Of a DNA stretch of 64,000 nucleotides, positions 1-64,000 are shown piece by piece; within the stretch, counting starts at the first letter, position 1, and each line of letters opens with the position of its first letter. Both the position numbers and the translations under genes were made by a program. Below the pieces are notes generated by a model. The model was given only the letters and a program-made list of their open reading frames with translations. It did no database searches and was not told the origin of the DNA. The DNA is from Siniperca chuatsi (lineage: Eukaryota; Chordata; Actinopteri; Centrarchiformes; Sinipercidae), in assembly GCF_020085105.1 (NCBI RefSeq), contig NC_058045.1, positions 11,169,833-11,233,832 on the forward strand, written 5' to 3'.

Positions 1-1875
1 CACAAATCTTAAACCTTTGCAGGCAAAAAAAGCTGGCAAGCACATCAACTTTAGCAACTGAACAAAACATGCTAACCAATTTAACATTATTCAACCATTT
101 AAAACAAGTTGGGAAGAAAGCAATGTTTATCTATAAACCTAATAAAAACTACTCCAGTTACCAGCCAACAGTGACTTATATTTACATTTGAAGGATAATG
201 TAACTGACATTATTTGGAGTTTCGCCACTTAAGTTGTAATGTCATTAAACCTGCATGTGCTACCATGTGACGTGACTTAGGGGTGTGTTATGTGTCATTT
301 CCACAACATAACCGAGAGCAGCTTATTCAAAATACTCTCTTCCATGTAAACGATAATATGATCATGAACTTAGCACTTTCAGATGGCAATGTTATCCATT
401 TTGGGGAGCTCTGATAGATAGCTTAGTAGTTCATTTTCAGCCTAGTAGTTCAGTCTCAGCTAAAGGAAAATAGGAGGATGCTCAAATAATTTTCCAGGAC
501 ATTTTACTTTTTCCTCTCATTTTCCACGTGTTTGGTCAGCTGTTTTCCAGGTTTTCCAGGACGCGTGGGAACCCTAAGTATACTCTATCATAGGAATGGG
601 GCTGTGCAGTCTGCAGTGTACCTTTAAATTAGATCAATTTGTAGATATGCTTTCACATTGACAATAAAGTTCTTTCTGTTGATAAATGTTGTAATAACAA
701 AAAAAAAAAAAAGAGTCCAAAGGGGTAAACTGCCATTTTGTCCGCAACCAGCCCTGCAATGTCATTGTGCTGTAAAATGAAAATAAAAAAATCTTTAACC
801 CAATTCCTTGCCTTTCTATAATACATCAATAACATGTATACAAAAACGCTTCCCCTAACTTTAAGTTGCTGGGGAGATGAGACTTTCTACATTTATTATA
901 TCCACTCCTGTGATGTTTGACCTGGTTGATATTAAGAGTGCGGTAGCCAGAGGGAGATAACTGTTTAAATCCAAATGTTTGAGGAACCTGTTGCTGGATG
1001 ATTATTCCACTACCACAGGAAACACTGCATCATTTAAAGTAACTATGCTCTTCAATACATGATGGCAATGAATGGATCAACCTAGTCTACTACAATTTTA
1101 AGGTATGTTATAATTACACTTCCTCCACCAGTCTGTACATACAGTCAAGTACTATATGTAACTATGCATGATAAATAAATCATACATAAATCAACCCCTC
1201 GATTTGAATTAAAACATTTTTTTCAACGTTGAGTGCGAGGAAAATATGTAGCAGTGAGTGGCACTTGGCAGAGAAGAGGTAGGATCTCAAGAAGGGATAT
1301 AAATTCGACCATCTTTGGGATTAACTTATTTTCCATTTCCTATTGAAATGGTACAGCATTGTTACTAAACATTTGTTGCAATATTTGTAGTGTTTGACAT
1401 TTGATATTTCCAAGTGAGGAGGACATAGAAACATTCAGCTTTCCATCAGAGTTATGTCAAACTTTTAAAACATTATTAATATTCTTTACTTAAAATTTGA
1501 ACAATTTACTGTTTGAGCAGTTTTATTACCTGGCATTCCCTGACATTCTCCTATCCTAACCCTAACTGACAAACTCTGATTACAGGGCGCAAAGTCTCAT
1601 CTTATATCCTACGTTAATATGATGACTGGTTAGTAACTTATACAACCTTCTGAAAAAATAATTTGGAAAAGGACGAAAATGTCTGTGACGATGCCTCAGT
1701 TAGGAGTCCGCTTGCATTATACAAGTTAAAATGTGCCTTAAATCTCTATATTGGTATTAAGCCAAGACACAACTTCTTGTGTGTCTCGTGTGACCGTTTT
1801 CAACAAAATCCCAATGGTAACAGCACAACTTAGTCCTGAACACACATGCAACACAATGCTGATGTCAGTACTCAC
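1..1875. other. arih1 intron 3 (partial)
   Basis: This is the 3' side of arih1 exon 3 on the minus strand. I saw no exon matching the rest of RING1, the IBR or RING2, so it is read as intron. It is AT-rich with no long open frame and no clear repeat. Confidence 0.6.
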
Positions 1876-4800
1876 AGAGTTGGGGAAGTTCAGATAGCAG
1901 ATCTGACATGGCATGTCCTGTGCCGATGATCTAGTGTTGATAGGAGGACGGATCCGAGGCTTCTTACTGGGGTTAATGACATGACACTCAGAGAAAAGCT
2001 TGTCCAGATTACCATCAAAATACCTGTGTAAATTGAGACAAGAAAAGAGATATCATAGTGTTAAAAAAAGCTTTAAGACATGAGCTCTCAGCTACCGTAC
2101 TTGTTAGCTGGCAAGATATAGCTGGCCAATAAAGAACATACTTCAGATTCTTACCTTTCCATAAGCTTTTCTTTATCCCAGTTGAAGTGACTGAGAAGGA
2201 TGCGTGTTATTGTTGCAGGATTCTAGAGGAACAAGAAATGGTTGGTCAGAAATAAACCTGAATTTTACATTTAACTACTGTCAATTTTCAATCTTATTCA
2301 ACTTATAATTAGGGGTAAATTTGACATGAAAACCTCATTAATTGGCATTTCTACAATTCTACTCCTATAACAAGTTAAACTCTTTTGTGGAACAATAGGC
2401 AGGTTTATGGTCCACGTTTTCTGATATGTATTAAGCCTAGTACTAGACCAGAATAGTAATTTAAAAAGTACTAACTGAGATTAAATTAAGTAAAAATAAA
2501 ATTGTTAAAAATGGTTGTAGATTCAATAGTTCTCACTCACATTACCATTTACTGTCCACCCATGTATGTTAGTGGGGATAGACAAAAATATCTGAAACAC
2601 CTTTCATTACATTAAAATCCAATGAAATACCACCACAAACTACAGCCATTGAAATAGCAGGAAGTTAGGTCACCTCCTCTCTGACACCATCTTAAGAAAA
2701 AAATGCTGAAAAATGATTCACATTACACTGAAGAGGAGTTTCAACTTTTCTGTTCACAGTAGCTGCTTACGAGTAGGCAACTAAGGCTGGGAGTACATCC
2801 CAAATGAAATACAAGTTTTAGATTTTTGCTGTGTCTGTAGACTTTTCACAGGCAAAATGGCAGCTGTTTATGATGCAATAAACCAGAACACTAGATACAT
2901 GGTAAAATAAATAAATAAATAAATAACATGCCAGTGCACCATTGCCTTTGAGTGGACAGGTGAAAGTGAATACGTTGAAAATGTCAACAAGTATAACTGG
3001 CCAGCTTGCCCATACTGCAGTGATTGAAACCAAATGTGATGCTTCAGTTTGGAGTGTCGTGTCAGCCTAATTGATTAAGGTGTTATTATCCTAATTTCTG
3101 ATTGAAAGGGCAACGAAACCAAATAGAAACCTGTCCACAAAATAAAACAAAAACAAAAAACAACCCAACAATTAATGGAGAAGTTCCATCACATAACTTT
3201 CATATCAATCCTATCTCTATTTTAATATAAGCTTTGTCTGTGCCAATTACCATTTGAGTTTGCATTTTTATTTGCAAAGTGGATCCTACAACGTCCATAT
3301 GATAGGACAGCTCCATAGAAGTGCACCACACTTTACAGCACTGCAATATCAGTGATGATATGGCGCATTCAGATATGTCACAAACTCATTGTCCTTACAC
3401 TGTATGAAAATTTTCTCAGCAAAAGTAATTTGACACATTACTGCACACTCTTGATGTCCTTCCTGACTAAATAACAATTATGTAAAATGTAAATACATTC
3501 TTTGCATGCTGTTTTTCAACCTTGTAGAATTTCTTATTACCGAGTTGCCATTGGGTACATTGATACAGTCAGCTCAGTTACAAATGAGAGTGAAGTCACT
3601 AATTAAGGTAGTGAATATAGAATGCAGTTGAATAAATGAAGTCATGATCTACAGCTGAAGTCAGCTAAAGTCACTAATTGAAAATTTCAGCTAGCTAGTA
3701 CCCCATTTGAAAGTGAACTTGGTTGATTAGTAAGGTGCTGGGCCACAACAGCTTCAGTGGACCTTGGCATAAATTCTACAATTTTACAAATTTAAAAGTC
3801 TCTATAGAAACTAGAGCTGGGTATCGCCACTGATTTCCCGAATCGATTAAATTCCGATTCACATGGTCCCGATTCAATATCGATTTGGTTATCTTTCTAT
3901 GAAAGAGATTCTCAGAGAACTAATGCTGTAAATTGTACAAGGACAGAGCTGATATATCCACTCAGACGCCCCAGTGTTTCCCTAACCATTATATTATAAA
4001 TAAATATATAGATATTAAGAAAAAATACTTGACATTTAAGGTTGAAATAATGTCCCTTAATCTTATACAGTATTGCATTTCTAAATGTCGTGGTGTTATT
4101 TCCGGGTTAAAAGAAAAAAAAAAAAAGACAGATAGAACGATTGTTTGATGACTGCTCACCATAGACTGTATAAAACAGCTGCCCAATCAGTCAGTCAGAG
4201 GTCAGTCAGGTGAGCCTGGGAACCTGCATACCTGAATGCCAGATTTTCACTCACAAAACCTCTGTGATACATGTAAGTTAACATAATATATTGTAGAATT
4301 TTAGCGTTTGTCACACTTTAATACTGCGTGGTTATGTATCAACATTTATACGCACTGTTTGTGAACTTCCTTCGTCTTACATTCGGTGCGTCTATGTGCT
4401 GTTTTTACCTCAGAGAAAGGGTTCATCAAGCTATGTGGGCACAGGCTCCTAACGGGGTTAAAGCTTCACGCATCCACGGGAAAAGGGCAGGCATATATTA
4501 AAAGATCGATCTTGGATTTTATGAATCAATATCGGATAAGTCAAATGAAGATCGATTTGAATCGGAAATTCGATTTTTTAAACTCAGCCCTAATAGTAAC
4601 ACGCAGAGATATCACTCATACGTTGCTCCCACTAGTTTTATGCTCTAGGAGCAACACAAATACTGAATTGTACACTAAAATCTTAACTTAAACGCAGCAT
4701 GCGAGTATGTGAGTTTCATTAGGAGCAAAACATTTGCAGTTAACCCAAACTGAAATATAAGATTCCACTTTCTTAATGTACAGAGATAAAAAGGAATGGA

Positions 4801-7800
4801 TCTAGAGGGAAAAACAACTGGAATTTCTGTTAATTTTTAAAAATCAGTCTGAGTCTGCGCTGTCATACACACCTATACATATCTTCTCCTATACAAATTT
4901 ATTTTGCATTGTGTTTGCAGCTTTCTAGTGGGAGTAGTATAGTGGAATACGAAAGAATACTGATGCTCCAACTTTCAAAAAGCCACACCACACTACAAGC
5001 AAAAATCACAAATCTATTCCCTTCTCCACTGCCAACAAACTAATCCAAGTAATAAAAGTACCAAAAGTTGCTGTTGGTGTTGGCTTATCATATAGCTAAC
5101 AAACTAATTTACACCTTTTGCTGTATGTAGGGGTGCAAACTCATCAGGGGTGAAAAAGGTGACAAAGATGTGAACGCCCTAGGGGGGTTCGGGGGCATGC
5201 CAGTATTAGCCCTGCTAATATCATTTTAGCATAAAGAAAATGGAACCATCAGGGGCTAATGTTAAGTTGGCACTTTGGCAAAATGGTAATGTTAGTAACA
5301 ATAAACGAGTAGTCAGTAATGTTATACAAGTGGAATTTGAAATAACAAGTACGCTATCTAACATTAGATTCCATGGAAATAATGTTAACACCTAACGTTT
5401 CATCCAACCCCCCCAGAATACCCGGGTATGGTGATGCATGTCAACTTCAAAGAAGTGTAGTAAAAACATATTTTGTATATTGCATGCTAGAATTTCATGA
5501 GAATAAGCGTTTTACATCCCATTTTGTGATCGGAATGATGGTGCAACTGTAGAGTACATTATGGTACAGTGCCATGGTTCCAATGTTTAAGCAACACATG
5601 GGGGATTGTTCTCAGCAATTACAAGATTAGATAAGCAAAGTGAATTGCTTTGATGTACCTGTTCATACACACAATGCTTATTTCACTCCATCCTGATGTA
5701 ATTAGGGGTGAGAATCACAGGGTAACTCATGACATGATACTATTACAACATGGTGTTCAATGATGTGTTCGGTGATAAGTGTATCACGATACAAGAGAAT
5801 CTTTTAAGATATATTATTTGTGTAATTGAAGGGAAAAACATTTCTCTAAAAATGGTTAAATCATTATTCAAAGCATGATGTAGGGCTTTAAGTTTTGCAA
5901 ACATTTATGAGAGATTCATACAGCCACATGTACTGTCACCCAAATGTCAGATATAAACAGGCGAAAGGCTGACTGCCACACAGCATAACGGTTCCTTAAT
6001 AAAGACATCTGTAATTAAAGCTGGATATACCTGATGAGAACAAATCATGACATTGATACCAATGTATCAATAAAGTATGACAATAGAAAGTATGACAATA
6101 TACTCAGCTGCCACTTTATTCGATACACCTAGTTAAAACTAATGCAGTCTGATATAACAGCACAACAACAAATCCTACTACATAAAAGGTTACAATGTTC
6201 AGTTTTTGTTGAGTATTTAGTTTTAGAGAGGTGTTGATTAAATTTTATACTCATTTCAGATGCTGTAGTTTGTGGTGCCGTTGAACGGTATTACTGAGAG
6301 GTAATATTTGATCTACCCTCACTGATCGAAATGGGTTTGAGAAAATATTACAAATACCTCTCAGTATATTCATGGACAGTGTTCATGCAAGTTTTGCGTG
6401 TTATGTCTTTCTGAAGTTTGCAGTGGAATGAATCTTTGACAGTCTACAAAGTCACTACAGATGACAAAAATCCATCAGTCACTTGTAACTTTACCCCTAA
6501 AGCGTCTTCAGAGGCCAGGCAAAACCAGTCACTCTTGACATGTGAAGGCACAGTCACTAGAGACATTTACAAGAAAAGTAAATTCAAATAAAGTTATCTA
6601 TCCTGCTGTCACATTCTCAACATTGAAAACTTTAACTCAGAAAAACAGATGCATGTTATTTACTTTGAAAAGGTTGGTGCTGCAAATATCAGAAAAGTCG
6701 GCAGACCTAAATACTATTTTTAGAAGAATCAACATGTCAGTTGTCTCTGCTGTGGAAACAACTGCCATGCGGCTGTACTGTAGCCACAGTACTGATACTT
6801 TACCCATTTACTTTTAGGGCTTGTTTATAGTGAAATGTTGACACTCAAAACACTTTCGTATGTAAAATGCAACGCTACTTCTTAAAAACGTAAATGGTGA
6901 CAGGTCTATCAAGACCACTTTCCATTTTATTGTGTACCCAACTGTAGTTAAGTGAAAGGAAATGGAGGCCAAAGTTAGCGATAAGCCGAAGGACTCCACT
7001 GAGTTTCCCCTGATTTTTAATTTAAACTAGCGCTATAGCTGTTGACAGATTATAACGTTCGTTTGTGTGATCAACCCAAACTGTTTTGGAAGAAGATAAG
7101 ATAGCTTGTTAACGTAAGTAACCTAGCATGTAACTAGCTAACCAACTCGATGACCAAGCCTTTCGTCCAACATTAAAATAACGTCAACGCTAATGTAGTT
7201 TACAAATTTTGTAACTTTAAGTTAAATTGCTTGGTTAATACACTCTGAGTGTCGTCAAGTATGAGTTGGCAGTTATCTAGCTATAGCTACAATTCTAGAA
7301 CTAAAGACGTTGTGCTTTCCGGTAAGGTGCTAGGTTAACGATTACAGTTGGCTAGTTAGCATCTAGCTAACTTGCAAGCTAACATTAGCTTAGCAAACGT
7401 TGCTGCCAACTTCTCAATTGGGATTAGACTACTTCCTGGAACAAAATTCGTATGGAAATTGTTACCCAAATGGACATATTTAACGTTGTCCATATCTTAA
7501 TTTTAAATATTACACACACAAAAGAAAGCTAAATTGAGAAAAACATTTTTTTAGTCTTGTGTAAACCTTATCACTGTTGTGAAACTGCCAACTTCCAGCA
7601 AGTAAACTACTCCTACAAGGCTAACGGCTAAGCTAACGTCCACGGCCTGTTTACGCTTCACCCAAGCCTGGACCCCGGTCTTTCCTGAAGCTGACATACC
7701 AAAATACCTACCTGGATGACCTCGTTGACCTCCCTGATACACTCCACCATATGCTGGAGGATCTGCTCAGCAGTCAAAACCTCGAAGCGGTAGTCCTCCT

Positions 7801-7999
7801 CCTCTTCCTCACCGGGACCGTGGCCACCTCCACCAGTCTCGCCGCACTCGTCTCGCTCCCCACCGGCCACCACGGGATCGACCAACTCCACCTCTCCGAG
7901 CTCCAGGGTGTCGTCCTCGGGCTCCTCTTCGGCGCTATCCTCGCTACATTCCTCCTCTTCGTCGTCGTATTCATAGTTATAACCCTCGTCTGAGTCCAT
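1876..7999 (-). CDS. arih1: ARIH1, RBR-type E3 ubiquitin ligase ariadne-1, N-terminal part (exons 1-3)
   Basis: Three exons read on the minus strand: exon 1 7712-7999, exon 2 2155-2222, exon 3 1876-2023, all with GT-AG borders and continuous phase. The protein starts [17 protein letters not shown], matching the acidic vertebrate ARIH1 N-terminus; an upstream in-frame ATG at 8017 would add six residues, but the family start is at 7999. An acidic, Gly-rich stretch is followed by the UBA-like segment ([19 protein letters not shown], then [20 protein letters not shown]). Exon 3 ends inside the start of RING1 ([11 protein letters not shown]). The IBR and Rcat/RING2 domains with the catalytic Cys are not in the window and should lie past the left edge. 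Family role: works with neddylated cullin-RING ligases and UBCH7-type E2s to transfer ubiquitin. Divergent from hexa, with starts 1.8 kb apart. Confidence 0.95.
2223..7711. other. arih1 intron 1 with several old repeats
   Basis: A 5.5-kb first intron. It holds a short AAAT microsatellite (2904-2926), a hAT-like MITE (3812-4592), a fragment resembling a common fish repeat around 5125-5215 (CCCTAGGGGGGTTCGGGGGC), a stretch resembling a fish 'cacgata'-rich repeat (about 5700-6110) and a fragment starting like the foldback family seen at 62.6 kb (about 6110-6400). The open frames in it (for example 6542-6817 +) have no coding features I recognise. Confidence 0.5.
3812..4592. mobile_element. hAT-like non-autonomous DNA transposon (MITE)
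   Basis: The ends form an imperfect terminal inverted repeat: TAGAGCTGGGTA at the left, and TAGGGCTGAGTT when the right end is read in reverse. Subterminal parts are rich in AATCGAT/GATTC motifs in inverted orientation. The flanks are an 8-bp near-perfect target-site duplication, ATAGAAAC (3804-3811) and ATAGTAAC (4593-4600). An 8-bp duplication and TAGRGCTG-type ends are typical of hAT elements. The internal open frame at 4386-4691 has no transposase motif, so the element looks non-autonomous. Confidence 0.7.
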
Positions 8000-8339
8000 T
8001 CCTAGGGTGGTTATCAACTTGTGACAAGCACACCTAAAGGTCTACAGCGTGTGAAATGATTGCGGAACAATACGAAAACCAAAATTATCCGAGCCTGTTT
8101 TTCAGCTGCAGCGAAAATAACAACAAAACGTCGCCGCTGCTAAGCCAACAAAGAGACACAGCGTCACCAACTGACGACGGCCTTACGTCAGATGGGCTGT
8201 ACATGAAAATGTTTTTAAAAATAATTGTATTTATATGACACACTTTTGTTTTCACATTAATATGTTTCAAAACAATTTTTAAAAAGTACAATATAGCCGC
8301 AAACTGCAATTCCGGGGTTCAACACAGACCGTTATAAGT

Positions 8340-9102
8340 TTAAAGCTTTTTGATATGGACCTGTTTAAATGTGGCCTAGAAGTGAAAAAGCAGTGAAATC
8401 TCCTTTTTTGCATTTTCACAAATAGAATGAAGAAAACAAACAATTTCTGATTCATAGTCTGATTCTGTTATACCACGCACATTTTTTGTCCTTGTAGCGC
8501 CCCCTAGTGGCCGATTTGAAGGAAACTTTCGGGGAATGTTTCAGGTTCTTATGTGGACATATGTGTACGTTTTGTTATGATTGGCCCATCTGTTGTTGAA
8601 TTTGGGCTATTTATGTGCTGAGCCACGCCCCTTTTGAAGTTCATTGGTCAGTATCTAGAAAAATAAATAAGATAACAACAAGCTTTATATAAATTTGATA
8701 AGCATCATCCAATGATGATCCACCGAAAATTTGGTAGCAATCGGACTAACGATGTTAAAAATGTCTGTTGTTTGAGATGTCAAAAATGCTTTTCAAAAAT
8801 GTCAAAATGGCAGGAACTCTAGTTAGGCGGACTTTAGTAGTCCAAGAGACTTTTTTGTAGAGCACATTGAGCTGGACTTGTGACAGAAATTTCAAGTCAT
8901 TCGGACTTACGGTGTGAGGGGCGTGGCCTGTTCAAAATTGCATTTTGGGCTTTAATTACAGCGCCACCATGTGGCCGATTGGGCTCATATTTCTGTGGAA
9001 GCACATGAACATCATTTCCAGTTATTTGGCCAAGTTTCGTGTTTCTAGCTCATTCCACCTCACGGTAATTTGAGCCGAAGCGGCAGGCAACAATTAATAA
9101 AG

Positions 9103-9134
<32 letters not shown>

Positions 9135-9180
9135 CAAAAAACGTGTTTCAGCCCCTTCGGTGCTTGAACCCCAAATAAAA
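8340..9180. repeat. teleost interspersed repeat ('gcgccccctagtggc' family)
   Basis: Contains GCGCCCCCTAGTGGCCGATT near 8498 and GCGCCACCATGTGGCCGATT near 8960, phrases common in fish interspersed repeats, then an (AAT)n tract (about 9103-9132) followed by CAGCCCCTTCGGTGCTTGAA. A second, older copy of the same kind lies at about 19870-20570. Borders are approximate. No coding capacity. Confidence 0.55.
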
Positions 9181-9681
9181 ATAATTAGTATACGTCTGAT
9201 TTAGACACCTGCAACTAAAGTTATCGGCACGTTAACAAAACACTTCCCCCTCATAAAATGTAGGCAAGGCCAATTGGAAAAAAAAAATCAAAAAATGATA
9301 ACGAATAGGCGAACTATACGATTCAGGTGTTTTGACATTGTAAAACTGTCATATTTTATAGGCAAGTATCTGCAGCCAAGCAAGTCTTATTTTTGTAGCC
9401 TACTTCATGGTAACCTATTTTTGTCTCCCATAGTTTCAGTTTACATTTGCTTCAACCGTCACGTCACATCACCGCACCTGGAGTATCGTTAATTTTCTCG
9501 TAGAAGTAATTAATTTCTGTTGTGAATTCTGTAACTGCAAACTATGAACGATTTAAAAAAAGTAAATAAACCCACAGGATACTTCTCCTAAATATGGATA
9601 TACAGAGCTTACAAACTGTATGAGCATTTACCTCACCTTTGATTAAAGAAAAGAAAAAAAAACACCCGCACCTTGTGGCCC

Positions 9682-9695
9682 CAGTCACGTGACTG
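9682..9695. promoter_or_regulatory. Perfect CLEAR/E-box palindrome upstream of hexa
   Basis: CAGTCACGTGACTG is a 14-bp perfect palindrome containing the 10-bp GTCACGTGAC core (9684-9693), which ends 74 bp before the hexa ATG. This core is the consensus bound by TFEB/TFE3-family factors at lysosomal genes (CLEAR element), and HEXA is a classic member of that network. The match and its position are seen directly; use by TFEB is inferred. Confidence 0.7.
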
Positions 9696-9767
9696 TATGC
9701 TCTAAGCACCTGACTGGCACAGTTTGACAGTACAGTTGATGCCATTGAAAAGAGTAATACGAAAGTC

Positions 9768-12700
9768 ATGGATCTGGTTAATTGTGGACGATATACTCGT
9801 CCAAATTTTAATTTGGTACTATTAATTATCCTCCAGCTTGGCCTACACACAGTGGAGGGAGTGTGGCCATTACCGCAGACTTTCACCTCCTCGACGGAGC
9901 GATACCCACTGGACCCACAGGCTTTCTGCTTTGGTTACGGAAGACAATCAGCCGCTCAGCAGGGCTGTTCTGTTCTGGATGCTGCATTCAAGAGATATTT
10001 TTCTCTTATTTTTCCAGACTACACTTCTGGTAGGTGATGAATTGAGGTGCAATTAAGACTATGGTAAAACGAAAGTAAGATTTTACTCCTTGCTGGAGTT
10101 AAAAGGTCGAGTCGTACTGACAAAAATGGTTAATATTTACAAAAAGGGACTTAAAGTGTTTCTGATACTTAAGTATTTTTAATTCTCACACCTCCCAGAG
10201 GTCCAGAATTTGCTGTGCTATTTATATGTTGTCATTATAAAATGTATAGACTATATACAGTATAATGTGTATGCAAATCCTGGCTTTTTAAATTCTAGTG
10301 TGAGTATTAAGAGTAGATGATCTGGTGATTCACAGGTATAAGACTGCATTATGAATGGACAAAAATAGAGCAAAGTGCTCACGGGTTTTGTTTTGAATGT
10401 TCTGTTTGTCATGTTGGCTTTTCAATGGGCTTTGTAGAGACAGCAGTTCATCAGTCAGGTAGTGTGTAGGCCCACCTACGCTAAAAACCCACAGTGACAA
10501 TGGACCAGAGTAGCACAGCTTCATGTTTGTGCATGTTGTGTTATAACAGCTGATAGAATAGTCACAGTTTGGTTGCAACATTGTCAAAATGAAAGTGCAC
10601 AGGCACTGTATGCACTTATACAAAACTTTGACCTAGCAACTAGTGACCTTAATAATGTCACTTTTATGACCAACAGCAGATGGTGTCCTGCGATTCAGTG
10701 AGGATAAACCATTTATTGTTGAGATCAGTGTTGACCATGATGATTGTGAGAGTTACCCAAATGAGGACTCGTCTGAGAGATGTAAGTATGACCACATTCA
10801 TCTGACCCAGAGCACCACAGGTAAAGGTCACAGTGGCAACAACCATCCCAACCGGTGGGGTTCAATGTATTATCTTAACTTTCTTCTATTTGTGTTCCAG
10901 ACAATCTGAGTGTCTCTGCAGTACAAGCATCTCTGAACGCAGAAACCGTGTGGGGTGCTGTAAGAGGTGATTATAGTCAATACATTTTTGAATAACATGT
11001 ATAAACAAAATAAGAACATGTGTGAACAAAAGTACAGAAATGGAACAAACATGTTAGCAATCAGCTACAGTTAGCAAAGGAAAGGCTAGGTTCCATCAAA
11101 ACCTATTTAGCAATTTGCACTGTATTTCTACCCAACATTTAATAAATGAGTATCTCACTGTTATCGGTGTAGATTAAAATGATTACTAATCATATATTAT
11201 ATATCCTCTGGTGAAGCACAGGTCTGGAAACCTTCAGTCAGCTGGTGTATCAAGATGATTTTGGCTCAGTAAGTCAGAAATGCTCAAACTCATAAGACCT
11301 CTGAAGTCGTTATTTCTTGAATACACAATCTCATCTTGTTATAGAGCTTGATTAGTGTTTGTGATGGATCATTTATATCAAATCATTTCTTTCTTTCTTT
11401 TTTTTTTTTTTTTTTTTTTTAGTATTTTGTGAACAAGACTGAGATTGAAGACCTACCCCGGTTTCAGTTCAGAGGGATTTTGTTGGACACTTCACGTCAC
11501 TATTTACCAGTGCAGTCCATTTTAAAAACTTTGGTAATCAGATGACACAATCAGAATTTCAGCCTTCTGTATCATTGATCACACTTGTCATCAGTGGTAT
11601 TAACATATATTTTTCTTGTTAGGATGCAATGGCCTACAGTAAGTTCAATGTGTTTCATTGGCACATTGTTGATGACCCCTCCTTCCCTTACCAGAGCCGC
11701 ACCTTTCCAGACCTTTCCAGTAAGGTATGTCATTAGAAAGAATACACTACCTCAAATCATGTACACCATGTCTCTGTTTGCCTTGCAAAAAAATATTATC
11801 TGCATTTTAGGAGATGAAACTTTATTATTTTATATTATCCTAGATTTTTAACTAGGCCTACTGCATGTGGATTAATGGGGTAGGAAAATACTGAAAAGTT
11901 GCATTCACCCTGAACAAAGGCTTCTGGCTCTGATTCAGGGGGCTTTCCATCCGATGACTCATATCTACACACAGTCAGATGTGAGAAGGGTGATCTCATA
12001 TGCCAGACTGAGGGGAATAAGGGTCCTTCCGGAGTTTGATTCACCCGGCCACACCAAATCTTGGGGAAAAGGTAAAATTCAAAACCAAATGAGCCACATT
12101 TACTCAAAAACAACTGTTTTATCCAAATGATCTCAGCTTCTTGATCTTCAACATATAAAGTACTTGGCATTATGCCTGGTTTGGTTCAATAGGAATCAAA
12201 CCTGCAAGCCAAGACTATAAATGGCAACAATACATGCACAGAATCTTGAGTTTGACTCACTTCTTATATGGAGGACTCTTATGGCTACATCAGTGTAGCA
12301 AATGCCTGCACTCAACAGACAATGCAAGAAATGTATTTAACCAAAATGCTGAACTAAATCTGATTGATCACCATTTATTCCCCAGGGCATTCTGACCTAT
12401 TGACTCCCTGCTACAGAGGGGGCATCCCCTCAGGTATCTTTGGTCCAGTTAATCCAGCATTACCCTCCACCTACCAGTTCATGGCGAGACTATTTAAGGA
12501 AGTATCATCTGTGTTTCCTGATTCCCATATCCACTTAGGAGGAGATGAGGTCGACTTTTCCTGCTGGTAGGCTGAAATGTGACAGATTATTTAAATACTG
12601 TTTGATGATTTCAACCAGGATTTCCTGGTTCTGATCCGTATTGTTTGTTTTCATTGTTAATGAATTTGGCAGCAAAAAAAGTGCAAGAAATGTCAATAGA

Positions 12701-15700
12701 AGAATTATTACCTTTCTTTTTAATGTAATGTGCAATCCTGCTGTTTTGACCCTTTAGTGCCAGATACTGCAGTGTAAGGTGCAAACACATCTGTGCATTT
12801 GTTTTCATCTGTTCTGTAAAAAAAAAAAAGAAAAAACATTTTAAAAGAAAAGACACAGAAGAAAAAGTTGATATCTTGTCCCAGGTAGTTGATGTAGGTA
12901 GATGTCTTAGAAATTACAAAAAATAATTAAATAACTTTAATTTAGTTGAAATAACTTCTGAAAAAATGCACTTAAACAATAAGCACAATTACATATAAAT
13001 AATGACTCCTACTGCTTGTTTCCAAGGAGATCCAACCCTGATGTTCGAGCATTCATGCAGAAGATGGGATTTGGAGTAGACTTCACCAAACTGGAAGCAT
13101 TCTACATGGAGAAGTAGGTTGTAAAGGAGAACATACAGTGTAGAAAGCTTGGGGAAATACACCAACCAACACATTAATGTTACAAATGTCATTAATGTCT
13201 CTATTTCCAGCATTGTGAATATCACTTCAGCTCTCAACAAGACCTCTATCGTGTGGCAGGATGTGTTTGACTACCATGAACGAGTAAGTACACTCCGACA
13301 AATAACACCTCTATGATACAAAACAAAACTATACTTTGTGTCAGTGGTGTTCATATAGGCTCACATATTTTTTAGACATTGTTTAAAATATGATTATAAA
13401 TAATTTTTCTGCAAGTGTAGTGATGCATGGTGTTGATTTTTGCAGATAAGCAGTAATTTACATATTCACAAATATCAATATTTGAAATTTTGACATTTTT
13501 CATTTCATTGCAGCACCACCATGTGTTTAGTCTACACCAGTGAAGTTAGCTATTGCATTTTAATGCTTGCTGCAGATGCAGACATCTAATAAAAAACATT
13601 GCATATTGAGTATTATTTCAACTATTTTATACTGTGTCCAAGTATCTGCATTCACTGAAGGAGATATTTAAACTTAAATATATAAAGCATGTAGCATTTA
13701 TTTTGTCATAATATTTTCAAACATGTTTGTTCTTGAATTTTTCCTGCAGCAGGTGGATCACTGAAAGTTTTCCTATAAGATGAAGCTGACTGTCACACTG
13801 TTGGCTCAAATGAAAACAAGTTTTTGTAAATGTTTAAAGAGGAAAATCTGCTCTTTTCAACACAGGCTAGTAATGGTCACATTTAAACATAACTCGCCTA
13901 TTATAGCTCAAATAAATTAGAATAAACACTTGTGCAGTCATCCACATACTCTATCTAATATGTTCAATATCTTGGACATTTGTTTTTAGATAATCATATA
14001 ATTTTGACCTCAGCAGGTTTAGTGGCTGGAACTAACTGACCAACAATTTTTAACAGTATACTGTATTGTCTGATAACAACAAGCAAATGTATCACACACC
14101 CAGTTCATGTAAGTCTGATAGTCTACAGCATTGTGTTGCAGCGCAGCTCTCTATCAGTGGTGGAGGTATGGAGAGAGGGCTGTTACCTGTGTGAAGTGCG
14201 CAGGGTGGCTAAAGCAGGGCTCAGGGTGATTCTGGCCTCTCCATGGTATCTGGATCAGCCAGGACCCACACACAACTGGGCCCGCTACTACACTGTGTGG
14301 CCCCTTGCCTTCAAGGGTCAGAAAGTACCTGTGTGCTGTGGCTAGTTGAAGTTATACTATCTGTTGTGGTTTTTCGTCTCTAATAATAATTTACAGGTAA
14401 AACTTGGTTTCCTGTAAAATATAGGATGGTCTATTTGTAGCCATACCACTAGGTGGCAGTGAAGACTGTTGTCTATGCATCAATGTTACAGAGACATTTT
14501 CTGTGGCCCAGTTCCATATGGTATACTAATTGTATACAGAATATACTGTACACAAATTTTCATAGTATATAAATCAGTGTATTTTTTCAGTTGTATACAC
14601 ACTCCAAACAGTACTCAACTTAGAATTAGTATGTAGTATGGAATTGGGACATAGCTACTGAGAGGTGTGATTGCTGTGGTACGAGCTCGCAATGCTGTCT
14701 GATGGACAGCCCCATGGCTAACATGCACACTCTTCCCCTAAACATGGAAGTATAAAAATATTGCCATTGGCAGTTATTTAGTAAGTTTAGTAAAAAGCTC
14801 CTTGCATCAAATAATGGAAGCAAAGGCCCAGCAAAAGAGAGAGATATAAGTCTATCAAAAGCAGACCGTAGTCAGCTCTTTGCTAATATTTGACTACAAA
14901 TGATTGAAATGTATACGCTAATGGTATATGGTATATACTGTACAAAATACGGTACAAAACTCAGCAGAAATTAGTTTTTGAAGGCATTTTTGCTGCCTTT
15001 TCAAGCTTCTGTCCTAACCTGGAGGTGGTCTTTTACAGCAAGCCAGATAGCAGAATAACAAATGTGTCTTGCATGCTTGCTTCCTAGACAGGGTGTTCAA
15101 AACCGCTGTTTCACTATTATGCTCAAAATTAGGTTTTGGTGGAAATATAGCACATTTTTGGTATTAATATTATGCAATTATTTGCAAAACTTCACAATCA
15201 AGTGCATGCATTTTTTCACTATCTAGGTGTTGGTTGAGGATGTGTTTGGGCACATAAATTTTTCTGTTTAGGGGAAGGACCACCCTTTGTCTTTAAGATT
15301 TTTTTGAATTGTAGAGATATACAAACTTAACATTACAGATATTAAGAAGGATAAAAAACATTCTAATTGTCAATTACAGATTTACATTAATATGCTCTCT
15401 GCAGTATGGAAATTAAAAGGCTGTAAAAGCATTTGCTTCTGTAGACAGAATGTTTTTGTATGTAATAGGAGATAACTTGTTTGCAAGCATAGATTTATAC
15501 AGTTCACTTCCCATTTGTACTTGGTTTGTACCATCATGTACTGTGCACAGCATGCTCCAAGATGGTGATATTTTGGAGAAAGGATATTCTGACCAGGCTT
15601 TCAGTTTTTTAACAGCATGGTTTTGGGGAAGACTATGCTTTCGCAGCATAAGAATCGATTTCGAGAATCCGCCTAGAGTTCAGATGCTTTGCCCCATAGG

Positions 15701-16872
15701 AGGGGACAAATTCTGTGAACCATGTCTTGGTAAAAGCTTGCCCTTTTTGATAAATGTTCATTAAGGAATTTTTATATGTGTCTATTTTCTGAAATCTAAA
15801 ACACTAAATGTAAACAGATTAATCAATACAAAGATCAGGCAGACGGGTCAGTAGCAATATACTGTAGCACAGAAGGGCAAGACAGTATGTTGTTTGTCAC
15901 CCTGCTCAGATTCCTAAGGACACAGTGCTGCATATCTGGAAGGGCGTCCCAGCTAGTTATAAGGCAGAGCTCAGCAGGATCACCAAAGCTGGTATGAGGG
16001 TCCTGCTGGCTGCCCCGTGATACATCAACCACATTTCCTATGGCCAGGACTGGCCATAGGAAATGTACTACTACACTGTGCAGCCACAGAACATTTCTGG
16101 TGTGTGTATGGCCAAGTAATATCACATACTATTATAACCTGGCTCAGTTATGTGCTGGTGATGGTACTGGTCTGGTGATAGGTGCTGCCAATGTGAATTG
16201 TCATTTATAAAGGCCCGTTTTACATTGACTTGCTGAGTTTTGACTTGAAGTGGTGTGATAAATTTGAAGTGAAGATTCTGCTTGGTAGTAATCTCATTAT
16301 CAGCCTATGCTTAATTAAAACCCATCATATTATTAAAGCAAAGCTTTTCACTGTCCCCTCACAGGTACGGAGGAACAGAAGAAGCTGGTGATAGGGGGTG
16401 AGGTCTGCATGTGGGGGGAATATGTTGATGCCACCAATCTCACTCCACGTCTTTGGTACGAGATTAAAAAGACCCCTCTAAATTATCAAACTAGTCAATT
16501 TAATACAGTTAGTGCACCAAAAACTGCATGAAATCATTCAAAATAATCACTCATTGCATCCAAAATCACAGGCCAAGGGCAAGTGCTGCGGCAGAGAGAC
16601 TGTGGAGTGATGAGAAGCAGACTTCCAGTGTGGACAAGGCATTTCCTCGTTTGCAGGACTTTCGCTGCAAGCTCCTGAGGTAATTTACCTTTTCTATCCA
16701 GGACCTTTGAAGACCTTAGTGCTGGCACACCTCAACAAGACAATGGGTTCTCTCTCATAATGTCTGCTTGATTACATACTGATGTTTCTGCTTCCCTTTC
16801 TCCTCAAGGCGTGGCATCCAAGCAGAGCCTCTGTATGTTGGACACTGCAAACATGAGTACCAAGGTGTTTGA
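9768..16872 (+). CDS. hexa: Beta-hexosaminidase subunit alpha
   Basis: Fourteen exons with GT-AG borders and continuous phase: 9768-10029, 10680-10781, 10901-10966, 11222-11268, 11423-11533, 11623-11724, 11939-12071, 12386-12566, 13027-13113, 13211-13283, 14142-14316, 16365-16455, 16572-16679, 16809-16872; 533 codons plus stop (human 529). Lysosomal glycosidase removing terminal GlcNAc/GalNAc; the alpha subunit pairs with beta to degrade GM2 ganglioside. Visible parts: hydrophobic signal peptide ([19 protein letters not shown]), GH20b domain, then the GH20 barrel with [29 protein letters not shown] and the catalytic Asp-Glu pair in HLGGDEVDF (D328/E329). It ends [10 protein letters not shown]. 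Assignment to alpha rather than beta rests partly on linkage to arih1. Exon 11 is unusually divergent (see the pseudo-exon and findings). Exon 2 has a tandem NAG acceptor, so one residue is optional. Confidence 0.93.
11388..11420 (+). repeat. Long poly-T tract at a hexa splice acceptor
   Basis: A T-rich run (TTTCTTTC repeats then about 20 uninterrupted T) directly abuts the AG (11421-11422) of hexa exon 5 and serves as its polypyrimidine tract. It is a likely length-polymorphic site. Confidence 0.7.
14503..14652. mobile_element. Short MITE-like inverted repeat in a hexa intron
   Basis: The left end (GGCCCAGTTCCATATGG) and the reverse of the right end (GTCCCAATTCCATACTAC) form an imperfect inverted repeat. 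The inside is rich in GTATAC/GTATAT motifs, as in the common fish repeat with 'tagtatgtagtatggaatt' ends. No coding capacity. Borders are approximate. Confidence 0.45.
14653..15909. other. hexa intron sequence with no recognised feature
   Basis: Lies between the real exon 11 and its broken copy. A 104-codon open frame at 15450-15764 has no splice context or family match that I recognise. No trace of other duplicated hexa exons was seen here. Confidence 0.5.
15910..16099 (+). pseudogene. Decayed duplicate of hexa exon 11 (pseudo-exon)
   Basis: Lies between hexa exons 11 and 12. It retains a good acceptor (CACCCTGCTCAG), a GTGTGT donor and exactly the right phases (0 in, 1 out). Read in frame it gives [20 protein letters not shown], then [12 protein letters not shown], stop, [12 protein letters not shown], stop, then [11 protein letters not shown]. 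This is clearly the GH20 segment of human HEXA around VWRE...APWYLNRISYGPDW. The first stop is TGG to TGA at the conserved Trp (16018-16020); the second is TAG at 16054-16056 inside an inserted inverted copy. In places it looks more like the canonical family sequence than the intact exon 11 does. Inclusion would truncate the protein, so it should be skipped. Confidence 0.85.
16031..16066. repeat. Perfect 16-bp inverted repeat with 4-nt loop inside the pseudo-exon
   Basis: ACATTTCCTATGGCCA (16031-16046), loop GGAC, then its exact reverse complement (16051-16066). The left arm is ancestral coding sequence (HISYGQ region). The right arm replaces or extends the expected codons after the DW pair and introduces a TAG stop. 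This pattern fits a short template switch during replication. Confidence 0.9.
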
Positions 16873-17318
16873 AGATGTTGGATGGATTAACTTTGGAAGG
16901 TTTTTCTGGAGAATGTTTGAACAAATTAAGTTCACTGTTGCCTTCTTTGCGGATTCTGAAAAAATCTTGTGTGGGGCATTTCAAATGGTATAAAATCTTT
17001 AAGAAATATTTTGTTACACTATGTATACACTAAAATGCTTTCTCAGGGACTTATCTCATTACCTATATTTTCTCATTCTCATTTTAACTCAATAACTATT
17101 TGAATATTTAACTTTTTATTTTAAATTTTGTAAATTTAGCAGTCATAATATAGAAATGTTACTAAAAACCTTCCTTGGAGGAAACCAAAGTGCTGCACTG
17201 TAATGCCATGTTGAATTGTACTTGATGAAAGATGACTCCAAAATATAGAATGTACATTTTCAGTTTAAATATTTACACTGCCAATATGCTGTAGCTTGTA
17301 GTCTTGGCATTGAAATGT

Positions 17319-17324
17319 AATAAA
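17319..17324 (+). terminator. Candidate hexa polyadenylation signal
   Basis: AATAAA about 450 bp after the hexa stop, followed by a T/G-containing stretch (GGTGTGCAG). It is the first strong signal downstream of the gene. Confidence 0.55.
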
Positions 17325-17639
17325 ATAATATTGGTGTGCAGACATTATCTCTGTTTTTCTAAACACCTGTTACTGTAACACTTTGAACTGTTGAAAATTC
17401 TCACTTAGAAGAAATTAACATTACACGTTGTCTCTATACATACTGTAATTAGACAGGTTGCCAGTCTAATCACAATGCTAACAAAAATAGATAAACACAT
17501 TGACTACCCTTTTCATACATATTGGCAGTTTAGATTTTCCAGGTTGTCCGACCTTCAGGTCTTTATGGAGGAAACAAGCACCCAGAGGAAATCCAAGCAG
17601 ACATGGCAAGAACATGTACACTTCACACAGAAACGCAAT

Positions 17640-17860
17640 TCAAATTAATTTTATTTATGTAGCACAAAATGGATATCAACAAATGACACTCGTGCTCAGA
17701 AACTTTGTTCAAATAAGGAACTCCACATTAAAACCCTTTAACAGGGAAAAAATGGGAGAAACCTCAGGAAGAGAGAGGAGAGAGCCCTCCTGCAACAGGA
17801 CCATATATGCAAACAAAAATTGCAGTAGTAGAATTGCAATGGAGAAATTAATAATAATAA
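17640..17860 (+). repeat. Degenerate common teleost interspersed repeat
   Basis: Contains TTCAAATTAATTTTATTTAT followed by a 'tagcacaaaatgg' stretch, and further on AACAGGGAAAAAATGGGAGA, 'aacctcaggaagagagagg' and a CAACAGGACC phrase. These recur in a very abundant fish repeat. An open frame over it (17500-17889) is an accident of the repeat. Flanking AT-rich sequence to 18080 shows nothing else. Confidence 0.55.
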
Positions 17861-18079
17861 TGACAATAATGTCATTATATAGTATATGATATAGTATTAT
17901 AATATTGTGTATTACTATATGTAATATAGTATTATAATAGTAATGACATTATTACTAAGTATAAAAAGTTAATGTCAGGTAAATAGAAAAACAGATGCAG
18001 AACAACTTCCATATGCCACAAGAGCTTTGTACCTCAGAGATCTGGAGAAAAGATAGACTACAGATGCCATGTTATAAAA

Positions 18080-18216
18080 CTCCAAGGCTTTCAAGTGTTG
18101 TGACAGCAACAATAACAAAAATGATCATTACTGTGTTAAAAATGTGACAAAAATACTTTTTCGACATCACCCTCAAGTGAGCAAGTAAAAGCTCCAAATA
18201 ATCCTTTTTAGAGCTT
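18080..18216 (+). repeat. Solitary diverged copy of the 20.6-25.2 kb satellite monomer
   Basis: The order of motifs is that of the array monomer: CTCCAAGGCTT, GTTGTGACAGCAACAATAAC, TTTCGACATCACCCTCAAGT, GAGCAAG, then CTCCAAATAATCCTTTT. The array versions are TTCCAAGGCTT, GTCTTGACAGTAATAATAAC, TTTTGACACCACCCTCAAGT, GGGCAAGG and CTTCCAAAAAACCTTT. It lies 2.4 kb from the array, on the other side of the Helentron remnant. Confidence 0.65.
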
Positions 18217-18527
18217 CAAGCAGGATTTAACAAGCCTCTGGTACAAGTCGCAACATGGCCCACGGAGGCAATGCAAATCGGACCTGGGGAACTGGGGAGA
18301 ATGTTGTAAGAATTTTCCCCAGTTCCTCTCAATCTTATTTAACAGAGAGCAGAACAAGAAGAAACACACAAAGACCAAATATGGGTGATAAACATTACTG
18401 ATCGCTACAAAAATAGATCCAAAACCATTGAATTCATATATATATGTTTGGCTACTTTTACTTCAGAATACAGAAATGTGAACAATCAATCTTGATGATA
18501 AAAAGATTGGCAGAAAACTTAGGTTAA

Positions 18528-19460
18528 ATGTTATATTTCCATAGTCAGTACCAGTACTTGAAAATAGGTGCTGATGAGGACAAAGTGACAAGCAGTGGTG
18601 GCCTTAGACATCAATTTCCATTATGTCTAGCCTGGGCTTGCACAATACATCAAGTGCAAAGCTTAACTTTAGACAAAGCATTGGTGTCATTTAAAAAAAA
18701 AATTCTGGGCTGGCCAAGCATATGTAGCCTTAAGTTGAGTGACATCTTTGGAAAATCTTGTCATTCAGGATTTTAAAGCCACTGCCTTATATTCCAAAAA
18801 TTATATTGACATTAATCTACAGAAAATGGAAAAATATATTGAGGCTCCATTAACAAGAACAGAATTTTTTGTGAAGGTCTGATTACATAACATTCAAGGT
18901 CTAGATGTGCACGTAACAGACCTAAAACATGATCACAGGATATTGGATTCTGACATACTTTGTATTACAGAATCATGGTTGCAACACAATGTGCCACATA
19001 ATAATATTGCAATGCCAGGATGGACATTTCACCATAAAGTACGGTCTCAATCATACAGCAACATGGCCATTTTCTCTGGTTTACAGATAGAACACCATGG
19101 TGGTGTTGGCTTCTATCACAAAAACCACCTCATTTGTAACATTCTACATGTGCTTTATAGTGACTTGAAAGCCATAATGTTTAATGTTCAGCCTCTGAAC
19201 CACAATTACATAGACCGCCATTATACAAAATTAGTTAGCCATTTAAATCAACTTTCAGGAGGCAACATAAAATGGGTGATTTTAATGACAATACACTTGT
19301 TTCGAAATCCATAGAAAACCTCATGCAACAGCAAGGTTAGTCAAATTGTAACCACACCAACAACAGAAAATGGGACAGTAATTGATCACATTTACATAAA
19401 AGACACTGATCCTAAAATTGCAAATCTGAAAATAATTTCCACATACTACCATTAATGTAT
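18528..19460 (+). mobile_element. Helentron (Helitron2-type) remnant: Pif1-like helicase C-terminus plus AP-endonuclease
   Basis: Broken coding sequence of a rolling-circle transposon. Helicase part: [20 protein letters not shown] (about 18620-18680) matches the Helitron Pif1-like motif region; after a frameshift comes AGQAYVALS, a stop in place of Arg, then [14 protein letters not shown] (helicase motif VI region, about 18710-18775). Endonuclease part: HNIQGLDVHVTDLKHDHR, DILCITESWLQ (from about 18890), then after another frameshift MGDFNDN (about 19273) and QIVTTPTTENGTVIDHIYI (about 19342-19400), the C-terminal Asp-His motif of EEP endonucleases. Helicase followed by endonuclease in one transposon ORF is the Helentron arrangement. 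Several stops and frameshifts make it dead. The Rep domain and the ends were not found. Confidence 0.8.
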
Positions 19461-19869
19461 TTTTATGGGTTTCTTACTTGCTAACTAGGGCCACAGGGCA
19501 ACATTCATCACTGAAGGTGGAAAGTCTGTACTACCATGGGGGCTCTTTTAGTGAGTTTATGAGCTTTTTCATGTGTATGACTTAACAAATTACACAGTTG
19601 AGGAGCCATTTGTAGTATTTAGTAGACAGTATTTCTAAATTCTGTCATAGACCACAAGAGACAAGCCTTCAGTCTTAGGATTGTAGAAGCCCAAAAAAAT
19701 AGAAATGTCCATCCAACTCTAGTGTCCTTTACTTTACAGATCCATCGTGCAAAATCCCCTGCATTCACCTCATTATTCACCTTGTTACATGCCTTAGATT
19801 ACTCATTCTATTTATTTTTATTTTTGCAACAATTTATGCAGATTGGATTTGCAATCTAAGATTAGTTAA

Positions 19870-20570
19870 AAAAGTAGGTTTCTATATGTCATGATTTTGC
19901 AACAAAAGTACCACCTAGGGGCTGATTGGCACAAAATTTTGCACTGAGCCTCTGTGGGGCATGGGAAAGTACTGGCCCAAGTTTCATGTTATTTGGACAA
20001 TCCTATGTGGATATATGACATCACTTTCTGTTTTACTGCAACCTATAGGAAGTTGTTCCTTTTTAACTTGCGCATTTTTTGGAGTATCAAAATTCTTTTA
20101 ATAATTTTTGTTCATGAGGGTCCATAGATTCTATGTGCAAAGGTTTGTGCAGATCGGACTCACCACCTAGGAGGAGTTTGAAAAAGTACGTTTGCATATT
20201 TCATTATTTTGCAACAACACTGTTACCTAGTGGCAGATTGGCACCACATTTTGTCAAAGTGGGGCATGAGAAACTACTGAGCCAAGTTTTGTGTTAATCG
20301 GACAGACTATGTATAGCGATAGGGATATTAATACATTTTTTCATATTTTGAAAATCAGTAGATGTGCTGAAAAAGTCAATGGATGTGCTGAAACATTTAT
20401 AGCTCTGTAGGATGTACGCGTGATTATCTGTGACAATAACTTTGGAATATGAAACGTTTAGAAATTTACATTTGTTGTAATAAGCTACGCCCACTTTTAT
20501 CAATCATTACCAAATTTTATGCATCAACTAAGTCATGACCCTAGATCATGCAAGCTGAGTTTTGTACGAA
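19870..20570 (+). repeat. Older copy of the 'cctagtggc' fish repeat
   Basis: Two internal blocks recur: TTGCAACAAAAGTACCACCT with AGGGGCTGATTGGCACAAAA (about 19900), and TTGCAACAACACTGTTACCT with AGTGGCAGATTGGCACCACA (about 20210). Phrases such as CAAGTTTCATGTTATTTGGA resemble the element at 8340-9180. It abuts the tandem array directly. No coding capacity. Confidence 0.5.
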
Positions 20571-22007
20571 TCCATGGAAATTCCTTGTGAAGAATTACAC
20601 AATAGGGATCTTCTTCCAAGGCTTGAAGGTGTCTTGACTGTAATAATAACAAGAATTATAACAGCAAAACAAAAGATAAATGGCTATTTTGACACCACCC
20701 TCAAGTGGGCAAGGAAAGTCTTCCAAAAAACCTTTAAGTGAGTTAAAGTTGGAAGTTTCCTTGGGAAGAATTACAGAAGAGGGACCTTCTTCCAAGGCTT
20801 GCAGGTGTCTTGACAGTAATAATAACAACAAGAATTATAACAACAAAACAAAGAATAAATGCCTATTTTGACACCACCCTCCAGTGGGCAAGAAAGATCT
20901 TCCAAAAACACTTTGAGTGAGTAAAAATTGGAAGTCTCCTTGGGAAGAATTACACAAGAGGGACCTTCTTCGAAGGCTTGAAGGTGTCTTCACAGTCAAA
21001 TTTACAGAAATGATGACAGCAAAACAAGAAAAAATGGCTATTTTGACACATCCCACCAGTCAGCATGGGCAAATTTGGAAGTTTCCTTGGGAAGAATTAC
21101 ACAAGAGGAACCTTTTTCCAAGGCTTGCAGGTGTCTTGACAGTAATAATAACAAGAACTATAACAGCAAAACAAAGAATAAATGCGTATTTTGACACCAC
21201 CCTCCAGTGGGCAAGGTACAACGTCCAAAAACCCTTTGAGTCAGGCAAACCTGGAAGTCTCCTTGGGAAGAATTACACAAGAGGGACCTTCTTCCAAGGC
21301 TTGCAGGTGTCTTCACCGTCAAATTTACAGAGATTAAAATGGCAAAAAAATAAATAAAAGGCTATTTTGACACCACCCACCAGTCAGCATGGGCAAACTT
21401 GGAAGTTTCCTTGTGAAGAATTACACAAGAGGGGCGTTCTTCCAAGGCTTGCAGGTGTCTTGACAGTAAAAAGGAAAAGAAATTATAACAGCAAAACAAG
21501 AAATAAATGACTATTTTGACACCACCCTCCAGTGGGCAAGGTACAACGTCCAAAAAACCTTTGAGTCAGGCAAACTTGGACATTTTGTTGGAAAGAATTG
21601 TACAAAAAGGACATTCTTCAAAGGCTTGCAGGTGTCTTCACAGTCAAATTTACAAAAATTATAACATCAAAATAAGAAATGAATGGCTATTTTGACACCA
21701 CCCTTCAGTTGGCAAGGGCAAACTTGTAAGTTTCCTTGGGAAGAATTGCACAAGAGGGGCCTTCTTCCAAGGCTTGCGGGTGTCTTGACAGTAAAATTAA
21801 CAGAAATTATAACAGCAAAACAAAAAATAAATGCATATTTTGACACCACCCTCAAGTGGGCAAGAAAGATCTTCCAAAAACACTTTGAGTGAGTTAAAGT
21901 TGGAAGTTTCCTTGGGAAGAATTCCACAAGAGGGACCGTCTTCCAAGGCTTGAAGGTGTCTTCACAGTCAAATTTACAGAAATTATAACAGCAAAACAAG
22001 AAATAAA

Positions 22008-22638
22008 TGGCTATTTTGACACCACTCTCTAGTCGGAAAAGGGCAAATTTGAAAGTTTACTTGAGAAGAATTACACAAAAGGGACCTTCTTCCAAGGCTT
22101 GCAGGTGTCATGAGAGGTATAATAACATGAATTATGATAGCAAAAGAAGAAATAAATGCATATTTTGACACCACCCTCAAGTGGGTAAGGAAAATTTTCC
22201 AAAAATCATTTGGTTGGAGCTGGAGCAACACACTCAGGAGACTGGAAACACACAGAACCAGGAGCTGGAGTGACCCACACGGGAGACTGGAGAAAACACG
22301 GGACCAGGAGCTGGAGCAACACACTCAGGAGACTGGAAACACACAGAACCAGGAGCTGGAGTGACCCACACGGGAGACTGGAGAAGACAGGAGCCGGGGT
22401 AGAAGTACCGGATACGAATAGGTAAGTCCGTGGCGTAGAGGATACAGGAGAAAAGCGTTCTGTCTAAATCCTAACGAGACCGGACCCTGACTGTGGTGAG
22501 GAGCTGGGTTTTATAGGTGAGTGGAGTGCTAATTGATTGCAGGTGTGTACGAGGTGACAGGTGCTTGGAATTAGTACTCAGGTGAGGGAGTGCAGAGTGA
22601 AGGGGAGTGGCTGGAGAGCACATGACAGACTGTGACAG
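22008..22638 (+). repeat. Segmental duplication within the array, copy A
   Basis: Begins with a satellite monomer (TATTTTGACACCACTCTCTA), runs through the 46-bp minisatellite and a unique spacer (GTAGAAGTACCGGATACGAA), and ends near GAGCACATGACAGACTGTG. Copy B at 23364-23900 is almost identical base by base but has 92 bp less minisatellite. After copy A the sequence continues into a C-run and the GC-rich block; after copy B it returns to satellite. Confidence 0.85.
22216..22389 (+). repeat. 46-bp minisatellite (about four units)
   Basis: Alternating half-units GGAGCTGGAGCAACACACTC... and GGAGCTGGAGTGACCCACAC..., each about 46 bp and both including GGAGACTGGA, make a 92-bp dimer present twice here and once at about 23573-23655. 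As 46 is not a multiple of 3, the reading frame rotates, so this is not a repeat protein. Confidence 0.8.
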
Positions 22639-23007
22639 TACCCCCCCCCTCCATGGCCAGCTCCCGAGGGCTGAAAGACCCCCCCTTCCCCTGACACTGC
22701 GGCTTGTCCCTAGGGGCCAAGCCGATCCGGGGAGCTTATCGGGGTCCGGTGTGTCGGGCGGCCGATCGGGAGCCTGGACACGGGTTGAGCCGGAGACGCG
22801 GGCGGTCGACCTGGAGCTTGGGCCGGGCTGGAGACCGGAGCGGACTCTGGCGGACGACCAGGAGACGGCGGGAGACCGGAGAGGAGGCTGGCGACTCCGG
22901 CGGTCGGACCTCCGGGCTGGGAGCCGGAGCGGAGCCTGGGGATTCGGGCGGCTGGCGGACCTCCGGGCTGCGAGCCGGAGCGGAGCCTGGGGATTCGGGC
23001 GACAGGC
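22639..23007 (+). other. GC-rich insert with internal direct repeats
   Basis: Starts with TACCCCCCCCTCCATGGCCA and is strongly GC-rich, unlike everything around it. The phrase AGCCGGAGCGGAGCCTGGGG recurs (about 22921 and 22974) together with CGGACCTCCGGGCTG. It is open in several frames on both strands (for example 22607-23077 +), as expected for repetitive GC-rich DNA with few stop codons. A C-run preceded by GTGACAGTA is often seen in fish repeat families. I do not recognise a protein in it. Confidence 0.6.
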
Positions 23008-23363
23008 TTGCAGGTGTCTTCATCGTCAAATTTACAGAGATTATAATGGCAAAACAAGAAATAAAAGGCTATTTTGACACCACCCACCAGTCAGCACGGG
23101 CAAACTTGGAAGTTTCCTTGTGAGGAATTACACAAGAGGGACCTTCTTTTATGGCTTGAGGGTGTCATTCATGATTAAAATTAACGGAACTTATATCAGG
23201 AAAAAAAAAAAACAAACAAAAAACAAGTGGGCAAAGAAAGTCTCCCAAAAAACCGTTGGAAGTTCACTTGGGAAGAATTACAAAAAAAGGGACCTTCTTC
23301 CAAGGCTTGAAGGTGTCTTCACAGTCAATTTTACAGAAATTATAACAGCAAAACAAGAAATAA

Positions 23364-23900
23364 ATGGCTATTTTGACACCACTCTCTAGTCGGAAAAGGG
23401 CAAATTTGAAAGTTTACTTGAGAAGAATTACACAAAAGGGACCTTCTTCCAAGGCTTGCAGGTGTCATGAGAGGTATAATAACATGAATTATGATAGCAA
23501 AAGAAGAAATAAATGCATATTTTGACACCACCCTCAAGTGGGTAAGGAAAATTTTCCAAAAATCATTTGGTTGGAGCTGGAGCAACACACTCAGGAGACT
23601 GGAAACACACAGAACCAGGAGCTGGAGTGACCCACACGGGAGACTGGAGAAGACAGGAGCCGGGGTAGAAGTACCGGATACGAATAGGTAAGTCCGTGGT
23701 GTAGAGGATACAGGAGAAAAGCGTTCTGCCTAAATCCTAACGAGACCGGACCCTGACTGTGGTGAGGAGCTGGGTTTTATAGGTGAGTGGAGTGCTAATT
23801 GATTGCAGGTGTGTACGAGGTGACAGGTGCTTGGCATTAGTACTCAGGTGAGGAAGTGCAGAGTGAAGGGGAGTGGCTGGAGAGCACATGACAGACTGTG
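23364..23900 (+). repeat. Segmental duplication within the array, copy B
   Basis: Near-identical partner of copy A, with a single 92-bp minisatellite dimer. It ends at ACATGACAGACTGTGG and then rejoins the satellite (CACTTCCAAGGCTT). The few mismatches seen by eye (GGCGTAGAG/GGTGTAGAG, CTTGGAATT/CTTGGCATT, GTCTAAA/GCCTAAA) point to a recent duplication. Confidence 0.85.
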
Positions 23901-25155
23901 GCACTTCCAAGGCTTTAGGGCATCTTCACATTGAAATTTACAGAAATTATAATAGCAAAACAATAAATATATGTCTATTTTGACACCACCCTCTAGTTGG
24001 CAAGGGCAAACCTGGAAGTTTACATGGGAAGAATTACACAAGAGGGACCTTCTTCCAAGGCTTGAGGGTGTCTTGACAGTCAAACTTACAGAAATTATAA
24101 CAGCAAAACAAGAAATAAATGGCTATTTTGACACCACCCTCTAGTCGGAAAAGGACAAATTTGGAAGTTTCCTTGGGAAGAATTACACAAGAGGGACCTT
24201 CTTCCAAGGCTTGCAGGTGTCTTGACAGTAATAATCACAAGAACTATAACAGCAAAACAAAAGAATAAATGCATATTTTGACACCACCCTCAAGTGGGCA
24301 AGGAAATTCTTTCAAAAAACCTTTAAGTGAGTTAAATTTGAAGTTTCCTTGGGAAGAATTACACAAGAGGGACCTTCTTCCAATGCTTGAGGGTGTCTTG
24401 ACAGTAAAATTTACAGAAATTACAAAAGCAAAACAAAAAATTAATGTATATTTTGACACCACCCTCAAGTGAGCAAGGTACAACTTCCAATAACCTTTTG
24501 AGTTGGGCAAACTAGGAATTTTCCTTGGGAAGAATTAAACAAGAGGGACCTTCGTCCAAGGTTTGAGGGTGTCTTTACAGTTACAGTAAAAGAAATTATA
24601 ACAGCAAAACAAAAATTAAATGCACATCTTGACACCACCCTCAAGTGGGCAAGGAAAGTCTTCCAAAAAACCTTTAAGTGAGTTAAAGTTGGAAGTTCCC
24701 TTGAGAAGAATTACACAAGAGGGACCTTCTTCCAAGGCTTGCAGGTGTCATGAGATGTATAATAACATGAATTATGATAGCAAAAGAAGAAATAAATGAC
24801 TATTTTTACACCACCCTCCAGTGGGCAAGGAAAATCTTCCAAAAATCCTTTAAGTGAGTTAAATTTGGAAGTTTACTTGGGAAGAATTACACCAAAGGGA
24901 CCTTCTTTCAAGGCTTGAAGGTGTCTTCAAAGTGAAATTTGTAGTAATTATAACAGCAAAACAAAAAATATATGTCTGTGTTGACACCACCCTCTAGTCG
25001 GCAAAGGGCAAACTTGGAAGTTTCCTTGGGAAGAATTACAGAAGAGGGACTTTCTTCCAAGGCTTGCAGGTGAGTCGGCATTAAATATAACGAAAAAATT
25101 TTATAAATGCCACTTTTGACACCACCCTCTAGTGGGAAAGGATTATTTTTCAAAA

Positions 25156-28100
25156 GTATTTTAAGTAAGGCTACATCTATATTATAATAATGGCTAATCT
25201 ACTGCCACAAAATACAGCAGCAGTCTCAATAACACATACTATATAGATATAGTACGTAGATCCTTATCTTTTCTTAGGCGAAGCATGACTAGTGACTGGT
25301 GCAGGTGACGTTTACAAGCAATTTTTAGTATTAGTGACTAATTTTTGTGTCACTTCTCGCCTGTCCGTCCTGTTTGTTCCACTTGGCAACATAATTTTCT
25401 CTGATCCGACAAGAAGACCATAAACAACCACCGCGTCTAACTGCTGCAAGACCTGAACAATCTTATTTGCAAAACCTAAATCACTCAACAAAAGCTAATC
25501 GTGACAGTTATAAAACGACAGTCATAACGCGAAAAAAGGCATCTTCTTCCCTTTCCACAAACGATTGACATTTTCCCATGTATCTTGGTAAGCCTCAGAA
25601 AGTTAAGAAAAACCTTCAAAAAAGAGGAAAATACTCGTATCTCCAATCCAACCAGATCCACTGTGTGTCTGCCAAGTGGTTTGTCCAGTATATGGAGAAA
25701 TATGTTCTAAAGTGATGCAACTAAATTTAGAATGCGACACGATAACAACATAGAATGACACGTATCAGAGGACAGAATCCTGACACACTCACACACACAC
25801 ACTGTATATATATGATTAGAATTTCACATCATTACACAATAGAGACATAGGCCTACTTTTTCCTGTGCTTCAAGTATCACATTCAAATCTGCGGTTTCAT
25901 ATTAACCCGCCAAAATGTTGTATTCAGTACAGTTTTAATGTACTAAATGTAGGCTATACATAATATTTCTATTTTGTGAAATTTGTGAATCACACTGTAC
26001 TTGTTTTTCACACTGAATTTAAATGCAGTGACATACATTTTTATATAATAAACTTAATTTCAGAGGAAAATATTTAACTCCATATACTTTGAAAGTGTAG
26101 TAGTTATTTGTTACTTTTCAGAGTATACCATAATAAAAAAATCAATTAATATGTAAATAGATCTACTGCACCTCTAATTTAGTCTCCTCTTTTTCTCTGT
26201 TTTCTATAACACCATGGAAAGTTTAAACTGTTTTGTAATCAAATAAATTAAATCTGCAGTGTTTTCTGCTCACATAACTTAAGATGTTGTCATACCTGTT
26301 CTCTGCACAACTTGCACAATTAGTAGTCAATCACAGTTTTTACATTTTCATCTCTTATCAAATACAACAAGTTTAACTACAAATACTGAAATAAAAGGCT
26401 TTCTGATATCTCACTGGATCACACTTTTCACTTCACCTCATGTCATGGCCCATCTTTCTATCCTGTTTTAACAGGAAATCTCACTTTCAGTTTGATTTCA
26501 TTGGTGTAAATGAGAAAAACTCTGAATCAATGAAAAATAACAATGCTGTAGCCACTATTTTAATTCAATTCATTTATTCTATACATAAAAAGACATATTG
26601 ATCTATTTTTCCCTGACACTGTTTAAAGCAGATGCAAGGAAAACCAAACCCGGTCTAAATTAACCATGGATATGACTTAATGAACTTATATGAATCTTAT
26701 TACTTAACTTAACTACTATTACTTATCTGTACTGTAATATGTAAGCCTATACATTTTCCTTTTTACCCAGCTGTGGGTTTACTCAGGTCTGATCAGCTAC
26801 ATAACCTGTGACCACACTTTTATGACACAGTCAAATAGTCTGTCTCCCTCTAGAGTCCAACCTGGGATTGACAACGTTGATTAGGCTTTAATGCTGCAAA
26901 AGTGAGTGAAGATTTCATTTTATCTTGATTTGTGACTGGCTACATGAAGCCTCCTGGAAACCAAAGCAAACTGAGAGGAACCGTTTCTATCTTCCTGTTA
27001 CCTATACATGAGCAAATGCACTTAGACTCTCTAAGGGCTTTTAAATTCTGGAGTTGTGTTAACTTAATTATTTGTAATTACTGAGAGTCCTGAATATGAT
27101 ACATTATTTCAAACTTTTGCTGTGCTAGAGTTTTACAGCATGTTGGACTTAATGTCATAAGACAACACAAAAAGGTGGATGGATAATGGTGTGAGAAAAT
27201 TATCCATATACATGGACTGAGACAACTGATTTTCTCATTGTATGGATTACAGTAGTGGCAGCAGATGGCAAGGCAGGGCAATCCCTGGTAGCCATAGTGC
27301 TGACACCTCAATCCTTCTACTTCATCTGACTGGGGGGACGCTGAACTGAACCTAACAAAGCTTAACCATGCAAGCTTGATTAACCATTCTCTGCAGCTAC
27401 TTGGAATCTGGCAGACATGCTGAGTGCAGTGTAACGGAAGCTTATGCTGTTATAACAACGCAGGTATAAGATTATCCTGCCGGGACATTTTACTGCCTAT
27501 ATTTGTTTTAAATTATTACCTTTTCATTTTAGGTTTGTACTAAAACTGTTTTTTCAAAGTTTATGTCAATGAGATTTGTCCAGTTTAGTCTGTTTTTTAA
27601 TGCCAAAACTTGTCTAACTATATACATTATTTTATCATAGTAAACTAAAAGTAGATTGCATTAGGGTTATGAATTCAAAGCTCATAGTTAATATAAAGAA
27701 AAAACCCCAAAACATAATCAATTGTGATATATTTTATGCCTTACCAACTTGAGGCACCTGCTCCCTGTGCATTAAGAAGACACCAACAACTTTAAAAGTT
27801 AATCTCACTTTTTGACAATAGCTGACATTCAAGGAGATTATATCAAAAAGCTGCTTAGACTGATACAAAGATTTGTGAACTAGCATTCAAGGGCATCCTC
27901 TGAAGGACACTAAAAGTATGTCTTGCACATGTGCCTTCAATGTTTGATACACTGCAAGTATTTGAAAATATGTGAAAAGGTAACTGCCCTCTTAAACTAA
28001 TGAACAGCTGATCTGTCTGATCTGCCAAGCAACTGAGCTAGGATTTTTACTAGTGACATATGTTCTATCACCTGCAGGGCTCTGTCATCATAAATGTGTC

Positions 28101-31100
28101 CACTAAATACATAATCATCCAGTTGGCTCATGGAAGCCGGCTGCTAAAGATTGGCTGCATCTGCACAACAATTACAGGGCTGAGGAGTGAAGAAACAGTT
28201 ATCCTTACCAGGCAAAACCTCAAAGCAGCACTTTGCTGATTTACCCATGCTGACAACTGGAGAGTCAGGCATCCAAAAAAAGACAGAAAGGACTATTACA
28301 TGTTTCACTATGATATAAATCTTTAAAGTTACGCTTTACTTATGTGTAACTCATTTAGATGACATACATAATATCAATGTAAAGATATTATCAGCGATCA
28401 CAAACAAACTTCACAAACTTTCAAATTTGAGAATGTCTGAAACATCCAACCAATCATTTTCCTCAAAGATGACCTTTTAGCATGCACCTTACATGTAAAT
28501 GTCCTGTCTACAATTGTTAAGAACAAGATAATCAGCTCACCCCTGACATGTGAGCAACACCTGTGTTATGTAATCTGATATGGGACTCAAGATTATCATA
28601 CTCAGTACTGCTTAGGTGAGAATAAATATATATTTTAAGCTTATACACAGAGTGGGTTTTAGTGTAAATGCAAATTGGCCAGACTAGACTGTCTCGTGTG
28701 CATAACCTTCCCCACCTTTGTTTATTATGTCAAACGTCACATTTCTCTTCACTAGCTGTCTAGTGATGAGAAATGTGACTGAGCACAAATTAGTTTCTGA
28801 TTTTACATTTTTTACAGTTTCCCATGGACAAAATTAGTTGGGAAGTGACATCAGATAACAAGTAGTTATTAAAGGTGCATTTGAGACATTCCAATGCCAA
28901 GTTGGAATTATTTTAACTCTGTTTAACTGTTTTAACTGGTTTTACATCCAGTCTGGATACAAGGTACTGGAGGCCAAGCTACCAGGCCTGTTGGCCTCGG
29001 GGTGTGTATATTGTGTATCGTATAAACTGTGGCAGGTTAATTTGCCTTGGGCATGTATGCCAGTCAAATTGTTGTTTGTTGTACACAATGCAAAAAATCA
29101 AAAAAATCAATGCAAGTTTGTATAGCTTTACATATTTAAGATAATTTAAGATCATTAGGAAGTTGGTTTCTATCTCTATGCAACATAGTAGCTAAATGCA
29201 GCTTCACTGTGCTTTGACTTGAGGTAATACTAACTAACCTCAAGCATATTTTTCTACAGGTGATAGCATACTGTATTACTGAGGTGCATAATACAAAGCC
29301 AATTGGCTGCATACTATTATTACATGGATGTACGTATACCATTGCACATATTGGAGCCTTTGAGACCCCAAATCTAAACTGTTTTGTGCCTGTTTCAGAA
29401 TTATAAAACTTTTTTGAGACAACAAGTTCTGAGTTTAAATGGCTCTGTGTGCACATCCCTCATAGACTACCCCCTAGTTTGTAATCCTTTTATACACTAG
29501 TCTAGGCCAACAGAAAGAGCTCTGTTTTCAATACTACGTTGTTTTCTTAAAATCAAGAGTGACTTAATAAGGATTACATGATAGAAATCAATCTGTGGAC
29601 ACGGCAGATAGTCACATCAGTATCTTTAGTGTCTTTGCTACTTTTGATCTGAGTAAAGAGCTGAACTAGATGTTATTAGCTATATGCTATTATGACTATA
29701 GCCATCTTAATAGCTTGATAGACCTGTACAGAAAATAGCAAGCACATGTGTTAATATTTCTGACATTCCTCTGTGGCCATCCACAGTGTAACACCTTAAG
29801 GTGAAGAGAAGTGAGAAAATTAGTGATTCCAGGAACAGGAACAGTAAATTGCATTTGGGCTACTAATTAGGCAGATGGAGGCTCCAGAGAACAGTCAGCA
29901 TATGGCAGAAGAATGGAATTAAGGGTCAACTTGTTGCTGGTCTTTCAATCTCTGCACTAATTGTTTTTCTTCTCATCACCCCCTTCCGTGATCCCCATCC
30001 AAGAAGGAGACCACATTTCATGGAAGGTTAAGCTACTTTGCTGATTTGGGGCGGCTGTATTCTTCTGAGGCCATTAGTGTCATTGACAGGGCCAATATGG
30101 CACAGAGGGAATGTCTTAACTATGGTGTAAGACTATCCTGTTAACTACTCCCTGTGCAGCCTTTTGGTAACACAATTTGATCAGTGACAGCAAGTTAACT
30201 AGTCAGACTATTTAGCAGAACTAGTGACTAGTGAAAAAAGAGTAGTTGCAGATGACTGGAGGATCATTACTTCTGTAAGTTCTGTATGTTTCTAATAATA
30301 CTAATACAATTGTATTTTGTATTTATGTTACAGATGCCACAACATGTAATTCTTTTTATCTACCCTGGCATTAGATTGCAGCTTGGATGGGATATCTCTG
30401 AATTACTACATTATGCAGAAGAACTAAGACAGGTTGTGTAGAACAGTACAACAAATCAAAATTATACAAAATATCTTACAGCAACAATGAAATGAGAAAT
30501 AATTCACTGGCCCCTTGACTGGCATGAGTGAGGCCACTCTACATAAAATACATGGAAATAAGAATGAATTAACTGATCTGGGAAAGGCATGACAAGAGAA
30601 GACTGAACAGGGAATAATTTAAGCAACAATGTTGATCACAGTTACAATCCGGAGACACTGGTGACCTTTACCATGCAGCAGCCACCAAGTGTGGGTGAGT
30701 AGTAAAATATATTATTTATTTATTTTTTCAGTGTTTACCTTTGTTGAATACAGTTATGCCTGTAAGTGGTGTGACTGATTGATTTACCCTTATAGGCAGT
30801 AAAGATTAAGAGGATGACAAATCAGCATTTGCTTACACAGCACCTGGTGCTAATCTCCTTGTTTTCCTTCAGAAACCCCCTCGACGACTCAGACAAGCAC
30901 ACTCATTCTGGCAGAGAGAAGGAAAGAAGAAGACATGTAGTAACTCTATTGACCCCTCATTACATCAGAAATGACCAGAGAAAGGACAACAGCACTGGAT
31001 CAATATAATCGAGCATTCCTGGAGTGACTCTCATGATCTCTGAAGAAATTACGCATTAACTGTAAGCTTTACTGGAGAAGACTCCAAATTCTACTTTTGT

Positions 31101-31277
31101 GTTTTGGGGGCATTGCCATGTGTCAACACTTCACGTGAAAAAAATGCTTTGATCCAGTCTGGCAACTACACAAAAAACACTTTATACAGAAGAGGAAATA
31201 CTTCTGGGAGTACTCTGTTTTTATTTGTCTAAAAACAATTTATGAAGTGAAGTTCAGACATTAGAACACATCTCAAA
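25156..31277. other. Intergenic region and 5' flank of nr2e3
   Basis: Six kilobases of AT-rich DNA between the array and nr2e3. It holds short CA-type microsatellite sequence around 25785-25805 and scattered short open frames with no recognisable product. The segment 30600-30700 contains a good donor (GTGGGTGAGT at about 30690) and could be an untranslated first exon of nr2e3; this is only a guess. A TAATCTCC/ATCCGG type sequence exists but I make no claim of photoreceptor control. Confidence 0.5.
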
Positions 31278-33614
<2,337 letters not shown>

Positions 33615-33657
33615 ATAAGCATCGATGGAAGCTGAATGACACCTGCTAGGAAAACAC

Positions 33658-33663
33658 AATAAA
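33658..33663 (+). terminator. Candidate nr2e3 polyadenylation signal
   Basis: AATAAA 44 bp after the nr2e3 stop, followed by a T-rich stretch (TTTTCTGGTTGTATATTT). This would give a very short 3' UTR; another AATAAA-type signal lies further on near 34175. Confidence 0.5.
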
Positions 33664-35149
33664 CCAGCCCTCAAGCAAAATTTTCTGGTTGTATATTTCA
33701 CATATTCTGTTTATGACTTCTTTCAAATTCAACATAATAGCCCTTTTTCACTGAAGACATTTTGACATGTCACCATATGAAAAGCACAGGTGTAAATAAT
33801 AAAATGAATGTTGGCTGAATTCCATTTAGCTGCTTCAGTTTCAGGGTCCTGGTATTGTGCAAGCTGACTCACTGTCACACTGTCATGGCTAGAATACTAC
33901 AGAGCCTTCGTTAATGCTATTATTACCACCCTTGTTTTTCTTCTAAGTCAAAATGTCTGTTGTAACACCCATTAACATTCATGGCATTCTAATTAAATAA
34001 GCAGACAGTGACTCAGTGATTATTGCACAATTTCTTTGTAAATATTAAACATTTTTTTAGAAACAACCACTGGCATACCGAATTATTTTGTGTTGATCTT
34101 AGTTGCAAGGAAAAGCATTTTTATTTCAGTATATGAAAATGAAGATGTGGGTTTTGAATATAAGTATTTGTCTTAAATAAATATGGAAATTTTGTATTTG
34201 CTGTATTAGACAAGTGTGTTCATCTGTAGTCATTTTTTCCCATTCTTTTTCTGGTTTTGTAGAAAAGGAAGAGAACACATAACACAATTACTAAGAGATG
34301 CTACAAAGAACAGACACTATACAGAATATCTCTGGTAATTTTATTAATATTATTTAGAGCCTGGCCAATAGTTCATAATGGCTGGTATTATTGGCCCACA
34401 TTTAGCTTATTACAGATATATTGGTCATGGTATATATGTCAGCCAATATGTGACAAGAAATTGCAGTGCAGAAATGACAAAGATATGTTTGAGGTTATTT
34501 AGAAACCACAGAGCTCTGACAAGTTTGTTTTTCAACTGTTAACTGTCTCAAAAAGGAATAGTAACAGGTTATACTTTTTTTTAAAACTCTCAAACATCGA
34601 TATTGGTAGGGATCTTATATGATTTGTCTACTGGATAATAGCACGATATTTTATGTTTATATTTTATTATGGCTAAAGGGCTAACTAAAAAACAGGATCA
34701 GCAGTTTGCTTTCCAAACAGGGTTCCTTCCTGTACACTGTTGGGCATCCTTGTGGAACTTTCCATGGCCTTGGACAAAAAAATAAATAGATTTGACTGTG
34801 TAAGTCAGTACAATCACATTTGACAGCAAAAATATCTGAAACGGGAGACCATGAAAGAGAAAGGTTTATCATGTAATGGAAACTCTTTTTGGGCCACTGT
34901 AGCGTTAGGTGGCGGTAATGAGCACATTTACTGATGAACACGAGCCGCAGGTTAACACCGAGAAGAAGAGTTGGAACAAAACACGGAAGAACTAGAAAGC
35001 TAGCTAGTTGGCATAATGAGCTAAAGCGTCTTTCATTTTAGTAACCATAACTACTTTGTTTACTTCAACCAGCCTGTTTTGGCTGACACCTGCAGCGGAG
35101 ACTGATACATTATATGAAGTTAAATACGAAATAGTTGTTTCACCTAACA
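33664..35149. other. nr2e3-stoml1 intergenic region
   Basis: About 1.5 kb between two genes on the same strand. Mostly AT-rich and featureless. The last 250 bp hold a short repeat-like piece (34895-34985: TAGGTGGCGGTAATGAGCAC, later AACACCGAGAAGAAGAG) of a kind common in fish genomes, and then the presumed stoml1 start region (CTAGAAAGCTAGCTAG and onward). Confidence 0.45.
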
Positions 35150-38100
35150 ATGTTTAACAAGTCGTATCAGCTGCTCCCTCAGAGGGACTCCACCAGTCCG
35201 AGGACTCCTGGCTTGTTTGTGGACACTGATGGCCTTAAACAGCTCGGCTACCACAAAGGACTTTCATTTGACAACATGCCCAATGTTTCTGAAAACGACT
35301 TCACTGGTAGGTAGCTAACATTACATAACATTACATTGATAACGGGGGCTTATAAACAAACCTGCCTCAAATAATCTAATAAAATAACAAGGGCATTTCT
35401 CTTTAATTTATTTCTCGTCTGTCTGAATATTAGTGGTTAACCATTTATGATCAACACTAGATGTTGTCAATGGTATTATTACTGCCTAGTCCATCATGTT
35501 TTTTGTTTCAACGTCTTTGTTATCCCCAAGGGAAATTTATCTTGCAGCCAGGTGGTGAAACATAATACACATGCACAGACTTTGAACATAAAACATAATA
35601 AAATGCATAACAGTTAAAACATATAATAAAAATATGTATAACATGCCAAAACCCACCACTCTACATTGCACTGCATTTAATAAAAGTTGGAGGACTTGCA
35701 TGAGACAGATTAAAACAAAACAGCATGGTCAAAATTACAGAGGATGAGATATCCTGAAATTTAGTTCAGTTCAGTTAATTCTCCAAGCCCAAATCGAGAT
35801 TACTCAACTGATGCCACTTGAGTCATTTTCTCAGACTTTAGAAAGCTCCCCTTAAAGCCACAGACAACATCATACAACTGTTTTTACAGGCCGAGTAGTT
35901 CTCCCTATGACTGGTGTACTGAAAATACCCTTAAAGACTGAGACTCTTTTTTTGTTTGTTTCTTTTCTTTAAGATACCTCCCAAGGATGGGTGTCCTGGA
36001 TTTGCAACCTGATTGTCATCTTCCTTGTCTACATCTGCACCTTTATAACTTTTCCCATAACAGGATGGTTTGTACTGAAAGTAAGCTGAAATTATCTCTC
36101 ATCAGTTACTCCCACATCATGTGCATTTACTTGTTGAGAATAAAAACAACCAACTAACTTTTTTTTCCCGTAGACGGTGCCTAACTACCAAAGGATAGTA
36201 GTGTTTCGTCTGGGTCGAGTTTCTCCTCCAAAGGGCCCTGGTATTGTCCTTGTGCTGCCCCTCATTGACCAGTGGCAGAGAGTGGACCTGCGCACCCATG
36301 CTTTCAACATCCCTCCTTGCCAGGTAAACCACTATACTCCGTTCACCATTAGTTAGCTATTGGGATGGACAACTTGTTCAAGTCCTGAAACAATGAAAAA
36401 TGCAGAGAACAACTCTGGTCTGGAGTAGTTTCCCTCACATTCTCCTACAGGTTTTTTACATAAAGTCTTTGCTGAACTTTTACTAAAAAGACTGTAACTT
36501 TGGAAGATACTTGTTTTGGTTAACTCAGGCTGCTGAAGCTTCATATTAGCTTCAGATAAACTAAGATAAACTGAATATACTGTTGCACGGATGGAGGACT
36601 CTGGAGTTTGTCCTCCATCACTTCCACTATTCGCATGAGGAAGGGATCTTTTAGTGGCCAGTATGAACAGGAGGAATGATTACATCTGTTTCAATGTTCA
36701 TATGGGCAGTAGACTTGTGAACCTATCCTTTAAGTTATGTTCCTGAACATGAAACAGCTTTACTGAAAAATAGTTATTGCTTAAGATGCTTAGAGTTTTG
36801 CAATATTAAAATATATTCTCTCAATATAGCAAAGGATAGTGGGCTTATTTTCATGATCTCTTTGGTGATGTCTCTTGGTCTCTGGCTGCATTTGAAATCT
36901 AAAGTCGCGGACTTCACCATCTAAGTCTTCTAAGCACAGAGGCAAGCAGTGTCTTATGTCACCATGTAAAATTTTGAACCTGTGATTCTTACACTAAGGA
37001 ATCGTAGTTTCTCTTCAACCATGCTGAGTTAAATGAAGTCTGTAAGTTGTGTGCAATTTTCTTTGTCCTGCAGGTGGCACTCTTGGTGCACTGTTGATCA
37101 GTGTGTAACTGGATAAAGTAAATAGATACAGGGAGAACTCTGAATAGTGTGTGGCAGCACATGTGTTGATACATAAAGTTGTAATGTCATGCTGCCTGCA
37201 ATATATTTGTCAGCTCATTTCACTTGTTTCTTAATGGTGCCAAGACTGTCATTATGAGCTTTTGCCAACTGTATATTCAGCCTTACACAGTGAATATTGC
37301 TTAGTCAATACCAGCTTTAAGAATGAAGAGGAGATGTCTCTAAATTATTAAAGGACCATTGTTAGATCCAGCACTCATATAAAATGTAATTCTGCTACTG
37401 TAGGTGAATACTCGGGATGGCGGTGTGTTGTCAGTGGGAGCAGACATCCAGTTCAGGATCTGGAACCCCGTCATGTCAGTAATATCAGTCCAGGATCTGA
37501 ACGCCTCAACCAGGATGACGGCACAGAATGCTTTGACCCACAGCCTGGACAAGAAGACTGTCAGGGAGATCCAAACTGAGAGAGTTAAACTGGGAGAATA
37601 TCTCGGGGTGAGACTACACTGGAGCTGCTCTCTGCAGGCTTTTCACTGTATCAAGTCTTACTTACATCATTTCTTGCTCTGTACAGATGGACATAAATGA
37701 GTTGACTCGGCACTGGGGGCTGGAGGTGGACAGGGTAGAGCTTACCCTTGGCTCTCTACTAAAAGCACCAGTTGAAGGCACCTCTGGACCCCTAATCATG
37801 CCTCCCTCTGTGCCTGGACTGGAAGGCCTCACTGGCTCCATTCAACAGTTGGCCATGCACTTTCTGGGCCACAGTGGTAGTTCACAGCCTCAACAAGGTA
37901 TGGCACCACACACACACAATTCTTTTTGTACAAAATGTACCCATTATGATAATGTGTAATACATCTGTGGCTTTTACTCCTCAGAGGACAGCATAACTTT
38001 TACAGATGAGCTCAGCAGTGCCCCTCAGGCAGTCATGGCCACACCGGGTTCTGTTGAAGAGCTGCTTGGCGGGATCAAGCTCCTGCTCTCTGAAACTTTG

Positions 38101-38569
38101 GTCTACCAGATTGGGGCCTGCTTCCAGTTTGACATAAGCTCAGAAGATGGACAACATCACAGTTACTATGTGGATCTGAGCCAAGGTGATAGTTCATATA
38201 TTGCTGTAAATATGCCACAATTATAAGAGCATTTCCATTTAGATAAATCCAGCAACTGAATGCAAGTTGTGTTAAATCTGTCTAATAATGCTCAAATGTT
38301 TGTGGTAAATAGAAACAAAAGTACAGTTATGTAAATATCAAATATCTCCATCACTCTGTGTGTGTTCTGTAGGTAGCGGTGCAGCTGGAGCAGGGTCCTT
38401 GTGCAGACAGCCAGATGTGACATTGAATATGAGTGACAGCGACCTACTGGCCATGTTCCAGGGAGGGCTACGGCCATTTGCAGCTTACACTAGTGGCAGA
38501 CTTAAAATCCAGGGAGACATTAAGACTGCCATGAAGCTGGAAGAACTCATAAAGCTACTTAAGAAATAG
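35150..38569 (+). CDS. stoml1: Stomatin-like protein 1
   Basis: Seven exons, phase-consistent: 35150-35306, 35974-36080, 36174-36323, 37404-37607, 37687-37897, 37985-38185, 38373-38569; 408 aa (human 398). Membrane-associated late-endosomal protein that binds cholesterol and modulates acid-sensing channels in mammals. Visible: a short cytosolic N-terminus with a tyrosine-type sorting-like motif (SYQLLPQRD), a hydrophobic hairpin (WICNLIVIFLVYICTFITFP, about residues 61-80), the SPFH/stomatin domain (IVVFRLGRVSPPKGPGIVLV, LSVGADIQFRIWNPVMSV, NALTHSLDKKTVREIQ, HWGLEVDRVELTL), and a C-terminal SCP2-like lipid-binding domain (VYQIGACFQFDIS, LLAMFQGGLRPFAAYTSGRL, KIQGDIKTAMKLEELIKLL). The stop TAG (38567-38569) lies inside the target-site duplication of an L1 insertion, so the gene's 3' UTR now begins with L1 sequence. 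Confidence 0.95.
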
Positions 38570-38574
38570 TGATC

Positions 38575-39636
38575 ATAAGTACTCCCCATTTGAGCCTTTA
38601 TTGCTCAAGGACAATCTGAACAAACACATACCACAAATACACAATTTACTTTCTGAATATTCTGAAGCCAATACAATAGCACTAAAAGAGAAATGGGAAA
38701 AGGATCGCAAGATCCAGATCACAGATGAACACTGGAGCGAGATTAATGAGCAATCACAGAGAATTTGAATTAATACCAGGTATAAGCTCTGCAATTACAA
38801 ATTTATTCTCAGAGCATATCTTACGCCTGAGAGACTGAACCGTTTTAAAACCGATTCATCCCCTCTCTGCCCTTGCAGCAAGCCAGAGACTGGTACGTTC
38901 GTACATATGGTATGGTCTTGTTTCAAGCTTAGACAGTGGAGACGCTGGAGATTGAGAATATTCTTGAAAAAGTTTTATTGAGGGAAATATCTTTATCTCC
39001 TGTGATTACAGTGTTGTTGGGCGACTTGACCGATCTAAATCTTCCCTCCCAAAGGATAAAGGTTTTTTTTTTTTTTTTTTTAGACTAGCTATTACGGCTG
39101 CCAAAAGTGCATCACATCTAAGTGGAATCATTTTTTTATTTAATTGAATTACTGTGTCAAACTGAAAGTCTTTTTAATTTACCAGGTGGTTTTTAAAATG
39201 TGAAATGTTATTTTGTTTTTATGTCTCTACATAATAAATGACAAAGGAAAGTAAGGATCCCCCTAATATTACTCAGTTGATTAATGAGTTAAATGAATGT
39301 GCTCCTTTGGAGAAAATAACCTATACCTTGAGATCTAGCTATCTTCCATAGGACTTGGGATCTGTGGATGACTTACAGGGAGCCTATTTAATTTACTAAC
39401 TATTTTATTATTTTTATTTTTATTTCTGTATCTTTACTTTGTGGGGTGGGAGGGATGCTGGATGACCTGTCTCTGTGTGGAAGTGAGAAGTGGTGTGTAT
39501 TGTGGAAGAATAATTCCTTCAGGTCCAATTCTGTGGCTGGTTCAGATGAGTTTTATTCACTGCGCAGTGGAGACAGAAGTTCACAACATGAATGTGAATA
39601 TGGAAAATGAATAAACAGAATTCCCCCCCAAAAAAC
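38575..39636 (+). mobile_element. 5'-truncated L1-clade LINE inserted at the stoml1 stop codon
   Basis: The 3' end of a fish L1-like ORF2 is recognisable through stops and indels: EKDRKIQITDEHWSEINEQS-like sequence (about 38690-38760), YKLCNYKFILRAYLTPERLN (about 38780-38840), the Cys/His region PLCPCSKPETGTFVHMVWSC (about 38865-38925), then LAITAAKSASHL. A 22-nt T run interrupts it near 39063. It ends with an A-rich tail (CCCCCAAAAAACAAG). The flanks are a target-site duplication: AAGAAATAGTGATC (38561-38574) and AAGAAATAGCGATC (39637-39650), one mismatch in 14. The element shares the gene's orientation. Confidence 0.8.
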
Positions 39637-39650
39637 AAGAAATAGCGATC

Positions 39651-40121
39651 GATAGTAACATTTGTATATGTAGGCTCTTTATTAAATCCTTCATTTTAAT
39701 TGTAAATATTTTTCATGTATTCACTGATTACATGTGTTATGAACTGATTTCTGTTATGGCCTTGTCTTCACAAATCAAAGCAAATACTTGTTTACAAAGA
39801 CAAAAAACTTTCTGAAGGTCTTTAGGCCTAATTTTACTTGGCATAGTCTTAATAGTTTCTGACACTTTTTTTTACAGAAAGATGACTGAAGGGTGCTTTG
39901 ATACAAGATAAAATATACACTAAGTAACACAGCTTAACATACACAGACAAACTTATGAGGTGTATTTTATTAAGCTCTGAAGTTCAACTGGAGAGCCTTG
40001 ATCAGCACAGCACGAGGGGGTTTGACTATTTAGACCAGCCTCCTTGTTTTGCACCAGATGTCTCTGGGAGAGCCAGAGTAGCTGCTGAAGGTAGAGCAGA
40101 GTGAGCATTTTTGTTATCGGG
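39651..40121. other. stoml1-cyp11a1 intergenic region; displaced stoml1 3' UTR and cyp11a1 promoter
   Basis: After the L1 and the second duplication copy this should resume the original stoml1 3' UTR. The last 150 bp before the cyp11a1 ATG is presumably its promoter and leader. A GCCTTGA motif (39995-40001), read TCAAGGC on the minus strand, resembles a steroidogenic factor 1 (NR5A1) half-site, the usual regulator of this gene; one short match is weak evidence. A TATTTTAT sequence occurs near 39963. Confidence 0.4.
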
Positions 40122-43043
40122 ATGGCCAGGTGGAGTGTGTGGCGCAGCCCTGTGATGCTGCCCCTGTCCTGGATAGAAGAGCTGACAACAACAGGTGTGC
40201 GCTGCAGCAGCAGTATGCCGGTGGTCAGACAGGCATACTCAGAGAGCAGCAGCAGCATTGTCAGGCCTTTCAGTGAAATTCCTGGACTGTGGAAGAATGG
40301 GGTGGGCAACTTGTACAATTTTTGGAAACTGGATGGCTTCAGAAACCTTCACCGCATCATGTTGCAGAACTTCAACACTTTTGGACCCATTTACAGGTAC
40401 GGGAGGCAAGACAGTTTGTATAAATCTTAAATAAAACAATAAAATTACTCTGCAGAACACTAACTCCTGCTTATTTATAGTAAATAACATACGTAGACAA
40501 AACAAATGGCTTTGAATTTACGTCACTACTTTGAAACTACTTTCTGGTGTAAATATAAACATTTTTGTTCATGAAAAATATCTGACTGACAATCCACAAG
40601 GTCATGTTTTCTAAAAACAAGAAGCTGATATTGCATTTTTACCCCCTTTTTCCTCTGACTTTCTGTATGTTAGAGAAAAAATAGGTTATTATGAAAGTGT
40701 AAATATCATCAATCCTGAAGATGCTGCTATCCTGTTCAAAGCGGAGGGCCATTATCCTAAAAGGCTGAAAGTTGAAGCCTGGACATCATACAGAGACTAC
40801 AGGAATCGCAAATATGGAGTTTTACTAAAGTATGTGTTATTATTATCCCCTTCTACCTGTATAAATTCAGTTTTACCAATATTTTTTACACTTTGAATGA
40901 ACCAAGGGTTTTATTGAGTGCTATAAGACAAAGAAATAAACTTGCTAGTTTAAGTTTCCATCCAATCTTCCCACAGAAATGGAGAAGACTGGAGATCAAA
41001 CCGTGTGATTCTCAACAAGGAGGTGATTTCCCCAAAGGTGCTGGAAAACTTTGTACCTTTGCTGGATGAAGTCGGCGAGGATTTTGTGGCCAGAGTTCAC
41101 AAAAAGATAAAGCGAAGTGGCCAGAACAAATGGACCACTGACCTTTCTCAAGAACTCTTTAAATATGCACTAGAGTGTAAGACTGACTTTTATTTCTCTT
41201 GATTCTCAAGTATAATTTATTTCACTCACTGTGTAGGCCAGTGCCATTTTTTTCTTACATATTGCTTGCTGAGCTCTTTGTCTCATGTTTACTCTGTCCG
41301 ACACAGCGGTGAGCTCAGTGCTGTATGGGGAGCGTCTGGGTTTGATGCTGGACTACATTGACCCTGAAGCTCAACATTTCATTGACTGCATCACCCTCAT
41401 GTTCAAGACTACCTCACCCATGCTGTACATACCTCCTAGTCTGTTGAAACAGATTGGAGCGAAGGTGTGGCGGGACCATGTGGAGGCTTGGGATGGGATC
41501 TTCAATCAAGGTAAGACTCAGAGCACAACCAGAAAGAACATTTTAAGTTTTGTTTTGATTGGCTTTGATTGGTATCATGAGGTTGTCAGTTCTGTTATTT
41601 GAAAATGACATTTTCTATTCCTATGTTTGTACTGTATATGGTGCTGTTTCTTATTTCATTTATGTTCTTTTGGTGCATCAGCGGACCGCTGCATCCATAA
41701 CATCTACAGGCAGTTACGTCAGGAGACTGGCACTCCAAAGAAATACCCAGGAGTCCTGGCTAGCCTGCTCATGCTGGACAAATTGTCCATTGAAGACATC
41801 AAGGCCAGCATCACTGAGCTAATGGCTGGAGGAGTAGATACTGTATGTAAAAAAATGACAAAAATCATTTATTTTCCTGAATGTTACCTCATTTTGGCTT
41901 TTTAATTCTGTTTCTGTGTTTCAGACTTCTATAACGCTGCTGTGGACATTGTATGAACTAGCTAGGCACCCCAACCTCCAGGAGGAGCTGAGGGCGGAGG
42001 TGAATGCAGCTCGGGCTGAAAGCCAGGGAGACATGCTGGAGATGCTGAAGCGGATTCCATTGGTCAAAGGAGCTTTGAAGGAAACACTGAGGTGGAAAAA
42101 AATGTCATACAGTAGACTATAGGTGCATCAACTCCTAAATAGTTTTAATTTTCTTCCGACCCATTCTACAAAATGCACTTTGTACTGTGTGAAATATGAT
42201 AGCCACATCTGCCATTTATTAGCCTCTCGTTTCTGTCATCAGAAATGCAAATTCCATAATTGTTGAAAATAGTTTGCCTCTTTCAGATTTGTAGTAATAC
42301 TTTTTCCACTAACACATACAGTAGTTGTTCTGAAAATGACTGTTTGTAATTTTCCCATTTCTGCCATCTACTAGCACTAAGTTAGTCTTTAATATAGAAT
42401 TTTCACTTTGATCCCTCAGGTTACACCCAGTTGCAGTGAGCTTGCAAAGATACATAGCAGAAGATATCATTATTCAAAACTACCACATCCCAGCTGGGGT
42501 AAGTTAAAAAATATAAATCATCTAATCAACTTTTTGTATTTGAACATTGTTATACAAACTGAGGAAGTGGTAGACAGTTTAGCACCGTGTTGGGTCACTG
42601 CTCACCTTTTTTGTTTTTCTGTGTTTGTGTTTAGACTCTGGTCCAGTTAGGACTGTATGCAATGGGCAGAGACCCCAAAGTGTTTTTTCGTCCGGAGCAG
42701 TATCAGCCCTCGCGCTGGCTGAGGACAGAGACGCACTACTTCAGGAGCCTGGGCTTCGGCTTTGGCCCCCGTCAGTGTTTAGGACGCAGAATAGCTGATG
42801 CAGAGATGCAAATCTTCCTTATCCATGTGAGATATTCAGAAAATAAAGAGCAGTTTCACCGTATTCTGTGGCTCATTTACACAGCATATTAACTGCATGC
42901 ATTATATTTTGTCTTTGCAGATGCTTGAGAACTTCAGAGTGGAGAAACAACGCCATGTGGAAGTGCAGAGTACCTTTGAGCTCATTCTACTACCAGAAAC
43001 GCCTATAATATTGACATTGAAGCCTCTACATACTAATCGGTAA
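40122..43043 (+). CDS. cyp11a1: Cholesterol side-chain cleavage enzyme, mitochondrial (P450scc)
   Basis: Nine exons, phase-consistent: 40122-40396, 40674-40829, 40977-41176, 41307-41510, 41682-41842, 41925-42091, 42420-42498, 42635-42826, 42921-43043; 518 aa (human 521). Converts cholesterol to pregnenolone in the inner mitochondrial membrane, the first step of steroid synthesis, with electrons from adrenodoxin. The N-terminus is a basic, uncharged-rich presequence ([17 protein letters not shown]). P450 landmarks: [20 protein letters not shown] at the start of the fold, I-helix [15 protein letters not shown], ExxR motif in [25 protein letters not shown], and heme loop [12 protein letters not shown] with ligand C462. 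The start ATG is the one beginning the basic presequence; an in-frame ATG 21 bp upstream would disrupt it. The next gene converges on it. Confidence 0.96.
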
Positions 43044-43441
43044 CACCAAGTTTGACAAAAAATTGTGGTGCATGATAATTCAGGATAATTTCTAAAATCC
43101 TTTATCACAGTTAATTGTAAAGGGCTTCACAACCACCACAATCTAAACACTAAATAAAATCTACCCACCTTGGATGCTGATTGAGAGCAAGAAAACAACA
43201 GTAGAAAAGAAAAAGCTAAAAAAGTGCATGAACGAATTACCTCAGTAATTCCATAACTAGTGAACAGAGTAATTACATATACTGTATATTATTTCATGAG
43301 TAATTTGAGTAATGATGGAAATGTGTAGTCTGTGTATGTGTACAATATGTAGAAAAACCTGGAATGTACAGAACCTTTATTCCATGTGCACATGGCAAAA
43401 GTATCTTAAAATACCTATATATACAGTATAAACCAGTGATG

Positions 43442-43447
43442 AATAAA
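43442..43447 (+). terminator. Candidate cyp11a1 polyadenylation signal
   Basis: AATAAA 400 bp after the cyp11a1 stop. Only about 70 bp further on lies a minus-strand AATAAA (TTTATT at 43518-43523) that would serve ccdc33. Confidence 0.5.
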
Positions 43448-43517
43448 ACAATACAACTGATTCAAAATATGTCTTGTAATATGTAATTTTATAACATATT
43501 TTACTATCTAAATATAT

Positions 43518-43523
43518 TTATTA
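43518..43523 (-). terminator. Candidate ccdc33 polyadenylation signal
   Basis: TTTATT on the plus strand (AATAAA on the minus), about 90 bp after the predicted ccdc33 stop at 43613. Confidence 0.45.
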
Positions 43524-43612
43524 GATGAAAATATCTTATTTGGAACATTAAAACAAAGAAAAACTGTGTGTGTGTGTTTAGTCGGTCAACCTTTCACTAG
43601 TTAATTTGCAGG

Positions 43613-46600
43613 TCATTTTATGGGCTTCTGCTTCCTCTGTCTGCTTTTCTGACACAATGACTCTGATATCGACCTCTGGAAGAAGCAGAAATCATTCCAT
43701 GTCAAATACTTATTATAAAATAATTACACACAACACAGTATGAAAGCTAATTTCACTCAACTGACCGACGGAACATTATGAAGGATTGTGTTGGATGTCC
43801 GGACAAAGCCATGCCTGTTCTCACTCAGTCTGGTCAACATTTCTTGTTTCTGTCTCCCCCATAATTTAGAGTTATCCTCCAGCTGTAATACATTCAGTCA
43901 AAGGCAAAGCATCCACTTAACAATGAATGAAAAACAGATCAGTGACTCAGTGAGTCTATGAAACATATACAGTACAAGAGTATCTAATGTTTTTTGTATT
44001 TTCACCTGAGCCTCCAGTGTTTGGACTCTTGCCTCAGCCTTCTCCAGGTTGTTCAGTAAACTCAGTCTCTCCTTGACTGGCAGTGCGTCTTTTGTCTGAG
44101 GGGGACATGACATGTCAATTTGAGATTTCCGTAACTGCAAGACAAAACTTGGGTAGTACAATAAAATATATTCCTCAGAACATATGGGATCTTGACTCTG
44201 AGCTGTTGTATATCCTCAGCCCCTTTAATCTGATGAGAGTTTTACACCTTCTTCACATCACACTGTTTGAATACTGGCTTGAATGTGTAGGAGTACCTGT
44301 GCTGACTGCTGTATAATGACTGCGGCAGGCTGCTGGCGAATCCTGTCCAGCTCTTCTCTGAGACGAGTGTTTTCTGCTGCCAGGGCCAACTCCATCTCTT
44401 CTTTTCTGTGGCCAGTCTCACCTACACAGCATGAAGAGTTCTGGCTACTGGCAAATGTTTTTGTGAAAACACTGCTCTCTCACCTCTGTCCACCTACCTC
44501 TTTGCTTTTTCGCCACCAGCCTTTTGTCACCACTCTGTTTATTCATCTCTCTGAGTTTGCTATCTAATGCTTTCTCCATCTTCTCAATGACCTGAAAAAT
44601 TGGGATGGCACAATATACAGGATATTATCCTGTCATATACATTTTGAGCTGTTTTTCATAGAAAGAAGTATTCCCTATTGTAGAATCAGATATGTATACC
44701 AGTAAGTATAGCGCGGATATTGTAGCTGACTGTTCACCTTTTCCTGCTGTTTCACTGTGGCCTCCAAAGTTGCCATGTTTGCCAAGCGACTCTGGTGGTG
44801 CTGCAGATCCTCCTGCTGCTGCTGGTGGAGTCTTTGACGCTTTAGAAGCTCCTTCTCACTGTCATTCTTCTGCACAACACACACGAAAGGAAGACAGAAT
44901 AGTAAATTATATAAACACTACATATACACTGACATAAATTCTGTGTGATATAATGTGTGTACGTACATCTTCTAACCTTGATCAGGTCATTCTGCAGTTG
45001 TTGGATCCTGTCCCTTTGCGAGACAGCCTTACTGGTCTCACTGGCCAGCTTGAATTTCAGGGAGGCTTAAAAAAAAAGACAAATCAGATTTTTATAGGCT
45101 TAGGAACATGCTGTTTTTTTGTGGCTACATTCATATGTTGAAATCAGAAAAGGATAGCTAAGTTTATCTAAGATTAGAATTAGTTGCAAAAGTTAAGTTG
45201 CAAAATGTAGAATGATTAACATGTCAGTTCTGAGGCTTGGACATTTGAACAAATGATCAAAACACCCATCAATAAAGCTTTTGAAATGGAATGGATTTTG
45301 TGTTGGATGGGAATTAAATCTAGTCCCTTTGCTTTGATGCCAGCAGAGAGACCTTCAGGAACATCCTTTCACTGAGGGTCACAAACTGTCCTTCAGGAGA
45401 TAAGGTATGTACTACCCACAGAGCTTATCAGGGTCTGTGGCCTAAATGAACTGCCTTATCACAAAACGGCACAGTCTGTTAGAGAATAGACACTCGCAAG
45501 GATTAGCAAACACACAGTGAGCCACCTTCCACATCACTATTTCATCTGCCAATGAAATGCCCTCACATCCATAACAACATGGACTGAAGGTTCAGCAACT
45601 GTTGGCTGGATAGTAAACTTTCTGACGTTTATGAATCCAAACATTTTTCTACATTTGATCTCAACTTTTGGTGAGCAAAAAGAATGTTATTGCTTTTGCA
45701 TGGTTTTGGTTCAGGGTCATTTTGAGACAGGATGCTAATGAATGGATAATACAGAGTACTGTACCTATACGGTCAGTAATCTCAGCCTTGGTCATGACGT
45801 CGATGTCTGTGTCGCCCAGCAGATCTCGACCAAGATCCTGGTGCAGAGACAGATCAATGCGGAGCTGGCTGTTTTCTGCCTCCAACGTCACCACCTGTAT
45901 CCTCAGTGCTATGATGTCTTCTGCCATCTTACTCATGGCTGAACGATAGTTTTGCACCTCCTGATGAGGAGATGTGGACTTCAGTCTCATGTCAGTTGCT
46001 TGAAGTGGGATATTTGTTATTTGGAACTCATAGTGAAACCGTACCAGCTTGATTTTCATGAGTGCCATCAAGGTTGGTGTAAAGTGCAAAGATGACTAAA
46101 AACTATCTCCCCAATGGAATACCAAAAAGTAATTTGCAATCATCGACAAACAGCGCCCCACCGCCAATTTTGATTCAGAGTGGTTCTATGTGATCACCAC
46201 CACTAGATGTCTCTTCAACCCCATCTTGAAGAGTTGTTGACCCCAGGATGTAGTCAACAAGACATTTCTGTATACTAAGACAATTTAAAAACATCCCAGC
46301 AGCAAATACATATTGCATGTACAGTTTGTCAGTGAATAACTGACTTCTCTTGGCTTCGGAGAAGCACATAATACGAGAAATGGGACATAACTGGAAGCCA
46401 AACGATAATACACCATATGCCATAAAGTGTAATATTCCTGTAATTGATAGTCTAAGGTTTGGGTACAATGAATTCGTGAGACCGGCTCCTCAAATCCAAA
46501 GGGGAAATAACACCCTATCTTTTGTCATGGGAGCTTTAACCGGGGATTTTTGATAAATCCTTCAAGAAAAATTATTTCTTGTACATTTTCTCCTTTCTTT

Positions 46601-49600
46601 TCACATTCTTGTTGCCCTTCTTTCCCTTTGAAAAGATACAAAATTCCTCACTGACTTTAGCTTCTTGGCAAGCAATCAGCTGCTTTCCAGGAATCACATT
46701 GTTGCAGAGCTCTGTTATCAAGACATGTCTCTGTGTAAGGCATGTGCATGTTGTCTAGCAGCTTGTATACACTCTTTGTTCCCGGCTCTGTCACAGTCTC
46801 CTCTATGACATTGAATAGATAGACTTGAATGGAGACTGAGAGCAGAGTCCAGCTGCATGGGGGCGATTAGGGGATTCCAATCTTGGATGGTGTGGTTGTG
46901 ACTCCCTTGGGACACCAGGGTGAAATTGAGCATCTAATTGAAAGGGCAGGGATGAGATGACAATCATGACTGTAGATGAGATGGTTTCTCTGTTGGGGGC
47001 CCACAGGCATGATGGGAAGGACAGCTCCCCATGATGAGTTTGGAAAGTCCTATCATGTGTCAAAAAGAAAAGGGGATTCTCTGTCTCTGCCTGCACATAC
47101 TGGAGGTTCCCTCCCCTCAACTATGATTTGAAGACATTAAAGTGGCCTTGCTGTTATACACACTGTCATTTTAGGATAATTGTATCACAGACAGAAGGCA
47201 GCTGGATTAAATTGCAAGGATGTGACATTTAAATTAGGTTTTTCCAAACCATTAACATTATGATTATGTATGTACAGTAGTAAATGTATGCGCTGTCACT
47301 ATGAAATCATGCAATTAATACTTTCCTCTACATGAATTAATATAAAATCTATATGGACAAACATATATCATTTTGGTCAATCAACAGATTTAGTGGTGAA
47401 TTTAAATAAGTAAATGAAATTATGAAGAAAATATCACAGTAGGAGACAAACGTAAAGATATGCATAAATAACACCCTGGGACCCTAGCACAAGTTCTAAC
47501 CTCATCAACTCGATCCTCCTTGAGTGCAATCAGTCTGAGAAATGTTAATCTGTTCTACTATTTGCTATTTTGTCACCCAGCCGTGTGTGACTACTTCAAC
47601 ATACTGTCCCATCTCACCGGCCTTCCCATGTCACTGTTCATTAATTAATCACACAGTGGGGATTGCTTCCCCCGAATGACTGAAGAGTTTCGGTATTGAT
47701 TATGTCTAATCACCTTAGTTTGGAGGTCAGTGATCTCTGCCATGTGGAGATCTTCCTCAAAGTTATGCAGAGGGGGTCTAAGGCATGAACACATTTAATA
47801 ACTCATTAGTGAAATTAATCCATAAAAATCTTTGCTTTAGTCTTCTAAAATATTATTAATTCAATGATCTTCACAATAAATCCACGCTTCTTGCAAGTAG
47901 TTGTGTGTCTTACCGTTTATGTGGATGATGCACTTGATAGGTGTGGTTTATGTTGGGTTTGTTGGCATATGTAGCCTCTGGCCTTTCAGCTGGTCTCTCC
48001 TGTTCTTGGTGGGCTGCTCGGTGGAGCTCAGTCTTCGCTCCCTTGAAAAGGTAGTGGTAATTTGGTAGGATCTGTGCCAGGGCATCATGGGATGGGAGGT
48101 TGTATCCATCCTTCTGAAGCTGAAGAGGAAATATTGTTTTTATTGACAAACTCTGAGTTAAGCTAGAAATTGTCTCAGAAATAGCTCATGACAATCATCT
48201 CTTTTAACCCTTATGTTCTATTTGGGGTCCTGGAGACCCCAGGCCCTCTTCAACCACTCAAAAACATACTTAACATTGTTTTATCAGCTTGATACCTTTA
48301 ATTTAATGAGAATTGCTTATATACATGATTTTGAACTGATGCTTTGTTCCTTCAAGTCCTCTACAGAAAATTATACATTACTTCTGTTTAGTGTCTCAGA
48401 GACCCCAGCTGTAAAACATGGTTAAAATACAATGGATTTTCATATACTGTATATCTGTGATTGGTGTTGACATCACTTTTGACGCAGTGCTATCACTCTC
48501 AAATCCCAAATTAGTTTATTAGTTTGTTCATAAGGGGTCTAACAGCAGGTTTGACCTCTGTGGGATCTAACTGACCCCAAGCATTAGTAACACCACCTTC
48601 ATCAAATCTACAAGTCCAGAATTGATTGATTTTTCAATTATTGTTATTATTATTACACACACGGCAGTAGGGTCTGGGACTCCAAACCACGAAGAAGTAA
48701 AGGCAATTTCAACAACACACAAGGGTTAAATACACAACAGAAACCACAAGCAAGGAGCATTGACTTGGCAAATGTTGGCTGTTAGTTGTACAAGCAAAAT
48801 GCTGAACAGTCTTCCATAACAATGTGGGAGGACTAGTGTAAATTACATCTGCAATGGGAACGTTACTTTTTTTTACTTCATGTTTTTACAGAAAACGAAA
48901 GCTTTTATTCAAAAAACATTGTATCCATGACCCCTCAATACTCACTGTACTTGTGTGTGGCCTGTTCTACCTCTTCATCTCTTGAATATAAAGGATGTTA
49001 CATCACTATGCATACAGTACCTACTCTATAACAAGAGAGCTCTTTGTCATTAGCCTTAAAGTCCTTCAGGTATGAGCCTTACATATACAATGTACACTCT
49101 CAGTGATTGCGGTTGCCAGGTAACAGAAATTTAAAAAAAATTACATGAAATAGAGTCATTATCTATTATCTTCTTACAGGCTCTCCCTCTGACACAAATA
49201 CATCCACACTGTCAGAGCCTACCTTTATAGCTACAGGGCTGCTGAGTGATTTCGTCTTTTTCGAGGTCTTCATCCAACAGAAAATGTCCTTAACAGAAGA
49301 GTGAACACGTAACGGATGGTGGATGTGAAAGTTGGAGCTCTGTCATCAAGTCAGAACAATCAACCTGTAACCACAACACAAACCTTAGCAACTTTCAGGC
49401 CAATGAAAGGGGTCTCCTGTTATGTACAAAATACTTTAGCATCATGTTTCATCTTCAACAGAGCTCAAAGCAAAACAATGGTACACACTTTATCCTTTTT
49501 TTGCAGTGGTGGAAAGTAACTTGCTACATTTACTCAATTACTGTAGATTTTTTACTGTACAGCTTGTTACTTCCATTTTATGCTACTTTGTACTTCTACT

Positions 49601-52600
49601 CCATTACATTTTGGAGGCAAATATTGCACTTTTTACCCCACTACATTTATGTGATAGCTTTAGGCACTAGGTACCTTGCATTTTCAGATACTTGTTAATA
49701 TATTAAGGTACAGTTCTTGTCTATCACTTATATAAGTCAGTCTCTCCGAAGCGAAACAGGCTGCAAGTTCCCTAACTTTACCAGCTGCAACATTACAGTG
49801 AGTGATTACTTACATATTATTGTGTCAATAATAGTAATCCAATAATATTCTGAAATGGGCCATTCTGCACGAATACTTTTACTTTTGGTACTAGTAGTAT
49901 ATTTAAATGCTAAAAATGTCATACTTTTATTTAAGTGAAATTTTGAATGAAGGACTTTTACTTGTAACAAGAGTATTTTTGCACTGTGGTATTGCTACTT
50001 TTACTTAAGTAAAAGATCGGAGTACTTCTGCCTCCATTGCGCTTTTGTATCTTAGCATTATGAAAACCAAATCGAATCTTGTGTTTATGCCTGGAAGCGT
50101 GTGCCAATCAATGAAATCAAAGGGAGGTTCCTGTTCGGTAAATACCAACCCCCACGAGAATTCTGTCTTAGCCTGGATAAGCAGATTGATGGGGACTGAA
50201 GGATTTCTAAGTGACGTGCTGTGCAGCACCTGTGGTTCCCTCTGAGCATTTATTCCCAGCTTCGATCAACTCACTGAGAGTCTGATGTCAAATCACTAAT
50301 ACTGTGCAAAAGAAATATTTCATTTCAGCAAGAGGAGTTGAATTTAAACTGCAAAATAATTAAAAACACAGAAAAATTAAGGTGGGTTTTTGGAAAAACA
50401 AAACAAAATATAAACAAATTGTCAACATGTATCTCCAAATTTTGATCTTGCATGTTTCTATTGTGCATGAATTGTGCTAGATACAGTAAATCAAGTTTAA
50501 CTTGCCTAAAGTGTGTATGTGCACATGCTTATATGCGTGGAACCTTCAATAGCATAGATCAATAACTCTTCTGCTTGGGTAGCTCATTAATGGTGAAGGC
50601 TGGGATAGATAATCATTGATGGCACAAGATCTGAGTGAGACTAAATAATAAAAGTGGGGGCAAGGAGGAAGAGTCATCAGTGATCTAAAATACTGTACCT
50701 GGCACACTCTTTACAGTCTCCATATATACTTGATCTGCATCTTGTAAAAATGTAAAAATATTGTTTACAGATGTATGTTCTGTTGAATACATATGAGAGG
50801 TAAACAGTGAACTTCTTAAACCTGACAGTAATACCATGCATTAAGCAAACTGCCCTGCCCTTTTGCATTTGTTTTTAGCCGGCAATGAATTGTGTTTAGC
50901 AAAACAGCTGGATGCAATGGAAAATAACTCAGGACAAATTCTATTTAATTCAAAACTACAATAACAACCATGTGCATGAATTTCTCAGTTCCAGCTTCGC
51001 ATATAAAAATCCTACTCTGTTCAGTTTTTAGATAAATATTTTCATAAAAGACTGCTTTAATTCCTGATAAATAATTCACTGGATGCTTGCAGCTATGTGC
51101 TCTGCTAGAAGACATAATCTCTTCTAACCCAACAAGGGAAAACCTGTACAAGTGAAAACACTTCCCGCAGAGTCTAATATCACATTATCATGTATGAGAT
51201 TGCCCAACAAATTTACAAAATATTCACATGTTGTGCTCTGCAGTTGCTGCTCGTGTTCAGAATGCCTCTGACCCTGTTACATATAATCTGAGGAGAGCTG
51301 GGGAGGGGAATGGGATGTGTGCTGTGTGTCCCCATGCTGGGGGGGGTCTCATTGACACAGTGTCGATCTGTGGTCTGGGCTTTCTTTAACTTCATCAGAA
51401 TTCAGCACACAGCCTGCAAAATGCAGCAAATGGGCTCTTCATTGGAGTGACAGCTCTGAGTCTGCTGCCACACAGCTTCAATTAGCCTGCCAGAGCAAGG
51501 CAGTTCCCAGGAGCTTTCTCTACATCCACATATTCTACCTTTTCCTGTCCACCACCTTTTATTTTTTTCCCTTCATATCCTTCATCTGACCCAGACTTCC
51601 CTCTTTTTTTTCAACTTTCTACACCTCAGAATCCTCCCCGTCCTTCTTTCCTATAAGAGCACCATCCTCCTCAACCCTCCCATGCTGCCATCCACACGTG
51701 ACAAGCCGAGCGGAAATACTTGTAGTGTGCTAATGGACACAGAGGTTAAAGGGGTGTTGGAGAACTGAAGCCAATCAAAGCAGAAAGGAGAAAAAAACAG
51801 AGAAAAGAGGATGTAGTGGTTTACACACCTGGACTCGTCACAACAGGAATTCAAGGCTGTTCAGTTCCTGTTTTATGTCTGTGCTGCTGCAGTGGAGCTC
51901 TTAATCAAGAAATAATGGGATTAGAAGAGAGAAGCAATAGTTACATAGTTCTACTTATGTTTAACAAAAGACATTTCTCACTTTATATTCTACAGTTTTT
52001 TGATCACTCATAATTATACACTCTATGTTCACCTAGTGGTTGGAGATGGAGATGTGAATACAGATGGAGACAGATGGTTTCACACACAAGATATGCTGGG
52101 GAATTTTCTAAAAACCTGCTCATTAATATTGATATTCAGTAGAAACATTGGACATGTTACATAAGATAATAACTTATAACTGATTATTGAGATATGCAAA
52201 CATGAAAATTCCCATTCAAATTCTGATTCAGTCAAATGGTAATAATTGATCTGCATTTAGGCTCTACATGCAGTAACATTCAATTATGCATAATTGAATT
52301 TCAGCTAATTGTTGTGTCAACCAGCTGTGACTAAAGCGTGTCTTGTGGCACCAAAAAAAAAAATTACAGGGCTCCCCCGAGAAAATGACATTTTGATGTC
52401 TATGTAATCATATCTGTGCTCTGTCAGCAAAATAAAATCACATCTGCAGGTTTTTAAAATATCCCAATGGAGAGAGAGAGAGAGCGAAACAGAGCGAGAG
52501 GAGGGACAGAGAGAGAGAGAGGTGTGTGTCAAGGGCAACATGCAGCTTTAACTCAAGGACGTGTGAGGCTGACAGCCAATGCCACTCCTTATGAGGTCCA

Positions 52601-55600
52601 CAGTGAGAGCAAAGCCAAGGATTATCAGTAAATCAACGTCTGTCAATTATGGTTATGCTGCCATAAAACCATAGTGCTCCATGAACAAACAGGGCACGGA
52701 TGTAAAAGCAGGGTCGGCCTCAGGGATAATGATTAGTGTGGGTAAATGAGTGCATCCAGACACACAGCTGAGTAACAACAGTGGGGTGGTGGAAATAAAG
52801 GTAAAATATTACCTCCAGATTTCAACAAACCAGACACTGAATCCTTAGACAGTAGTTTTGAGTCTTACTGAATTGAACTTCTTGACTAGATCATATTTTT
52901 GACACTAACTGATGATATTTACTCTACTTACAGTATATGCATGATGAAGAGCTCCCCTTAATTCTAACCGTAAGCAAACAGGAGCTCATGTGCCTAATAC
53001 AATATGTGAAGTCAACTGACTTTTGCTCATGGCTGGTAGCACCCTGAAGGATTTCAAGAGACTTAACATAAAGACAATGAGTAGAACCCCTAATATCTAT
53101 ATTAATATCTCTAATATATGTCTACTGTAACTTCAGTTAAGTCGGTCAAACAATGACCATTCCTGGAGGCTTCAGTGTGAAATAAAGAGCAGGAGTCCAT
53201 ACCTGTAACTTTCCAATCAAAGCCATGACTGCAGCATATTATAATCCTACAAAAATATCTAGACATATTGTTGCAAGACTATCAAAGGCTTCTTAGAGTT
53301 TCCAGTTAAGATTCTGACATTGTAATTAGTCAGTGGTGAAGGAGTAAGTAAAAATACCAATATCAAAATTCTCCACCAAAAATAAAAGTCCTGCATTTAA
53401 AATCTTACTTAGGTAAAAGTACACAAGTATTATCAGCTAAATTCACTTAAAGTATTAAAAGTAAAAGAATCTGTGTGTGTGTACTGTGCCCCTGTGACTG
53501 ATGACAATAAATTGATGATGCATCAATGTGTAAGCAATGTTTTACTGTTGTAGCTGGTTGAGGTGAAGCTAGTTTTAAGTTTTTTATATACTGCTAGGTA
53601 GTTTAGTTTTGTGGTTCCCAATCTAGGGGTCGGACCCCTCCAAAAGGTCAAAAGATAAATCTGAGGGGTTGTGAAAATGGGAGAGGAAAGATGATTAATT
53701 TGTCAGACTTTTCTCTAATCTTTACTTTTCGAGAAATATTGGATAATTTGACCTCTTTGGGGCTCAAACACTTATTTACGGACGGAGCCACACAACGCTA
53801 TTTCAGCCATTCCAGCCATTCCAGCCATGATTTGTATGTCAAGTAATGTTAAATTACTAGCCCACGGATTTCTCCAGAATCGCATACCTCACCTTTAAGT
53901 ACAGTACTTGAGTAAATGCACTTATTTACATTTCACCACTGCAACAAGTTAAACTGGTATCTCTGGTATCAGAGATCAAAGTAATTCATTTTTTATGTGG
54001 GGAGACTGAGCCAGCCTACAGTTCGAAGCAGATTTTTAAATACGTTACAGTTTTTACTGAAAACAAAAAAGCAAACCAAGCCTATAACATATGGAGGCCA
54101 TCTGATGTTTACTGTATTGTAAATCCTGTAAATTCCATGATCCTCATCAAACATGTAGAGGAAGTATGACTAAGCTTCTGTGGAAAATGAAGCAATCTAA
54201 ACCAGCCCTAAAGCCTTGCCAACAGCAGGGTGTCCATGTCACAGTCAGTCGCAGCACAGTGAGTATTAACGACTGCTTTTCCCCACAGGCTTGACATGAC
54301 CTTTACAAAATCCTATGCAACTGAAGCTTAATGACTAACACACCAGTTGACATTTACAGAAGCCAGCTTGCCGTTGAATAGTTTACAGAAACATCAAAAT
54401 GCTAATGTTGCATGTACACAAAAGGGACCCCCAAGAGTGAAAGGAATGAACATATGTATGAAACTTAGCATAATGTAACAGTATCTGAAACAAACTATAA
54501 CAACAAACATTTCAGTAGGTTTCGCAACAGTTATTCAGTAGCAAAGTAGGGCATCTAGTTGAAAATCATGTTGGGTAGCTATAACAACAATTGTCTGGTA
54601 AAAACAAACAAATCCAAATGAATTAAACATCTTAGCTTAAAATTAAATGCACGTCACATCATGTGTGAGGCTGTGAAAAGGACATGAAGATTGATGAGGG
54701 AGTGGTAGGTATGCCTGTTGTGTAATACATCATTCCTATTTTGGCAGGGCTGTCAGTGGGATTGAATTTACATCAGAGGGCAGACAAGTGATGCAATGAT
54801 GTCAACACCCAGCCACACACCTCTTCCTGAAAGTCAGCTGTTGTGGTTACAAATCTTAGAGAGAAACACCAACACCCAGATCCTGTCAGGAGATGGACAT
54901 CTCGAGAACGCTTTGTGTCTGAGAGCCAATCGCCTGCATCTTGATTATCCCAGTATGGGAGAACAGGTCAGTAGAGCAACTGCCATTAAAGAAAGGGTCA
55001 GTGGACCCAAATGATGACCACATAAATTGTTCCCATTCCAGTGTATACATTACTGTGGAGAAGATGGCTATTTAGAGTGCTGTTTGGTATACATTCATCA
55101 GTCATAGCTTCTAAGCAACCTTGGAAAACACCATTTATCACATGTAGAAAGGAATTAATGGCATTAGCCAGGGGTCCATTAGAGGGTTAAAGTCTTACAT
55201 TAGCTTTATATTGCCTGAGGCGAGCAAAGGCGCGGGGACTGACGGGATAGGTACATCATTTACATTTCTAAAATCAGATAAGAACACAGAATAAAGAAGT
55301 TAACTCTTTAACCCTTTTTCTGTGCAGAACAATGCTCTGGTCTTTGAAGACCAGGCTGGGCTATTCAGCAGGGTTTCATGATAACCAGCCCTGTATAGAT
55401 AGACAGATGATAGGCCATTAGCTGGAGCGGAGCTGATACAAGACAAGCGAGACAATAGCTGACACTGCTGGAACGGCTTCATTGTGAAGCAGCAGCAGCA
55501 CATCTGTATTCAGAGGTGACGGAATAACAGCTTTAAATCTGTTCTACACGGTCTGCTCCAGCTGCAGAGTATAGATACAGGCCCCTGCACAGCACTTCAA

Positions 55601-58600
55601 ACAGAGCTGCCCAGCCCAACCTGCACACCAGACAGGTGCCAAGGAGCTCCCTACATCCCCACTCCACCCTTATCAGAGAACAACAGGAGAATGAGGTAAG
55701 CAGCTGAGGAATTAGCAGTAAATAAGCCTGATAAGAGCTGTCTTAATGACTCCGCTGTCTGTTAAATGTGTAATCATGGAGCGTTTTATGCAGGCCGTGT
55801 TCAATACAGCTCCCAGGAAATGCCTGTGAGGTAAGTCAAATTTATGTAAATGGCTCTTTCTTATATTTTGTTTCCACATTACACATTAGAAACACTGATT
55901 AAAATGTTTCAATAGGGTGTTCACTCCAAGTGGTAATAATAAACACGTGCTTGGGGCTCTTCCATATAACAGCCATCAGAACCTTGGCTTATGTTGACCC
56001 TCAGTGTTCAAGGTCTGAACCGCCCACATTCATGATCCCCCCTCCCACGCACACCTCAATTGCTCCATAGCCTTTCTTTCTGCTTTTGTCTGTCAAGGCT
56101 AGCTTGTATGACATCGGTTTTGTCCAAGAATAATGTATACTGGACAGAGCCTGTTGGTCTTGTTGATTACGTTATCTACAGAGTGTCTTCAATTTCTGGG
56201 ACAAATTAAATAATGGGGGAAAAAAAGTCTGCATTCCAGCACAGACACAACACAGAGATGGGAAATCATAGCAGCATAGTAGAAAGGCATTTATGAGAAA
56301 AGAGAGAAGCCAGACTGTCAAGGTTGGAGTCACAATAATAAGAGGAATATATGTTCCACATAAGAAAAGCTTTTAGAAGTTTCAGTTAAAGCAGCTAAAT
56401 TAGCCAGCTTCAACCCTAATTAGTAATTTATTGATGTTCTGACACAGTTTTCTTGACTGGAAAACTCAAAGCAAAACTGATGATCACAGTCCACACCTCA
56501 CAGTTACCAACACAAAGCCACTAGATGTCACTGTGGCCCCATTTCATCTCCCATCAGCTGATCGACTGACACTAACCTCTGTGTGTGACAAGTGCTGAGA
56601 GACTGCCTCTGTAAGGGGATGCTAACTCTGCTCTGTCTAAACTGCACAGCTGCAATGTGTGGAAAGTGTCTGAATAAGCTATTACTATTCAGGACCAGTT
56701 CCACAATTCCCGTCCCCTCTGTCTGCAATACTCTCAAACCACAACAGTGCCTGGCAGCAGGGGGCTTGGAAATTACCGTACGCTGCAGCTCTGCTGGAGT
56801 AGGATTGCATACATTATGCTGCATTTGAACCTAGGGTCCTGCCTGTAGGGAGTACCACAGCCCTGCCAATAAAAAATACAAAAAGGATTTTCACACATGC
56901 TTACTGTTATTACTGAAATAATTGCAGTGGTGATAATGCTTATAGACCAATTTGACAATCAAACACATGAAAATTCTGATACAATTCTAACTGTGCAAGG
57001 TTATTCTTATGTTAGACAGCAACAGATGGGGAGATAGATGATTCAAAACACAGAACAAACACACATACAAAACAGAAAATGTATAGAAATCCTCCTTGTC
57101 CTCTCTTTCCTTCCCTCCTTTACACTCATATCTACGCCTTTCAGTCAAACATCACAAAAAGGCAAAGTGGAAGTATTAATGAAACAGCATCTACCTGACT
57201 GCTGCTATCAAGCTTCTGTTTGTTCTGACTGATGGGGGAAAGTAATCCGATTCTTTTCAGGGCAGCCAGTGCACAAAATCAATACTATATAAGGAGGCCT
57301 GATGAATTTGAAATTTGTACTCAGAGTGGATATTGATCAGTCTCAGTCAAAAGACTTTTGAAAGCCCATGTAGATTTATAATCGATATGTAGTTTCAAAC
57401 ACATAACTCTACTTTTATAAATGTGACATCTACATTAATCTATCATTTTAAAATAACTTCACTTGATCATGGTGCTATGTTGTATGTAATAAGCAGAGGT
57501 GCTGTAACTTTCATATTCATCAGATAAAATTTAGACAACACATAGCATTGATACTCTAGCAGCAGGACTTACAGAGAACTGGGCTGGGCGTGGTGCTCTT
57601 GCCTGGGAGGGACAATATGAGTCAAAGGCCCCTCCTCTTGGTCTGCCTCAAGCAGGAAAGATGGGGCAGCTACTGGGAGATTGCATGGAGCAGTCAATAG
57701 AGATTCTGGATGTTTAATACCATCACGCAGTCAATGCATTATCCCTGGCATTAGAGCTATCAGCATTTTTGAGAAATAAAAAATTCAAACGTGATTAAGA
57801 AATAACAGTTCCGTATTAGTTGCAGTGGATATCTAACCATGATATGCTTAAAATGAAAGACTCATAGTGCCTTACTTAACATGGCGGTCTAGCAGACAGA
57901 GCCTGTATCATGTGTGATTGAAAATATCTCTGTTCAGTCTTCCTGTGTCTCATCAAAATGAGAGCTGTGTGCTGGAAAGTATTCTCCAGACTCCTATCTA
58001 ATATCATTAGGAGCGGATATACATCGCCTGGACTAATCCAGCTGTTCGCCGCAATTACATTTTAGCCTCTTAGACATATCTGACCCAAGTTCATTGCACT
58101 AGTGCTTTCCCGGCACGACTTCATGATTGAGTTACTGGCTGGAAAGGGAGTCTAGTAAAAATACTTATGAGCCGTGTTCATATTCAATTCAATTTTACAA
58201 ATTGTCTTATTTTAATCAAAGAAAGACCTTAGTTTTGTAAAAGGAAGGCCCAAATTTAGGAGTATAACAGCCCATGTCTGCCTATATTTTAATTACCTAT
58301 CAAGTCATTATAGTCATATTAGTAACAGCTAGAAAATTGCTTTACATACTCAATAGTTGTTCATAGCTCTACCTACTACACAAGGTATAGTGCAGTTGTA
58401 GTATTTTCCCTGTGTTTAGCTGGTACAATACCTGTACCTGACATAATAACAGGTTTATTTTAAAATTCAAACCAACATAGAAAATACCATTATCATGCAC
58501 TGTATTAGATGCCCTTCAAAGGGAGTGAGATCAAAGTTTAAAAACTGGGGCACAAGAGACTTACGTAAATAAATATACTATATGACATTTATAGAAATCC

Positions 58601-61600
58601 GCTCAGCCAGCAGGATGAGGCCGCATAGGTCTCAGAGACAGACTCCAGCCAGACTCTGCTCTGTATCTTGCAATTTGAATGTTGGCTCTCAAATGGATCC
58701 TTCATTAACCTGGCATCTGGAGGCCATCTAATAAGCAGACTTTTCCTCGAAGCACAACTCCAATCTGTCTCTCTGAAATGAGGGTGCTGAACTGCGATGA
58801 GCACCAAGGACATGTAGTCTGTGTCTGGGCGTGTTTGAGGAAGAAGAGAGGCAGTCACTGAGGAAATACAAGGCACTAAGCTATGCGTAGTCACACAGTC
58901 CTGTCTTTGTTTTCTTAACATTTGTTTGTTCTGCCACCTGCCCACTGACACATGAATTATACTGCGGGGATGTTACTCGGTGTTCTATTAAATACAGATT
59001 AAACCTATTGAACCTTTCGATCATTCTGGTTGGGCCAGCTCTCTCTATCCAAAGCTGGTCCAATAATTTATGTTGTTGTAGAGTCTAACACACCAATTTT
59101 CTGCCTCAGCACAGGAGTGTAGTGAGCTGTAGAACTAGTGACTATCAGAGTGCTGCATTGATGATGCGTCTCTCCATACAGCAGCAGGCAACTAGTTGCA
59201 GCAAAGCCCCCTGGCGCTGTCCATGGTGTTGAAGAGAACAAAAGCATCAAAGCCAGAGCTCTCCTCCTCGCTCCTCTCGTACAGGGAGGGGCCGAGCTGT
59301 GAAGGGGGAGGGGCCACGTGTACTTGATTCAATTAGGCAGCCTGTGAGGCCTCCCCTGGGAGAAGGCTGCAATGAAGGGGGCTGCAGGCCTGTCTAACAA
59401 AGACGTTCAACCCACCCCTTTGCCCCTACTGAATCCACCTCATTAGTCAGCCGAGTAAGTGTTGATCATCTCAAACAGTGTCCTCACCACACAACAGTAT
59501 GAGGAGGAACAAATCTTCTACTGACTCTCCGTCAGGCAAGGCAACATGTCAGATATAATTTTTTTTTTACCCTTGTAAGGTTTTTCATTTCACTGGTGAG
59601 TATTTGCACTGCAGAGACCCATATTTTGTGCATTTTGTGTATACTGTACATTCCGTGTGTATTTGTTTACTGTATGTGTATAAATCCTGGCTAGACAACC
59701 TCAAGGAATGGACTGGCTGCAGTTTCTCAACCCTAATACGCTCAGAGCGCAAGAGCTGTTGAGATCCCTGACTGCCCAAGCATACACCAGCACACCCCTG
59801 TGGCCCCCAAGGTCACGGGATGATATGTGATGTGCAGTGTATACCAGTAATTAAAATTACTTTTCTGTAAAAGTAATTATATACTTCTGTCTGTCCATAG
59901 TAGTTGAGCCACACCAGTGACAGAAATTGACACGAGAAAATAAACACCAGAAATATCAGTTCCTCCAAGCTGTGTGTGAGCATCAATAGAAATCATATCT
60001 CTTGGCAAACATCTGTCATATCCACTATCTGACTCATACCACTGAAAGTCCTACATGTTTCAAAGTTTCCTCTGTATCACAGAGAATAAGCAGAGCTTTT
60101 AGCTCTTTTGAATGTCAGACAGATAAATACGATCCAGCGACATTAGTATTCATTTTCCGTTCTGCTGGTCCTTTGAAACACAGCAGATGTCTATGTTTCT
60201 GCATTTGCACGTTGTCAGAGTTGCTTAGAAGCAATGGTGGAAAAAGAGAAAAAAAATGGAAACATCTGCTTGGTCTGCTTTAATCAGTGCCACACCATAT
60301 CTGTCAACACCAATCTGTTAAAAACATTTTCAAGATCATTATACAGAGATGTGAAACACGGCAAGCTGAAAAAACATACTAATGCTTTAATTGATGGTAT
60401 AGGAGTAGTTAATATAGGCTGAAAGTGTTCGGATAGGACCACAGTGTGATATATGGTGTTTGATCCCTTGGGAGACTTTTGGTTTTCATGGCTATATTGG
60501 CCACCATGCAATAAATCTCAAGCTATTTTGTTTTAATCAAATTCTTTTGATTTGTACAAATAACTACCAGAGTGCTCCTGTCATCGCAGATGAATCTAGG
60601 CATTGGTCTGTTCAGTCACAGCCACCCTAACTGCTCATGTGCACTCACATCCACATACAGGCCCACCAACCTGCAGGCTTACACCTGCTGTGCTCTGGGA
60701 CCACTTGGCTGTTTTAGCAATCATTGCCATCATAGGAACCAGAGATAATTACACAGCTTCCACCCACCAGGCTGGCCTGCTTCGCTAAAACCGTATTGCT
60801 CCAGTGCAGCAATAACACTTGTCTAAATGAATGCATGGCACTTTACTGCACGACTGACAGCGCCCATTTATTCTGCCGTCCAACTGGAAAGAAAAAACAA
60901 ATTAATTTGGCACTCAAGGCCCCCACCCCTGAGAATAATGTATCACCGTTCCCTCAAACCGCAACCCCCACCCCAAAATCACCACCATTATTCAACCCTC
61001 TTTTTATGATTCCCAGTTTTAGGTAACACAACTGTTAAAGAATCTTCCATAAAAGCCTTTTACATTAATACAGAAAGATGAATTACTGGTGTTTGATCTC
61101 AATCTGCTCTCATCAGCATTTCCATATATCTTGAATAATTATTACATTTGTCTAAAACATGCATTTATCCCATTTATTTATTTATTATTAATCCCCACAG
61201 TGGAAAATGTCCATTTGTCAAACCAAACTAATTGATCTACATATTTTAAAAAATTTAGCTGAGTGTACTAAGAGCTTCATCTTTCCATCGCGTCAGTATC
61301 AGGTTCATGGTGCATTTGTTTGCTAGCCACAGTCTCTTTGTTCACTTTACACCGTCAAGTTCATGTCTGGGCGAGAGAATAACAGCTCTCTAACAATTAT
61401 CACTTGTGCACCCAGATCCCAGTAACACGTCTCCTCCTTCCCTAGGGGAGGACAGACGTTGGGCTTTACACTCTCTTATGCCCCATTATATTTATGCAAA
61501 TTTGACTAAAATCAGGGGAAATCAGGGGGCATCCTTTCCTGTTAGTGCTAATTAGCAATAAATACTATATTGTATACATTATACATGAATTCCCCCTCTA

Positions 61601-64000
61601 TGCAGCTATACATTGTCACCTTGAGCAGAAGGTGAGAGTTTGGATTGTAACACTAAGAACTCTTTATTTTCTACAGTCTAGCAGAGTGTGCAGGAACTAA
61701 GCCAAATAGTGACAAATTCTGTATAGATCTACAGTCATTCGCAATATTAAGCTGAAGTGACCTTTTTAACAGTTATTGTCCAGGAACATAATATTTACGA
61801 GCATAATACACAAGAGAGCCAGGCTGCAAAGAGATCTATTAATATCATATGACTATAGCTTGCCAATGAATCAGGCCTCATAAAGCAGCCAAACAGTAGG
61901 AGAGAGAGAGACCGGGCACATAGGTGGTGAGACACATCATATCCAAGATTGCCACTCTGCTCCCGAGAGGTAATAAATGGTATTTTCTCAGATCCCATAA
62001 AAGAGGCTGCATTAAGACAAACATGTTGAAAAGCAATTATTAAAGAGCAATAAAGTATGTTTAGTACCCTCTCCAGGCAAGTGGCGCACATATTTTTTTA
62101 GTAACTGAGCTGAGAAGTGAGGCCTGTGGCCCCACGACTATCTGGGGGCTCCATGTGAAAAAAATGAGGGAAAATTGACTTATGACAAAGTAGACATGAA
62201 TATGTGCTTTGTTATTGTTGAATCTTTGAGAAAGCAAATCTTGTTTTTTTATTGGATACAAGGTTAGTGACTAAGCTGAAAGGCATTGTGTTTTTTACAT
62301 ACAAGCATCTACTGAAAACAGGGATAAAATGAGGCCCTAAATTGGCCAATATGGAGTATAAAATCATGTAGGATTGATGCAGGAAAATAGTTGGGATTAA
62401 ATCCACTACCACTCAATGACTACTTTTTTAAGATGATACAAGTCTTTATCATAGAGATAAGAAGTATATACTATGATTTATCACAATGATTTAAGTTGTA
62501 AAATGCAGGAGAAATTACCAAAAATTATTTTTATCATTAAAAACTATTGCTAATGGAAGCTGTTTGCTGCAAAGTGATCAGTCCAGGAGTTGCAGTGTAA
62601 AATGACTCTAATATTCACTTACACACACTCAGTGGCCACTTTATTAGGTACACCTGTACAATCTAATGTACAATAGATTTCACATTAGATTACTAATACA
62701 ACAGCTCTACCATAACATCTATTTTTTATAAAGCTCATAATGTTTTTGGTGATATTGTCGGAAATGTCAATTATATGTTTTTGTTTATGAGGTCATAGTT
62801 AAAGGTGGTGTTGTTCTGGACTGCATTATATTGAGGTGTTTCTATTTTTGTTCTTTTCCACTTACATACATGAGGGAGGCAGAATATTAGAAACACCTCT
62901 CAGTATAATGCAGTCCTGTACCACCACTAACTATGACCTCAATGCTAAAACATAGAATTGAATTAACACCTCAATGACAGTGTCAAGAAACGGAACAGTA
63001 GGCATTATGAAAATAGACTTTGTGGCAGAACAGTTGTGTTGGATTGCATTAGATTGCACATGTGTACCTAATAAAGTGGCCAATAAGTGTAGATATTTCT
63101 GACATCACAGTGTTTTGACTGGTGGTGACAGAACTCAGATCTGACTAAATGAGACATAGTGCTGACAGCTGAGTGTTGAAGTAGATAAAATCAACAATCC
63201 ACACTACACTGTATGACTTATCTATAACAACAAAGGAAAACAGTTCAACAAGAAACACAAAGAATGGCTGTTGTCATGACAATACATTTCAATCTTGTTT
63301 TAACAACGTATTCTGTACCACCTAGATAATGAAATAAAGCTGTCCAAAAGTAAGTGTTCCAAAGTGAAGCATAAGCAATTAAGCCCCTCACTCACCCTCA
63401 TCCCCTTCTGCCCTAGTTCTGACATCAGCTTCCTGTATAGTTCCTGGTGGAGGAGCCATGTGGATGACTGAGTTATCTGCATACATCAACAAACATACAG
63501 ACAACACTGTAGAAACACTTGGCCCTTCTGGAAGGTTTCAGGGCACATTAAAAACTGTGCAAACATTCCTGATTTAGCAACAGTTTAGTTTCACATGTTC
63601 TCCCTGTAAATGTTTGACTTTAGTCCTCATGTTACCAGTGGTTATGGAGTAGTACTCCCACATCAGAGCAGCAGCTCCAGTAAACATGGTAGCACAGTCT
63701 CGTTCCAGAAACCGAAAGGTGTGCTTCCACACAGGCTGCATCTCGAGGGAAACAACCTGGGAAACCTGCAGCAAACACAGGGGAGGATCACAGCAACACA
63801 CAACAAAGGACTCAATGTGGCTTCAGGAAATTATCTGCATTCATCAAAAATTAAAACATACTCTGAATCCATCTGTAGTCGACTGTAAATCCATATTAAG
63901 CGCAGCTTGTCCCTGGGTTAATAATGAGTCTCTGGGTGGGAATGGGAGGACATGATGATCAACAGTTGGCACAGCGAGGCTGATCCCAGCAGGCAGTGCT
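43613..64000 (-). CDS. ccdc33: Coiled-coil domain-containing protein 33 (C2 plus coiled coil), partial at the 5' end
   Basis: Minus-strand exons, 5' to 3': beyond 64000 to 63862, 63765-63636, 63476-63396, possibly 57705-57573 and 49288-49223, then 48119-47914, 47777-47714, 45960-45765, 45065-44977, 44869-44738, 44591-44498, 44421-44297, 44134-44006, 43882-43766, 43675-43613. The first exons give FR/VSQVVSLEMQPVWKHTFRFL and WEYYSITT, the end of a C2-like domain as in mammalian CCDC33, then HQELYRKLMSELGQKGMRV. The last nine or ten exons are phase-consistent coiled coil: LPSHDALAQILPNYHYLF, EVQNYRSAMSKMAEDIIALR, KNDSEKELLKRQ, LEATVKQQEKVIEKMEKAL, EEMELALAAENTRLREELDR, EDNSKLWGRQKQEMLTRLSE. Mammalian CCDC33 is mainly testis-expressed and of unclear function. 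Frames in the 63.4, 57.6 and 49.2 kb exons do not all join, so exons may be missing or wrongly bordered there. Confidence 0.85.
46000..47700. other. ccdc33 intron, nothing recognised
   Basis: Intron between the exons at 47714-47777 and 45765-45960. Several short open frames on both strands; none shows a motif or splice context. Confidence 0.5.
48204..48729. mobile_element. piggyBac-like MITE in a ccdc33 intron
   Basis: Both ends are TTAA followed by a CCCTT-type inverted terminus: TTAACCCTTATGTTCTATTT at the left; the right end read in reverse is TTAACCCTTGTGTGTTGTTG. TTAA duplication and CCCTT ends are typical of piggyBac-type elements. Internal GGGGTCCTGGAGACCCC and AGAGACCCCAGC recall related fish elements. 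526 bp with both TTAA copies, no transposase. Confidence 0.6.
49504..50039. mobile_element. hAT-type MITE ('CAGTGGTGGAAAGTAAC' family)
   Basis: The left end is CAGTGGTGGAAAGTAACTTG; the right end in reverse is CAATGGAGGCAGAAGTACTC. Inside are the usual phrases TTTTACTTAAGTAAAAG, ATTACATTTTGGAGGCAAAT and CTCCATTACATTTT seen in many fish genomes. No clear target-site duplication. It is intronic to ccdc33. Confidence 0.65.
52469..52522. repeat. GA-rich microsatellite
   Basis: Imperfect (GA)n tract, GGAGAGAGAGAGAGAGCG then ACAGAGAGAGAGAGAGG, inside a ccdc33 intron. Confidence 0.75.
53331..53941. mobile_element. Composite MITE with CAGTGGTGAA ends
   Basis: A perfect 10-bp terminal inverted repeat: CAGTGGTGAA (53331-53340) and TTCACCACTG (53932-53941). 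Subterminal AAGTAAAAGTAC-type motifs tie it to the element at 49504-50039, in diverged form. Its middle carries another fish repeat phrase (GGTTCCCAATCTAGGGGTCG, about 53613-53632), so one element seems nested in another. Confidence 0.65.
57706..62624. other. Large ccdc33 intron, no recognised exon
   Basis: Several short open frames exist (58589-58951 -, 60002-60283 +, 60796-61026 +), with no motifs. A minus-strand stretch at about 59190-59280 reads SEEESSGFDAFVLFNTMDS before a stop; I could not place it in any gene. Otherwise I see nothing. Confidence 0.4.
62625..63090. mobile_element. Foldback-type MITE, long nested inverted repeats
   Basis: The terminal 29-bp ends (62625-62653 and 63062-63090) are inverted copies with two mismatches, core GGCCACTTTATTAGGTACAC. 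A second pair of inverted arms sits inside (about 62788-62850 against about 62884-62942; shared GAGGTCATAGTTA and GGACTGCATTATA), so the whole 466 bp can fold on itself. Similar termini (CCACTTTATTCGATACACCT) occur near 6110. No coding capacity. Confidence 0.7.

Follow-up and report, generated by a model that had tools for sequence, protein, structure and literature searches.

A 5'-truncated L1-type LINE lying directly beyond the stoml1 stop codon in Siniperca chuatsi, with a probable target-site duplication that includes the stop

Insertion of 5'-truncated L1 copies by target-primed reverse transcription is known for human L1 from passages of two published accounts (PMC7617806, PMC2912911). 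The passages of the first also give TT/AAAA as the consensus for cleavage by the human L1 endonuclease, and describe top-strand staggers of +7, +11 and +19 nt (PMC7617806). Transposable elements residing in last exons have likewise been documented, in species that include zebrafish, with new poly(A) signals cited for human in the passages concerned (PMC2911107).

The locus described here resembles the human 5'-truncated insertions, as far as those passages describe them, in having a sense copy that is cut at its 5' end, an A-rich tail, a target-site duplication and a nick site similar to TT/AAAA. It is unlike them in that close copies are few in this genome, the duplication spans a stop codon, and two pieces of other repeats are lodged inside the element. 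As with the last-exon insertions treated in the passages of PMC2911107, a longer 3' UTR and perhaps a poly(A) signal belonging to the element would be expected; unlike those cases, the element at stoml1 starts only 5 bases past the stop. We consider it highly probable that an L1-type LINE was inserted by target-primed reverse transcription at the very end of stoml1 in a manner that preserved the protein, and we infer that the 3' end of the stoml1 mRNA was moved as a result. The window, meaning the whole stretch of 64,000 nucleotides that was analysed, corresponds to C4:11169833-11233832, and the assembly searched comprises 718.8 Mb in 65 contigs.

The L1-type element and its relatives

The element (38575..39636, + strand) is a 5'-truncated LINE of L1 type that lies in the same sense as stoml1. 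It consists of the C-terminal region of ORF2 in a degraded frame, a 3' UTR and a short A-rich tail, and it displays what we take to be the features of an L1 CTD. One stop is present within the stretch compared at the protein level, and the match to zf-RVT is weak (E 0.0015), being under the Pfam curated cut-off. In a relative elsewhere in the assembly (L018) this C-terminal region is preceded by RVT_1 (E 1.3e-27), and the zf-RVT match of that relative (E 0.00012) is also under the cut-off. Because the RT core and endonuclease are missing from the copy in the window, it is, as judged from its coding content, a truncated copy of a longer L1-type element. The term 'L1-type' refers to similarity in ORF2 and at the 3' end of a copy without the RT core, and as a label it would span the L1 clade proper, Tx1 or other sister groups.

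The search of the assembly yielded just two long copies of high similarity. The first, at C16:5090871-5091272 (L002), has 89% identity with homology beginning at 38577, while the second, at C3:22153012-22153233 (L003), has 87% identity with homology beginning at 38582. At the protein level 135 places in the genome gave matches with E <= 0.001, the element itself included, among 150 that were scored out of 346 candidates; beyond the first three of these places identities were 20-47%. When a 108-aa query from the C16 copy was used in blastp, 2 of the 13 alignments with E < 1e-6 extended into the part that is absent from the window element (L021 from residue 4 and L032 from residue 6), and a peptide further upstream of the C16 copy matched both L032 (E 8.4e-5) and L018 (E 1.1e-4). 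With tblastx at E <= 1e-3, the DNA upstream of the C16 and C3 copies matched its own loci only, and nothing was recognised upstream of the point where the match of the C3 copy starts.

The three longest copies begin within a few bases of each other, at 38575-38577 for the window copy, 38577 for the C16 copy and 38582 for the C3 copy (the last two being 2 and 7 bp from the start of the element), a coincidence that counts against the preferred reading. Such near-identical starts would suggest that the element is a short one in its own right and no truncated L1. We think this less likely because the C16 copy shows similarity to L1 ORF2 upstream of the shared portion, though the tblastx result leaves it some probability. 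At the other end, the sequence GTGAATATGGAAAATGAATAAAC is common to the window element, the C3 copy and a further copy on C9 (L060). The 3' end of the C16 copy differs and is without AATAAA.

Two foreign pieces interrupt the element. One (39129..39254, + strand, edges approximate) belongs to a different dispersed repeat with a single match each on C7 and C5 at 86-90% identity, and the surroundings of those two matches, as printed, are unlike the insert at stoml1. The other (39498..39588, + strand) is 91 bp long and comes from a further dispersed repeat that may be LTR-like, with matches at 18 other genomic places at 84-96% identity, none of which reaches the L1 3' end. Ten of these 18 places were inspected; in eight the repeat extends beyond the segment with the same or similar sequence, and the L1 end was found at none of the ten. 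In this region the C3 copy of the L1 has 82 bp of other sequence, taken to be L1 3' UTR, where the window copy has 92 bp. Both pieces are unrelated to L1 and look like events peculiar to this one copy, probably later ones, with template switching as the other option.

The end of stoml1 and its poly(A) signals

The stoml1 coding sequence (35150..38569, + strand) specifies 408 aa followed by TAG in a GT-AG model of 7 exons with an intact frame (35150-35306, 35974-36080, 36174-36323, 37404-37607, 37687-37897, 37985-38185 and 38373-38569). Its product was matched by sequence to stomatin and SCP2 chains and contains Pfam Band_7 (E 1.3e-20) and SCP2 (E 3.9e-20) domains. The last exon ends in CTT AAG AAA TAG, the final AAG AAA TAG occupying 38561-38569, and the in-frame triplets past the stop are TGA, TCA and TAA. 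Since the spliced reading frame is intact and the SCP2 domain extends as far as residue 404 out of 408, stoml1 very likely retains its native, ancestral stop in this TAG (38567-38569). The left target-site duplication AAGAAATAGTGATC (38561..38574, + strand) is made up of the last two stoml1 codons, the stop and 5 further bases, and its right counterpart AAGAAATAGCGATC (39637..39650, + strand) lies directly past the element. An initial annotation of this DNA had placed an L1 insertion right at the stoml1 stop, and this observation is confirmed; the element begins 5 bases past the TAG. Its further statements that the left copy of the duplication retains the frame and the stop, leaving the protein intact, and that a vestigial K-K-stop is found at 39637-39645, within the right copy, also agree with our analysis.

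An extra 1076 bp, counting the insert and one copy of the duplication, now separates the stop from the DNA that formerly followed it. The proposal of the initial annotation that the entire native 3' UTR was pushed about 1.1 kb downstream is less well supported, since the UTR so displaced was probably only about 50-70 nt long. UGUA and ATTAAA are motifs of poly(A) regions, and cleavage takes place 10-30 nt after the poly(A) signal. The native downstream DNA (39651..40121, + strand) likely comprises the native poly(A) region together with the upstream region of the next gene, cyp11a1; it contains TGTA at 39663 and 39669 and ATTAAA at 39681, with T-rich sequence beyond. The estimate of a short native UTR follows from the position of this ATTAAA, which starts only 35 nt past the vestigial stop. 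Such a length would not be odd here, since the first AATAAA is encountered 43 nt past the stop of a neighbouring gene that we take to be nr2e3 and 109 nt past the stop of cyp11a1. What was displaced was thus probably in the main a poly(A) signal and little native UTR. The suggestion that microRNA or stability control had been changed is weakened to the same degree, and a large loss of such control is unlikely because so short a UTR would have had little to lose.

A gain appears to be the likelier effect, in which the 3' UTR would acquire about 1.06 kb of sequence from repeats and end past the AATAAA of the L1. With only 5 bases separating the stop from the element, nearly all of any possible stoml1 3' UTR would be derived from repeats. 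The scan for hexamers identified AATAAA at 39233, within the first embedded repeat, and at 39610, in the L1 end, as well as ATTAAA at 39681 in the native DNA; weaker variants are located at 38636, 38670, 39055, 39907 and 39912. The AATAAA of the L1 3' end (39610..39615, + strand) is a candidate new poly(A) signal for stoml1 and is present in three of the four copy ends compared (window, C9 and C3, but not C16). A run of 19 T at 39063-39081 in the L1-derived part would form a U tract of the 3' UTR. The stoml1 mRNA would run into the L1 and be cleaved mainly after the AATAAA at 39610, the ATTAAA at 39681, or both, so that its 3' UTR would grow from a probable 50-70 nt to about 1.06-1.13 kb, while the protein would be little affected. 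Use of the AATAAA at 39233 could also occur and would shorten the 3' UTR of stoml1.

How the transcript is divided between these signals is the point at which the strongest alternative arises. The polymerase may read through the insert to the native ATTAAA, which would still be the main site, the L1 and its embedded repeats being carried as passive 3' UTR. We regard this as a serious possibility, though somewhat short of an even chance: the native region has kept its two TGTA motifs, its hexamer and its T-rich downstream sequence, but the AATAAA of the L1 is reached first and is the canonical hexamer, as is the one at 39233.

The neighbouring gene cyp11a1

The next gene on the + strand is cyp11a1, the cholesterol side-chain cleavage P450 (40122..43043), for which an open spliced frame was obtained (four splice-site choices are open, of which one was used). 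The product matches p450 (E 4.3e-123), and in the PDB it is closest in sequence to CYP11A1 chains (E 3.3e-241 and 1.4e-166). The ATG of this gene lies 1552 bp from the stoml1 stop and 476 bp from the vestigial stop, so that the insert would have widened the gap between stop and ATG from the second figure to the first. The initial annotation made no mention of cyp11a1.

This change in spacing leads to an alternative within the insertion reading, in which the main consequence falls on the neighbour, the cyp11a1 promoter having been separated from stoml1 with a change in read-through or distal control. We consider this improbable. The tripled distance speaks for it, but the insertion left the 471 bp upstream of cyp11a1 as they were. 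A scan for the NR5A (SF-1) consensus, allowing at most one mismatch over 38375-40300, gave 3 sites against about 1.8 expected at the window rate of 0.92 per kb, numbers that are too few to tell; one of the sites is borne by the L1 itself (8/9 at 38605). A more elaborate proposal is that the tiny native 3' UTR was replaced by a repeat-built one with its own poly(A) signal, and that the tripling of the gap changed stoml1-cyp11a1 read-through and thereby affected how the first enzyme of steroid synthesis is controlled in this lineage. This would be less probable still, if only slightly, and is put forward as conjecture.

In zebrafish cyp11a1 and cyp11a2 are adjacent, and the passages of that account do not mention stoml1 (PMC3012610). 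A literature search, judged by titles and the beginnings of abstracts, returned nothing on the stoml1-cyp11a1 pair, and no paper was found in it that joins a retrotransposon insertion, a stop codon, the cyp11a1 promoter and fish.

The target-site duplication and the proposed insertion

The two copies of the duplication are identical at 13 of 14 positions, the tenth base being T on the left and C on the right. The initial annotation had described a 14-bp duplication that copies the last codons and the stop; repeats are indeed found at both edges of the element, yet they are imperfect, and the mismatch had gone unmentioned. The C of the right copy is in a CG context, and CpG decay in the left copy could account for the difference. 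To judge how readily such repeats arise by chance, pairs of this spacing were placed at random in the window, their edges being allowed to shift somewhat, and 249 of 200,000 (0.12%) reached 13 of 14 or better. When low-complexity 14-mers were excluded and a different random seed was used, 264 of 200,000 did so, while 15 of 3000 had 13 or 14 of 14 in a wider scan that took in flanks of 40 bases. Part of these chance matches may be supplied by the large tandem arrays of the window. The arrays (20581-25004) are built of units of about 149, 176-179 and 325 bp as well as shorter ones, and lie in a stretch with positive GC and AT skew on the + strand.

The short A-rich tail CCCCCCCAAAAAAC is found immediately 5' of the right copy. 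At the left edge the presumed nick, between 38560 and 38561, has the context TT/AAGA (CTT/AAGAAA on the top strand), which agrees at 5 of 6 positions with TT/AAAA, a consensus that is that of human L1. The stagger of 14 is bracketed by those described for the human element. The same arrangement is seen in L060 (C9:20766337-20766366 and its flanks), a very short copy that comprises about 100 bp of this L1 3' end and has an exact 15-bp duplication of its own, GAAAGATAATAGTGT, after TTTT. The C3 copy was also checked for a duplication and none was found.

Taken in sequence, the proposed insertion would have begun with a bottom-strand nick, made by the L1 endonuclease in the final codons of stoml1 and six bases before the stop, with the top strand cut 14 bp downstream. 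Reverse transcription would have halted early, leaving only the 3' end of the element in the sense orientation, now about 1.06 kb long with its foreign pieces. Fill-in of the stagger would then have placed the last two codons, the stop and 5 bases on both sides, the left copy still terminating the protein, and the two other repeat pieces would have become embedded in this L1 copy, probably at a later time. Since the duplication covers the last codons and the stop, the end of the stoml1 protein would survive a nick made inside its coding sequence. From this anatomy an empty site is predicted in which AAGAAATAG(C/T)GATC runs straight on into GATAGTAACATTTG. When the assembly was searched with the downstream flank (39651-40400) for a further copy, such as an empty site would provide, one place only was found. 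Stray DNA containing the stoml1 end was also sought, and pattern-matching stretches numbered 11 in viral contigs and 174 in prokaryote contigs, none of which were confirmed.

The least probable reading, that the direct repeats are due to chance, that the L1 fragment arrived through a segmental copy, recombination or endonuclease-independent repair, and that AAGAAATAG did not therefore adjoin 39651 in the empty site, can draw on the imperfect duplication and the random placements that equal it, on the single copy of the downstream flank and on the near-coincident starts of the close copies, but we regard it as very unlikely given a repeat at both edges of the element, where it adjoins an A-rich tail and a nick site of L1 type, another copy of this 3' end with the same anatomy, and a T/C difference that would fit CpG decay.

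Insertion by target-primed reverse transcription, as preferred here, is a known kind of event and calls for no new mechanism; the duplication that carries the stop is a neat example of it at an unusually tight position. The locus offers a clear natural example of how a target-site duplication may let an endonuclease nick in the coding end of a gene go unpunished. It also provides a simple natural test of whether a poly(A) signal supplied by a LINE takes over in a gene whose native signal lay almost beside the stop, and of what a widened gap may do to the neighbouring steroid gene cyp11a1.
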